Assembly: GCA_943331345.2 (NCBI GenBank)
Contig: CALQLF020000014.1
Coordinates: 1-49,193 of the forward strand
Origin: Candidatus Planktophila lacus
GTDB lineage: Bacteria > Pseudomonadota > Gammaproteobacteria > Steroidobacterales > Steroidobacteraceae
Direction of reading: 5' to 3'
Length of the DNA: 49,193 bases
Of the stretch, positions 1 through 49,193 are shown piece after piece (position 1 is the first letter of the stretch; each line of letters starts with the position of its first letter). The notes under the pieces were generated by a model that saw only the letters and a list, made by a program, of their open reading frames with translations, was not told the DNA's origin and made no database searches. The translations under genes and the position numbers were made by a program.

Positions 1-97
1 CGAATTCAGGCACGTGCGTTCGCAACCACTGCAGCAAAGGCGCAGTGTCCAGTTCAAAGCCGGCGCGCACCGGAGTAGTGCTGTGTTCAATGGTCAT
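1..97 (-). CDS. Phosphotransferase-family protein, N-terminal fragment (cut by window edge)
   Basis: An open frame runs on the minus strand from an ATG at 97 off the left edge and gives 32 residues, beginning MTIEHSTTPVRAGFELD and continuing to TAPLLQWLRTHVPEF. A GAGG Shine-Dalgarno core lies 7 nt upstream of the ATG. The pattern of a short polar start, then R-x-G-x-E-L-D, then a helix with LxxWL resembles the N-terminus of the aminoglycoside-phosphotransferase-like proteins often encoded beside acyl-CoA dehydrogenases and SDR enzymes. That fits the SDR gene directly upstream on the same strand. No catalytic motif falls inside the window, so the family call is an inference from the first residues and the context. 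Confidence 0.55.
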   Translation of the reverse strand, partial: MTIEHSTTPVRAGFELDTAPLLQWLRTHVPEF

Positions 98-120
98 GCC
101 ATAGCCTCACGAATCATGCC

Positions 121-228
121 TTGTGGGAGGCAGCTTGCTGCCGACTATTTCTGTAGGAGGCAGCTTGCTGCCGACTCCAAGAGTCGCGAGCAAGCTCGCT
201 CCCACACATGCTCGCTCCTACAAGGAAC
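121..228. repeat. REP-type palindromic repeat cluster
   Basis: Two direct copies of a roughly 25-bp element lie at 122-146 and 152-176, sharing GGAGGCAGCTTGCTGCCGAC. An inverted copy with GCGAGC/GCTCGC arms follows at 181-207, and a truncated inverted copy at 208-228. Each unit holds an imperfect palindrome (GGCAGCTTGCTGCC or GCGAGCAAGCTCGC) next to a conserved GTRGGAG end, the usual form of proteobacterial REP elements. Opposed copies can fold as a REPIN-like hairpin. The truncated copy covers the stop codon and last codons of the SDR gene, so the elements form the 3' end of that transcript. No RAYT transposase gene is in the window. Confidence 0.8.
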
Positions 229-1003
229 TCACGGAATGCCCACCATCCACGCTTAACACCGCGCCCGTCATGAAACGCGAGGCATCACTGGCCAGCAGCA
301 GCATGGCACCGTCAAGGTCTGCCGGCTCTCCCAAGCGCCGTTGTGGCACGCGCTTCACCAGCGCTTCACCGGCTGGGGTACGGAAGTAATCGCGATTCAA
401 ATCCGACAGAAAATAGCCGGGCGCGATGGCGTTCACCCGAATACCGTGGCGCGCCCATTCCAGCGCCAGCTCGCGCGTCAACTGAATAAGCCCGGCCTTG
501 CTGGCCGCATAGGGCGCTACGGTGGCCGCCTGCCGCAGGCCCAGCACCGAGGCGATGTTGACGATGGAGCCAGGCTTACTCGCAGCAATCAGTCGCCGCG
601 CGGCTTCCTGTGCCACCAGAAAGGCACCCTTCAGGTTGGTGTCAACTACGCGGTCCCAATCCGCTTCGGTTTGCTCCAGCGCTAACGCGGCATGGGTAGT
701 GCCTGCGTTATTGACGACGATATCCGGGACACCAAACTCGGCTGGAATGGCCGCAAACGCAGCGGCAACACTACTGGTGGAAGTGACATCCAGCGCCACG
801 GTGGTCACGGCGGCACCACTGGCCTCAAGCTCCACTGCCAACGACGCGAGCAAGTCGGTACGACGCGCTGCCAGCACCACACGGGCCCCGGCGTCCGCCA
901 GAGTCCGTGCGAAGTGCGCCCCGAACGTGCCAGAAGCGCCGGTGACCAGCGCACAGTGGCCGGAAAGATCGGCGCGCAGTTCACGCGGCGTGGGCATGCT
1001 CAT
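218..1003 (-). CDS. SDR-family NAD(P)-dependent oxidoreductase
   Basis: A classical short-chain dehydrogenase of 261 residues. The dinucleotide-binding loop is TGASGTFG near residue 20 (family TGxxxGxG, here ending F-G), followed by NNAG near 95, a catalytic serine in the NIASVLG segment, Y-x-x-x-K in YAASKAG, and the post-catalytic IRVNAIAPGYF. The C-terminus MTGAVLSVDGGHSVSSL is typical of the family. The ATG at 1003 was chosen because it lies 4 nt after the stop of the upstream gene and gives the normal SDR N-terminus; an in-frame ATG at 997 is also possible. The substrate cannot be read from sequence. The phosphotransferase-like gene just downstream hints at fatty-acid or acyl-CoA metabolism, but that is inference. 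Confidence 0.9.
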   Translation of the reverse strand: MSMPTPRELRADLSGHCALVTGASGTFGAHFARTLADAGARVVLAARRTDLLASLAVELEASGAAVTTVALDVTSTSSVAAAFAAIPAEFGVPDIVVNNAGTTHAALALEQTEADWDRVVDTNLKGAFLVAQEAARRLIAASKPGSIVNIASVLGLRQAATVAPYAASKAGLIQLTRELALEWARHGIRVNAIAPGYFLSDLNRDYFRTPAGEALVKRVPQRRLGEPADLDGAMLLLASDASRFMTGAVLSVDGGHSVSSL

Positions 1004-1007
1004 GCCG

Positions 1008-3017
1008 TCACGGAATGGTGTCGAAGCTCGGCACGAGCGTAGGCGTGGGCGTGCTGGCACTGATGGACGAGTTGCCCAACTGTTTGGCGGCATTGTTGCC
1101 CCAACTGTAAAGCTGGCCATCCGCGCGCAACGCGACCGAATGAGCATTACCGCCGGCGGCCACAGCCGTCACAGTGCTGGCAACCGTGGCAACGGTATAA
1201 ACCGTGCGCGCCGTGGTGGTGCCATCGCCTACTTCGCCGGAGGCGTTGGCGCCGGTGCCTTGCACGGTGCCATCCGACATGGCCAGCAGGGAGTGCACGT
1301 CGGAAGCCGAAGCGCCCACCACGTCGAGCATCAAGCCCGCCGGCGTAGAGATATCCGCGGTGGTGGCTGTGCCCCGGCCCAACTGCCCAGCGCTGTTCTC
1401 GCCCCAGGCATAGACCAGGCGGCGCGAGGTGAACGCAAACGAAACATCGGCGCCCGCGGCAATGGCCGCAATACCGCGCAGACCGGTATCGACAGGCAAG
1501 CGCCGCACCACGAGCGTGCCGTCACCGACCTGCCCGGCTGTGTTGGTACCCCAAGCCCAGACGCTGCCATCGTTACGCAGCGCCAGCGAATGCGCATTGC
1601 CAGCGGCCACACGCACAACACCATTGATGCTGGCGACATTGGTGGGCGACGGCGACTGAGCGCGATTGGCAACACCCAGTTGCCCGCCATCATCCAGGCC
1701 CCACGCACAAACGGAGCCATCGTCGAGCACGGCTAGCGAATGGTCTCGGCCAGCGGCAATGGCAATGGCCGGACGCGGCAGCGTCACCTTGGTGGGAGTG
1801 GCACGCGCAGCGGTGTCGCCAAGGCCCAACTGCCCATTGGTGTTGCGCCCCCAGGCGTAGACATCGCCGTTCGCCAAGCGAACCAGCGCATGGTGTCCAC
1901 CTACGGCGAGTTCAGCGGCCACCGCACCAGCGGGCAGGGTGATCTTGGTGGGCGTATCCGTAGTAGCAGTACCGGTGGTGCCATCACCACGCTGACCTTC
2001 GCCGTTGTAGCCCCAGGACCAGACGGTACCGTCACTCTTGCGCGCCACCGTGAATGAATCTGCAGCAACCCCCGAGCGAGACGTGTCTGCTTGCGCCACG
2101 GCGACAGGGATACCACTGATCGCGCGCGTCGCGACGGTCAGTGTTGCGGCAGTGCTGGTGGCGGTGCCGAGCGTGTTGGTAACGGCAACACTGAAGGTAG
2201 CGCCATTGTCCGCCACAAGGGCGGCTGACTGGCTGTAGCGCCGTGAAGTAGCACCGGCGATGTTCACGCCATTGCGCTTCCACTGGTAAGCCAAATTGCC
2301 GCCAGTGGCGTAGACGCCAAACAGGACGGCATCGCCTTCAGCAGCTACCTGCGAGACGGGTTGCACTGTCACGGCCGGCACGCTGGCCACCGTGAGCAGC
2401 ACCGGCGTGCTGATGACGATGCCGGCCCCGTTGGAGACAGCCACCGAGTAATAAGCACCGTCGTCCGCCGCGACCGTGGCAGCGGTGGTGTACGTGGCGC
2501 TGGTGGCGCCACTGATGACCACATCGTCCTTCAACCATTGGTAGTTCAGCGAGTTGCCCGTAGCAGTAACGCTGAAAGCCGCCGTGGCACCCACGTTCAC
2601 CGACACCGCTACCGGCTGCGTGGTGATGGCGGGCGGGCCCTGCACCGTAAGCGTCGCTTCGGTGCTGGTGGCACTTCCCGAACCATTGGTGATGGTGATC
2701 GAGAACTTGGCGCCGCTATCCGCTGGCGTCAGTGCCGGGGTGGTGTACGAAGGCTCGGTGGCGCCGGTGATGGCAACGCCATTGCGCTTCCACTGGAACG
2801 CCAAAGGCGCAGCGCCTTCGGCGCCGATGGAGAAGGTAGCCTTCTGCGTCTCGAACGCCGTAACGTCCTGGGGCTGCTGGGTGATTTTCGGGGCCCCGAA
2901 GGAGCCACCCATGCAGCCAGCCAGCAAGGTGGCAGCAACCACGACACCCGCACCAAACACGCGGGCGGAACGGGCACAGAGCCGGGCGAGAGCCCTGGCG
3001 TTGGGAGAGAGGGTCAT
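1008..3017 (-). CDS. Ig-like/RCC1 seven-bladed propeller lipoprotein
   Basis: 669 residues. The start at 3017 is fixed by an AGAAAGGAAG ribosome site just upstream. The N-terminus is a lipoprotein signal with lipobox LLAGC (Cys35). Three Ig-like domains of about 85 residues follow (roughly 43-300), each carrying FQWKRNGV-, YQWLKDD- or YQWKRNGV-type cores and ending in a TLTV- or LLTV-like strand. From about residue 330 to 660 come seven RCC1-type repeats built on W-[SA]-W-G-x-N-x-x-G-Q-x-G-D-G-T, for example VYAWGRNTNGQLGLGD; one copy is degenerate (VQGTGANASGEVGDGT). Seven repeats suffice for a complete RCC1 propeller. It is probably anchored in the outer membrane; adhesion or ligand binding is likely but unproven. 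Eukaryotic RCC1 is a Ran exchange factor, and nothing here implies that activity. Confidence 0.88.
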   Translation of the reverse strand: MTLSPNARALARLCARSARVFGAGVVVAATLLAGCMGGSFGAPKITQQPQDVTAFETQKATFSIGAEGAAPLAFQWKRNGVAITGATEPSYTTPALTPADSGAKFSITITNGSGSATSTEATLTVQGPPAITTQPVAVSVNVGATAAFSVTATGNSLNYQWLKDDVVISGATSATYTTAATVAADDGAYYSVAVSNGAGIVISTPVLLTVASVPAVTVQPVSQVAAEGDAVLFGVYATGGNLAYQWKRNGVNIAGATSRRYSQSAALVADNGATFSVAVTNTLGTATSTAATLTVATRAISGIPVAVAQADTSRSGVAADSFTVARKSDGTVWSWGYNGEGQRGDGTTGTATTDTPTKITLPAGAVAAELAVGGHHALVRLANGDVYAWGRNTNGQLGLGDTAARATPTKVTLPRPAIAIAAGRDHSLAVLDDGSVCAWGLDDGGQLGVANRAQSPSPTNVASINGVVRVAAGNAHSLALRNDGSVWAWGTNTAGQVGDGTLVVRRLPVDTGLRGIAAIAAGADVSFAFTSRRLVYAWGENSAGQLGRGTATTADISTPAGLMLDVVGASASDVHSLLAMSDGTVQGTGANASGEVGDGTTTARTVYTVATVASTVTAVAAGGNAHSVALRADGQLYSWGNNAAKQLGNSSISASTPTPTLVPSFDTIP

Positions 3018-3204
3018 CGGCTTCCTTTCTGGCGACAGGGGCCCGGCGACGACAGGCGCCCCGGAGCCACACGAGCAGTCTCCGGGAAGTCCCGGAGCAC
3101 CGTGAGGATAGCAAATCGACACCGGGGCCGGCTTCCAGTTCCCGGCAGAGGGTGCGCCAGAGGGGCCGGCCGAAGGTTCCAGGCCGCGGTCTCGGGCGGC
3201 AATC
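3018..3204 (-). promoter_or_regulatory. Leader of the RCC1 lipoprotein gene with an 18-bp palindrome
   Basis: This is the 187-bp gap between the LysE-type gene and the RCC1 lipoprotein gene, both on the minus strand. It holds a perfect inverted repeat at 3080-3097 (CTCCGGGA, 2-nt centre, TCCCGGAG), about 63 nt upstream of the RCC1 start. A weak -10-like TATCCT lies just 5' of it on the minus strand. The palindrome could be an operator or an mRNA hairpin. No T-run follows, so it is not a classical terminator. The rest of the gap is GC-rich with nothing else recognisable. Confidence 0.35.
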
Positions 3205-3873
3205 TCAGGCCGTGGCGGCCCACCCCTGCCAGACTTCCTGCAGCAGGCCCACGCCGAGCCAGCCGAGCAGCAGGCCACAAGCCAGGTACATGGTCACACG
3301 CCAGCCCGTGCCGGCCCGGCGGCGGAAAGCATCCACGAACCAAGCTGCAATGAAGGCCGACGCGACGCTGCTGGCCATGAAGCCGGCAAAGAAAACGACG
3401 TAATCGGTAACTGTGGGAGTGGTAACGCCCAGCACCCCGAGGGCCGCGCCCATGGCACTCCAGTAGGCGAGGTTCTGCGGGTTGGTCACGGATAGCACTA
3501 CGCCCGCCCCCAGCGCGCCGCGCGTGGCCGCACGCGGATCCGCCACCGGCGGGGGCTGCTCCCGCCGCGCCTCACGCGCGTCCTGCAGGGACAACCAGGC
3601 CAGCCAGCACAGGTACACGCCACTGGCCAAAGTAACCGGCAGACGAATGGCCGGCGCTTGCAGCAACAGGCCTACGCCCGCGAGGCCGAGAATGGCCCAA
3701 GAGGCATCCCCTACCAACGAACCGAACTGCACCGCGAGCGCGGAGTGGTAGCCCTCATGCAGGCCACGCCGCAAGGTTTCGGCAAATACGGCGCCGGGGG
3801 TGAGGTTGAACACCAACCCGAGCCCGAAAGCGCCCGCAAACAGCCACAGCCACGGCGTTACACTAACCACCAT
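3205..3873 (-). CDS. LysE/RhtB-family exporter
   Basis: 222 residues with about six hydrophobic segments, the size and shape of LysE/RhtB amino-acid exporters. The family N-terminal signature appears as LVFNLTPGAVFAETLRRG, with SLVGDASW in the second helix and VTNPQNLAYW in the fourth. The PGAVFAETLRRG wording resembles the ChpE-like branch of the family rather than RhtB or LysE proper; I give this from memory of the family. The substrate is unknown. Its ATG is only 24 bp from that of dacC on the other strand, so the promoters of the pair must extend into each other's 5' coding ends. Confidence 0.85.
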   Translation of the reverse strand: MVVSVTPWLWLFAGAFGLGLVFNLTPGAVFAETLRRGLHEGYHSALAVQFGSLVGDASWAILGLAGVGLLLQAPAIRLPVTLASGVYLCWLAWLSLQDAREARREQPPPVADPRAATRGALGAGVVLSVTNPQNLAYWSAMGAALGVLGVTTPTVTDYVVFFAGFMASSVASAFIAAWFVDAFRRRAGTGWRVTMYLACGLLLGWLGVGLLQEVWQGWAATA

Positions 3874-3897
3874 TCTTCCCCCGAGTTTCCCCGCCCC

Positions 3898-5070
3898 ATG
3901 TTATCCCTGCTCCGCCCCCGCATTCTCGCTTCTTTAGTCGCCGCTATCGCCGCCTTGGCATCGCTGTGGTTGCTACCAACCACCGCAGTGGCTGATACCG
4001 GCGCACTCATTCCCCCGCCCCCGGCCATCGCCGCCAAGGGCTATATCGTCATGGACCCGAATAGCGGCGTGGTGGTAGCGGCGGTGAACGACACGCAACG
4101 CCTGGAACCGGCGAGCCTTACCAAGCTGATGACCGCCTATGTGGTGTTCGATGCGCTGCGCGCCAACAAACTGAAGCTGGACCAGACGCTCACTATCTCC
4201 CCGGCCGCCTGGAAGCAGGAAGGTTCGCGCACCTTTCTGGAACCCGGCATGCAGGTGCGCGCCGAGGACCTCATCAAGGGCATGGTCATTCAGAGCGGTA
4301 ACGACGCCGCGGTAGCGCTAGCGGAAGCAGTAGCCGGCAATGAGCAGAGCTTCGCGCAACTCATGAACCTTCACGCGCAGCGCCTAGGCATGAACGCCTC
4401 GCACTGGGAAAACGCCACCGGCCTGCCTAGCGCAGACCACTACACCACCGCGCGCGACCTCGCCACGCTGGCCGCCGCCGTCATCCGCGAATTCCCGCAG
4501 CACTACCGCTATTACTCGATGCGCGAGTTCACTTTCAATGGCATCACGCAGCCGAACCGCAATGGCCTGCTGGGCCGCGATGCGAGTGTCGATGGCATCA
4601 AGACCGGCCACACCGATAGCGCCGGCTACTGTCTGATGTCCTCGGCACAGCGCCAAGGCATGCGCTTGGTCACGGTGGTGCTCGGCACGGAAAGCCCGCG
4701 TGCCCGCGAAGATGCGAGCGAGGCATTGCTGAATTGGGGCTTCTCATTCTTCGAGTCGCGCCGCTTGTACAGCGCTGGCAAGGCGGTGCGTACCGCCGAA
4801 GTCTTCAAGTCCGGTGAGCAAGCCGGCTTCGGTGTACGCCGGGACTTGTGGGTGACCGTACCCCGCGGCGACTTCGCCCGCGTGAAGGTGACCGTGGCCC
4901 TGCAGCCGCGCTTGATCGCACCACTGGCCGTCACGCAAGCCGTCGGCCGCATTACTGCCACGCTAGATAACCAGACCGTTGGACAGGCCACGCTGCATGC
5001 GGTGCACGCCGTACCGGCTGGCAATTTCCTGCGCCGCGGTTGGGACAGCGTCCGCCTGCTCTGGAACTAA
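3898..5070 (+). CDS. dacC: D-alanyl-D-alanine carboxypeptidase (PBP5/6 family)
   Basis: 390 residues. It trims the terminal D-Ala from peptidoglycan pentapeptides in the periplasm. A Sec signal peptide (hydrophobic core, cleavage near AVA-D) is followed by the three penicillin-binding motifs in order: S73-L-T-K76, S133-G-N135 and K235-T-G237. The PBP5 C-terminal beta domain follows, and the last residues (LRRGWDSVRLLWN) resemble the amphipathic membrane anchor of this family. Length matches PBP5/6. The order dacC-dat-ybeD is the usual one in Pseudomonas/Xanthomonas; the E. coli equivalent beside ybeD-lipB is dacA. The ATG at 3898 lacks a strong ribosome site but leads straight into the signal peptide. 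The frame is open upstream but overlaps the divergent LysE-type gene. Confidence 0.95.
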   Translation: MLSLLRPRILASLVAAIAALASLWLLPTTAVADTGALIPPPPAIAAKGYIVMDPNSGVVVAAVNDTQRLEPASLTKLMTAYVVFDALRANKLKLDQTLTISPAAWKQEGSRTFLEPGMQVRAEDLIKGMVIQSGNDAAVALAEAVAGNEQSFAQLMNLHAQRLGMNASHWENATGLPSADHYTTARDLATLAAAVIREFPQHYRYYSMREFTFNGITQPNRNGLLGRDASVDGIKTGHTDSAGYCLMSSAQRQGMRLVTVVLGTESPRAREDASEALLNWGFSFFESRRLYSAGKAVRTAEVFKSGEQAGFGVRRDLWVTVPRGDFARVKVTVALQPRLIAPLAVTQAVGRITATLDNQTVGQATLHAVHAVPAGNFLRRGWDSVRLLWN

Positions 5071-5073
5071 CCG

Positions 5074-5988
5074 ATGGCTCTCACCGCACCGCATGCCACT
5101 TGCTGGTTGGACGGCACATTCCAGCCCTTGGCGAACGCGCGCATCTCACCACTGGACCGCGGGTTCCTGTTCGGCGATGCGGTGTATGAGGTATTGCCGT
5201 GCTATGCCGGGCGCCCCTTCCTGTTCCATCCGCACATGGCGCGGCTCGAACGTAGCCTGCGCGAGATAGGGTTAGCGGCGCCCCTCGACCGTGCGCAATG
5301 GGCGCAAGTGCTGCGCGGACTGGTGGACCACAACCAGGTAGGCGACGCGACGCTCTACCTGCAGGTATCGCGTGGGGCCGAATGGGGACGCAACCATGCC
5401 CCACCGGAAACGCCGAAACCCACCGTGTTCGCTTACGCCACGCCCCTGCCATCGCTCGACCCGAAGGCGCTTAGCGAAGGTGTCGCTGTAGCCACTTTCC
5501 CCGACGAACGCTGGGGTCGTTGCGACATCAAGAGCACGGCCCTGCTGGCCAACGTGCTCGCCAAAGGCCGCGCGCAAGCCGCCGGTGCTTTCGAAGCAGT
5601 GCTGGTCGCCGATGGCTGGCTGCGTGAAGGCAGCAGCACGACCGTCATGCTCGTCCGGCAAGGACGTCTCATTGCACCGCCCGACAGCCCGCAGGTCCTG
5701 CCGGGCACCACGCGCGATTTCCTCTTCATGCTGGCCAAGGCTGCCGGCATTGCCGTGGAGCGCCGCGAAATCCGCGCCACGGAACTGCACGAAGCCGACG
5801 AAGTGCTGTTGGGCTTCGCCACGCGTGGCGCCCTACCTGTGACGCAGGTGGATGGCCGTCTTGTCGGCAGCGACTTGGCTGCCGGGCGACCCGGCCCGGT
5901 ATGGCAACGCTTGCATTCGGCCTTCCATGCCCGCATCAAAGACTGGGCCTCTACCCCGTTCGATGCGCCATTCGATGCCCCACTCTAG
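5074..5988 (+). CDS. dat: D-amino-acid transaminase (class IV aminotransferase)
   Basis: 304 residues, starting 3 nt after the dacC stop, so cotranscribed. A PLP enzyme of fold type IV: N-terminal SPLDRGFLFGDAVYEVLPCY is the family signature, with the PLP-binding lysine near K153 in RCDIKSTALLANVLAK. A later EGSSTTVMLV segment contributes to the cofactor phosphate site. The RCDIKS wording and the neighbourhood (carboxypeptidase, ybeD) match the D-amino-acid transaminases of Pseudomonas/Xanthomonas rather than branched-chain transaminase IlvE or PabC. The expected reaction is D-alanine + 2-oxoglutarate to pyruvate + D-glutamate, linking D-Ala released by carboxypeptidases to wall precursors. 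Substrate preference is inferred. Confidence 0.88.
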   Translation: MALTAPHATCWLDGTFQPLANARISPLDRGFLFGDAVYEVLPCYAGRPFLFHPHMARLERSLREIGLAAPLDRAQWAQVLRGLVDHNQVGDATLYLQVSRGAEWGRNHAPPETPKPTVFAYATPLPSLDPKALSEGVAVATFPDERWGRCDIKSTALLANVLAKGRAQAAGAFEAVLVADGWLREGSSTTVMLVRQGRLIAPPDSPQVLPGTTRDFLFMLAKAAGIAVERREIRATELHEADEVLLGFATRGALPVTQVDGRLVGSDLAAGRPGPVWQRLHSAFHARIKDWASTPFDAPFDAPL

Positions 5989-6021
5989 GCTCGGCCAGTC
6001 CGCCAGCAGGAAACCTGACCC

Positions 6022-6306
6022 ATGAAGCTCGTCCCCCTCCCCACCGTCGACACCACGCTATTGCAGTTTCCCTGCGAAGTGGATGTGAAGGTGATGGGTC
6101 TGGCTGACGAGGTCTTCCCGGTGGTCACCAAAGCCGCGGTGGAAAAACACGTGGGCGAATTGCCGGAGCACAAGATTCGCGTGCGCCCCAGCAGCACGGG
6201 CAAATATCTGGCAATCACTTACGTGGTGGATGTCGTCAGCCACGATCAATTACACGCTGTGTACACCGAACTGCACGCCACTGGCGTGGTGCTGTTCAAG
6301 TTGTAG
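6022..6306 (+). CDS. ybeD: YbeD/DUF493 family protein
   Basis: 94 residues, the usual size for DUF493/YbeD. Typical features are the early [14 protein letters not shown] strand, the [21 protein letters not shown] core and a C-terminal [11 protein letters not shown] with the conserved V-x-x-x-L end. The fold is ferredoxin-like (ACT-like) and is thought to be a small allosteric regulator. It sits between dacA and lipB in E. coli; its biochemical role is not established. Here it ends the dacC-dat-ybeD operon and its last 11 bases overlap the 3' end of lipB on the opposite strand. Confidence 0.9.
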
Positions 6307-6964
6307 CAGCGAAGTCGCCGTCGACCAGCGCGGCACATTGGCCCGGCAGGCGCAGCTCGCGCCATAAGTGCGGCAACAATCCCAACGCCACTTCGCGAAC
6401 GCTTGGTGTTGGCGTCAACAACGCTGCCAACTCCGTCACCGCGAGACCGGCGTAACCGCAAGGGTTGATGCGCGCGTAAGGTGCAAGGTCCATTTGGACG
6501 TTCAACGCCAACCCGTGGTAACTGCAGCCACGGCGAATACGCAGGCCCAACGCAGCCAGTTTGGCACCGCCGACATACACACCCGGCGCGTCACGCCGCG
6601 CTACTGCCTCGATGCCGAAGCCCGCGACGTAAACAATGATGGCCTGCTCGATGGCAGTCACCAAATCGCGCACACCGAGACCGAGCCGACGCAAATCCAG
6701 CAGCGGATAAACCACGAGTTGCCCCGGCCCGTGGTACGTCACTTGGCCGCCGCGATCGATGCCAACGACGGGAATGTCGCCGGCCGCAAGCACGTGTTCG
6801 GCCTTGCCGGCCATGCCTTGCGTGAAGGTAGGCGGGTGCTCGAGGCACCAGAGTTGGTCAGCCGTTTCCGGCGTGCGCGTTTCGGTGAAGGCCTGCATGC
6901 GTCGCCAGGCAGGCTCATAAGGCACCCGCCCCCACCACACCGCGGCGGGCTGGACTTCAAGCAT
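6296..6964 (-). CDS. lipB: Octanoyl-ACP:protein octanoyltransferase
   Basis: 222 residues. Transfers octanoate from ACP to lipoyl domains, the first step of lipoate assembly. Family motifs: the [18 protein letters not shown] block (71-88), catalytic lysine K135 in [11 protein letters not shown], and catalytic cysteine C169 in RINPCGYAG. The numbering of both residues equals that of E. coli LipB. Its ATG overlaps the lipA stop by 8 nt (translational coupling, lipA first), the reverse of the common lipB-lipA order. It is convergent with ybeD, overlapping by 11 bp. Confidence 0.96.
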
Positions 6965-7970
6965 TGCCGGCAGGCAGTCCGCAGTTGTTCTGCTCCAGCA
7001 CGCGGTCGGCGCGGTAACTGGAACGCACTAATGGCCCAGCAACGACTTCGCGAAAACCAAGCGCGAGGCCTTGTTCACGGTAAGCAGCGAATTCCGCTGG
7101 CGATACGTAGCGGCGCACTTCGAGATGGTTCACGGTGGGGCGCAGGTACTGGCCTAGCGTGAGGATATCCACGCCCGCAGCGCGACAGTCCTGCATGGCT
7201 TCCAGCACTTCTGCATCGGTTTCGCCAAGGCCCAGCATGAGACTGGTCTTGGTGAGCACCGTGGCACGATGCTGCTTGGCATGCGCCAGCACCGCGAGCG
7301 TGCGCTCATAGCCGGCACGTGGGTCCCGCACGGGGTGCGTCAAGCGGCGCACCGTTTCCACGTTCTGCGCGAACACTTCAAGACCGGAATCCACGACCAC
7401 TTCCACATCCGCCATCACGCCCTGAAAATCGGGCGTTAGGGCTTCTACGGCCGTGCCGGGGCGCAAGCGCTTGATGGCGCGTACCGTATCCGCGAAGTGC
7501 CGTGCCCCACCGTCGGGCAGGTCATCGCGGTTCACGGACGTGAGCACCACGTATTTCAGGTCCATCAGTTCTACCGTGCGCGCCGTGTTCTCTGGCTCTT
7601 CCGCATCCAGCCATCCGCGCGGGTTGCCGGTGTCGACACTGCAGAAACGGCAAGCGCGCGTACACACCGCCCCCATCAACATGATGGTGGCCGTGCCGTG
7701 GTTCCAGCATTCGCCGATGTTCGGGCACTTCGCTTCTTCGCAGACGGTAGCGAGGCGGTGTTCACGCACGGTGGCACGGACTTCGTCGAAGCGTTCACCC
7801 GCCGGCAGCTTCGCCCGCAGCCAAGTGGGCTTCAGGCCCACCGGCGACGGCACAGCTTCGCCCTGTACCTTGATGCCATCGCGAATGGCCGTGAACCCTT
7901 GGGGCGTCTGATATTTCTCGCCACTGCGTATGCCGGTAGTGGCTATCGGTATTCCCTTGAATTCGGCCAT
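6957..7970 (-). CDS. lipA: Lipoyl synthase
   Basis: 337 residues from the ATG at 7970. A radical-SAM enzyme that inserts two sulfurs into the octanoyl chain made by LipB. The auxiliary [4Fe-4S] cluster cysteines C77, C82 and C88 ([13 protein letters not shown]) precede the radical-SAM CxxxCxxC C103, C107, C110 (CTRACRFC), and the conserved RSSY lies near the C-terminus. An in-frame TTG at 8003 would add 11 residues; neither start has a good ribosome site, and the ATG gives the usual family length. It is coupled to lipB by an 8-nt overlap and is 42 nt downstream of murU on the same strand. Confidence 0.96.
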
Positions 7971-8012
7971 GGGGGTTAGTGCAACGCTCGGTTGGCAAGA
8001 CAAGGAGCCATT

Positions 8013-8750
8013 CTAACGCCCCAGTTCAGCGTCTAGGGCCGCGAGACGCTCCGGCGTCCCGACATCCGTCCAGCGGCCCGCCCAGTGGCTGCCGGCCATT
8101 TGTCCGGCAGCAATGCAGGCGTCGAGCAAGGGCTTCAGGGGCCGTTTGCCCGCGGGCAAGCCGGCGAAGAATGCGGGGTGGTAGGTAGCGAGGCCGGAAA
8201 AAGTGAAGGTCTGCCCGCCTGCATCACGCGGCAGCACGGCTCGACGCGTGGTCGACGCTGCTGCCGTACCAAGGCCCAGCCCGGCAGGCGCGCCCAGAGT
8301 GAAATCGCCGCGCGGATGCTGCGCCGGGTTATTCACCAACACCAGATACGCCAAGTCGCCTGCTACGGGTGCTGCCGGCGGCAAAGGCGCATCAGTCCAG
8401 ACATCGCCGTTTACCACCGCGAAAGGCTGCGTCGACCCGGCGGAGGGCGCCAGCCAAGGTAGCGCCGCAATAATGCCGCCCGCAGTCTCAAGGGGTTCCG
8501 GTCCTTCGTCGCTATAGCAAAGCGCCAACCCGAAGCGCTCACCCGTGCCCAATTGCTGTGGCAACTGCTCACCCAGCCAACTGGTGTTGATGACTACATC
8601 CGTGATGCCCGCCGCTGCCAACTTCAGCAAGTGCCATTCAATGAGCGGGCGGCCGCCCACCGGCAACAGCGGCTTTGGCGTATGCGCGGTAAGCGGCCGC
8701 ATACGTTCACCCTTGCCGGCGGCCAGCACCATGGCACGACGAATGGTCAC
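8013..8750 (-). CDS. murU: N-acetylmuramate alpha-1-phosphate uridylyltransferase
   Basis: 245 residues. Makes UDP-MurNAc from MurNAc-1-phosphate in the cell-wall recycling shortcut that bypasses MurA/MurB and gives intrinsic fosfomycin tolerance in Pseudomonas. Nucleotidyltransferase motifs are visible: MVLAAGKGERMRPLT (G-x-G-x-R-x-x-P-x-T), KPLLPVGGRPL, LETAGGI, and the metal-binding Asp in VVNGDVWTD. The start is a GTG at 8750, whose GTGA overlaps the amgK stop by 4 nt. That gives VTIRRAMVLAAGKG as the N-terminus, slightly longer than P. putida MurU. The frame is open far upstream, but that part is the antisense-free overlap with amgK and is rejected. The amgK-murU pairing makes the call firm. 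Confidence 0.93.
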   Translation of the reverse strand: MTIRRAMVLAAGKGERMRPLTAHTPKPLLPVGGRPLIEWHLLKLAAAGITDVVINTSWLGEQLPQQLGTGERFGLALCYSDEGPEPLETAGGIIAALPWLAPSAGSTQPFAVVNGDVWTDAPLPPAAPVAGDLAYLVLVNNPAQHPRGDFTLGAPAGLGLGTAAASTTRRAVLPRDAGGQTFTFSGLATYHPAFFAGLPAGKRPLKPLLDACIAAGQMAGSHWAGRWTDVGTPERLAALDAELGR

Positions 8751-9817
8751 GCGCGGGCCGCCGCCAAGGCCCGCGCCTGGGCGCTTTCGAAAGCCGGCAA
8801 CACGCGTTCTACGAACAAGGGCTGCAAGGGTTGCAGTTCCGGATAGCGCGGCAACACTTCCAACACGTAATCCAGCACGCGGTGCAAGTCGTGGAGGTAA
8901 GTCGACTTGCCATCGCGCCACCACAAGCGCGCAAAAATACCGAGCACCTTCAGGTGACGCTGCACGCCCATGAGGTCGAAGTGGCGCAGGAAAGTAGCGC
9001 CATCCACAGTGGCTGGCAACACCAGCGCATCTATCGCGGCAGCGCGATAGAACTCCACCCAAGTCACCACTTGCTCGCGCGGCCAACGCAAATAGCAGTC
9101 CTTGTAGAGCGACACCAAGTCGTAGGTGATGGCGCCGCGCACGGCATCTTGAAAGTCGAGGATGCCGGGGTTGCCTGGTTCGCACACCATGAGGTTGCGC
9201 GAATGGTAGTCGCGATGCACAAACACTTGGGTTTGCTCGAGCGCCGCGGTAGCAAGACGAGCGAACACCAATTCCAGCGCCTCGCGCTCCACAGCGGTGA
9301 GGGCAAGGTGCAGGTGCCGCTCGAGGAACCACTCCGGGAACAACTGCATTTCCCGGTCGAGGGCGGCCAGCGAATAGGCCGGCACCCGCAGCGAGGCTTC
9401 CTGACCCCGGCACTGCAACTGCAGCAAGGCCACCGCCGCATCGCGGTACAACCGGTCGCGAGTACTCTCATCGGCGCCGGTGAGCACCTGCTGAAACTGG
9501 GTGGTGCCGAGGTCGGTCAGCAGCAGAAACCCGTCTTCGGGGTGTTCCGCGATGACCTTTGGCACGTTCACGCCCGTGGCGGCCATCAACGCCGCCACCT
9601 TCACGAAGGGCCGGGTATCCTCGCGGGCAGGCGGCGCGTCCATGGCCACGTAAGTGTAGCCACCGTGCCAAACACGGAAATAACGCCTAAAACTGGCGTC
9701 GGCAGAGGCCGGGGCGCAGTCGGCGCCGGTCATGCCAAGGGTGGACTCCAGCCATTGGCGGAGGCGGGCCAGCCGCTCGTCGGCGGCAGGTGGGGAAACG
9801 GCATCGGGTGGCAGCAT
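8747..9817 (-). CDS. amgK: N-acetylmuramate/N-acetylglucosamine anomeric kinase
   Basis: 356 residues, APH-type kinase fold. Phosphorylates MurNAc (and GlcNAc) at the anomeric carbon, feeding MurU next door. Motifs: ASADASFRRYFRV at the nucleotide loop (near residue 34), the catalytic loop VHRDYHSRNLMV (HxDxxxxN), and the metal-binding ILDFQDA. The ATG at 9817 begins MLPPDAV; an upstream TTG frame is not used because the promoter lies there. A TATAAT hexamer ends 6 nt before the ATG, so the transcript may be leaderless. Divergent from lptD, the standard arrangement in Pseudomonas. Confidence 0.94.
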   Translation of the reverse strand: MLPPDAVSPPAADERLARLRQWLESTLGMTGADCAPASADASFRRYFRVWHGGYTYVAMDAPPAREDTRPFVKVAALMAATGVNVPKVIAEHPEDGFLLLTDLGTTQFQQVLTGADESTRDRLYRDAAVALLQLQCRGQEASLRVPAYSLAALDREMQLFPEWFLERHLHLALTAVEREALELVFARLATAALEQTQVFVHRDYHSRNLMVCEPGNPGILDFQDAVRGAITYDLVSLYKDCYLRWPREQVVTWVEFYRAAAIDALVLPATVDGATFLRHFDLMGVQRHLKVLGIFARLWWRDGKSTYLHDLHRVLDYVLEVLPRYPELQPLQPLFVERVLPAFESAQARALAAARA

Positions 9818-9855
9818 CCGGTGATTATAATGGCGGATAGTCAGGAAGCCCCCTT
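9818..9855. promoter_or_regulatory. Divergent amgK/lptD promoter region with palindromic -10
   Basis: The 38-bp gap between the two divergent starts contains ATTATAAT at 9824-9831, which is its own reverse complement. It therefore reads TATAAT on both strands (9826-9831 plus, 9829-9824 minus). On the minus strand the hexamer ends 6 nt before the amgK ATG. On the plus strand initiation near 9838 would leave an 18-nt leader carrying AGGAAG (9843-9848) before the lptD TTG at 9856. No convincing -35 box is visible for either direction. I do not see an RpoE-type promoter here, although lptD and surA are RpoE targets in E. coli. Confidence 0.6.
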
Positions 9856-12057
9856 TTGCCAATCGAGCCCCCCCGCCCCGCCCGCCAGAACCGCCGCCTA
9901 CCCATGGTGGCCGGGTTGTTTGTGGTCGCCGGTGGCCATGGCGGCGCGGCCTTCGCGGCGGACGCTACCTCTGCGGTAGTTGGCGCGGTTAGCGCTGCGG
10001 CGGCGCAGCTGCCCGTGGAAGTCACGAGCGAAGGCGCCGAGGTGAGCAAGCTGGGCGACGCGCTGCTGAAAGGCAAGGTCCACCTGAAGCAAGGCACGCG
10101 CACGCTTACCGCCGAAAACGCGCAGTACTTGGCTAAATCCGGCGACTTCAGCGTTTCCGGCAATGTGGAATACACCGACACCAACCTCAAGGTGTCTGGC
10201 CAAACTGCCGTGTGGGACCCCACCACCGGGGCCAGCTTCGGCAATGCGAAGTTCGAATTGCCCGCCCGCCCCGCGCGCGGCGATGCCACGACCATCGCGG
10301 TCTCGAACGCCGGCAACCTGAACCTGCGCCAAGTGCGCTTCACGGGCTGCCCGGTAGGCAACGACAGCTGGGTGCTGAAGGCCGGCGAGATCACCATCGA
10401 CCAAGCCGCCCAACAGGGCACCGGGCGGAACGTACGGCTGGACTTCCAAGGCGTGCCCATTCTGTACACGCCGTTCATCAGTTTCCCGGTGAGCGATGCG
10501 CGCAAGAGCGGGCTGCTGTTCCCGGAGTTCGGCAACTCGAACAAAAGTGGCTTGGAACTTGCCGCGCCCTACTACTTCAATCTGGCGCCGAACTACGATG
10601 CCACCGTCACGCCGCGCATCTTCACCCGGCGTGGCGCGCAGCTCGGCACGGAACTGCGCTACCTCGGGCAGCACTTCCATAGTGGCTTCGAAGGCGCATG
10701 GATACCCCACGACTCCCTCGCCGGGCGCGACCGCAGCTATGCCCATCTGACGCACCTGCAGGACCTCACGCCGCGCCTGCGCCTCGACATCGACGCTGCC
10801 AACGCCAGCGACGTGCGCTATTTCGAAGACTTCGGCCTCGGCACCGAAGGCACCAGCATCAGCTACGTGGAACGCAGCGTGCGCCTCACCTATCTGGACC
10901 GGCACTGGAAGGCCATCGGCCTCGTGCAAGATTTCCAAACCATCGACCGCACGGTTCCCGAAGCGCTGCGTCCCTATTCGCGGGTACCGCAGTTGACGGT
11001 ACAGGGGCGTTGGCGCACGCCACTGCTGGACTACCAGTTACGTGGTGAGTTCGTGAACTTCGCGCGCCGCAACGGGGTGGAAGGCAGCCGCCTCGATCTA
11101 GAGCCCACGCTCGAACTGCCGCTGCGTTCGGCGGGTCGTTTCCTCATACCCTCCATCGGCCTGCGCGCCACACAGTATTCCTTGAAGGGTGTAGCGAGCG
11201 GCGCGGACCGCTCGCCGTCGCGCGTGGCACCGGCCTTCACGCTCGATAGCGGCTTGGTCTTCGAACGTGAACTTAGCAATGGCCGCGTGCAAACGCTCGA
11301 GCCGCGCGCGCTCTACACCTACGTGCCCTACCGCAACCAAGATGCCATCCCGCTGTTTGACACCGGCCTGCCGGACCTGCGGCTGGAGCGTCTGTTCGAC
11401 CCGCAGCGCTACGTCGGCGGCGACCGTCTGGCCGACGCCAACCAGGTCGCCCTAGGCGTCACCTCACGCTTGCTCGACAGCGATACCGGGCGGCAACTGC
11501 TGCAGGCCACGTTGGGCCAAGTGCGTTACTTCGCTGCCCCACGTATCGGTCTGCCCGGCGAACCACCGCCGCGTGCCAGTGCCTCCGACCTCATCGGCGA
11601 ACTGTCCGTAGCCGCCTTCGGCAAATGGAGCGTGGATGTCGGCGTCCAGTGGGACCCGGCCGCCGGCAAGACCGTGCGCCGCGAACTGGCGCTGCAATAC
11701 CGCGCCGATGGCGGGCGCATCGCCAACCTGGCCTACCGCTATCGCGAAGGCCGGTTGGAACAACTAGACTTCTCCACCGCTTGGCCGGTCAGCCCCAGTT
11801 GGAACGTGTTCGCGCGGCAGGTCTATTCCTTGCGCGACCGCACCGCTATCGAAAGTTTCGCCGGCCTCGAGTTCAAGGACTGCTGCTGGAAGCTGCGTGT
11901 CGTCGCACGCCGCTATGTCAGTTCCCGCACCGGTGAACGCGACACTGCCATCGGCCTGCAACTTGAACTGAACGGTCTTTCCAGTGTCGGAGTGCCCACG
12001 GGGGCCTTCCTCGAACGCTCCATCCGCGGCTACAAAGCCACGGACCCACGCCCCTGA
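9856..12057 (+). CDS. lptD: LPS-assembly protein LptD
   Basis: 733 residues. The outer-membrane barrel that, with LptE, inserts LPS into the outer leaflet. The start is taken as TTG 9856 because AGGAAG lies 7 nt upstream and it gives a basic n-region (RPARQNRR) before the signal peptide ending near AFAA-DA; an in-frame ATG at 9904 would remove that n-region. The LptA-like domain spans about 50-180 (YLAKSGDFSVSGNVEYTDTN region), followed by the barrel domain beginning near VPILYTPFISFPV. Only three cysteines occur: C165 (FTGCPVG) and the C676-C677 pair (FKDCCWKL). The second N-terminal cysteine of E. coli LptD is missing. Confidence 0.95.
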   Translation: MPIEPPRPARQNRRLPMVAGLFVVAGGHGGAAFAADATSAVVGAVSAAAAQLPVEVTSEGAEVSKLGDALLKGKVHLKQGTRTLTAENAQYLAKSGDFSVSGNVEYTDTNLKVSGQTAVWDPTTGASFGNAKFELPARPARGDATTIAVSNAGNLNLRQVRFTGCPVGNDSWVLKAGEITIDQAAQQGTGRNVRLDFQGVPILYTPFISFPVSDARKSGLLFPEFGNSNKSGLELAAPYYFNLAPNYDATVTPRIFTRRGAQLGTELRYLGQHFHSGFEGAWIPHDSLAGRDRSYAHLTHLQDLTPRLRLDIDAANASDVRYFEDFGLGTEGTSISYVERSVRLTYLDRHWKAIGLVQDFQTIDRTVPEALRPYSRVPQLTVQGRWRTPLLDYQLRGEFVNFARRNGVEGSRLDLEPTLELPLRSAGRFLIPSIGLRATQYSLKGVASGADRSPSRVAPAFTLDSGLVFERELSNGRVQTLEPRALYTYVPYRNQDAIPLFDTGLPDLRLERLFDPQRYVGGDRLADANQVALGVTSRLLDSDTGRQLLQATLGQVRYFAAPRIGLPGEPPPRASASDLIGELSVAAFGKWSVDVGVQWDPAAGKTVRRELALQYRADGGRIANLAYRYREGRLEQLDFSTAWPVSPSWNVFARQVYSLRDRTAIESFAGLEFKDCCWKLRVVARRYVSSRTGERDTAIGLQLELNGLSSVGVPTGAFLERSIRGYKATDPRP

Positions 12058-12080
12058 ACGATTCAACACGGACATCCAAT

Positions 12081-13388
12081 ATGACTAAGTCCTTGCGCCC
12101 ACTGCTCGTCCTGCTCGCCCTGCTGCCTGTTGGCGAGGCTTTGGCACAGTCGCGTGACCTGGGTGGGCGTGGCGAGCTGCTCGACCGCATCGCCGCCGTC
12201 GTCAACGACGGAATCGTTCTGCAAAGCCAAGTGGAAGAGCAGATGGCCACCATCTCCCGCCGCCTGCGCGACCAAGGCCAGCAGGTCCCGCCGACCTCCG
12301 TGCTCCGGCAGCAAGTGTTGGAACGCCTGGTAATGCAAGAGGTCCAGGTGCAGCGCGCCGGTCGCCTTGGCATCGAAGTCTCCGACGAAATGCTGAACAA
12401 CGCGCTCCGCAACGTGGCACAGCAGAACAAGATCGACTTCGACAAGCTGCCCGAAGCCTTGGCAGCGGAAGGCATCGACTACCCCACTTACCGCGCGCAA
12501 GTGCGCCGCGAGATGATGCTGCAGTTCCTGCGTCAGCGTGACGTGATGGGCCGCATCTATATCAGCCCGCGCGAGATTGAGCAGTTCATGGCAAAGCAAG
12601 CTGGTGGCGCCGCCGGCAATACCGAATACGAAGTCGCGCATATTCTCGTAGCGCTTCCGGAAGCTGCCACGCCGCAACAGTTGGCAGCCGCTGAACAGAA
12701 GGCCGGCGAACTCTACGAGCGCGCCGTGAAGGGTGAAGACTTCGGCCAACTGGCGCTGCAGTACTCGCAGGCGCAGTCGGCGCTGGAGCGTGGCAGCCTC
12801 GGCTGGCGTAAGGGCAGCGAACTGCCGCAGTTCATGGCAGATGCCGTGGCGGGCATGAAGGCCGGCGAAATCGCCCAGCCCGTGCGCACGCCTTCGGGCT
12901 TCCACATCATTCGCCTCGGCGACAGCCGCGGTGGCGATAAGCCCGTGATGGTGGAACAAACCCACGCGCGCCATATCCTCATTCGCACCAACGAATTGCA
13001 GGACGACGCCACCGTGCGCGGCAAGCTGGCGGACATCCGCGGCAAGATCCTCGGCGGCGACGATTTTTCCGCCATCGCTTCCGCGGTCTCTGAAGACCCG
13101 GGCTCGGCAAAGGACGGCGGTGACCTCGGCTGGTCCAACCCCGGCATGTTCGTGCCGGAGTTCGAAACCGAAATGGCGAAGCTGAAGGACAACGAAATCA
13201 GCCCGCCGTTCCAGAGCCCCTATGGCTGGCACATCATTCAGGTGCTTAGTCGTCGCACGCAGGACACCAGCACCGAAGAGCGTCGCCGTGAGGCCATCGA
13301 GCAACTCCGTGCCGGCAAGGCCGACGAAGAAGTGGAACTGTGGCTGCGTCGCCTGCGCGACGAAGCCTATGTAGAGACGCGCCTGTAA
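12081..13388 (+). CDS. surA: Periplasmic peptidyl-prolyl isomerase/chaperone SurA
   Basis: 435 residues. Chaperone for outer-membrane proteins, including LptD encoded just upstream (23-nt gap, same operon). A signal peptide (LLVLLALLPVGEALA) is followed by the SurA N-terminal domain that starts LLDRIAAVVNDGIVLQSQVEEQM. Two parvulin domains come next, seen as YEVAHILVALPEA to GFHIIRLGDSR and HARHILIRTNE to GWHIIQVLSRR. The C-terminal helix ends the protein. All domains and the length match the E. coli protein. No strong ribosome site precedes the ATG. Confidence 0.96.
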   Translation: MTKSLRPLLVLLALLPVGEALAQSRDLGGRGELLDRIAAVVNDGIVLQSQVEEQMATISRRLRDQGQQVPPTSVLRQQVLERLVMQEVQVQRAGRLGIEVSDEMLNNALRNVAQQNKIDFDKLPEALAAEGIDYPTYRAQVRREMMLQFLRQRDVMGRIYISPREIEQFMAKQAGGAAGNTEYEVAHILVALPEAATPQQLAAAEQKAGELYERAVKGEDFGQLALQYSQAQSALERGSLGWRKGSELPQFMADAVAGMKAGEIAQPVRTPSGFHIIRLGDSRGGDKPVMVEQTHARHILIRTNELQDDATVRGKLADIRGKILGGDDFSAIASAVSEDPGSAKDGGDLGWSNPGMFVPEFETEMAKLKDNEISPPFQSPYGWHIIQVLSRRTQDTSTEERRREAIEQLRAGKADEEVELWLRRLRDEAYVETRL

Positions 13389-13396
13389 ACCCCGGC

Positions 13397-14503
13397 GTGC
13401 TCCCACTCCTGCTGACGGCGGGTGAACCCGCCGGAATAGGCCCGGACCTCTGTCTGGCGCTGGCGTTGAATGACGCCAGTCCTACCCGCCCGTTGCTTAT
13501 TGCTGGCTGTCCGGAAACCCTGCGCGAACGCGCGGCGCTACTCGGGCTGAAGTTGGAAGTGCGTTGCACTACTCCCGCGGCCATGGCCAATGCAACGGCA
13601 ACGGCTGAAGTACTCGCGACCGCTGGCCAACGGGCCACCGCGAGCGACGCCACGCCCATTATTCACTGCTGGCCCTTCCCCGCCGCGGTGCGCGTGGTTC
13701 CCGGTCAACTCAACCCGCGCAACGCGCCGTCCGTACTCGCCATGCTGCGCGCTGCGGCGCTGGCAGCAGCGGCTGGCGAAGTCGCTGCCATCGTCACAGC
13801 GCCTGTACAGAAGTCAGTCATCGCCGATGCCGGCATCCCTTTTACGGGCCACACTGAATTTTTAGCGGAACTGTTCGCCGATGCCAGCGGAACCGCTTGC
13901 CCGGTGGTTATGCTGCTGGTGGCCGACACCCTGCGCGTGGCCTTGGCCACGACGCACCTGCCGTTGCGCGCCGTCCCCGATGCCCTTACGCAGGAAGGCT
14001 TGTTGCAGACACTGCGCATCCTCGACAGCAGCTTGCGCACACGCTTTGCCATCACCACGCCGCGAATCGCGGTGCTCGGTCTGAACCCGCATGCTGGTGA
14101 AGGTGGGCATCTGGGTCACGAGGATGCCGCAGTCATTGCCCCAGCCATTGCCACCGCCCGTGCAGTGGGCATCCATGCCTTCGGCCCACTCCCGGCAGAT
14201 ACGGCTTTTACACCCAAGGCCTTGGCGCAAGCAGATGCGGTGCTGGCCATGTTCCATGATCAAGGACTTCCAGTGCTGAAACATGTTGGTTTTGGCGCAG
14301 GCGTAAACGTGACACTGGGACTACCCATTATCCGTACTTCGGTGGACCACGGCACGGCGCTGGACCTGGCGGGAACCGGTAAGGCCGATACGGGCAGCCT
14401 GGCCGCTGCGATAGCGCTAGCCGATACCTTGGCCAATACCTTGGCCAATACCTTGGCGAATAGTCGGGCCTCTACCTCAACTAGCCCCGCGGTACAGGCA
14501 TGA
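13397..14503 (+). CDS. pdxA: 4-hydroxythreonine-4-phosphate dehydrogenase
   Basis: 368 residues from GTG 13397, 8 nt after surA. Oxidises 4-phosphohydroxy-L-threonine in the DXP-dependent pyridoxal phosphate pathway. N-terminal TAGEPAGIGPDL is the family motif. Metal-binding histidines are seen in FTGHTEFLAELF, in the FHDQGLPVLKHVGFGAGVNV block and in SVDHGTALDLAGTG. A GTG at 13340 inside surA would add 19 residues without family resemblance and was rejected. The C-terminus carries an extra low-complexity tail (LANT repeated) encoded by a 12-bp tandem repeat. The stop overlaps the rsmA start (ATGA). Confidence 0.95.
   Translation: MLPLLLTAGEPAGIGPDLCLALALNDASPTRPLLIAGCPETLRERAALLGLKLEVRCTTPAAMANATATAEVLATAGQRATASDATPIIHCWPFPAAVRVVPGQLNPRNAPSVLAMLRAAALAAAAGEVAAIVTAPVQKSVIADAGIPFTGHTEFLAELFADASGTACPVVMLLVADTLRVALATTHLPLRAVPDALTQEGLLQTLRILDSSLRTRFAITTPRIAVLGLNPHAGEGGHLGHEDAAVIAPAIATARAVGIHAFGPLPADTAFTPKALAQADAVLAMFHDQGLPVLKHVGFGAGVNVTLGLPIIRTSVDHGTALDLAGTGKADTGSLAAAIALADTLANTLANTLANSRASTSTSPAVQA
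14424..14462 (+). repeat. 12-bp tandem repeat in the 3' end of pdxA
   Basis: About 3.25 copies of a 12-bp unit (core ACCTTGGCCAAT), encoding L-A-N-T repeats in the C-terminal tail of PdxA beyond the conserved domain. In-frame unit length means copy-number changes would not shift the frame. Confidence 0.85.
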
Positions 14504-15324
14504 GCCAGTTCGCACCACATCGCGCCCGCAAGCGCTTCGGGCAGCACTTCCTGCACGACGCCAATGTCATCGCCAACATCATCGACGCCATCGACCCGGT
14601 GCCAGGGCAGCCCTTGGTAGAAGTGGGCCCAGGCCTCGGCGCACTCACCCTGCCCTTGCTCGCAGAGTGCCAGCGGCTGCATGTGGTGGAACTGGACCGT
14701 GATGTCATTCCGCGTCTCGAGGCCGCCTGCACGGGCCGTGGCGAACTCATCGTCCACCAAGGCGATGCACTCTCCTACGACTTCGGCGCCCTCGCCGCGG
14801 AACTCGGCGCGCCGCTGCGACTGGTGGGCAACCTGCCCTACAACATCTCCACGCCGCTGCTGTTCCACTTTCTCTCTGCCGCAGGCGCAGTACGCGACAT
14901 GCATTTCATGCTGCAGAAAGAAGTGGTAGACCGCATGGCGGCCTCGCCCAACTGCAAAGACTATGGGCGGCTAACAGTCATGCTGGCGGCGAAGGTGCGC
15001 GTGGAAAAACTGTTCGACGTGGGGCCCCACTCGTTCAACCCACCGCCAAAGGTCGACAGTTCCATCGTGCGCCTCGTGCCACACGCCACGCCCCCCTTCG
15101 AGATTCCCGACCCGGCCTTGTTCGCCGATCTGGTCGTCAAGGCCTTCTCGCAGCGCCGCAAGACTTTGCGCAACTCGGTACAGGGCACCGTGCCCCCCGA
15201 GGCTTTCGCCTTGGCCAACATCGACCCGCAACGCCGTGCAGAAACCCTGTCGCCAGCCGAGTTCGCGGCACTGGCACGCGCGGCTCTAAAATGCCGCGAA
15301 GCTGTTACGCCTGACACGCCCTGA
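14500..15324 (+). CDS. rsmA: 16S rRNA (A1518/A1519) dimethyltransferase
   Basis: 274 residues (KsgA). Dimethylates two adjacent adenines in the 3' hairpin of 16S rRNA, a late small-subunit maturation step. Visible motifs: [11 protein letters not shown] at the N-terminus, SAM-binding [11 protein letters not shown] (motif I), the acidic VVELDRD, GDALSYD, and the catalytic NLPYNIS (motif IV). The C-terminal domain has [14 protein letters not shown]. The ATG overlaps the pdxA stop by 4 nt. Confidence 0.97.
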
Positions 15325-15348
15325 CACACCCTGCTACGCTGATATACC
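15321..15348 (+). promoter_or_regulatory. Possible internal promoter for apaG-apaH
   Basis: CTGACA at 15321-15326 (5 of 6 to the -35 consensus), a 16-bp spacer, and TATACC at 15343-15348 (4 of 6 to the -10 consensus) lie across the rsmA stop and the start of the 104-bp gap before apaG. The gap is the only sizeable break in this operon. It shows no terminator hairpin followed by T-residues. Confidence 0.35.
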
Positions 15349-15428
15349 GTGCCGAATGGATCCCGGCAGACCTTGGTCCGACCGGTACGACGCAACCCGA
15401 TTACCCACTCCAAAACACTATCGCCGCC

Positions 15429-15806
15429 ATGCCCACCGCACCCCCCATCCGCATCGAAGTCCTCACGGCGTTCCTGAAGGAACAGTCGGCTCCCGATGAC
15501 GGTCGCTACGCCTTCAGTTACACCATCACTGTGCATAACGACGGCGAGCAATCAGCCAAACTGCTGTCGCGCCACTGGATCATTACCGATGCCAACGGCA
15601 AGGTAGAAGAAGTGCGCGGCGATGGCGTGGTAGGCGAGCAGCCACTACTCAACCCGGGCCAGGGGTTCCGTTATAGCAGTGGTGCCGTGCTGGATACGCC
15701 CGTGGGCACGATGCAGGGCAGTTACCGCATGCGTGCAGCCGATGGTCAGCACTTCGAAGCGCCCATCCCTACCTTCCGCCTGGCCGTGCCAGGGCTTTTG
15801 CACTAG
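15429..15806 (+). CDS. apaG: ApaG (Co2+/Mg2+ efflux-associated) protein
   Basis: 125 residues, a single FN3-like beta-sandwich domain. Family signatures: [29 protein letters not shown], the [33 protein letters not shown] block, and a C-terminal P-x-F-x-L-A-V-P. Apart from a link to Co2+ resistance and magnesium homeostasis in enterics, its molecular function is unclear. Cotranscribed with apaH, whose GTG starts 3 nt after its stop. Confidence 0.94.
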
Positions 15807-15809
15807 CCC

Positions 15810-16640
15810 GTGACTACCTGGGCCATCGGCGACCTGCAAGGCTGCCACGGCGCATTCGTCCGCTTGCTCGAAGCGATCAACTTCTCGCCTGCCCACGACC
15901 ATCTTTGGCTCGTTGGCGACTTGGTGAACCGCGGGCCGCATTCCACCGCCACCTTGCGCGAAGTCATCGGCCTTGGCGATTCCGTCACCACTGTTCTGGG
16001 CAACCACGACCTGCACTTGCTCGCCTTGGCGATGGCGCCAAACTCCGGTAACGGCCTGCGCCCGGGCGATACGCTGGATAAATTACTCGCCGCGCACGAC
16101 TGCGACGATTTGCTCGGGTGGTTGCTGGAGCAACCCCTGCTACACCACGATGCCAAATTAGGCTGGACCATGGTCCATGCTGGCCTGCCACCGCAATGGT
16201 CTATCGCCACGGCACAACGAGAAGCCCGCGCAGTGGAAGCGGCCTTGCGCGACGACCCGGTGGGGTTTTTCAATGAAATGTATGGCGACGAACCCGACAT
16301 TTGGTCGGATACGCTGACGGGTGCAGACCGCTGGCGCTTTACCGTGAACTGTCTGACGCGCCTGCGTTACTGCACGGCAGAAGGCAAGTTATTGCCGAAG
16401 CTAAAAGGCCCACCAGAGACCGCGCCTAAAGATGCCTTGCCGTGGTTTGACGTCCCCAAGCGGCGCGCCGCCAAAGACCGAGTGGTGTTTGGGCACTGGT
16501 CGGCGCTGGGGCTGATGCGTTCGCCCAAGGCGCTAGGCTTGGACACGGGTTGTGTGTGGGGCGGACGCCTGACCGCCGTAAAACTGGAACATACGCACAA
16601 ACTCCCGCCAGAGGAGTGGGAAGTGGTGCAGGTCACCTAG
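15810..16640 (+). CDS. apaH: Symmetrical bis(5'-nucleosyl)-tetraphosphatase
   Basis: 276 residues. Hydrolyses Ap4A to two ADP and also removes Np4 caps from RNA. Metallophosphoesterase motifs run in order: IGDLQGC, LVGDLVNRGP, LGNHDLH, and MVHAGLPPQW. The GTG start at 15810 gives VTTWAIGDLQGC, the correct family N-terminus. Its TAG stop shares the tetranucleotide CTAG (16637-16640) with the TAG of the gene on the opposite strand, so the two coding regions meet with no spacer. Confidence 0.96.
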   Translation: MTTWAIGDLQGCHGAFVRLLEAINFSPAHDHLWLVGDLVNRGPHSTATLREVIGLGDSVTTVLGNHDLHLLALAMAPNSGNGLRPGDTLDKLLAAHDCDDLLGWLLEQPLLHHDAKLGWTMVHAGLPPQWSIATAQREARAVEAALRDDPVGFFNEMYGDEPDIWSDTLTGADRWRFTVNCLTRLRYCTAEGKLLPKLKGPPETAPKDALPWFDVPKRRAAKDRVVFGHWSALGLMRSPKALGLDTGCVWGGRLTAVKLEHTHKLPPEEWEVVQVT

Positions 16641-17332
16641 CGACTGCTGGGGCGCGCAGCGTCGGCGGTGGGTACGGGCGCGAACACTTCGAACGCCAAC
16701 GAGAGACTGGTTCCCGAGAGCTGATAGGGAATGCAGCGCGTATGGTCTTCCATGGCGCGTGTAGCAAACAAAGGCAGCACACGGTCGCGGAACTGTTCCA
16801 GCAATTCGCAGTCGCCTAGGTCGAGCGTTCGCGGCCGGTCGCGGTCGAAGCGCAGTTTGCGCCACTCGCCCGGCAGCGACGCCACAGCAGAGACCTCCGA
16901 CGCGATAGCCGCGCCCGGCACCGGCAAGCGCGGCGCCTCGCGCCCGATGACATGGCCGAAGGGCTGCGCCGTGGCGGCCGGCTGCGGCACAGCGCTTTCT
17001 GCCGGCAAAGCAGTTGCACCCTCCGTTGACGGCTCCAGCGTGGCAAAACGCAGTTTCACGCGCGGGAATTCCGTAGGGCCGCCGTAAAGATCGCCGCAGC
17101 CATAAGTGGCCACTTTCAGGTCTGGCCGCGCACCGAGCGTGCGCAGCAACAAGCGAACCTTGTCCGCCAAGCCATCGCAGGAATACTTCGAGGTGAAGCC
17201 GCTGTAGGTGAAACTGAGCTCGTGTTCTTTCCACCGTCCCGCCACCACCGAATCCGGCAAGGGCTCAGCCGCCGCTGCAGGCTGGGCCAGCAGCAGGGCA
17301 AGGAAGAGCGGCAGGGAGGCTTTCAATGACAT
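16637..17332 (-). CDS. Exported protein of unknown function
   Basis: 231 residues. A clear Sec signal peptide (MSLKASLPLFLALLLAQPAAAAEP, shown here in part: hydrophobic core 6-17, cleavage near AAA-E) leads into a segment with two cysteine-containing strands (SKYSCDGLAD, ATYGCGDLYGG). A proline/alanine-rich linker and a second cysteine pair (LGDCELLEQF, HTRCIPYQLS) follow. Four cysteines suggest two disulfides in the periplasm. I do not recognise a named domain. It starts 5 nt after the folA stop, so it is probably cotranscribed with folA and thyA. It is convergent with apaH through the shared CTAG. Confidence 0.8.
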   Translation of the reverse strand: MSLKASLPLFLALLLAQPAAAAEPLPDSVVAGRWKEHELSFTYSGFTSKYSCDGLADKVRLLLRTLGARPDLKVATYGCGDLYGGPTEFPRVKLRFATLEPSTEGATALPAESAVPQPAATAQPFGHVIGREAPRLPVPGAAIASEVSAVASLPGEWRKLRFDRDRPRTLDLGDCELLEQFRDRVLPLFATRAMEDHTRCIPYQLSGTSLSLAFEVFAPVPTADAARPSSR

Positions 17333-17337
17333 GGCAC

Positions 17338-17865
17338 CTAGATTGACCCGACTGCAGCGTTTTGGTTCCCGCCGTCGGGCAGCCTTACGCGGCGCACGAA
17401 GGAATAGGCATGGGCGTGCCGTTCGTCGGCAGCATGCGCCTCCCGGGAAACCTCGGGCCATGCAGCCAGATCGAAGGCGGGAAAGAAGGCATCGCCCTCG
17501 AGCGTGGCCGCCACCTCGGTCAACTCGAGCACGGTCGCTTGGGGCAGCAGCTGTTTATAGAGTTCGCCGCCGCCAATCACCATCACTTCAGGCTGGTCCG
17601 CCGCAGCCGCGAGCGCAGCTTCCACGGTAGCGAACACCTCCGCGCCCGCAGCGGCGAAGCCGGCTTGGCGAGTCACCACCAGATTGCGGCGGCCCGGCAA
17701 CGGGCGGCCAAGGCTGTCCCAAGTGCGCCGGCCCATCAAGACCGGCTTGCCAAGCGTCAAGGCCTTGAAGTGCTGCAGGTCGGCAGGCAGACGCCACGGC
17801 AAACCACCTGCCACGCCAATGACGCCGTTGGCGCCAATAGCGGCAATGAGCGTCAAAGCAGGCAT
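17338..17865 (-). CDS. folA: Dihydrofolate reductase
   Basis: 175 residues. Reduces dihydrofolate produced by thymidylate synthase (thyA, same operon). Motifs: LIAAIGANGVIG, GLPWRLPADLQHFK with the substrate-binding acid D29, VLMGRRTWDSLGRPLPGRRNLVVTR (NADPH site), EVMVIGGGELYKQLLPQA, and the C-terminal HAYSFVRRVR. The frame is open far upstream because the lysine-rich codons of the preceding SET gene read as E/G-rich in this frame; the ATG at 17865 gives the family N-terminus. It lies 17 nt after the SET gene stop. Confidence 0.96.
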   Translation of the reverse strand: MPALTLIAAIGANGVIGVAGGLPWRLPADLQHFKALTLGKPVLMGRRTWDSLGRPLPGRRNLVVTRQAGFAAAGAEVFATVEAALAAAADQPEVMVIGGGELYKQLLPQATVLELTEVAATLEGDAFFPAFDLAAWPEVSREAHAADERHAHAYSFVRRVRLPDGGNQNAAVGSI

Positions 17866-17882
17866 GGTGGCGTCTGGGTGGG

Positions 17883-18536
17883 TCAACGGCGGGCGCGCTT
17901 TACTGCAGCCTTCCGCACGGCCTTCTTCTTGGCCGGCTTCTTCAGGGCCGTCTTCTTCAGAACGACCTTTTTCTTCGCCGCTTGCTTGGGAGCAGCGGCC
18001 TTCTTCTTCGCCAATTTTTTCTTGGCCAACTTCTTCTTGCCAGCCTTCTTCTTGGCCGCCTTCTTCTTGGGGTCCGGCCAGTCGAGCAACATGGTGCCGC
18101 GGCACTTCGGCGAACCGCAGCGGCAGCCGAAGATCTGGTCCATCTCGGGCGGGTCGTTCGGGTCACGCTCGATCATGTAGTCGAAGCAGATTTCCTGGCC
18201 CTTCGGAATATCCCGCACGGCTTCCAGAAATACGCGAGCCTTGTCGACGACGCTTTCGCAGTTGGGGTCGCAGCTGTGGTTGATCCAACGCGCGTCGTTG
18301 CCCTTCACGCCACCGTCGATGACCACGCGCGAATTCACAGTGAACAGGAAGGTGTGGTTGTCGTCGTGTGCCTTGTCCTCGTGGCGACGGTCCGCCTCGG
18401 CATGGGAAATGCGGTCACCGACATATTCGGTAATGCGCGTGCCCTTCAGGATATTGGCGGCAGCGAAGACGCCCCGGCCGTGGATACGGGAATTGCGAAC
18501 CACGTAGTAGGGGTTTTTCTGGAAAGTGGCGCTCAT
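17883..18536 (-). CDS. SET-domain lysine methyltransferase with histone-H1-like tail
   Basis: 217 residues in two parts. Residues 1-150 form a compact SET domain: SAM-binding HGRGVFA (19-25), TRITEYVGD, the pseudoknot RWINHSCDPNCE (83-94), and EICFDYM (115-121). A post-SET zinc motif C138-x-C140-x4-C145 follows; with C89 it would supply the four zinc ligands seen in eukaryotic post-SET enzymes. Residues 154-217 are a low-complexity tail with 28 lysines, mostly KKK triplets spaced by Ala, Gly or Leu. It looks like the C-terminal half of histone H1 and of bacterial H1-like proteins, suggesting DNA binding and possible self-methylation. It sits between thyA and folA. The substrate is unknown; ribosomal, histone-like or own tail lysines are candidates. 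Confidence 0.9.
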   Translation of the reverse strand: MSATFQKNPYYVVRNSRIHGRGVFAAANILKGTRITEYVGDRISHAEADRRHEDKAHDDNHTFLFTVNSRVVIDGGVKGNDARWINHSCDPNCESVVDKARVFLEAVRDIPKGQEICFDYMIERDPNDPPEMDQIFGCRCGSPKCRGTMLLDWPDPKKKAAKKKAGKKKLAKKKLAKKKAAAPKQAAKKKVVLKKTALKKPAKKKAVRKAAVKRARR

Positions 18537-18590
18537 GGGGGACCGTTGGCGAGAGAGAAAGAAGGATGGCTGTGCAGGCGAACTGCCGGT

Positions 18591-19385
18591 TTAAACGGCA
18601 ACTGGCGCCTTGATGGCGGGGTGCGGAGCGTAGCCCTGCACCTCGATGTCATCGGCAGTGTAGTCGAAGAGCGTGGCCGGCCGGCGGTGCAACACCAGTT
18701 GCGGCAGCGGCAGCGGTTCGCGCGCGAGCTGCAAATCGGCCTGTTCGAGATGGTTCAGGTAGAGGTGGCAGTCCCCACCGGTCCAGACAAAGTCACCGAG
18801 TTCCAGGTCGCACTGCTGCGCCACCAAGTGCACCAGCAGCGCGTAAGAGGCAATGTTGAAGGGCACGCCGAGGAAGATATCGGCGCTGCGCTGGTACAGC
18901 TGGCAGCTCAGCCGGCCACCCGCTACATAGAACTGGAAAAAGGCGTGGCAGGGCATCAGCGCCATACGGTCCAGTTCGCCCACGTTCCACGCGTTCACAA
19001 TGATGCGGCGCGAATCCGGCTGGGTACGCAGCAAACGCACGGCTTCAGCCATCTGGTCAATGTGCCGGCCATCGGCGGCTACCCAGTCGCGCCACTGCTT
19101 GCCGTAGACAGGACCCAAATCCCCCTCGGCGTTGGCCCATTCATCCCAGATGCTGACGCCCGCTTCTTGCAGACTGCGCACGTTCGTCTCGCCCCGCAGG
19201 AACCACAGCAGTTCATGGATGATGCTGCGCGTATGCACCTTCTTGGTGGTGACCAGCGGGAACCCTTCTGCCAAGTTGAACCGCATCTGCCAGCCAAACA
19301 CGCTGAGCGTGCCGGTACCGGTGCGGTCTTCCTTGCGGTCGCCGTGGTCGCGGACGTGCCGCATGAGATCCAAGTACTGGCGCAT
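18591..19385 (-). CDS. thyA: Thymidylate synthase
   Basis: 264 residues, the same length as E. coli ThyA. Methylates dUMP to dTMP using methylene-THF and yields DHF for FolA. The catalytic cysteine is C146 in [13 protein letters not shown]. Other conserved blocks are [59 protein letters not shown] and [12 protein letters not shown]. It starts 9 nt after the lgt stop. The next gene (SET protein) starts 54 nt downstream, so the block lgt-thyA-SET-folA is probably one transcript. Confidence 0.98.
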
Positions 19386-19394
19386 GGCGTTTCC

Positions 19395-20204
19395 TCAGCC
19401 GACTACACGGTTGCCGCTGGGTTCGCGGCGGGTGTACGCCACCAGCAGCATGCCTGCACCGGCCACCACCATGGGCAAGGTGAGCACTTGGCCCATCGTC
19501 AACCAGTCGAACGCCAGATAGCCCAACTGCGTATCTGGTACCCGCACGAATTCCACGGCAAAGCGGAACAAGCCATAACCCAGCAAGAATAGGCCGGACG
19601 GCGCCCAACGCCAACGCGGCTTCGAGGTATAGAGCCAGAGGATGACGAACAGCACGAGGCCTTCCAGAAAGGCTTCGTAAAGCTGCGAGGCATGCAGCAC
19701 CTGCGGGCCGTTGGGCGTCTGCACCAGAAAGCCCAAGGCAAAGTCGGTGGGCTTGCCCCACAGTTCCCCGTTGATGAAATTGCCGATGCGACCAGCACAG
19801 AGCCCAATGGTGGGCAGCGGCGCCATGAAGTCGAACACATCGGCGACGCGCTTGCCCGAACTGCGCGCGAACCAAGCGATGGCTACTAGCACACCGGCGA
19901 GGCCGCCGTGGAAGGACATGCCGCCTTCCCAGATACGCCAGATGTAGTGCCAGTCCTCTGCTACGCGCGCGTGCCCGTAAAACAGCAGGTACCCAATACG
20001 TCCACCCAACACGACGCCAAGCATGGCGTTGAAGATGACATCGTCGACTTGCTCTGGGGTCCAAGTGGAGCCGGGTAGCGCGGCGCGATGACGCCCCAGC
20101 CACCACGCTGCCAAAAAGCCGAGCAGGTACATGAGGCCATACCAATGCACCTTCACCGGACCGATGGCTACGGCGATGGGGTCGATGTCGGGATAGATGA
20201 GCAT
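19395..20204 (-). CDS. lgt: Prolipoprotein diacylglyceryl transferase
   Basis: 269 residues, inner-membrane enzyme with about seven hydrophobic segments. Attaches diacylglycerol to the lipobox cysteine of prolipoproteins; this window alone encodes at least two likely clients (Ig/RCC1 lipoprotein and cytochrome c lipoprotein). Signature blocks: VHWYGLMYLLGFLAAWWLG, MLGVVLGGRIGYLLFY, EGGMSFHGGLAGV, and GLCAGRIGNFINGELWGKPT, the Lgt signature. The ATG at 20204 has no ribosome site. A TACACT hexamer ends 6 nt before it on the minus strand, which would give a leaderless message. Confidence 0.97.
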   Translation of the reverse strand: MLIYPDIDPIAVAIGPVKVHWYGLMYLLGFLAAWWLGRHRAALPGSTWTPEQVDDVIFNAMLGVVLGGRIGYLLFYGHARVAEDWHYIWRIWEGGMSFHGGLAGVLVAIAWFARSSGKRVADVFDFMAPLPTIGLCAGRIGNFINGELWGKPTDFALGFLVQTPNGPQVLHASQLYEAFLEGLVLFVILWLYTSKPRWRWAPSGLFLLGYGLFRFAVEFVRVPDTQLGYLAFDWLTMGQVLTLPMVVAGAGMLLVAYTRREPSGNRVVG

Positions 20205-20279
20205 GGCGTGAGTGTAACAAGCCCCGGCCGCACGGTGCCGCCCGGGCGAACGCCCGGGGCACCGCCATGGCCCAGAAAA
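20205..20279 (-). other. GC-rich hairpin and possible lgt promoter
   Basis: Between the rlmI stop and the lgt start an inverted repeat spans 20233-20264: outer arms CGGTGC/GCACCG and inner arms CCCGGGCG/CGCCCGGG with a 2-nt centre and a 2-nt bulge. It lacks a following T-run, so it may be a structural or Rho-assisted terminator, or a REP-like element. On the minus strand TACACT (20216-20211) ends 6 nt before the lgt ATG with no clear -35 box. Confidence 0.45.
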
Positions 20280-21527
20280 TCAGTCGTGGGTAACCCGGAC
20301 GGCGAAGGCCTTCAGGTAGCGGGTTTCGGGAATGGCCGGGTGGATGGGGTGGTCCGGCCCTTGCCCACCCGTGGAGACAATCTGCGCCTGCCGCTGGAGG
20401 TGCCGAGCCGCCTTCTGCACGGAGTCAATCAGCATGCCGGCTTCGAGGTGCCAAGAGCAGGAGCAACTGACCAGCAGGCCATCACGCGCAAGCAACTGCA
20501 TGGCCAACTGGTTGATACGCTTGTAAGCCCCCTGCGCCTTGGGCAAGTCCTTGCGGCGCTTGGCGAAGGCCGGCGGGTCCACCACCACCACGTCGAAGCG
20601 CTCGCGCGCCTCCACCAGCGCTTCCAACGCCGTGAAAGCGTCTTCCTGCACGGTACCGATCTTCACACCGTTCAGTTCGGCGTTGCGCTGCACCGTGGCG
20701 AGCGCGGCCGCGCTGCTGTCGATGCAAGTGACCTCGGCGGCACCACTGCGTGCGGCCTGAATGCCCCAGGCACCCGCGTAGCAGAACACGTCCAGCACCC
20801 GCGCGCCCTTTACCCACGGGCCGAGCAGTGGCCGGTTATAGGCCTGGTCATAGAACCAGCCAGTCTTCTGCCCATGACGCACCGGCGCGACGAAGCGCGC
20901 ACCGGCCTCGATGACCTCGAGTTCGTCAGGTACCGTGCCGAGGGCTTCCTCGACATACAGCGGCAGGCCTTCCATCTCCCGCGAACCGCTGTCGTTCTTC
21001 CACAGCACCGCCTTCGGCTTCACCACCTTCACCAGTGCGGCGAGCAGTTCGTCTTTCATCGCCTCCATGCCGGCCGTTGCGAGTTGCACGACGCAAGTGT
21101 CGCCGAAGCGGTCGATGACACAGCCCGGCATGCCGTCGGATTCGCCATAGACCAAGCGGTAGTGCGGTGTCGGGTAATAACGCTGCCGTAGGGCCAAGGC
21201 CACCTGCAGGCGGTGAACGAACAAGGACTTCCCGGGGTGAAAGCCTGGGTCTCGCGAAAGCAGCCGCGCGCAAATGAGGGAATTGGGGTTCACCGTCGCG
21301 TAGCCGATGAACTTGTCACGGCTGGAACGCACCTCCACCGCTTGGCCTGGCTGAAAAGCCGTCAGCGGCGTGGCGGCCACATCGACTTCATTGCTGAACA
21401 CCCACAGGTGCCCGGCCGACAAACGACGGTCTTCGTCGCGACGCAGGCGCAGCAACGGCAGTTCGATGGACGGGGTGGCGGTGGCCTCCATCAGGAGTTC
21501 GTCACCGGCAGAAATAGGGGCATGCAT
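20280..21527 (-). CDS. rlmI: 23S rRNA (cytosine-5) methyltransferase, RlmI family
   Basis: 415 residues. A class I SAM methyltransferase of the RlmI/YccW type that modifies C1962 of 23S rRNA in E. coli. The N-terminal PUA-like part contains GHLWVFSNEVD, followed by the EEA domain with YRLVYGESDGMPGCVIDRF. The SAM-binding region is VLDVFCYAGAWGIQAAR, with VVVDPPAFAKRRKDL and the catalytic SCSCSWH near the C-terminus. The start at ATG 21527 is preferred because GAGG lies 7 nt upstream; a second in-frame ATG at 21491 lacks a ribosome site. Earlier open frame is rejected as it overlaps the divergent gene. Confidence 0.93.
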   Translation of the reverse strand: MHAPISAGDELLMEATATPSIELPLLRLRRDEDRRLSAGHLWVFSNEVDVAATPLTAFQPGQAVEVRSSRDKFIGYATVNPNSLICARLLSRDPGFHPGKSLFVHRLQVALALRQRYYPTPHYRLVYGESDGMPGCVIDRFGDTCVVQLATAGMEAMKDELLAALVKVVKPKAVLWKNDSGSREMEGLPLYVEEALGTVPDELEVIEAGARFVAPVRHGQKTGWFYDQAYNRPLLGPWVKGARVLDVFCYAGAWGIQAARSGAAEVTCIDSSAAALATVQRNAELNGVKIGTVQEDAFTALEALVEARERFDVVVVDPPAFAKRRKDLPKAQGAYKRINQLAMQLLARDGLLVSCSCSWHLEAGMLIDSVQKAARHLQRQAQIVSTGGQGPDHPIHPAIPETRYLKAFAVRVTHD

Positions 21528-21549
21528 CAGAGAGCCTCGACAACAGTAG

Positions 21550-21576
21550 GCCGCCGGCGGGTTGTCCGCGGGCGGC
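21550..21576. other. Hairpin in the rlmI/DUF255 divergent region
   Basis: An 11-bp stem with one G-G mismatch (left arm 21550-21560, GCCGCCGGCGG; right arm 21566-21576, CCGCGGGCGGC) and a 5-nt loop. It lies 23 nt upstream of the rlmI start and just before the divergent DUF255 gene. It could be a 5' leader structure or a binding site; no terminator T-run follows on either side. Confidence 0.5.
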
Positions 21577-21598
21577 AGGTCACGCATTCTACGCCCCC

Positions 21599-23335
21599 AT
21601 GAACGCCCCCCACCCGAATGGGTCCCCCAACGCATCCCCGCACCTGCCGGCTGCCAACCCCGCGAACAGCCCCGCCTGGCCCGGCGAACCCAGCCGTTGG
21701 CGAGAACGGCAACTCGGCGCGCTAGTGCAATGGCAGCCCTGGGGAGCCGCAGCGCTGACAACGGCACGCGCACTGGACCGCCCTCTGCTGCTATTGCTCG
21801 CCAGCGAAGGCTGCCTGCCCTTCGAGCAGATGGCGGCTGAATCCTTTGCGGACCCGACGACCGCGTCAGTGATGAACGAAGGCTTCGTGTGTTGTTTGGC
21901 CGATGCCCGTTGGCATCGCGAACTGGACCGGCAACTGCAACTGGTCCATCAGTTGCTGGTGGGCCGGGCCGGTGGCTGGCCGTTACTGGCGCTAGTGGAC
22001 CCGGCCGATGGCCGGCCGTGCTTCGCCGGGACGTATTTTCCCGCGGCACCCACGGGTGCCCTGCCCGGCTTTGCCGACTTCCTGCGCCAAGCCTTGCGGC
22101 ATTTCCGACGTCAACGCGGCCCACTGCAGGAACAAGGCCAACGCCTGGCCAGTGCCTTCGCGCAACTGACGCCGCCGGCGTTGAGCGCAGCCACCGCGCT
22201 CAGCGAAGTGCCACTGGACTTGGCTCGTCGCCAGCTCGAAACCTTGTTTGACCGCGACACGGGTACCTTCACCCGCGGCCAACCGGTGCCGACAGCAGCA
22301 GCCGTCTGGCGTCTGCTGCGGCACTGGGCGGCAGGCGCTGCCCGGCCAGAGCCCGACCTGCAAGCGCTGTTCATGGCCACATTGGCGCTGACGAAAACCT
22401 TGGCGCAGAGCGGGACCGTTGCGTACCCATCCGGTGGGGCAGGACCCGACGTCGGCGCGCCAAGCATGGAGTTGGTTGCCTTTGCCGCCGCCGCCGCCGC
22501 CACCGGCGAACCTGCCTTCCGTGAGGCCTCGGAACACGGCTTCGCCACCTTGGTGAAGCTCGGGTTACCTGCGTCAGCACGGCTTCCTCCCGTGGAGGAC
22601 TGGCACCGCTTGCGCGCGATGGCGCTCGCCGCGCGCTGGGGGGACCGTCCAGACTGGGTAGAGACCCTCAATGAACAGGCCACGCTGTGCCGCGCACACC
22701 ACCCCCTGACCATCACACCCGACCTTGCAGGTACCGCAGCCGCCTTGGTGGCCACGCTGGCCCTGCTCGAACTGCGCTGGAGCGCTGAGGACTTCGAGCA
22801 CGCCTGCGAGACAGCAGCCGCCTTGTGTGCCCGACTTGAGACAGCAGTACCAGCGCCCCTCCCCGGCTTGCCAACGGCCCCGGCACACGCGGACGACACC
22901 TTGCCTTCAGCCGAAGGAACCGCTGCCTTGGCGCTTTACCGGATGGGCTGCCTGTGCGGCAACGCCCTCTGGCAAGCCACTGCTGCCCATGGCCTGCGCC
23001 GCGCCTGGCGCCCCATGAACGACGCACCGGCCACGCATCTGGCGCTGCTCGACGCACTGGAAGAACAAACCGTCGGCCTTGAGACCCTCATCATTCGCGG
23101 CCCGGCCGACGAAGCCGCCCGCTGGGCACGCGCCCTGGCGCGTTGGTACGCGCCCGCCAGACAAGTGTTCGCTATCCCCGCAGGCGCCCTTCACCTGCCG
23201 CCACGACTGGCGGCCTTGGTCGCCGTTGGCAACGACACCAATGCTTGGGTGTTCACCGGGGAAGCAGAACCCGCGCCGAGCACCTCGCTGGAGCAACTCA
23301 CTCGGGAACTGCGCGACCGTCTCCACCGCCACTGA
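21599..23335 (+). CDS. DUF255 (YyaL-like) protein with degenerate thioredoxin motif
   Basis: 578 residues. It resembles the YyaL/SPATA20 family, in which a thioredoxin-like N-terminal domain precedes an alpha/alpha-toroid glycosidase-like domain. Retained family features are the ESF-D segment after the active-site helix (MAAESFADPTTASVMNEGFVC), the GGWPLLALVDPADGRP segment and AGTYFP. The normal active site CHWCHVM is replaced by CLPFEQM, so the redox CxxC and both histidines are lost. The C-terminal region is Ala/Leu-rich and ends with a short VFAIP-type strand segment. No signal peptide. Function unknown. An enoyl-CoA hydratase follows after 91 nt. Confidence 0.8.
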   Translation: MNAPHPNGSPNASPHLPAANPANSPAWPGEPSRWRERQLGALVQWQPWGAAALTTARALDRPLLLLLASEGCLPFEQMAAESFADPTTASVMNEGFVCCLADARWHRELDRQLQLVHQLLVGRAGGWPLLALVDPADGRPCFAGTYFPAAPTGALPGFADFLRQALRHFRRQRGPLQEQGQRLASAFAQLTPPALSAATALSEVPLDLARRQLETLFDRDTGTFTRGQPVPTAAAVWRLLRHWAAGAARPEPDLQALFMATLALTKTLAQSGTVAYPSGGAGPDVGAPSMELVAFAAAAAATGEPAFREASEHGFATLVKLGLPASARLPPVEDWHRLRAMALAARWGDRPDWVETLNEQATLCRAHHPLTITPDLAGTAAALVATLALLELRWSAEDFEHACETAAALCARLETAVPAPLPGLPTAPAHADDTLPSAEGTAALALYRMGCLCGNALWQATAAHGLRRAWRPMNDAPATHLALLDALEEQTVGLETLIIRGPADEAARWARALARWYAPARQVFAIPAGALHLPPRLAALVAVGNDTNAWVFTGEAEPAPSTSLEQLTRELRDRLHRH

Positions 23336-23426
23336 CGGCGCGCTATGCTGCCACCCTGCCCCGCAACCACTGCCCCGCCAGAAATGCTTGCCACGCAAGG
23401 CTCCTGCCCCGCAAGGAAACATAGCG

Positions 23427-24182
23427 ATGACCATGGCCACCGACCCGCATATTGAATCCTCGACTGCCAACGGCATCTGCACCGTGCGCATTGAACGCCC
23501 CGCCAAGCGCAACGCACTGACTGCCAGCATGTATGCCGCACTCGCCGCGGCATTCATTGCCGCCGACGCCGACGAAAGCGTGCGTGCCGTGGTGTTCACC
23601 GGCAACCCGCAAGCCTTCACGGGCGGCAACGACCTAGCGGACTTCCTGCACCAACCGCCCTCCCGCGAAGATGCGCCGGTGTTCCGCTTCATGCGGGCTT
23701 TGAGCGACTGCCGCAAGCCCGTGGTAGCCGCGGTATGCGGCCCCGCTGTCGGTATTGGCACCACGCTGTTACTGCACTGCGACTTCGTCTATGTCGCCAG
23801 CGACGCGAAGCTTTCCACGCCGTTCGTGAAGTTGGGGCTGGTACCGGAATATGCCTCCAGCCTGCTCATGCCGGCGCGCCTCGGGCATGTGCGTGCTGCA
23901 GAGTGGCTACTGCTTGGGGAAGTCTTCAGCGGAGAACAGGCCTTGGCCATGGGCCTGGCCAACCAAGCCTTGCCCGCAGCGGAGGTACTGGCTGCCGCAC
24001 AAGCGACCGCCGCGAAGCTGGCAGCCTTGCCGCCCGGCGCGGTGCAAGCCGGCAAAGCGCTGATGCGCGGCGCGAACCGTGCAGCTATCGCCAGCACCAT
24101 CGAAAAAGAAGCTGCCGTGTTCGGGGCTGCCTTGCAAAGCGCCGAAGCAAAAGCCGCTTTCGCTGCCTTCCTCGGCCGCTAA
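23427..24182 (+). CDS. Enoyl-CoA hydratase/isomerase family protein
   Basis: 251 residues, crotonase fold. The ATG at 23427 has AAGGAAAC upstream. Family features are IERPAKRNALTASMYAALAAAF, the first oxyanion-hole segment FTGGNDLADFL, the second in CGPAVGIGTTLLLHCDFVYVA, and KLGLVPEYASSLLMPARLG. The glutamate at VPEYAS matches one catalytic position. The other hydratase glutamate in the oxyanion region is replaced by Val-Gly (PAVGIGTT), so isomerase or another crotonase reaction is possible. Its TAA stop is 2 bp from the stop of the convergent GGDEF-EAL gene. Confidence 0.88.
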   Translation: MTMATDPHIESSTANGICTVRIERPAKRNALTASMYAALAAAFIAADADESVRAVVFTGNPQAFTGGNDLADFLHQPPSREDAPVFRFMRALSDCRKPVVAAVCGPAVGIGTTLLLHCDFVYVASDAKLSTPFVKLGLVPEYASSLLMPARLGHVRAAEWLLLGEVFSGEQALAMGLANQALPAAEVLAAAQATAAKLAALPPGAVQAGKALMRGANRAAIASTIEKEAAVFGAALQSAEAKAAFAAFLGR

Positions 24183-24184
24183 CC

Positions 24185-26257
24185 TCAGAGCATGGCCGCG
24201 TAGGTGGCCGCCGGCAGTGCCGGGTCCATCAGATAGCCCTGCAGATAGTCGCAGCGCTCCGCCCGGAGCAAGTCGAGTTGTCGATAGTTCTCTACGCCTT
24301 CGGCCACCACCGAAAGGCCGAGCGAGTGGGCGAACTGGATAACAGCACGGATGAGCGCACACGCTTCTCGCTCATCCGGCGCGCCGCGCACGAAGCTGCG
24401 GTCAATCTTCAAGGTATGCACCGGAAAACTGCGCAGATACTGCAGCGAAGAATAGCCCGTGCCGAAATCGTCGATCGCCAAGGTAAAACCGGCATCACGC
24501 AGTTGTGTGAGCAACTCGCGCGCCAGCGTCGCGTCGTGCACCAACGCGTTCTCAGTCAGTTCCAGTTCAAGCAGTCCGTGCGGCACCTCGGCCTGGGCCG
24601 CCGCATCGGTAATCATGGCAACTACCGATTGGTTCAGGAATTCGTGGGCGGACAGATTCACCGCTACCGGCAGCAAGCGCTTGCCAGCAGCCCGCCAAAC
24701 GGAGATATCTTCGCAAACGCGCTTCATTACCCAACGGTCGATTTCTACAATGAAGCCTGCGGCTTCTGCCAAGGCGATGAATTCGTTGGGCGGTATGAAC
24801 CCGAGCCGTGGGTGCTTCCAGCGCAACAGGGCTTCAGCTCCCACCAGCCCGAGATCGTCGACACGATACTTCGGCTGGTAATGCACCTCGAGGCTGTTGC
24901 TGGCCACCGCACGGCGCAGGTCCGCCTCGAGCGACAAGCGCTCGAGCGCACGGCTGTTCATTTCGGCGCGGTAGACGACGACGCGGTTGCGGCCCGCCGT
25001 TTTCGCCTGCTGTGAGGCAGCATCGGCATTACGCAATAGCGTCGATACATCCTGCCCATCCGCTGGGTAACAAGCCACCCCGATACTCACGGTGGCCTTC
25101 ACTTCCACTGGGCCGCAGGGGAAGAGTGGTTCGAAGGCTTGCCGGATGCTATCGGCCGTCGCCCCGATGCTTTCCGGACCGTCCGTCAACGGCAACCAGA
25201 TCAGGAATTCGTCAGCACCGAGGCGCGCCAGTGGCAGTTCATCCGCCGCTTCGAGTTGCACGCTGGAGAGGCAGTGGCGCAGACGGTCGGCAGCCTCAAT
25301 GAGCACGGCGTCACCCGAAAGTTGCCCCAGCGTGTCATTCACTCGGCGGAATAGGTCCAAGTCGATGTACAGCACCGCCACGCGGCGGCCAGCTTTGCCC
25401 GCTGCCATCAGCACCGAGGTGAGCCGCAGTTCCATCCACTCACGGTTGGGCAGGTCCGTGAGGTTGTCGTAATACGCCAAGCGCCGGATGCGCTGTTCCG
25501 CGAACTTCTGCTCAGAGACGTCGCGAACGATGGCGAGCAAGGTGCCATCCTCGTTCGGCAACAACCGCACTTCCAGCACCTGCGTCACGCCATGCTGGAG
25601 CCGCTGACATTCAAGCGTGGTCGCAAGACGCGTAGACAGCGCCTGAGCGCAGAGGGTCGGCAGGGCCAACGCTGCCTCGGGCGGCAACAAAGCCGCCAGC
25701 GTGGCCGGCAACTCCCGCCCGGCCACGTCACCGGGCAGCGCACCACCGCCGGCTGCACAAGCCTGAATGCGACCCGTGCCGTCGAGCAGAAACAAGCTGT
25801 CGGGCATGGCGCGTAGCAATGCCTGATTGCGCGCCTCCGCAGCGCGCAAGGCCCCCGCTGAATCGGCAGCGCGCAAGACGTAGCGCACGCGATGTACCAG
25901 CAACACCCAGTTGATGGGCTTGGTAACGAAGTCCGTGGCACCTGCGGCATAGGCACGTTCAATGGAACCCGGGTCATCAAGGCTAGTGACTACCACAATG
26001 GGCAGTTCTGCCCCGCCCGGAAGGCGCCGTATGCGCCGACAGGCTTCGTAGCCGTCGACACCCGGCATCTCCAGATCCAGCAAGACGATATGCGGACGAT
26101 CGCGCAGCATCGAGTCGACGGCTTCATCGCCATTAGCTGCCAAAAATACTTCGAAGCCGGCCCCCGACAGGACGGAGTTCGCCAAAAGACGCGTCGAGGC
26201 ATCGTCATCCGCGAGCAGTACCCGACGCACTGGCTGGGGCAACAAGTTCAGGGGCAT
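24185..26257 (-). CDS. Response regulator with REC-PAS-GGDEF-EAL domains
   Basis: 690 residues from ATG 26257, which overlaps the Hpt stop by 10 nt. The receiver domain (about 11-125) has phospho-acceptor D61 in IVLLDLEMPG and TKPIN. A PAS-like segment (about 145-265) is followed by a GGDEF domain (about 275-430) whose signature reads GADEF. A complete EAL domain runs from about 445, with EALLRW, LTENALV, DDFGTGYSSLQYL, LKIDRSFV and VVAEGVEN. The EAL domain looks able to hydrolyse c-di-GMP; the altered GADEF may be a weak or regulatory cyclase. It is likely the output of the kinase and Hpt protein encoded upstream. Confidence 0.92.
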   Translation of the reverse strand: MPLNLLPQPVRRVLLADDDASTRLLANSVLSGAGFEVFLAANGDEAVDSMLRDRPHIVLLDLEMPGVDGYEACRRIRRLPGGAELPIVVVTSLDDPGSIERAYAAGATDFVTKPINWVLLVHRVRYVLRAADSAGALRAAEARNQALLRAMPDSLFLLDGTGRIQACAAGGGALPGDVAGRELPATLAALLPPEAALALPTLCAQALSTRLATTLECQRLQHGVTQVLEVRLLPNEDGTLLAIVRDVSEQKFAEQRIRRLAYYDNLTDLPNREWMELRLTSVLMAAGKAGRRVAVLYIDLDLFRRVNDTLGQLSGDAVLIEAADRLRHCLSSVQLEAADELPLARLGADEFLIWLPLTDGPESIGATADSIRQAFEPLFPCGPVEVKATVSIGVACYPADGQDVSTLLRNADAASQQAKTAGRNRVVVYRAEMNSRALERLSLEADLRRAVASNSLEVHYQPKYRVDDLGLVGAEALLRWKHPRLGFIPPNEFIALAEAAGFIVEIDRWVMKRVCEDISVWRAAGKRLLPVAVNLSAHEFLNQSVVAMITDAAAQAEVPHGLLELELTENALVHDATLARELLTQLRDAGFTLAIDDFGTGYSSLQYLRSFPVHTLKIDRSFVRGAPDEREACALIRAVIQFAHSLGLSVVAEGVENYRQLDLLRAERCDYLQGYLMDPALPAATYAAML

Positions 26258-26613
26258 GCGGACTCCCGCGCCAACGCCGCAACCACAGCGCCGCAAGCCT
26301 CGGGGACAGTCGCCAGCAAGGCGATGCAGCCAGAGCTATCTCCTGCCTTGGCGGTCAACTCCAATTCCCGCAGTTGCTCCATGAAGCGCAGCGCACCCAC
26401 ATTGCCAGCATAGGACTTCAAGGCATGCGCAGCCGCACCCACGGCAGGCCAATCTTCGCGCTCGCTCGCCTGCTGCATCTGCTGCAACAGCGCCGGAGAG
26501 TCCTGTGCGAACAGTTCGGCGACGCAAGCAATCATGCTGCGTCCATCCGGCGAGGGCAGTTCCCGCAAAGCATCCAGCACGCTCCGATCTAGTTCCGGGT
26601 CCTTCAGTATCAA
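26248..26613 (-). CDS. Hpt-domain phosphotransfer protein
   Basis: 121 residues, a stand-alone histidine phosphotransfer domain. The phosphorylated histidine is H63 in AAHALKSYAGNVGA, the typical AHxLKG/S motif, with flanking helices at FAQDSPALLQQMQ and the C-terminal LLATVPEACGAVV. The start is TTG 26613, chosen because GAGGT lies 8 nt upstream; the next in-frame ATG would delete the first helix. It sits 24 nt after the hybrid kinase and overlaps the REC-GGDEF-EAL gene, which fits a kinase-Hpt-regulator phosphorelay. Confidence 0.88.
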   Translation of the reverse strand: MILKDPELDRSVLDALRELPSPDGRSMIACVAELFAQDSPALLQQMQQASEREDWPAVGAAAHALKSYAGNVGALRFMEQLRELELTAKAGDSSGCIALLATVPEACGAVVAALARESACP

Positions 26614-26637
26614 GCGACTACCTCGTAACCAGAACTG

Positions 26638-29600
26638 TCAATTCGCGCCGGGCAACGCGCACCACTTCGCGAGTTGCATCGCGAGGGTTTCACGCGCGAA
26701 TGGCTTTTCGATGAAATCGTCCATGCCGGCCGCCACACAGCGTTCGCGAGATTCTGTAGTGGCATCGGCCGTCAGCGCCACGATGGGGAGTCTAACGCCG
26801 GTGCCCGCCTCGCGGCGTCGGATTTCCGCAGACGTCTGGTAGCCATCCATGCCAGGCATCTGGCAATCCATCAGTACCACGTCGAAGCGCCGCGCCTGTA
26901 TGGCATCGAGAGCTTCCGGCCCGCTCGCCACCGCCACCGCGTGGTGCCCTAGCGCAGCCAACTTGCCCACGGCAATGGTGCGATTGAGCGCGTGGTCGTC
27001 GACCACCAGCACCTCCAACACGCATGTGGGAATGTCCGCTTCCGGTTCGTTAAGGTCCACGACCTGTGGAACGCCCCCGTCCGCCAGACGTACCAGCATT
27101 TGCAGCAATTCGCGCCAGCGCAAGGGCTTTACCAAGTGCCCGTTGAACGCGGATGGGTTTAAGCCCGAGGGCGGCGTCCCCGTGCGGCGATTGAAGCCAG
27201 ACAGCAAGACACGCTTCGGGCGTCGTTCGGCTGGCCATTCGCTCCAGGCATCCGCGGCTGTGCCACGAGTTTGCAGCCATGCCTGATCACCACCAATGAA
27301 GACGTCATCGGCATCTGCGGTAGTAAGCCGATCGGCGGAAATACCCGACCAATGTTCCACCGCGCGAGCGCGGACGCCCCAGTTGCCTAGCCATTGCAAC
27401 AACACCTCGCGCACCACGGGGCTGGCATCGAGCACGAACACCTCGCGTAGTCCCTTCAGGCCTTCCGGCGAGGGGCAGTCGCCCGCACCCGAATCACTGG
27501 CCGGCAGAACCATCTGCACCGTGAACACGGTCCCTACGCCATGCGTGCTAGCGACCGTGAGGCGTCCGCCCATCAGTTCAGTCAATTGCCGTGCGATGGT
27601 AAGACCCAACCCCGACCCACCGAACCGTCGCGTGGTCGAGTTGTCTTCCTGCTGGAAGGCGTCGAATACATGGCCAAGGTTTTCTTCGCGAATACCGATG
27701 CCGGTGTCGGCGACGCGCAGCGCCACATGCACCATGCCATCTTGGCCGGAAACCCCGGCCGTGAGACTGACCTGTACGTGGCCATTGTCCGTAAACTTCA
27801 CTGCATTGCCGATGAGGTTCAGCACCACCTGACGGAAGCGCACCACATCCACCAGCACTTCTGGTACTGCCACCGCGGGTGAAGCACACACCAGCTCGAG
27901 TCCCTTTTCCGCTGCTTGCCCGGCGAACAGTTCTACCGCCTGCTCGACCACCCCATCGATGGCTGTGGGAACGGGATCGAGACGAATCTCCGCCACTTCC
28001 ATCTTGGAGAAGTCGAGGATATTGCCGACAATCTGCACCAGCGACTGAGCGGATTGCTGGATGGAACGCGTGAACCGCCGCTGCGTATCGTCCAGCGGCG
28101 TATCGAGCAGAAGATCGGCGATGCCAATAACGCCGTTCATCGGCGTACGTAACTCGTGGCTCATGCGCGCGACGAAGGCGCTACGCGCCGCCGTCAATTC
28201 CTGCAAAGTCTGGTTGCGCTCTTCGAGCTCACGGGTACGCGTGTGAACCGTTTCTTCAAGGCGCAGGCTGTATTCAATCTCCCGACGGCGCTTGCGCCGG
28301 AACAACAGCAAGGCATATCCCCATACCAGAAGGGACGCCAGACCATAAATGGCGTAGGCCAGTGGCGAAGCCCAGGGCGCTGGCTTCACCTGCACCGCAA
28401 GCGCGAAATCACTGGCGGTGGCCACGCCATCGGCGTTCCGTGCACGGACTCGGAAAACGTAGTCTCCAGACTTGAGGTTCGTATAGCTAACGCGCTGCCG
28501 GGTACCGGCTTTGACCCAATCTTCGTCGAATCCCTGCAGCTGGTATTCGTAGCGGTTGTCCTCGGGCGCTATGTAGTCGAGCGCCGCGAATTCGAAGCTG
28601 ACCACCGCATCGCGATGCCCCAGCACGACATGGTCGAGCAGATAGGAGGGCACACGCGTATCCGCGGGCTTGTTCATCACCTCGTAAGCCGTGAGGACCA
28701 CGCGGGGCGCGCGCTTGCCGGGGTGAATCTCCGACGGGTGCAAGCGATTGAGACCGCCCGTGCCACCGAACAGCAAGGTGCCATCGTGGCCGCGGAAGTG
28801 CGCACCGAAGTTGAAGTCGGCGCCCTGCAAGCCTTGCGCCTCGGTGTAATGGTCCACCACACCGCTCGAGCGCGAGAACCGCACCAGCCCGTTGGCAGTG
28901 CTCAGCCAAAGCTCGTCGCCGTCCCCTTCCTCGATGCCGTAGACGACGTTGCTGGGCAAGCCATCGGCTGCGCCGTAACTGCGCACCTGGAGTGGTGTGT
29001 TGCTGCCAAGCCCCGGGCCGGCAGGCGGTACCACGCGCATCAGGCCACCGGCGGCACTCCCTACCCAAAGGACACCATCGCTATCGACATGCAGGGCATA
29101 AATGCGGTCGTCCGACAGCCCTGCGCGTTCGGCCCGCGGACCTTGTCGACGGAAGACGCGTACCTGGCGCGTTAACGGGTCCAACAAGTTCAATCCACCG
29201 CCTGGAGTCCCGATCCATATCCGGCCCTGACGGTCTTCTGCCAACGCAGTCGCGCGCATATCGCTGAGCCGTTGCCCTGTCGGGCCTCCGGCAGTGCTGC
29301 AGTCGAACTTGCCGGTCTCGAGGAAGCGGCAGGCACCACCGCCAAAAGTGCCGACCCAGACATTGCCGTTGCGGTCCTCGAAGAGCGACATCACACCATC
29401 GACGGGTAAGCCGCCGGGCGTGCCCTTGGCGCCGCGGAAGATCTTCAATGTGCCGTTCGCTTCCTGCCGCACCAGGCCGCCAGCAAAGGTCCCTATCCAT
29501 AAACGATCGTGCCGATCGTGCAGCAAAGACATGACGCGGTTGTCGGTCAAGCCGCGCTTCGTGTCCAGCACAGTTCGTTCGGCGCCCGTGCTGAAGTCCA

Positions 29601-30861
29601 CGCCGAGCAAACCACCACCTAACGTGCCTACCAACGTTTCGTCAGCGGTACGTCCTTCAGCGAAGGCGGCAATGGGCAAGCCATTGGCGAGCGCAGGGCG
29701 GAAGTGGCCCATCTGCCAACTGCGCGGGTTCCACCGACTAACACCACCACTGCGCGTGCCTACCCACAGCAGGCCCGAGGGGTCCTGGTAGAGCGACATG
29801 ATGTAACTGTCCTGCAGACCCCGCGGATCTTCAGGGCGATAGACGTAGTGTTGGAAGGTGCCTTCCGCTTGCATTAGGTCGAGACCACTCGCAGTACCTA
29901 CCCACAAGCGCCCCTCCGTGTCCCGAAGTACGGCCCGTACAAACGGACTGGCCAAAGAACCTGGAACCGCTGGGTCGGAGACGAAGGTGCGGAGGCTCTT
30001 TCCGTCTGCCGACAGCTGCGCAAGACCACCCTTGAGTGTTCCTACCCACAAGACACCGTCGCGCTCTACATGCAGGGCACGCACTTGCTCGTCTGGAAGC
30101 GCTGGCTGGGTTTCACGGTCGTAGCGCCGCAGTACGCGGCCACTGGCACGGTCCAGCAGGGCCAGGCCACCGTCAGTACCAACCCAGAGCCGACCCTTAT
30201 CGGCGGCCGCCAAAACAAAGACCGCATCGTGCGGTAATGCCGTAGCGCCCGCCGCGGCAACGCTGGCCCCACTGACGCTCTCGCTTGGGGACTTCCGGGC
30301 ACGAAAATGGCGGAACTTTCCGGTACGCGGATTAAAGCAGTCGAGGCCGGCCGCTTCGGTGCCAACCCAGATCTCGCCGTCCGGTGCGGCCCATACCGAC
30401 AGCAAGGCATCGGAGGCGAGCGAATCGGGCCGTGCCTCGTCATGACGAAAAGCGGTGAAGCGATCGGTGCGCCGCTCCCAACGAACGAGACCGCCACCCA
30501 AGGTGGCCAGCCACAAGTCACCGTTGGCATCCTCGACTATGCCGTTGATGAAGTCGGCGTCGAGGCCCTCGCTGCCAGGGCCGCCGCGCCGGTACACACG
30601 GACCTCGCGACCATCAAAACGGTTGAGGCCACTTTCCGTGGCTATCCAGACGAAACCTTGGCGGTCTTGCAGGACGGCGAGCGCATCGCCATGGGAGAGC
30701 CCCTGCGCCATCTGCAAGTGGCTGAAGAACAGGGGGCGTGCGGTTCCCGCCGCAGTGGCCTGCTGCACTGGCAGCACGCAGACAGCCAGACACCAACAGG
30801 CAGCCGCCAACCACCGGGCATAGCCACGGCGCTGGCGGACATTGGCACCCACGTTCCCCAT
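26638..30861 (-). CDS. Two-component-regulator-propeller hybrid sensor histidine kinase
   Basis: 1407 residues. A signal peptide precedes a periplasmic sensor of two seven-bladed propellers made of Reg_prop repeats (many copies of D-x-x-G-x-L-W-[VI]-G-T, about 40-700). A Y_Y_Y domain (about 730-815, RYEYQLQGFDEDW) and one membrane helix near 825-850 follow. The cytoplasmic part has a HisKA domain with H902 in ARMSHELRTPMNG and an HATPase domain (NAVKF, DTGIGI, GGSGLGL). A first receiver is degenerate (VFVLDASPVVREVLL, acidic pocket poor). A second intact receiver has D1332 in LMDCQMPGMDG. It is BvgS/HTCS-like in layout, often a polysaccharide sensor in Bacteroidetes. It starts 32 nt downstream of the subtilase gene. 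Confidence 0.94.
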   Translation of the reverse strand: MGNVGANVRQRRGYARWLAAACWCLAVCVLPVQQATAAGTARPLFFSHLQMAQGLSHGDALAVLQDRQGFVWIATESGLNRFDGREVRVYRRGGPGSEGLDADFINGIVEDANGDLWLATLGGGLVRWERRTDRFTAFRHDEARPDSLASDALLSVWAAPDGEIWVGTEAAGLDCFNPRTGKFRHFRARKSPSESVSGASVAAAGATALPHDAVFVLAAADKGRLWVGTDGGLALLDRASGRVLRRYDRETQPALPDEQVRALHVERDGVLWVGTLKGGLAQLSADGKSLRTFVSDPAVPGSLASPFVRAVLRDTEGRLWVGTASGLDLMQAEGTFQHYVYRPEDPRGLQDSYIMSLYQDPSGLLWVGTRSGGVSRWNPRSWQMGHFRPALANGLPIAAFAEGRTADETLVGTLGGGLLGVDFSTGAERTVLDTKRGLTDNRVMSLLHDRHDRLWIGTFAGGLVRQEANGTLKIFRGAKGTPGGLPVDGVMSLFEDRNGNVWVGTFGGGACRFLETGKFDCSTAGGPTGQRLSDMRATALAEDRQGRIWIGTPGGGLNLLDPLTRQVRVFRRQGPRAERAGLSDDRIYALHVDSDGVLWVGSAAGGLMRVVPPAGPGLGSNTPLQVRSYGAADGLPSNVVYGIEEGDGDELWLSTANGLVRFSRSSGVVDHYTEAQGLQGADFNFGAHFRGHDGTLLFGGTGGLNRLHPSEIHPGKRAPRVVLTAYEVMNKPADTRVPSYLLDHVVLGHRDAVVSFEFAALDYIAPEDNRYEYQLQGFDEDWVKAGTRQRVSYTNLKSGDYVFRVRARNADGVATASDFALAVQVKPAPWASPLAYAIYGLASLLVWGYALLLFRRKRRREIEYSLRLEETVHTRTRELEERNQTLQELTAARSAFVARMSHELRTPMNGVIGIADLLLDTPLDDTQRRFTRSIQQSAQSLVQIVGNILDFSKMEVAEIRLDPVPTAIDGVVEQAVELFAGQAAEKGLELVCASPAVAVPEVLVDVVRFRQVVLNLIGNAVKFTDNGHVQVSLTAGVSGQDGMVHVALRVADTGIGIREENLGHVFDAFQQEDNSTTRRFGGSGLGLTIARQLTELMGGRLTVASTHGVGTVFTVQMVLPASDSGAGDCPSPEGLKGLREVFVLDASPVVREVLLQWLGNWGVRARAVEHWSGISADRLTTADADDVFIGGDQAWLQTRGTAADAWSEWPAERRPKRVLLSGFNRRTGTPPSGLNPSAFNGHLVKPLRWRELLQMLVRLADGGVPQVVDLNEPEADIPTCVLEVLVVDDHALNRTIAVGKLAALGHHAVAVASGPEALDAIQARRFDVVLMDCQMPGMDGYQTSAEIRRREAGTGVRLPIVALTADATTESRERCVAAGMDDFIEKPFARETLAMQLAKWCALPGAN

Positions 30862-30893
30862 GTGTGGTGCTTGGTGGCTCTAGGCAGCGCTAA

Positions 30894-32693
30894 TCAGGGC
30901 GCTGCCGGAGCTTCTCCCGCACCTGTGTTCCACAGGTAGCCACTGTTGGTGAGATCGCCGGTGTTCCATAAGTAGCCGGTGTTCCACAAGTAGCCTGTGT
31001 TCCAAAGGTAGCCCGTGTTCCAAAGATAACCCGTATTCCACAGATAGCCCGTGTTCCACAGGTAGCCCGTATTCCAGAGGTACCCGGTGTTCCACAGGTA
31101 GCCGGTATTCCACAGGTAGCCATCGGCGTTCACGGCACCGACATTCTGCCCGTTGCGGACATCCATGATGTAGAAGTTGCCATCGGCGTCGCGGTTGGCC
31201 GGGCCGCCGTAGTGCTGGGTACCTGCCAAGTCCGCGGTGATGTCCATGCCGACGTTGGCGCAACCCGTGGCGTTGCTGTAGAGCACTGCCGTAGGCGCAT
31301 GGACCAAGCCGGCACCCTGCTGGAAGATGCTGTAGGCGAGGCTGCCGTCCGCCTTCGTGGCTGAGCGACCACTGCTCATTACCTTGCACTTCACTTCGTC
31401 CGGGGTCCAGGTGGGGTTGGCCTGCAGCGCCAGCGCCACCACGCCCGAGATGACCGCCGCCGACTGCGACGTGCCGGACATGTAGAAGTGCCCAGTCTTC
31501 ATGACCTGCGCCGGGAACTGCGCAGCTAGGAAGCTGGTCGGCGGGGCAAGGCCCACCAACTTGGCACCGGGCGCGACGATATCCGGCTTCACGAAGCCTT
31601 CGTAGGTGGGGCCCGCGGCCGAGAACGGTGCGAGGAAGTCGTCGGAGGAATTGGAAGGCGTGCCGTTGTCGGACATCGAGCCGGCCGTGATGACGTAGGG
31701 CGTGTTGCCCGGAACGCCGATGGACATGGCGGTAGGCCCGGCGTTACCGGCGGCGGCCACCACCACAATGCCCGCCTTCCACGCAGCCATGACAGCGAGG
31801 TTGAGCGGGTCGTCCCAGTACGCCGACTGCGGCGTGGCGCTGAACGACAGGTTCAGCACGCGGATGTTGAAGGCCTGGCGATTGGTAACCACCCAGTCGA
31901 TGGCACGGATGACATCGAAGTAGCGGCCTGAACCGTCCTTGCCGAAGGCACGCACGGACACGAGCTTCACGCCCGGGGCAATGCCCTCGTACTTGCCGGT
32001 AGCCCAAGTGTCACTGCTAGCGAGGATGGAGGTGACGTGCGTGCCGTGGCCGCTCGGGTCACCGAAGTCCTGCAGGTAACGAGTGCTGATGGGCGCCTTG
32101 GGGTCGGTTCTGTCCGGCACCGTGGCGTCGTATTCCGCCACGATGCGGCTCCGACCGGAAGGGTCGACGGCAAGCGGACCAGTCGCCCACAGGCCCGTGT
32201 CCACCACCGCCACGCCGATTCCCTTGCCAGTAATGCCGGCAGCATGGAGTTCGTTCGCACCGGTTTCCGCGACGTAGTCCGTCTTGAGACCCGCACCCGC
32301 CACATAGATAGGCGCATCGGCGAAGAATTTCAGGCGGGCTTCCTTGCGTAGGGCCGCCAACTGGTTGGGGGTGAGTTCCGCACCACCGCCACGGATGAGC
32401 GACAAGCCACCGAGCCAATGGCCACCCACGGCCTCTACCGCACGCTGAACCGCCGCGACGCTGGTGCCCTGCAGGAGGTAGCGCTCGGTGGCGCCGGTGT
32501 CCTGACGCAATGCTGAACGAACCGGCTTGCGCTGCTGGGCCGGAAGCGCGGCATGGACTGCTGCAGTGACGGTGCGCGCGACCACCGGTCGCGATACTGG
32601 CTGGGCGTCCCACAAGTAGGCCGCCAAGGCGATAGCCAGGGCGCCGGCGGACAAAACCCAACGCAGCGGACGATTAGAGGTGGTATGCGACAT
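30894..32693 (-). CDS. S8 (subtilisin-like) protease with C-terminal GYLWNT repeats
   Basis: 599 residues from ATG 32693, which has GGGAG 7 nt upstream. An N-terminal hydrophobic anchor or signal (WVLSAGALAIALAAYLW) and a prodomain-like segment (about 40-140) come first. The peptidase S8 domain has the triad D165 (VAVVDTGLW), H216 (SGHGTHV) and S409 (MSGTSQSAA), plus the oxyanion-region VAAAGNAGP. After about residue 500 a linker leads to residues 525-590: nine tandem copies of the hexapeptide GYLWNT, one variant GDLTNS, and a final GYLWNT. The enzyme is probably exported. The repeats could be a surface anchor, a substrate mimic or a self-assembling beta structure. First gene of the protease-kinase-Hpt-regulator run. 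Confidence 0.94.
   Translation of the reverse strand: MSHTTSNRPLRWVLSAGALAIALAAYLWDAQPVSRPVVARTVTAAVHAALPAQQRKPVRSALRQDTGATERYLLQGTSVAAVQRAVEAVGGHWLGGLSLIRGGGAELTPNQLAALRKEARLKFFADAPIYVAGAGLKTDYVAETGANELHAAGITGKGIGVAVVDTGLWATGPLAVDPSGRSRIVAEYDATVPDRTDPKAPISTRYLQDFGDPSGHGTHVTSILASSDTWATGKYEGIAPGVKLVSVRAFGKDGSGRYFDVIRAIDWVVTNRQAFNIRVLNLSFSATPQSAYWDDPLNLAVMAAWKAGIVVVAAAGNAGPTAMSIGVPGNTPYVITAGSMSDNGTPSNSSDDFLAPFSAAGPTYEGFVKPDIVAPGAKLVGLAPPTSFLAAQFPAQVMKTGHFYMSGTSQSAAVISGVVALALQANPTWTPDEVKCKVMSSGRSATKADGSLAYSIFQQGAGLVHAPTAVLYSNATGCANVGMDITADLAGTQHYGGPANRDADGNFYIMDVRNGQNVGAVNADGYLWNTGYLWNTGYLWNTGYLWNTGYLWNTGYLWNTGYLWNTGYLWNTGYLWNTGDLTNSGYLWNTGAGEAPAAP
30924..31121 (-). repeat. 18-bp tandem repeat array (11 units) in the subtilase gene
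   Basis: Eleven contiguous 18-bp units encode the GYLWNT repeat. Ten are close variants (consensus on the minus strand GGCTACCTGTGGAACACC); one at 30942-30959 encodes GDLTNS. Units differ mainly at third codon positions, so the peptide is conserved while the DNA has drifted. This indicates selection on the protein rather than a very recent expansion. Confidence 0.95.
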
Positions 32694-32920
32694 CAGAGGA
32701 CTCCCGAAAGCTTTACCGCGAACAGCATGCTTGTTGTTTTCGAAGCCCATAATTCACTAAATTTTTCGTTTTGTGTATTTTTTCTAAATAAATTTTTACT
32801 TTTTTTATACGTAATTCACGCAATCCCCTGAAAGCTACGTGAAAACCCTAGGAAGCCGCTTCCACCTAGCAGTTGCGGAAGTTTCTGCAAGCTATTGAAA
32901 AAACGTTGTTTATGAAAATT
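32694..32920 (-). promoter_or_regulatory. AT-rich upstream region of the protease-kinase operon
   Basis: This 227-bp gap is the longest in the window. Its core, about 32748-32820, is overwhelmingly A/T (runs such as AATTTTTAC and TTTTTTTATAC) in an otherwise GC-rich sequence. Two near-identical 10-mers on the minus strand, GTGAATTATG (32757-32748) and GTGAATTACG (32819-32810), are 62 bp apart, about six helical turns. Several -10-like hexamers occur, so no single promoter can be chosen. Such composition suggests an UP-element or nucleoid-protein binding site. The distal part (32830-32920) is mixed sequence with no recognisable gene and is the 3' flank of the HIT gene. Confidence 0.6.
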
Positions 32921-33364
32921 TCACAAAGGCCTTGGCGCCAATGCCTGCTGTAATGCAGCAAACAACATTCCGTGGGTATTCGGGTCAAAAACCGGCGCCG
33001 CCGACCAGTCGTAGACCCACGGATGCCCAGTTCGCGCAAATTCCGGCTCGTCCGCAAAGCGTGGAAACACATGGGCATGCAGGGCCGGCGCTAGGTTGCC
33101 GTACATGGCGTAGTTCACCCGCAAGGCGCCCGTCACGGCGAGTACCGCATCGCCCAGCGCAGCCATATCACCCAGAAACTGCGCGCGATGTACCGCCTCC
33201 ATATCGTTCAGATGAGGCGGCACCGGGTCCGGCAACAGCAAGCAATAGCCACGGAGCACCTGCGGGTCCCCCATGACGGCCCAACCGGAAGCCATGCGGC
33301 CAAGACAAGTGGGGTCGCGCCCTTCGCGGCAGGCAGCGACACGCCGATGAATGACTGTAGGCAT
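32921..33364 (-). CDS. HIT-like family protein
   Basis: 147 residues. The histidine-triad-type segment is NLAPALHAHVFPRFADEPE, with H96 and H98 in H-x-H; the third family histidine is absent, as in several HIT-like branches. The upstream RGYCLLLPDPVPPHLNDM is the usual substrate-loop region. Such proteins hydrolyse dinucleoside polyphosphates or AMP conjugates; the substrate here is unknown. The start at 33364 follows the cytochrome c stop by 10 nt, so the two are probably cotranscribed. Confidence 0.82.
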   Translation of the reverse strand: MPTVIHRRVAACREGRDPTCLGRMASGWAVMGDPQVLRGYCLLLPDPVPPHLNDMEAVHRAQFLGDMAALGDAVLAVTGALRVNYAMYGNLAPALHAHVFPRFADEPEFARTGHPWVYDWSAAPVFDPNTHGMLFAALQQALAPRPL

Positions 33365-33374
33365 GGGCCAACCC

Positions 33375-33830
33375 CTACGGTGCCGCGTGCGCGGCGCGCG
33401 CGGCCGCAACTTCAGCCACGGTCACCGCGGTGGCTGCATTGCCCCAACTGCTGCGCACATGGGTCAGCACAGCGGCCAACTCGTCGTCTTTGAGGTAAGT
33501 GAACTGCGGCATCATCGGCGGATACTTGCCCGCGGGCATCGTGGCCGGGCGCACCCCGAACATCACCCACGCCGTCAGGGCGGCAGGGTCGCCATTCACC
33601 GTAGCGCTGCCAGGGAGCACTGGCTGCATACCCATGCCCTGCCCGGCAGGGCCATGGCAGCCAATGCAGTTCTGCAGGTAAACGCGGCTGCCCGGGGTTT
33701 GCGCTGCCGGGCCAGCGCCGCTACTGCCCTTGCCGCCACCGCAGGCCGCGAGCCCCAGCACGGCAAGGCCCAGCACCACAACCGAAGAAAAGCCCCGCGT
33801 GTGCGCCACAACAATATTCCGCCTAGGCAT
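33375..33830 (-). CDS. Cytochrome c lipoprotein
   Basis: 151 residues. A lipoprotein signal with lipobox GLAAC (Cys30) is followed by a Gly/Ser linker and a single class I cytochrome c domain. Haem attaches at C55-x2-C58-H59 (NCIGCHGPAGQG), and an axial methionine lies in the YPPMMPQFTYL segment. The C-terminal helix DDELAAVLTHVRSSWGN is typical. It likely carries electrons at the periplasmic face of a membrane. Partner oxidase or dehydrogenase is not in the window. Divergent from the L,D-transpeptidase gene, 101 bp between starts. Confidence 0.92.
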   Translation of the reverse strand: MPRRNIVVAHTRGFSSVVVLGLAVLGLAACGGGKGSSGAGPAAQTPGSRVYLQNCIGCHGPAGQGMGMQPVLPGSATVNGDPAALTAWVMFGVRPATMPAGKYPPMMPQFTYLKDDELAAVLTHVRSSWGNAATAVTVAEVAAARAAHAAP

Positions 33831-33931
33831 CCGTGTGCTCCCGTATTAACTGTAGGGCGCAACCCGTGCAGGATTGCGGCCAGCGTCACCAAACGCTGCG
33901 ACTATACCGACACCACCCTCAGGCTGTACCC

Positions 33932-35392
33932 ATGCCGCGTGCCTCTCGTCTCCTCTGCCTGCTGTTCTGCCTGCTGTTACCGACCCGGACGATGGCGGAC
34001 AGCCCGCAGGAGCAATTCTTGCGCAGCGCCCTGCAGGCCGCCGCCACGGTGGGCTTGGACCCGGCGGACTACAGCGGCCCCGATTTCACCGCGAACCTGC
34101 GCCGCTACGTGGCCGACCTGCACTATGGACGCATCGATCCGGCCGCGGCGGGCCACGGCTTGCGCACCGACCGCAGTCGACTGGACGTGGACGCCACCGT
34201 GGCACAGCTGCTGACCAGCGACGACGTCGCTCGCGACCTCGCGGCCGTCGAACCTTCTTTCATTCACTACCACCTGCTGAAAGCGGCGTTGGCTCGCTAC
34301 CGCGTTCTGGAAAAAGACCCGTCGCTGACCGAGTTGCCAACGCTGCCACGCGGCGTAACGACGTTGCGGCCTGGCATGCCCTGGGCAGGCACCGCTGCGC
34401 TTACCCGCTTGCTGCAGGCCTTGGGCGACTGGCCCACGAGCCGCGCCGTGCCGCGCGGCGATGTTTACACCCAGACCCATGCCAGCGCTGTGCAGCATTT
34501 CCAGTGGCGGCACTTGCTGGCCACGGATGGCGCCTTGGGCCCCACCACCTGGCGCGAACTCACCACGCCGCTCAGCGCTCGTGTGCGCACCATGGAACTG
34601 ACACTGGAGCGTTGGCGTTGGGTGCCACCGCACCTACACGAAGCGCCCATCGTGGTGAACATTCCAGAGTTCCGGCTGTTCGCTTGGGAGACACCGGAAG
34701 ACGAAGAAAGCCGCCTACTGAAACTCGAAGTGATTGTGGGTGAACGTTACCTGAGCAAGCACACGCCCGTGTTCGCGGGCAGCTTGCGCTATCTGGTCTT
34801 CCGCCCGTACTGGGATGTGCCCCACAGCATTGCCGTGAAGGAACTGCTGCCGAAGATCCGCCACGACCGCGGCTACCTGCAGCGCGAACATCTGGAACTG
34901 GTACGCGGGTTCGGCAATCGCGCCATCCCCGTCCCCGCCACTTCAGCGAACCTCGCCGCCGTAGTCACCGGCCAACTGCGTCTGCGCCAACGCCCCGGCG
35001 CCGACAACGCATTGGGGCTGGTGAAGTTCATGCTGCCGAACCCCTACAACGTCTACTTGCATTCGACGCCGGCCCAGTCCTTGTTCGCCAAGCCCTCGCG
35101 GGCCTTCAGCCATGGCTGTGTGCGCGTACAGGATGCAGCGAAGTTGGCAGCCTTCTTGCTGCGCGACAACCCGGAGTGGAATGCGGAGCGCGTTGCCACG
35201 GCCATGGCGGACGAAAGCGCGAATTCACTCATCGTGCCGTTGGCGAAACCGGTGCCGGTGTATTTCGTCTACGCCACGGCGATTGCCGCGCGCGACGGCC
35301 TGCGTTTCTTCCCGGATGTGTATGGGCACGACGCGGACTTGGACCGCTTGCTGCGCAACCGCAAGAACGCGGACGTTCAGCTGCCCCAGTGA
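33932..35392 (+). CDS. L,D-transpeptidase (YcbB/LdtD-like, YkuD domain)
   Basis: 486 residues with a signal peptide (LLCLLFCLLLPTRTMA). Forms 3-3 cross-links in peptidoglycan or links it to proteins. After an N-terminal helical part there is a PG-binding-like helix segment (QTHASAVQHFQWRHLLATDGALGPTTW). The YkuD domain follows, from VVNIPEFRLFAW, with catalytic C396 in FSHGCVRVQD and a His in YLHSTP. The arrangement matches the YcbB/LdtD branch. In E. coli ycbB lies next to ycbK in the same direction; here the DUF882/YcbK-like gene is on the opposite strand, the two 3' ends overlapping by 16 bp. Confidence 0.92.
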   Translation: MPRASRLLCLLFCLLLPTRTMADSPQEQFLRSALQAAATVGLDPADYSGPDFTANLRRYVADLHYGRIDPAAAGHGLRTDRSRLDVDATVAQLLTSDDVARDLAAVEPSFIHYHLLKAALARYRVLEKDPSLTELPTLPRGVTTLRPGMPWAGTAALTRLLQALGDWPTSRAVPRGDVYTQTHASAVQHFQWRHLLATDGALGPTTWRELTTPLSARVRTMELTLERWRWVPPHLHEAPIVVNIPEFRLFAWETPEDEESRLLKLEVIVGERYLSKHTPVFAGSLRYLVFRPYWDVPHSIAVKELLPKIRHDRGYLQREHLELVRGFGNRAIPVPATSANLAAVVTGQLRLRQRPGADNALGLVKFMLPNPYNVYLHSTPAQSLFAKPSRAFSHGCVRVQDAAKLAAFLLRDNPEWNAERVATAMADESANSLIVPLAKPVPVYFVYATAIAARDGLRFFPDVYGHDADLDRLLRNRKNADVQLPQ

Positions 35393-35952
35393 CGGACGCG
35401 GCCCGTGTCGAGATGCACGAACTGCGAGGCGGTGTAGAGCCCTACTCCGCCGCGCTGCAGACTCAAGCCGGCGGCATGCAAACGCTGCACGCTCACTCCC
35501 ACCATGCGCACATCCACGGCACGCCCCTCGAGGTGCAGGCTGTGCTGCGCAACGCCCGAGCTCGCGGAACGACCACGCAGGTACTCATTCGTTTTCGGCG
35601 AACGGTAACCGCAGATGACCTCGAACTCGGGGTCGCGGTCGAGCGTCACCGCTACTTCGTGGAGCAAATCGAACAAGCCGCTATCGAGCGGATGTTCATG
35701 GCCGGTGCGGAAATCGCGGAAGAAGTGCTGCAAGCGCGCCAGCACTTCCGGCGCGCGGCTGCCTGCCTGAAAGAAGGGGAACACCCCGCTTTCCGCCGTG
35801 TGCACATTGTGGAGCCGCAGCACGCGCGTACTGCCGCCATTGGCTTCCGCCCAAGCGCGTGCCGGCGCCAAAGGCGCCAAAGCAGTGCCAGCCAACAGCG
35901 CGCCAGAACCCTGCAGGAACCGGCGACGTAATGGGGAAGGGGGTGCAGACAT
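35377..35952 (-). CDS. DUF882/YcbK-family (peptidase M15-like) Tat-exported protein
   Basis: 191 residues. The N-terminus has a twin-arginine signal (PLRRRFLQGSGALLAG, cleavage near ARAWA). The mature part is the DUF882 zinc-peptidase-like domain: the metal ligands fit H and D in QHSLHLEGRAVDVR and H in FVHLDTGRVRHW, with the conserved GYRSPKTNEYLR before them. Relatives include peptidoglycan D,D-carboxypeptidase/endopeptidases such as MepA-like enzymes, so wall remodelling is likely. It begins 110 nt after the decarboxylase gene. Start chosen to give the Tat signal; upstream in-frame ATG at 36063 is rejected. Confidence 0.9.
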   Translation of the reverse strand: MSAPPSPLRRRFLQGSGALLAGTALAPLAPARAWAEANGGSTRVLRLHNVHTAESGVFPFFQAGSRAPEVLARLQHFFRDFRTGHEHPLDSGLFDLLHEVAVTLDRDPEFEVICGYRSPKTNEYLRGRSASSGVAQHSLHLEGRAVDVRMVGVSVQRLHAAGLSLQRGGVGLYTASQFVHLDTGRVRHWGS

Positions 35953-35959
35953 GCGCGGA

Positions 35960-35989
35960 GGTTGCCCCAAAGCAGCGCCGAGGGCAACC
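35960..35989 (-). other. Inverted repeat upstream of the DUF882 gene
   Basis: An 8-bp perfect inverted repeat, GGTTGCCC (35960-35967) and GGGCAACC (35982-35989), with a 14-nt loop. It ends 7 nt before the DUF882 start and 73 nt after the decarboxylase stop. It may be an operator, a leader hairpin masking the start, or the transcript end of the upstream operon. No T-run follows. Confidence 0.4.
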
Positions 35990-36062
35990 CGCAAAGTGGC
36001 CAAGTACGGTAACGGACCGGACACCGCGAACTTCAAGCCGTGGAACCGTGAACCGCGGCGCA

Positions 36063-37220
36063 TTAACCGCCGTTGACAGGGACGATGCGGGCCCGCGGGA
36101 AGAAGTTGAAGTCGGTGGCCGAAGCACAGGTGTAGGCCCCCATCATGCGGCCGACGAGCAAATCGCCGGCAACCAACTCGGGCAGCGGCAAGCCTTCTGC
36201 CACTACGTCGATGCTGTCGCAGGTGGGGCCCGCCAAGACTGCCGGATGTTTGGGCTGTTCAGGCGACGGCGCTGCACCATTCACGGTCAAGGCCTGCACC
36301 GGGTAAACAGCGTGGTCGAAAATCTGCCCGCTGAACGAACCGTAAACGCCGTCATCCAGGTAGTACCACCACTGCCCGTCACGGCGCGCGCGGCCCATGA
36401 CGCTCGTGATGGCCACACCGGCGGGCGCAGAGATGAACCGACCAGGCTCCGCAATGATGCGAACGTCGTTCGGCAAGGTGGCCAGCGCCGCCACGATGGG
36501 CGCACAGAACTGCTCAATGGGCATGGCACCTTCGTGGTACTCCACGGGGAAGCCACCACCGATATCCAGCGTACCCAGCGCATGGCCAGCAGCACGGGCC
36601 GCGGTGATCAGGCCGGCGCAAGCTTCGACGGCGAGTACGTGCATGGCGGGCGAAGCGGCCTGCGAACCCACATGGAACGACAAGCCGATGACCGTAGTGC
36701 CTTGCGCGCGCGCGGCATCCAGCAAAGGGAGGACGTCTTCCGGTTCGCAGCCGAACTTGCGCGACAGGTCGCACTTGGCTTCCGGGTTGCGGAACGCCAC
36801 GCGCAACAACAACTGCGCGTGCGGGTAAGGCGCGAACTTCGCTATTTCATCGGGGTTGTCCGCCACGAACGTCACCACGCCACGGTCCAGCGCCGCGCGA
36901 ATATCGCAGTCGCGCTTGATGGGGTGCGTATGAATGCAGCGATTCGGGGGCACGCCTTCGCGCACCACCAATTCCACTTCGCCGGCCGTCGCGAGGTCGA
37001 ACCACGCGTCTTCTGCCAACAAGGTGCGCACCACGCTGGCTTCCGGCAATGGCTTCAATGCGTAGTGCAAGTCCACACCCGGCAAGGCTGCCTGCAGCCG
37101 ATGGTACTGGCGCCGAATGGCAGCACAGTCGATGAGCAGCAATGGCGTCCCGTGCTCGGCCGCCAACGCCAACAGCGTGGCGCGGGAGGTCAGGTCGACA
37201 TCAGCGGTATGCGTTGCCAT
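36063..37220 (-). CDS. Type III PLP-dependent decarboxylase (ornithine decarboxylase-like)
   Basis: 385 residues, alanine-racemase fold. The PLP lysine is K56 in LHYALKPLPE. Further motifs: GLSFHVGSQAASP, DIGGGFPVEYHEG, RIIAEPGRFISAPA, and GPTCDSIDVVAEGLPLPEL with the catalytic cysteine. The C-terminal GAYTCASATDFN is characteristic. The CDS-x-D motif and overall length favour ornithine or ornithine/lysine decarboxylase (polyamine synthesis) over diaminopimelate decarboxylase. Upstream (37221-37292) a weak TATCCT -10-like box is visible on the minus strand. Exact substrate is inferred. Confidence 0.88.
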   Translation of the reverse strand: MATHTADVDLTSRATLLALAAEHGTPLLLIDCAAIRRQYHRLQAALPGVDLHYALKPLPEASVVRTLLAEDAWFDLATAGEVELVVREGVPPNRCIHTHPIKRDCDIRAALDRGVVTFVADNPDEIAKFAPYPHAQLLLRVAFRNPEAKCDLSRKFGCEPEDVLPLLDAARAQGTTVIGLSFHVGSQAASPAMHVLAVEACAGLITAARAAGHALGTLDIGGGFPVEYHEGAMPIEQFCAPIVAALATLPNDVRIIAEPGRFISAPAGVAITSVMGRARRDGQWWYYLDDGVYGSFSGQIFDHAVYPVQALTVNGAAPSPEQPKHPAVLAGPTCDSIDVVAEGLPLPELVAGDLLVGRMMGAYTCASATDFNFFPRARIVPVNGG

Positions 37221-37292
37221 GGGCTAGGAAGGTCCGTCGCGGAAAAACGCGCAGGATACACAATCGGGGTGACACATGCGCTATCGGGGGGT

Positions 37293-38294
37293 TCAGTCGG
37301 CGCTTTCCAGTTCCCCAGCCGCGGCGGCTCGCGCCAAGCGGTCGCGGACCGCAGCCCACTCCTCCCCTGCTGGGGGCGCCTCCACCAACAGACGCGGTGC
37401 GCCTAAGGCGTCGAGGTCACGCAAGGTCGAGTAAAGCTTTTGGCCGAACTCCGCTGGCGTCGCCGGCAACACCACCCGGCAACCCGGCGCCAACATACCC
37501 ACTGGCACGGCAGCCACCTCGCCGATGTCTGCCCGGGCCACCACACACGCCCCCGGCACCTCCGCCAAGCGCTGCGCCAGCAAAGCGGATGGCACCACCT
37601 CGAGTGGCGTGCGCGGCGCGTAGTGCGCCTTCACTGCACCCGGAACCCGTGGACCATCGTTAGCCGCGCCAATGAACACCTCGACACCGGCAGCGCGACT
37701 CAGCGCGCCCGGCGTAATGAGGCCAGGACGGAGCACGCGGACTTCACCCTTGAGGCAAGCGACGATGGTGGACTCAATTCCTACCGCACATTCGCCACCC
37801 TCCACCACTGGCACGCTGCCACCAAACTCCTGCACGACATCTGCAGCGCGCGTTGGGCTTAGACGACCATAGCGATTGGCAGATGGCGCCACGAGTGCAC
37901 CACCGAACGCCGCCAACACAGCTTGCGCGATTGGATGCGCCGGTACCCGCAAGGCAACGGTGTCCTGCCCACCAGTGACCGCGGGCAACACGCCCGAAGA
38001 ACGCGGCACCACCAACGTTAATGGGCCGGGCCAAAAAGCCGCAGCGAGACGTTCCGCCACCGCAGGCCAATCACTCACCCATGGCGCCACCGCAGCGCCC
38101 ACAGCGAGATGAACGATCAGCGGATGATCGGCAGGGCGACCCTTAGTGGCGAACACCCGGGCGACAGCGACGGAGTTCCTGGCATCGGCGGCCAAGCCGT
38201 ACACCGTCTCGGTCGGCAGCCCCAGCACGCCGCCGGCACGCAGGTGGCGTACCGCCGTGGCCAAGCCTTCAGGCGTCGCCGGCAACAGGCTCAT
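37293..38294 (-). CDS. tsaC: L-threonylcarbamoyladenylate synthase (Sua5 type)
   Basis: 333 residues. Makes threonylcarbamoyl-AMP for the t6A37 tRNA modification. The YrdC domain (1-205) has GLPTETVYGLAADA, KGRPADHPLIVHL, VALRVPAHPIAQA and APSANRYGRLSPT. The linker and the smaller C-terminal Sua5 domain (from about 225, AHYAPRTPLEVV) distinguish it from the single-domain TsaC of E. coli. Its ATG overlaps the stop of the upstream DUF72 gene by 4 nt (ATGA), so the two are coupled. Confidence 0.94.
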   Translation of the reverse strand: MSLLPATPEGLATAVRHLRAGGVLGLPTETVYGLAADARNSVAVARVFATKGRPADHPLIVHLAVGAAVAPWVSDWPAVAERLAAAFWPGPLTLVVPRSSGVLPAVTGGQDTVALRVPAHPIAQAVLAAFGGALVAPSANRYGRLSPTRAADVVQEFGGSVPVVEGGECAVGIESTIVACLKGEVRVLRPGLITPGALSRAAGVEVFIGAANDGPRVPGAVKAHYAPRTPLEVVPSALLAQRLAEVPGACVVARADIGEVAAVPVGMLAPGCRVVLPATPAEFGQKLYSTLRDLDALGAPRLLVEAPPAGEEWAAVRDRLARAAAAGELESAD

Positions 38295-39694
38295 GCACCC
38301 TCGGCGCCAGCCACCAACGCTGCTGCCAAGTACTGCAGGGTAAGCGGTGCCGAGCCTTCGGCCTTGTTGTTAGCAATGACGATAACTTCATCTTGACGCG
38401 CCAAAGCTGCAGCCACTTCTGCGGCCACGGCGCTACGGCTATCAACGTCCGGCGCGGCGAGACGATCGAACGGCGCAAACTCCTCGCGAGCCGTCGCGTA
38501 TTCACGGGCCGGGTGCAACATCCAGCGCACCACCGTCAGCGGTGGACGGGTACTGATGCCGGCGACCGCATGTCCATCGAGGATGAGGCGCGCTTGGGCA
38601 GCAAGCGCTGGCATGCGCGGATGGACATTCAGGCAATGCACCACACCGCGGGCACCGAGCGCGGTGGCATAGGCAGGGCCGAGAAACTCGCGATTGCGAA
38701 TCTCCACGGCATAGCGCGGGCCACGCCCTTGTGCATCTACGGGCAAGGCCGGCAAAGCTTCGAGGAACCGTGCCAGATGGTCGGCGAAGCGCAGCGCAGT
38801 GCGCGCATAAGGCGGACCCAACGGTGGAAACTGGAAAAGGATGACACCGGCTTTAGTGCCCAAACCTTCCAACACCGGCGCTACGACTTGCTCCGTTGCA
38901 TAGGCAGCGTTCAGGAAAAAATCGGCGGGTGAACGCCCGGCATAGGGCATACGCCGCCACTGGTCAAAAGGTGTGGTCAGCGCGGCATGCGCCTTCACCA
39001 AAAAGCGAAAGTCTTCGGGCACAGCCGCTGCCATGGGGGCCAGTTCCGTGGCCGGCAAGGGCGCATAGAAGGTGCGGTCAATGCCCACGCTGCGCAACAA
39101 AGGGTGACGCGCGTAAGCGGACAACCCTTTCCGCGACAGCAGCGTTTCCGACTGCGTGTCGCGATAGACGAGCCCCGCCCAACCGGGAAACGTCCAACTC
39201 GAAGTGCCGAGCCGCAGGCCCTCTGGCAGCTGGGCCGCGAGTTCGAGCAAAGCGGGTTCGGCAACTGCCGGAAGGACTTCAGCTTCCGGCTTGCGGCGGG
39301 CGGGAGCAGAAGCCGCGACAGGTGCGGTGACAGGCAACGGCAGCGGCGCCGTAACAGCCGCAACGACCGCCGCAGCGACAGGCACCACGGCACTCGCAGA
39401 GACAGGCATGGGTACCGGCACCCACTCACCCATGGAAATGACTTCGGTAGCCGGCTCGATGGGCTCTACCTGTGCCGGCCCTTCGACCACGGGCGGCGCA
39501 GCGCGGCGCGCGCGTGGCTTGCGCGGCGCCGCTGCCAGCTTGGCAGGCTTTTCCGACAGGGTCGGCTTGTCCGGCTCCACCGCATTTGCCGACGCGACCG
39601 CGCTGGCCGGCTCCACCGCATTTGCCGACACGACCGCGCTGGCCGGTGCGGCCGGATTGGCAAGTGGTTTCCCGAACAGGTCGAACTGTGACAT
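38291..39694 (-). CDS. DUF72-family protein with low-complexity N-terminal extension
   Basis: 467 residues. Residues from about 155 onward form the TIM-barrel-like DUF72 domain: LRLGTSSWTFPGW, TFYAPLPATELAPM, FRFLVKAHAALTTP, ILFQFPPLGPPY, YAVEIRNREFLG, and a C-terminal VIVIANNKAEGSAP. Function of DUF72 is unknown. The first 150 residues are an Ala/Pro/Val-rich extension absent from most family members. It holds a duplicated 12-residue unit (PASAVVSANAVE / PASAVASANAVE) encoded by a 36-bp tandem repeat. It is translationally coupled to tsaC and starts 8 nt after the Nma111-like gene. Confidence 0.88.
   Translation of the reverse strand: MSQFDLFGKPLANPAAPASAVVSANAVEPASAVASANAVEPDKPTLSEKPAKLAAAPRKPRARRAAPPVVEGPAQVEPIEPATEVISMGEWVPVPMPVSASAVVPVAAAVVAAVTAPLPLPVTAPVAASAPARRKPEAEVLPAVAEPALLELAAQLPEGLRLGTSSWTFPGWAGLVYRDTQSETLLSRKGLSAYARHPLLRSVGIDRTFYAPLPATELAPMAAAVPEDFRFLVKAHAALTTPFDQWRRMPYAGRSPADFFLNAAYATEQVVAPVLEGLGTKAGVILFQFPPLGPPYARTALRFADHLARFLEALPALPVDAQGRGPRYAVEIRNREFLGPAYATALGARGVVHCLNVHPRMPALAAQARLILDGHAVAGISTRPPLTVVRWMLHPAREYATAREEFAPFDRLAAPDVDSRSAVAAEVAAALARQDEVIVIANNKAEGSAPLTLQYLAAALVAGAEGA
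39571..39642 (-). repeat. 36-bp tandem duplication in the DUF72 gene
   Basis: Two adjacent 36-bp copies (39571-39606 and 39607-39642) differing at a single position encode the duplicated ASANAVEPASAV-type unit in the N-terminal extension. High identity points to a recent in-frame duplication. Confidence 0.9.
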
Positions 39695-39702
39695 AGCAGT
39701 CC

Positions 39703-42585
39703 TCAGTCTATCGCCAGGCGGGACCAACCTTCAGGGCCTAGCCGCAACTCATAGGCCGGCCAGTAATGCTTGTCGAGTTTCAAGGTAATGACCTCGACCG
39801 AACCGTTCCAAGTGACCGTGCGCAGACGCACCGAGGCACGGTCGGCCTTGTCGCGGACACGAGCGAGAAAGGCGTCAAGGTCGGGCGTCGGTTGGCCATC
39901 CACTTCCACGATACGCCTACCGGCCCAGAGACCATAGCGCGTGGCTGGCGAGCCATACAGGAAGTACGCAACGAACACGCCTTCGGGAGCCACGCCCCGC
40001 TGCGCCGCCAAGGCCCGATGCGGCGCATGCAAAGTGGCGCCAGCCCACTGCACGACGCGGTCGAGTTCCTGCGCTGGCAGGGCCGTAGTACCCACTTCCA
40101 CGGTGGTTTCCGCGCCACCGCGCCACAGCGTTACCTTCACGCGGGGCTGCTGCGAAAGCACTTCCACATCGCGAAAGCGCGTGACCACCTGACCGTCGAT
40201 CGCCAACAGCAAGTCACCGCCCTGCAGTTGCTGCGCGGCATCGCTGCCGCCGGTCACCCGCGTGACTGCCAACACCTGACGCTGGTCACCGCCCGCAGCC
40301 GCCAACCGTTCCAGCCACGCCACGGGTACGCCGTAACGCCGCGCCCCGGAAAGCGTCAAAGCACCAAGTTCGACATCGAGCGTGCGCAATGGCGCAGCGC
40401 CAACGGTTTGTACCTGTCGCACCATGTCGACCACGGCATCAAGGGGCACGCCGAGGTTCTGTTGCACCATCTCGCGCCCGCTTTCGTAAGCAAAGCTGCT
40501 CCACAAGGCGTGGATATTGCCGCTGGCATCGGTAAGCACACCGTCGAAATCTTCGGGGCCATTCACCAAGCGCAGCAGTTCCTGGTTGGCTTCGCGGAAC
40601 TGCAGCGTGCGCGACAGCGGGAACTGCGCTGGCTCCACGGACGACACCGTACTGCCCTGCATGGCCACGCGACCATCCTGACGCAACCCTACTGCCCACA
40701 CGGCATCGCCAGGCTTCAGCGCACGCGGCGCCAGCACGGCACTACGGACTGGCGTGGTGCCCAACGCCGCTGGGTCATAGGCTAGCAACGCCAAGTTATG
40801 CAAGGGGTGCAGGTAAACCACGCGTGCCGGCAACTCCACCGACCCACCGAACGTCAGTCGCGCATCACCCAAGGCCACGGGCACCGTGTTGCGGTCTACA
40901 AGCACCAGACCGCGCTTCGCATCAACGATGAGCCCCGTACCGTTATAACTACGCTCGGTGACCCCGGTGACGCTATACGGCAGCGTGTAGTTCACCACCA
41001 CCAACGACGGCGCCACACGTGCGGTGCGTGCATCCGGCGCAGGCGGCAAGGTGGCACTCGCTGGCGGCGTTACCGACGCCGCAGCACCAGCTTCCACGGC
41101 CGTACATTGCCAACGCCCGGCAACGTCGTCCCGCACGCATTCGCGCGCCGGGAACCAATGCCGGTCCACGACAATGGAGCGCAACTGCGGGGTGCGCGGA
41201 TCGTCCTGTGTAACGAAGCGAACGGCAGCGCGTCCACCTTCGGGTACGGCCAGTAGCAAGGCACGCAACGCCGCCAGTGTTGGGACGGGCTTGCCTTCGA
41301 ACGATACCAGCAACGCGCCGCGCGGCACACCACTGGCACCGAACAGGTACCCCGGGTTGGCCACGAACACGCCACGCACTGGCAAATTGAAATGCCGTCC
41401 CATCTGGTACGACAGCGGGTGCACGATGGCATCGCCGAACTCGAGGAAGCGGTCTGGCGTGATGGCGTGCAGGTCGCCCACGGTTATCGCGCAGTCGACT
41501 ACGCGCTCACCACGCCGCACGCGCAGGTGCACTACCCGGCCGACGCTGTCATCTAGCAAGGCATCAAGCGCCTGAAAGTCCGCGAGCCATTGGCCTTCGG
41601 CCTGCAGCACAATATCGCCCACTTCCAGTTGCCCATCGGCTGGCGAACCCGGTTGAACCTCGGCCACGACCAGCAGACCGGTGCGCCCCGGCAAGGCACC
41701 ACGTACCGCAGCTTCCGTAGCACTGTCGAGCCCCAGGCGGGCCAGTTCGTCGTAGGGGGTGTAAGCAAACACCGTCTGCATCGTGCCGCGCGGCACCGGT
41801 TGCCCGGCCTGTAGCAGACGCAAGGCACGTACCACGCGCTCCAGTGGTAGATAAAAACTGCTCGCGGCATTGCCCGCGCCGCCCGCGTTTAGCGCTATGG
41901 CGCGGCCCCAGCGGTCGACGACCGGCGAACCTGAACTGCCACCAGAAGTACTGGAAGCGGCCTGCAGATAGAAGGTATTGAAGTCGTTGTACTTGCCCTT
42001 GCCGTATTCCGGCGCCGCGCGTTCCAAGCGGGCCAACGTGCCCGCGAGGATGGACAACTGCTCGCCCGCATCATTGCCAACGACGCGGATCTCTGTTCCC
42101 ACCCGTGCACCTTCCGGCGCCAGCGGAATGGACTCCGGATGCGAGAAACGCAGTTGTCGCGGGTCGTACTGATACAGGCCGAAGTCATGGACCGGGTCGC
42201 GATAGACGGGGCGCAGCTCCACCTCCTCGCGATTCAGGAACGTGGCTTGTGCCGTCACCGGGCCCGGCGTGACCACGTGCCGGTTGGTGAGAATGAGCCC
42301 ACGCTCGGCATCCACCACAAAGCCCGTAGCCTGTGCCGAAGTATTCCATTCGGTATCGAAGGCGCGGGTCTGGTCAATCTGAATGGACACCACGCTGTTG
42401 GCAATACGCTCCAGCGTGGCGGACCAATCAGGTGCAGCCGGCGTAGCCTTGGCGACCACCGGCGTGGTAACAGCCGACACCGTAGTGCGCGCGGGTGGGG
42501 CAGCAGCCTTGGCAGCGGCCAGGGCCCCAGGCGAGAGCGTTGCCAGCATCCAGCCGACAACGCAAAGCCAAAGGCGGCGCAGCAT
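39703..42585 (-). CDS. Nma111-like trypsin/PDZ tandem protease
   Basis: 960 residues with a signal peptide (LWLCVVGWMLATLSPGALA). The architecture matches the fungal HtrA-family protein Nma111/Ynm3: two trypsin-like units, each followed by PDZ-type segments. The first unit (about 55-270) keeps the triad H103 (ILTNRHVV), D134 (PVHDFGL) and S218 (GGSSGSPVV), and conserved blocks such as RVVGNDAGEQLSILAGTLAR. The second unit (about 525-740) has lost it: VDRNTVP replaces TNRHVV, HNLALL replaces HDFGL, and TDASGN replaces the serine loop. Likely a periplasmic quality-control protease whose second unit is structural. Its ATG overlaps the kinase stop (TGATG). Confidence 0.92.
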   Translation of the reverse strand: MLRRLWLCVVGWMLATLSPGALAAAKAAAPPARTTVSAVTTPVVAKATPAAPDWSATLERIANSVVSIQIDQTRAFDTEWNTSAQATGFVVDAERGLILTNRHVVTPGPVTAQATFLNREEVELRPVYRDPVHDFGLYQYDPRQLRFSHPESIPLAPEGARVGTEIRVVGNDAGEQLSILAGTLARLERAAPEYGKGKYNDFNTFYLQAASSTSGGSSGSPVVDRWGRAIALNAGGAGNAASSFYLPLERVVRALRLLQAGQPVPRGTMQTVFAYTPYDELARLGLDSATEAAVRGALPGRTGLLVVAEVQPGSPADGQLEVGDIVLQAEGQWLADFQALDALLDDSVGRVVHLRVRRGERVVDCAITVGDLHAITPDRFLEFGDAIVHPLSYQMGRHFNLPVRGVFVANPGYLFGASGVPRGALLVSFEGKPVPTLAALRALLLAVPEGGRAAVRFVTQDDPRTPQLRSIVVDRHWFPARECVRDDVAGRWQCTAVEAGAAASVTPPASATLPPAPDARTARVAPSLVVVNYTLPYSVTGVTERSYNGTGLIVDAKRGLVLVDRNTVPVALGDARLTFGGSVELPARVVYLHPLHNLALLAYDPAALGTTPVRSAVLAPRALKPGDAVWAVGLRQDGRVAMQGSTVSSVEPAQFPLSRTLQFREANQELLRLVNGPEDFDGVLTDASGNIHALWSSFAYESGREMVQQNLGVPLDAVVDMVRQVQTVGAAPLRTLDVELGALTLSGARRYGVPVAWLERLAAAGGDQRQVLAVTRVTGGSDAAQQLQGGDLLLAIDGQVVTRFRDVEVLSQQPRVKVTLWRGGAETTVEVGTTALPAQELDRVVQWAGATLHAPHRALAAQRGVAPEGVFVAYFLYGSPATRYGLWAGRRIVEVDGQPTPDLDAFLARVRDKADRASVRLRTVTWNGSVEVITLKLDKHYWPAYELRLGPEGWSRLAID

Positions 42586-43520
42586 CAGCGATAGTCATAG
42601 CCGAAGGCGGTGCGGAAACGTTCCGCAAACTCCTCCGGCGTGAAGTGGTGGGTCTGGGTACCGCGATGCGCAATCTTGATGGCGCCGATGAGCGAAGCCA
42701 TGCGCCCCGTGGTCGCCCAGTCGCGGCCGGCTTGCAAGCCCGCGATGAGGGCGGCGCGATAGGAGTCGCCACAACCGGTGGGGTCGGCAATGGTTTCCGC
42801 CTTCACCGGCGGAATTTCCGTTACGCCATCGCGCGTATGAATGAGTGAGCCCTCTCCACCGCGAGTGACGATATAGGCTTGGCAACGACCGGCAATCTGC
42901 TCGGGCGTCAGGCCCGTGCGTTCCTGCACCAGTTGCCCCTCGTAGTCGTTCACCACTACCCAAGTAGCTTGGTCGATGAACTGTTCAAGGTCCTGCCCAC
43001 CGAACAGCGGCATGGCCTGACCCGGGTCGAAGATGAACGGCACACCGGCATCCGCCAACTGCTGCGAGTGGAGAATCATGCTGTCGCGACCATCCGGACC
43101 CACCAGACCAATGTTCAAGCCGCGGTCGCGCGGCACCGGAATGTCCTTCGAACGCTCCATGGCGCCCGGGTGGAATGCGGTGATCTGGTTGTCGTCGAGG
43201 TCCGTGGTGATGTAGGCCTGCGCGGTGTAGGCATCTTCGTGCCGGACCACGCAGTCCATCGCCAGGCCCTGCTTGGCCATCCAAGTGGCATACGGGTCGA
43301 AGTCCTGGCCCACCGCCGCTGCCACGAGCGGGTCGCCGCCGAGCAGTTTCAGGTTATAGGCAATGTTGCCGGCACAGCCGCCATAGTTGCGGCGCATTTC
43401 CGGCACAAAAAAGGACACCGACAACATATGAATGCGGTCGGGCAGGATGTGGTCCTTGAAACGGCCATTGAAGACCATGACGGTGTCGTAAGCCAAGGAA
43501 CCACAAATTAACGCTGTCAT
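42585..43520 (-). CDS. PfkB-family carbohydrate/adenosine kinase
   Basis: 311 residues, ribokinase fold. Motifs: N-terminal GGCAGNIAYNLKLLGGDP, VTRGGEGSLIHT, and the C-terminal DPTGCGDSYRAALIAGL with the anion hole and catalytic Asp (second D of DPTGCGD). The wording resembles the PfkB kinases annotated as adenosine kinase in proteobacteria; adenosine is the best guess but other nucleosides or sugars are possible. Upstream (43521-43586) the minus strand reads GTTATGATG, a plausible -10 (TATGAT). It overlaps the Nma111-like gene by 1 nt and likely heads an operon through the DUF72 and tsaC genes. Confidence 0.88.
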   Translation of the reverse strand: MTALICGSLAYDTVMVFNGRFKDHILPDRIHMLSVSFFVPEMRRNYGGCAGNIAYNLKLLGGDPLVAAAVGQDFDPYATWMAKQGLAMDCVVRHEDAYTAQAYITTDLDDNQITAFHPGAMERSKDIPVPRDRGLNIGLVGPDGRDSMILHSQQLADAGVPFIFDPGQAMPLFGGQDLEQFIDQATWVVVNDYEGQLVQERTGLTPEQIAGRCQAYIVTRGGEGSLIHTRDGVTEIPPVKAETIADPTGCGDSYRAALIAGLQAGRDWATTGRMASLIGAIKIAHRGTQTHHFTPEEFAERFRTAFGYDYR

Positions 43521-43586
43521 GCCGTATTCCGGATAAGGGAAGGAAAATCTTGCCCCGGCATCATAACCGGGAGCGGCAAAGCCGCG

Positions 43587-43955
43587 TCAGCGATCGCCCA
43601 GCACCAAGGCCCAAGCCGTGGCGAGCATGACGAACGAGGTAAAGACCGCCGCCGAACCCAAGTCTTTGGCGAGGCCCGAAAGCGGATGGCGTTCGATGCC
43701 TATGCGGTCGATGGCGGCTTCCACGGCGCTGTTCAGCAACTCAACCACCAAAATGAGCAGCATGGGGGCCACCAGCAGAAAGCGCTCCACGCCCGTTCGC
43801 CCGAACCAGAGGCCGGCCGGAAGCACCAGCAGTGCCAGCGCACATTCCTGCCGGAATGCCGCCTCCTCGCGCCAGGCACCGCAGAAACCCAGCCAGGAGT
43901 TGCGGAATGAGAGGAACAGGCGGCGCATGCCCTGCGGCTTGTCACGATCGACCAT
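43587..43955 (-). CDS. dgkA: Diacylglycerol kinase (DgkA)
   Basis: 122 residues, the family length. A small inner-membrane enzyme with three transmembrane helices that recycles diacylglycerol to phosphatidate. Core motifs: FRNSWLGFCGAWREEAAFRQE and the catalytic helix VVELLNSAVEAAIDRIG, then HPLSGLAKDLGSAAVF. The ATG at 43955 was chosen since GAGGG precedes it by 8 nt; further in-frame ATGs upstream would add a non-family extension. It is followed by the kinase gene after 66 nt and divergent from the copper protein gene (121 bp between starts). Confidence 0.95.
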   Translation of the reverse strand: MVDRDKPQGMRRLFLSFRNSWLGFCGAWREEAAFRQECALALLVLPAGLWFGRTGVERFLLVAPMLLILVVELLNSAVEAAIDRIGIERHPLSGLAKDLGSAAVFTSFVMLATAWALVLGDR

Positions 43956-44076
43956 GGCGGCAACCCTCATTGTGGAATTCGGCCCGGTATAGGCCATGGT
44001 TACTATTGTCCCTGCGCTTGCCATCCACCCGCAAGGCGCGGAACATTGTCGCACCCCTTACCCCGGAGTTTCCCCC
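43956..44076. promoter_or_regulatory. Divergent dgkA / copper-storage protein intergenic region
   Basis: 121 bp hold signals for both genes: on the minus strand TATACC and the GAGGG ribosome site for dgkA; on the plus strand a TACTAT -10-like box near 44001 and GGAG 8 nt before the copper-protein ATG. No clear -35 box and no recognisable copper-responsive (CueR-type) dyad is seen. Confidence 0.3.
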
Positions 44077-44511
44077 ATGGATCGTCGTCAAGCCTTGCTC
44101 AGTACTTTCGTCGGCGCCGCCGCCCTCTCCATGGCCGGTCGCGCTGTCGCCGCCGAGGCGCACGCCGCCCAGCAGGGCGCGGGCCCGAACCGCGAAGTGC
44201 TGGAGTCGGCGCTGCACTGCGCTCGCGATGGCGAAGTGTGTATGTCCCACTGCCTCGAATCCTTCAGCGCCGGCGACACCATGCTCGCCGAATGCGCCCG
44301 CAGCGTGGCGCAACTGGTGCCCGCCTGCACCGCGCTCGCACAATTGGCCGCCCTCAAGTCGCCGCGTCTTGCCGAGTTCGCCAAGGCCGTTTCGCTCGTC
44401 TGCAAGGACTGCGAAGCGCAATGCCGCAAGCACGCGGAACACCACGACTTCTGCAAGGACTGCGCCGATAGCTGCCTGGCCTGCATCAAGGCCTGCGAGA
44501 GCCTGAACTAA
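44077..44511 (+). CDS. csp1: Four-helix-bundle copper storage protein (Csp1-like)
   Basis: 144 residues. A twin-arginine type signal (DRRQALLSTFVGAAALSMAG, cleavage near AVAA) precedes a helical domain with 13 cysteines at 48, 55, 59, 73, 84, 109, 112, 116, 126, 129, 133, 136 and 140, nearly all in C-x2-C, C-x3-C or C-x6-C spacing on helix faces. This number and pattern match methanotroph Csp1, a Tat-exported tetramer that stores Cu(I) inside four-helix bundles. Family members also occur as DUF326 proteins. The stop TAA overlaps the ATG of the M13 peptidase (TAATG), so they are translationally coupled. Confidence 0.9.
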   Translation: MDRRQALLSTFVGAAALSMAGRAVAAEAHAAQQGAGPNREVLESALHCARDGEVCMSHCLESFSAGDTMLAECARSVAQLVPACTALAQLAALKSPRLAEFAKAVSLVCKDCEAQCRKHAEHHDFCKDCADSCLACIKACESLN

Positions 44512-46610
44512 TGCGCGCGCGGCACGTGGGGGTGGCCCGTCATGCCACCGGTCTGACACGCGTCAGCGCCGTAGCCACCTTGTTGTGTTCCGCCGTTGCG
44601 GCCGCCCAAGGCGTGTCGCCCCCCGTGTCACCCCCCGTGTCGACCGCGGCGTCGACCGCGGCCGCAGCGCCCGCCGCCCTGCGCCCGCAGGACGACCTGT
44701 ACCTTTACGTGAACCGCGCCTGGGAATTGGCCACGCCCATCCCGCCGGACAAAGCTTCCATCGGCGCGTTCGATGGTCTGCGCGATATCAGCCGTGACCG
44801 CGTCAAGGTCATCATCGACGAGCTCGCCGCGAAGCCGCAGGCGCCCGGCTCGGATGAGCAGAAGATTGCCGACTACTACCGTGCCTACATGGACGAAGCG
44901 GCCATCGACGCGCGCGGCCTGAAGCCCGTGCAGCCTCTGTTCGCACTGGTGGATGCGGCGAAGACACCCGCCGATTTCGCGGTACTTACCGGGCGCCTGG
45001 CCGGTGAAGGCGTTGGCGGCCCGCTGTCTTCTTACGTGGGGCAAGACGCCAAGAACGCCACGCGCTACCTCGCCAGCGTGAACCAAGCAGGGCTCAGCCT
45101 GCCGGACCGCGACTACTACCTCGGCGATACCGAGGCCTACCAGAAGGCCCGCGCCGCGCTCGTGGTGTATATCACCACCGTGCTGCGCGAGGCTGGTGCC
45201 AAACCGGAAGTCGCCGCTTCGCAAGCAGCCGCCATCGTGGCGCTGGAAACGAAGATTGCTACCGTGCACCGCACCCGCGTGCAACTGCGCGACCCGAACG
45301 CCAACTACAACCTCAAGGCCGAAGCGGACTGGTCGGCTGTGGCGAACCTGCCCTGGCGTGCCATGTTCAACGCCATCGGCAGCGGTGGCGCGAACATCAC
45401 GGAAGCCAACATCCGTCAGCCGGAAGTGGTGGCCGCCATCGCCGGCTTGTTCCAATCGGAGCCCGCCGAAGCCTGGCGCGCCTATTTCCGCTATCGCGTC
45501 ATCAGCAGCTACGCCGAGGTATTGCCGAAGTCCATTCGGACCGCGCGCTTCGAGCTTTACGGCCGCACGCTGCGCGGTCTGCAGCAAGAAGAGCCGCGTT
45601 GGCGTCAAGCGACGGATGCTGTCGGTGCCGGCCGCGGTGGCGCCTTGGGCGAAGCCGTGGGCCGTCTCTATGTGGAACGCCACTTCCCGCCGGAAGCCAA
45701 AGCCCGCATGGTGGCGCTCGTCGCCAACCTGCAGGAGGCTTACCGCCAAGGCATCGACGGTCTCACCTGGATGACGCCGGCCACCAAGGCGCAGGCCCAG
45801 AAGAAGCTCAGCACCTTCCGCGTAAAGATTGGCTACCCCGATGTGTGGCGCGACTACTCGGCCTTCGAGGTCAAGGCAGACGACCCCGTCGGCAACGCAC
45901 AGCGCAGCAACCGCTTCGAGCTCGACCGCAACCTCGGCAAGTTGGGCAAGCCCATCGACCGCAGCGAATGGGGCATGACACCGCAGACGGTGAACGCCTA
46001 CTACAGCGCCACCATGAACGAAATCGTGTTCCCGGCGGCCATCCTGCAGCCACCGTTCTTCGACATGGCCGCAGACGACGCCACCAACTACGGCGGCATC
46101 GGCGCTGTCATCGGCCACGAAATCAGCCATGGCTTCGACGACTCGGGTAGCCAGTTCGACGCGGACGGCAACCTGAAGAACTGGTGGACCGCGGATGACC
46201 GCAAGTCCTTCGAAGGGCTTACCGCCCGCGTGGTAGCGCAGTACGACGCTTATCAGCCGCTACCCGGCAAAAATATTCAGGGCAAGCTGACGCTAGGCGA
46301 AAATCTGGCGGACGTCTCGGGCTTGGCGGTGTCTTACCGCGCCTACCGGCTCTCGCTCGGTGGCAAGGAAGCGCCCGTGGTGAACGGCGTGACTGGTGAC
46401 CAGCGCTTCTTCCTCGGCTGGGCACAGGTGTGGCGTTCGCAGTATCGCGACGCCGCACTGCTGCAGCAGTTGACGACCGACCCGCACTCTCCCGGCCGCT
46501 TCCGTGCCATCGGTTCGCCGGTGAACATGGACGCCTTCCACCAAGCCTTCGGCACGCAGCCCGGCGATGGCATGTGGAAAGCGCCGGACGACCGCATCCG
46601 CATCTGGTGA
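44511..46610 (+). CDS. M13 (neprilysin-like) zinc metallopeptidase
   Basis: 699 residues with a signal region (VSAVATLLCSAVAAAQG) and a Pro/Ala/Ser-rich linker. The N-terminal helical lobe (about 60-430) begins with the family's DLYLYVNRAWE segment. The catalytic domain has the NAYYSATMNEIVFPAAILQPPFF substrate-binding block, the zinc site HEISHGFDDSG, and ENLADVSGLAVSY with the third ligand. It ends DDRIRIW, matching the family's C-terminal W. It likely cleaves short peptides in the periplasm. Cotranslated with the copper protein; ispG follows 9 nt later. Confidence 0.96.
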   Translation: MRARHVGVARHATGLTRVSAVATLLCSAVAAAQGVSPPVSPPVSTAASTAAAAPAALRPQDDLYLYVNRAWELATPIPPDKASIGAFDGLRDISRDRVKVIIDELAAKPQAPGSDEQKIADYYRAYMDEAAIDARGLKPVQPLFALVDAAKTPADFAVLTGRLAGEGVGGPLSSYVGQDAKNATRYLASVNQAGLSLPDRDYYLGDTEAYQKARAALVVYITTVLREAGAKPEVAASQAAAIVALETKIATVHRTRVQLRDPNANYNLKAEADWSAVANLPWRAMFNAIGSGGANITEANIRQPEVVAAIAGLFQSEPAEAWRAYFRYRVISSYAEVLPKSIRTARFELYGRTLRGLQQEEPRWRQATDAVGAGRGGALGEAVGRLYVERHFPPEAKARMVALVANLQEAYRQGIDGLTWMTPATKAQAQKKLSTFRVKIGYPDVWRDYSAFEVKADDPVGNAQRSNRFELDRNLGKLGKPIDRSEWGMTPQTVNAYYSATMNEIVFPAAILQPPFFDMAADDATNYGGIGAVIGHEISHGFDDSGSQFDADGNLKNWWTADDRKSFEGLTARVVAQYDAYQPLPGKNIQGKLTLGENLADVSGLAVSYRAYRLSLGGKEAPVVNGVTGDQRFFLGWAQVWRSQYRDAALLQQLTTDPHSPGRFRAIGSPVNMDAFHQAFGTQPGDGMWKAPDDRIRIW

Positions 46611-46619
46611 TCTGAACCC

Positions 46620-47843
46620 ATGGCATTACCCCCGCGCCGCATCAGCCTGCAGGCCCGCATCGGAGGCGTCGCCCTTGGCGGCGGCGCCCCCATCGTCGTG
46701 CAGTCGATGACCAACACGGACACGGCCGATATCGAAGCCACCGTGGCGCAGGTGGCTTCGCTCGCTCGTGCCGGCAGCGAACTGGTCCGCGTCACGGTGA
46801 ACGAAGAAGGGGCTGCTGCGGCAGTTCCCCATATCCGCGACCGGCTGGCCGCCATGGGCATCGACGTGCCACTGGTAGGCGACTTCCACTTCAACGGTCA
46901 CCGCTTGCTGAAGGCCCACCCGGCTTGCGCCGAGGCGCTTGCCAAGCTGCGCATCAACCCCGGCAATGTTGGCCGTGGCAGCAAGCGCGACACGCAATTC
47001 GCCGAGATGATTGAAATGGCCTGCCGCTACGGCAAGCCGGTACGCATTGGCGTGAACTGGGGCAGCCTCGACCAGGACCTGCTTACGCGCCTGATGGATG
47101 AGAACAACCAGCGTGCCGAACCCTGGGAAGCCATGGATGTGGTGCGCGAGGCTATCGTCGTCAGCGCCATCGACAGCGCCGAGCGCGCCGTCGAACTGGG
47201 CCAACCACGCGAGGGCATCGTGCTGTCCGCCAAGGTCAGCGGCGTGCAGGACCTCATCACCATCTATCGCAAGCTAGCGGCACGCTGCAACTATCCACTG
47301 CACCTCGGGCTCACCGAGGCCGGTATGGGGAGCAAAGGCATCGTGGCCAGTACCGCTGCCATGGCCGTGGTGCTGCAAGAAGGCATTGGCGACACTATCC
47401 GCGTGTCGCTCACGCCTGAACCCGGCGGCGATCGCACCCGCGAAGTCATCGTCGCCCAGGAAATTCTGCAATCCATGGGCTTCCGCGCCTTCCTGCCGCA
47501 AGTAGTTGCGTGCCCCGGTTGCGGGCGCACCACCAGCACCTACTTCCAGGAACTGGCCCAATCCATCCAGAGCCATATTCGCCACCGCATGCCCGCTTGG
47601 CGCAGCGATTTCGAAGGCGTGGAAATGATGAACGTGGCCGTGATGGGCTGCGTGGTGAACGGGCCCGGCGAAAGCAAGCACGCCAATATCGGCATCAGCC
47701 TGCCTGGCACCGGCGAACGCCCGGTAGCGCCCGTTTACGAAGACGGCGAGAAAACCGTGACGCTCAAGGGCGAGCGAATTGCCGAAGAGTTTCAAGACTT
47801 GGTGGAGGCCTACATTGCCCGCACCTATCGGAGACGCGCGTGA
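46620..47843 (+). CDS. ispG: 4-hydroxy-3-methylbut-2-enyl diphosphate synthase
   Basis: 407 residues. The iron-sulfur enzyme converting MEcPP to HMBPP in the MEP isoprenoid pathway. The N-terminal TIM-barrel has [30 protein letters not shown] and [13 protein letters not shown]. The [4Fe-4S] cysteines lie in ACPGCGRT and [10 protein letters not shown] in the C-terminal domain. The stop overlaps the phhB start by GTGA. Confidence 0.97.
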
Positions 47844-48178
47844 CCGACTCGTTGTTGAAAGACCGCCGCTGTGAATCTTGCCGTGGCGGCATTGCCCCCA
47901 TGGAACCCGCGGCTGCCACGGCTGCCATGGCACAGCTCCATGCGGACTGGCGCCTGACAGAAGACGGCAAAGGCCTGAAGCGCGACCTATCGTTCCGGAA
48001 CTTCTACCGCACCATGGGCTTCGTGAACGCCCTGGCGCACATCGCCAACGCCGAGGACCATCATCCGGACTTGCAGGTGGGCTACCACTATTGCCGCGTG
48101 CTGTTCACCACGCATGAAATCGATGGTCTGTCGGTGAACGACTTCATCTGCGCCGCGAAGATGGACGCGTTGCTCTAG
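47840..48178 (+). CDS. phhB: 4a-hydroxytetrahydrobiopterin dehydratase (PhhB/PCD)
   Basis: 112 residues from GTG 47840, with GGAG upstream and a 4-nt overlap with ispG. Regenerates the pterin cofactor after aromatic hydroxylation. Catalytic motif H74-H75-P in [17 protein letters not shown], then [12 protein letters not shown]. An N-terminal CESCRGG is shared with Pseudomonas PhhB. No phenylalanine hydroxylase is in the window, so the physiological partner is elsewhere or the protein has another role. Its TAG shares CTAG with the convergent hydroxylase gene. Confidence 0.93.
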
Positions 48179-49193
48179 TTCTCTGGCAGCAACGGTTGGC
48201 CCAGGCACAACCGCGGCGCCTCGCCACCCAGCCCCATAGCGCGCGTCATGAACTGGCGCCGCAACCAGCGGTGGCCCGCCACCACACCCAGCCCCTGCCG
48301 CCGCAAGGAACCCAACCAGCCCTGCGGGCTGCTGAAGGCTTGCTGCAGCACGTGCAAGCCAAGCGTGAGCGGTGCGGCTTCCGCACGACGCCAACGCGCA
48401 TAGCGGCCCACCGGGCCCGGGTCACCGCTATCTTCACCGCGCTGAACTGCTTCGGCGATGGTCTGGACCAAGGCCGCCGCGTCGAGCAAGCCGAGGTTGG
48501 CGCCCTGCCCAGCGAGTGGGTGCACCGCATGCGCTGCGTCGCCCACTAGCGCCAGACGGGTGCCGCCGTAAGTGGTCGCGGTGATGCGCCGCAGCGGAAA
48601 CGAAGTGCGCACCGAGTCGAGGCGCAGGGCACCCAGCACACCATCACTGGCCGCCGTCACCGCTTGCTCGAAGGTAGCGTCGTCCATGGCCAGCACCCGC
48701 AAGGCTTGGTCCGTGGGCAAAGTCCAGACAATCGACACGCGCCCCGGCGCTACCGGCAACAAGGCCAAGGGCCCTTCTGGCAGGAAACGTTGCCAGGCAA
48801 TATCTTCATGACTGCGCTCGGTACGCAAAAAAGCCACCACACCGCGCTGATGGTAGTCGCGCAGGTTGGTGGCAATACCGCTTGCCTCGCGCAGCGGGGA
48901 GTCTGCGCCTTCCGCCGCCACCACCAGACCGGTACGCAGCGTAGTGCCATCTGCGAGCGTCACCAACGCACGTTCGGCATCCGCCGTGAACGACTCGACC
49001 GCCGAGGTGTACACCCGCACACCTGCACGCACCGCCGCCGCATGCAGAGCCGCCTGCAGTGTGGCCACTTCCGCTAGGTGACCGAGGTCAGGCTCGCCCA
49101 TCTCGCCGGCGGTAAACGTTAGCGCACGGGGGCCATCGGCCTTATCGACGCTGTCCCACACCCGCATGCCTTGGTAGGCATGGGCGCGCTGCA
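48175..49193 (-). CDS. UbiH/UbiF/VisC-family FAD monooxygenase (5' end outside window)
   Basis: At least 339 residues, open at the right edge. The frame continues upstream of ATG 49167 with QRAHAYQG, matching the UbiH-family RAH-PY segment, so the true start is beyond the window. Visible motifs: E-x-DLGHLAEVATLQ, LVVAAEGADSPLR, and the second FAD motif LVGDAAHAVHPLAGQGANLGLLDAAAL. These flavin hydroxylases act in ubiquinone synthesis (UbiH, UbiF, UbiI and relatives) with the inner-membrane complex. Which ring position is modified cannot be told from this fragment. Convergent with phhB via the shared CTAG. Confidence 0.9.
   Translation of the reverse strand, partial: QRAHAYQGMRVWDSVDKADGPRALTFTAGEMGEPDLGHLAEVATLQAALHAAAVRAGVRVYTSAVESFTADAERALVTLADGTTLRTGLVVAAEGADSPLREASGIATNLRDYHQRGVVAFLRTERSHEDIAWQRFLPEGPLALLPVAPGRVSIVWTLPTDQALRVLAMDDATFEQAVTAASDGVLGALRLDSVRTSFPLRRITATTYGGTRLALVGDAAHAVHPLAGQGANLGLLDAAALVQTIAEAVQRGEDSGDPGPVGRYARWRRAEAAPLTLGLHVLQQAFSSPQGWLGSLRRQGLGVVAGHRWLRRQFMTRAMGLGGEAPRLCLGQPLLPEN

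What the first reader, a model, noticed from the sequence alone, without database searches (positions are those of the whole stretch)
17883..18536. SET methyltransferase fused to a lysine-rich H1-like tail, inside a folate operon
Seen: a complete SET core (HGRGVF, NHSCDPN, FDY) with post-SET cysteines, followed by a 60-residue tail with 28 lysines, mostly KKK triplets. It lies between thyA and folA, which are usually adjacent. Known: post-SET enzymes methylate protein lysines, and H1-like tails bind DNA or compact chromatin. Inference: this could be a bacterial chromatin- or ribosome-associated methyltransferase that methylates its own tail or other lysine-rich proteins, possibly sharing regulation with one-carbon metabolism.
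Basis: partly seen in the sequence, partly recalled or inferred. Interest (0 to 1): 0.75.

Follow-up and report, generated by a model that had tools for sequence, protein, structure and literature searches.

The report
SET methyltransferase with polybasic DNA-binding-like tail
An environmental bacterium carries a complete histone-methyltransferase-like enzyme with a long, positively charged tail, set between two folate genes; nearly all its relatives keep the enzyme, its charge and its neighbour, which points to a housekeeping protein-methylating enzyme working on the cell's own nucleic-acid-bound proteins.

Summary
17883-18536(-) encodes 217 aa: a complete SET and post-SET domain plus a 61-residue tail with 28 Lys, between thyA and folA. 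It is family-wide: 57 of 60 same-family genomes have it, and thyA is directly upstream in 52 of 55 fetched loci (3 are at contig ends). A SET-less family member and 12 of 27 readable other-family loci have thyA and folA adjacent, so SET was probably inserted once. The domain is under strong purifying selection (42 synonymous, 0 nonsynonymous codon changes between congeners). The tail drifts in length and sequence but not in charge: 53 of 53 proteins measured carry +5 to +37 in their extensions. Arg outnumbers Lys in 18 of 53 C-tails, two have no Lys, and the one non-basic C-tail goes with a +26 N-terminal extension. The tail is best read as a polyanion (DNA/RNA) anchor, not mainly an automethylation substrate. 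A type III effector role is disfavoured. The substrate is unknown; one candidate is a conserved 14-30 aa lysine microprotein upstream of rpiA (53 of 54 family loci), a long H1-like protein in many sister genomes, though the short form also occurs without SET. New variant of a known kind.

The parts
17883..18536 (-). SET-domain protein gene, 217 aa, ATG start, TGA stop
18177..18479 (-). SET domain (residues 20-120): HGRGVF, NHSCDPN, FDY
   Evidence: PF00856 match; invariant residues in 58-sequence alignment; AlphaFold2 core pLDDT mostly above 90
18102..18125 (-). post-SET cysteines C138, C140, C145 (with C89 of NHSC the expected zinc ligands; the zinc assignment is recalled)
   Evidence: all four invariant in 58 sequences
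17886..18068 (-). polybasic tail, residues 157-217, 28 Lys, 7 KKK blocks; AlphaFold2 gives a helix at 156-180 and low confidence after about 180
18591..19385 (-). thyA, thymidylate synthase, directly upstream of SET (54 nt gap)
   Evidence: PF00303 406 bits
17338..17865 (-). folA, dihydrofolate reductase, 17 nt downstream of the SET stop
   Evidence: PF00186 195 bits
19395..20204 (-). lgt, prolipoprotein diacylglyceryl transferase, upstream of thyA in the conserved lgt-thyA-SET block
   Evidence: PF01790 243 bits

Best explanation
It is a housekeeping protein-lysine methyltransferase of the SET/post-SET kind. The gene most likely entered between thyA and folA once, in or before the ancestor of this bacterial family, and has been kept there. 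The catalytic domain uses S-adenosylmethionine to methylate lysines. The disordered polybasic extension holds the slightly acidic enzyme on polyanions, most likely DNA or RNA, so that it works on proteins bound there. What matters is net positive charge at one or both ends, which is why length, repeat type, Lys/Arg choice and even the end of the protein can change. Shown by sequence: domain, conserved catalytic residues, purifying selection, conserved charge, conserved place. Inferred: single insertion, activity, DNA/RNA binding, nature of the substrate.
For: PF00856 91 bits. The best solved relatives are MLL/COMPASS, NSD and SETD2 catalytic domains: phmmer E 2.5e-23; VIA Z 20.5, rmsd 2.1, 145 aligned; Foldseek E 3.5e-13. 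22 invariant residues in 58 sequences, including H19, G20, G22, N86, H87, C89, Y120, C138, C140 and C145. G000 against G003 over 152 codons: 42 synonymous, 0 nonsynonymous codon differences, while the tails differ by indels. Present in 57 of 60 same-family genomes, 3 of these as fragments. thyA adjacent on the same strand in 52 of 55 loci, 3 at contig ends. In a tree of 119 sequences the family's SETs form one clade, support 0.993, with one unlinked paralogue inside. Extension charge +5 to +37, median +21, in 53 of 53 proteins measured, core median -2. R exceeds K in 18 of 53 C-tails. L137 (G030) has a C-tail of -2 but an N-terminal extension of +26. Precedents: archaeal Go1-SET methylates the DNA protein MC1-alpha, and cpnSET methylates chlamydial Hc1 (passages of PMC3980110).
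Against: No activity, binding or localisation data. H1-like basic tails can also serve granules (AlgP and polyphosphate, PMC9239181 passages). Relatives outside the order have short tails (68 of 74 loci measured: median 21 aa, charge +5), so a long tail is not needed for the domain. One near-complete family member (G011, 98%) lacks the gene, so it is dispensable at least there. Start codons, and so N-terminal extensions, were chosen from the reading frame.
Confidence: 0.6

Rival explanations
1. Automethylating enzyme: the lysine tail is the enzyme's own substrate, and methylation tunes its activity or DNA affinity.
For: Chlamydial NUE automethylates K209/K210 in its basic C-terminus and mutating them lowers activity on histones (PMC2904774 passages). 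28 Lys lie within reach in the window protein.
Against: Lys is not conserved in the tail: R exceeds K in 18 of 53 C-tails; the C-tails of G028 (L135, 25 Arg) and G047 (L152, 6 Arg) have no Lys; one protein has its basic extension N-terminal.
Confidence: 0.15
2. Writer for a trans lysine-rich partner: the enzyme methylates the all-lysine microprotein encoded upstream of rpiA (own genome: 22 aa), the syntenic counterpart of a long H1-like protein in sister families.
For: Microprotein in 53 of 54 family loci read, 14-30 aa, 605 Lys to 2 Arg, each with an ATG start and Shine-Dalgarno-like site (the script favoured such starts), and up to 6 distinct DNA versions of one identical peptide. A long form (75 aa or more) was seen in 0 of 55 readable SET-positive genomes of this order (51 of family f1, 4 of f15), leaving G064 aside.
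Against: Family f15 genus g43 has the 20-24 aa form in 8 of 9 genomes without SET, and SET-less G004 and G011 keep it. G064 has a 75-aa form and a fragmentary SET match over cut-off. Of 29 SET-positive genomes from other groups none has a comparable ORF upstream of rpiA; one shows a 23-aa ORF with 5 Lys and no Shine-Dalgarno. The pattern rests on two clades.
Confidence: 0.12
3. Secreted effector that methylates eukaryotic histones in protist hosts; the basic tail is a nuclear or nucleolar localisation signal.
For: The LegAS4 model matches below its cut-off (49.7 bits against 550). BtSET of Burkholderia is described as a type III effector (PMC7819608 passages).
Against: Type III secretin TIGR02516 is over cut-off in 0 of 58 genomes, own and 35 others of the family included; 57 of 58 have matches below cut-off (best 149.7 bits against 238.45), which I take for other secretins. 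Near-universal in the family, conserved beside thyA, strong purifying selection. Other export routes were not tested.
Confidence: 0.05
4. The tail targets the enzyme to polyphosphate granules or ribosomes, not to DNA; the substrates are granule or ribosomal proteins.
For: The H1-like AlgP tail is needed for polyphosphate granule spacing (PMC9239181 passages). A polycation binds any polyanion.
Against: The neighbours that I searched for and found are lgt, thyA, folA, apaGH, rsmA and pdxA; no polyphosphate or ribosomal-protein gene was looked for.
Confidence: 0.15

Closest known systems
Bacterial SET proteins called LegAS4-like (BtSET of Burkholderia; Bordetella homologues)
   Same: Same domain; Achromobacter, Bordetella, Massilia and Noviherbaspirillum relatives are 48-55% identical over the SET part and mostly end in CRGTML or a variant plus a short Lys-rich stretch.
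   Different: BtSET is described as a type III effector (passages); here no type III secretin over cut-off in 58 genomes, a long tail, and conserved thyA linkage. Orthology to BtSET itself was not tested.
Chlamydial cpnSET / NUE
   Same: Small SET protein; NUE has a basic C-terminus. cpnSET acts on Hc1 and NUE on itself, by papers seen as passages.
   Different: Not an intracellular pathogen as far as known, no HC2 match in the own genome, housekeeping-gene linkage.
Archaeal Go1-SET (Methanosarcina mazei)
   Same: SET enzyme acting on the cell's own DNA-binding protein MC1-alpha (passages): the best functional precedent.
   Different: The passages I saw mention no polybasic tail; different domain of life; its gene neighbourhood was not examined.
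Histone H1-like HC2 / AlgP / PhaF-type tails
   Same: Low-complexity Lys/Ala repeats; the window tail aligns to HC2 weakly (11.3 bits), and a congener's SET tail region reaches 40.3 bits against the HC2 cut-off of 40.
   Different: The window tail fails the HC2 cut-off; here it is fused to an enzyme.

Membership tests
SET-domain protein lysine methyltransferase (PF00856) | Significant SET profile match | tested here: met
   91.4 bits, cut-off 22.4
SET-domain protein lysine methyltransferase (PF00856) | Catalytic and cofactor motifs (GxG, NHSC, catalytic Tyr; roles recalled) conserved | tested here: met
   G20, G22, N86, H87, C89, Y120 invariant in 58 sequences; S88 is not
SET-domain protein lysine methyltransferase (PF00856) | Post-SET cysteine cluster CxCx4C | tested here: met
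   C138, C140, C145 and C89 invariant
SET-domain protein lysine methyltransferase (PF00856) | SET fold | tested here: met
   Model residues 1-150: Z 20.5, rmsd 2.1, 145 aligned to MLL1 7w67_C
SET-domain protein lysine methyltransferase (PF00856) | AdoMet-dependent lysine methylation | not testable with these tools
   needs enzyme assay
Histone H1-like HC2 (PF07382) | Match over the family cut-off | tested here: not met
   Window protein 11.3 bits against 40; own genome 0 matches
Type III secreted SET effector (LegAS4/BtSET-like) | NCBIfam AnkI/LegAS4 equivalog cut-off | tested here: not met
   49.7 bits against 550
Type III secreted SET effector (LegAS4/BtSET-like) | Host has a type III secretin | tested here: not met
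   TIGR02516 over cut-off in 0 of 58 genomes, own included
Type III secreted SET effector (LegAS4/BtSET-like) | Other export route such as type IV secretion | not tested
   no search made
Automethylating SET enzyme (NUE-like) | Conserved target lysines in the C-terminal tail | tested here: not met
   R exceeds K in 18 of 53 tails; two C-tails with no Lys

The most novel reading that the evidence does not exclude
A minimal bacterial 'writer and histone tail' pair: the tailed SET enzyme sits on the nucleoid and methylates a 14-30 aa all-lysine microprotein that is the shrunken syntenic counterpart of a long H1-like protein, the long form having been given up in lineages that hold a SET enzyme.
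Probability: 0.12. Interest if true: 0.88.

Novelty: new variant of a known kind. Interest (0 to 1): 0.55.

Why it matters
The papers seen here discuss bacterial SET proteins mainly as weapons against eukaryotic chromatin. A SET enzyme kept through a whole family of environmental bacteria, tied to thyA and carrying a polybasic extension in every protein measured, is a strong case for a native bacterial role and can be tested with one deletion strain plus a methylproteome. If its substrate is a nucleoid protein, lysine methylation of bacterial chromatin would become an experimental system outside Chlamydia. The lysine microprotein upstream of rpiA is a second, independent object for study.

Tried and rejected
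Type III effector: rejected as the main reading. Strain-specific artefact or chance ORF: rejected. Automethylation as the main purpose of the tail: disfavoured. Co-occurrence with HC2: PF07382 matches at E 0.001 in 26 of 98 genomes (5 of 60 in the family, 21 of 38 outside); two of the 5 lie at the SET tails themselves (G003, G042), so HC2 is not a partner in this family. Strict dependence of the microprotein on SET: rejected by family f15 genus g43 and by G004 and G011. All-lysine content as a sign of methylation: not usable, since SET-less g43 microproteins (110 K to 4 R, 8 sequences) are no less pure than g45 ones (72 K to 5 R, 5 sequences; 4 of those 5 genomes have SET), though both are below f1 (605 to 2). 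A shared neighbour that would explain SET outside the order: none found; those SETs have mixed neighbours. Literature: all 10 library searches used. The search for SET domain with thymidylate synthase, dihydrofolate reductase and proteobacteria gave 0 papers; no title or abstract start in the other lists names a tailed SET enzyme beside thyA. Only listings and passages were seen, and most subscription papers are not held.

Rows dropped before counts: the window's own protein (L083), L154 (frame runs through masked bases) and L160 (missed by the pattern) in the tail count; L154, L167 and L168; 18 of 131 sequences in the conservation count, missed by a motif pattern, so one search was used. The 58 sequences were a choice: the window, 43 family and 14 other loci. 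SET-positive G021 has only a fragment at a contig end and was not fetched. Tree labels were given by locus group, three contig-end loci included. Microprotein: rpiA regions were taken for 87 of 98 genomes; G044 had only 187 bases.

Full report
Observation. The ORF at 17883-18536 (minus) is real: 217 aa, SET domain PF00856 at 91.4 bits, the only PF00856 match of the 3.17 Mb assembly. HGRGVF, NHSCDPN, FDY and the post-SET cysteines are present. From residue 157 the tail is 61 residues with 28 Lys and 7 KKK blocks. thyA lies 54 nt upstream and folA 17 nt downstream on the same strand.

Not chance. In the window no other ORF of at least 120 aa comes near it in C-terminal charge (+32 against +15) or Lys count (28 against 6). 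In 57 related loci, 13 of 1185 ORFs of at least 150 aa have 20 or more Lys in the last 60 residues, and all 13 are SET proteins.

Identity of the host. Matching public contigs are metagenome bins with uneven labels, among them a Steroidobacteraceae bin, L005. Its contig length, 45157 bases, is that of G007:C138 in the window's family (f1); other shared lengths are 55702, 36059, 8860 and 5584. I take the host to be a Steroidobacteraceae-like environmental gammaproteobacterium; this is an inference.

Distribution. With the SET part as query, 59 of 98 genomes match: 57 of 60 in family f1 (own included) and 2 of 38 in the rest of the order (G064 partial and weak, G097 34% identical). The three misses in f1 are G004 (83% complete), G059 (62%) and G011 (98%). 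G021, G037 and G044 are fragments at contig ends. Outside the order the closest matches are at 48-55% identity, mostly Burkholderiales by record title, with a few Xanthomonad-type names.

Neighbourhood. In 52 of 55 fetched f1 loci thyA is directly upstream on the same strand; the other 3 end at a contig edge. folA follows within 200 nt in 24 (one overlapping by 26 nt), further away in 23, and was not found in the stretch held in 8. None of the 74 loci L008-L081 has thyA, folA or lgt in the flanks held, which reach 6 kb at most. In 30 thyA loci of 29 other genomes, folA begins within 0-89 nt in 13, among them SET-less f1 member G011 (34 nt, L351); at 377-393 nt in 2; was not found in about 1.5 kb in 13; and 2 end at thyA. 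In a tree of 119 sequences the f1 SETs form one clade (support 0.993) that also holds one unlinked paralogue, L164. The simplest reading is one insertion between thyA and folA in or before the f1 ancestor and a loss in G011.

Selection. Between G000 and G003 the first 152 codons differ at 42 synonymous and 0 nonsynonymous codons; G000 and G002 at 39 and 1. The tails of the same three genomes differ by indels and substitutions. 22 positions are invariant in 58 aligned proteins, including the catalytic and cysteine positions.

Structure. AlphaFold2 on the 58-sequence alignment: mean pLDDT 83, core mostly above 90, a helix at 156-180, low confidence after about 180. The core matches MLL1, MLL3, COMPASS, NSD and SETD2 catalytic domains (Z 20.5, rmsd 2.1, 145 aligned; Foldseek E 3.5e-13). 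Fold similarity does not show activity.

What is conserved about the tail. C-tail length after CRGTML runs from 9 to 95 aa in 53 relatives. Overall K:R is 704:344, and in 18 of 53 R exceeds K. L135 (G028) and L152 (G047) have no K. Only one of the 53 C-tails, in G030 (L137), is not basic; that protein has a 118-aa N-terminal stretch before the SET motif with charge +26. Four others also have basic N-terminal extensions of 33-44 aa. Summing both ends, 53 of 53 proteins measured (own included) carry +5 or more and 50 carry +10 or more, median +21, on a core of median -2. Start codons are my choice from the reading frame. Selection therefore appears to act on net positive charge, not on lysine as such, on length or on place. 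This is what a polyanion anchor needs, and not what a lysine-methylation substrate needs.

How it most likely works. The SET domain methylates lysines with AdoMet; the basic extension keeps the enzyme on DNA or RNA and so near basic proteins bound there. Steps shown: domain, invariance of catalytic residues, charge conservation, conserved place. Steps inferred: gene history, activity, anchoring, substrate. Precedents seen as passages: Go1-SET acts on MC1-alpha, cpnSET on Hc1, NUE on itself. NUE did not methylate Hc1 in its authors' hands, so the chlamydial precedent is mixed.

A possible partner. The DNA pattern for KKKxxKKK occurs at 6 places in the own genome: 4 in this tail and 2 in a 22-codon ORF, MAAKKKAAKKKVAKKKAAAKKK, at G000:C143 (the reversed control pattern occurs once). 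That ORF has an AAGGAG upstream, a hairpin-forming stretch downstream (121 nt, z -5.7), and lies upstream of rpiA. I read the rpiA upstream region in 87 of 98 genomes. In f1, 53 of 54 have a 14-30 aa form, 605 K to 2 R; the one miss has only 187 bases. In 33 genomes of other families, 20 have a 75-201 aa lysine-rich protein there, 2 a 20-23 aa form, and 11 none, of which 3 are short stretches. HC2 matches in G060, G075, G076 and G089 fall on this locus. In family f15, SET-positive g45 genomes have 22-28 aa forms (4 of 4 readable; SET-less G126 has 35 aa), but SET-less g43 has 20-24 aa in 8 of 9 (57 aa in the ninth), and other genera have mostly long forms. The f15 SET that I saw in full (L165) has no tail. 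A long form was not seen in any of 55 readable SET-positive genomes of the order (51 in f1, 4 in f15), unless the fragmentary SET match of G064 counts. This suggests a relation but does not establish one: two clades, a clear counter-example in g43, and no comparable ORF in 29 SET-positive genomes of other groups; L007, whose SET is thyA-linked, has a 19-aa form. A leader-peptide role in regulating rpiA is also possible for the short form.

Comparison and novelty. It is a SET/post-SET protein by every sequence test made; its activity is untested. It is not an HC2 protein and not a type III effector by the tests made. Small SET proteins with basic C-termini are known, so the kind is known. The family-wide polybasic extension, the place between thyA and folA, and the evidence for a native role make it a new variant. 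Nothing in ten library searches, seen as listings and passages, described it.

Noticed in passing
L189:1492-1560 (G000:C143), outside the window: 22-aa all-lysine microprotein upstream of rpiA with an AAGGAG upstream and a hairpin downstream; 14-30 aa in 53 of 54 family loci, a 75-201 aa H1-like protein in 20 of 33 genomes of other families.
   Followed up: partly
L162, L148, L142, L124 and 9 other family loci, downstream of SET: A 2OG-Fe(II) oxygenase gene (PF13640, 65 bits for L162) starting 4-353 nt after SET in 13 of 55 family loci; a kup-like potassium transporter (named by eye) follows SET in 13 others.
   Followed up: partly
L025, L047, L048, L056, L058, L060, L064, L075, L081: SET lies downstream of a topB-like topoisomerase III gene (named by eye) in 9 of 74 loci; in L025, L056 and L058 directly, in the other six with a panB-like gene between.
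   Followed up: no
L137 (G030), about 7680-8459 +: The family member without a basic C-tail has a 118-aa, +26 N-terminal stretch instead.
   Followed up: yes
L164 (G007:C293): Second SET copy in one genome, not beside thyA, nested in the family's clade, with a short tail that is not basic.
   Followed up: no
window 16637-17461 -: Hypothetical protein with no Pfam match at E 0.001, found between folA and apaH in several family loci.
   Followed up: no
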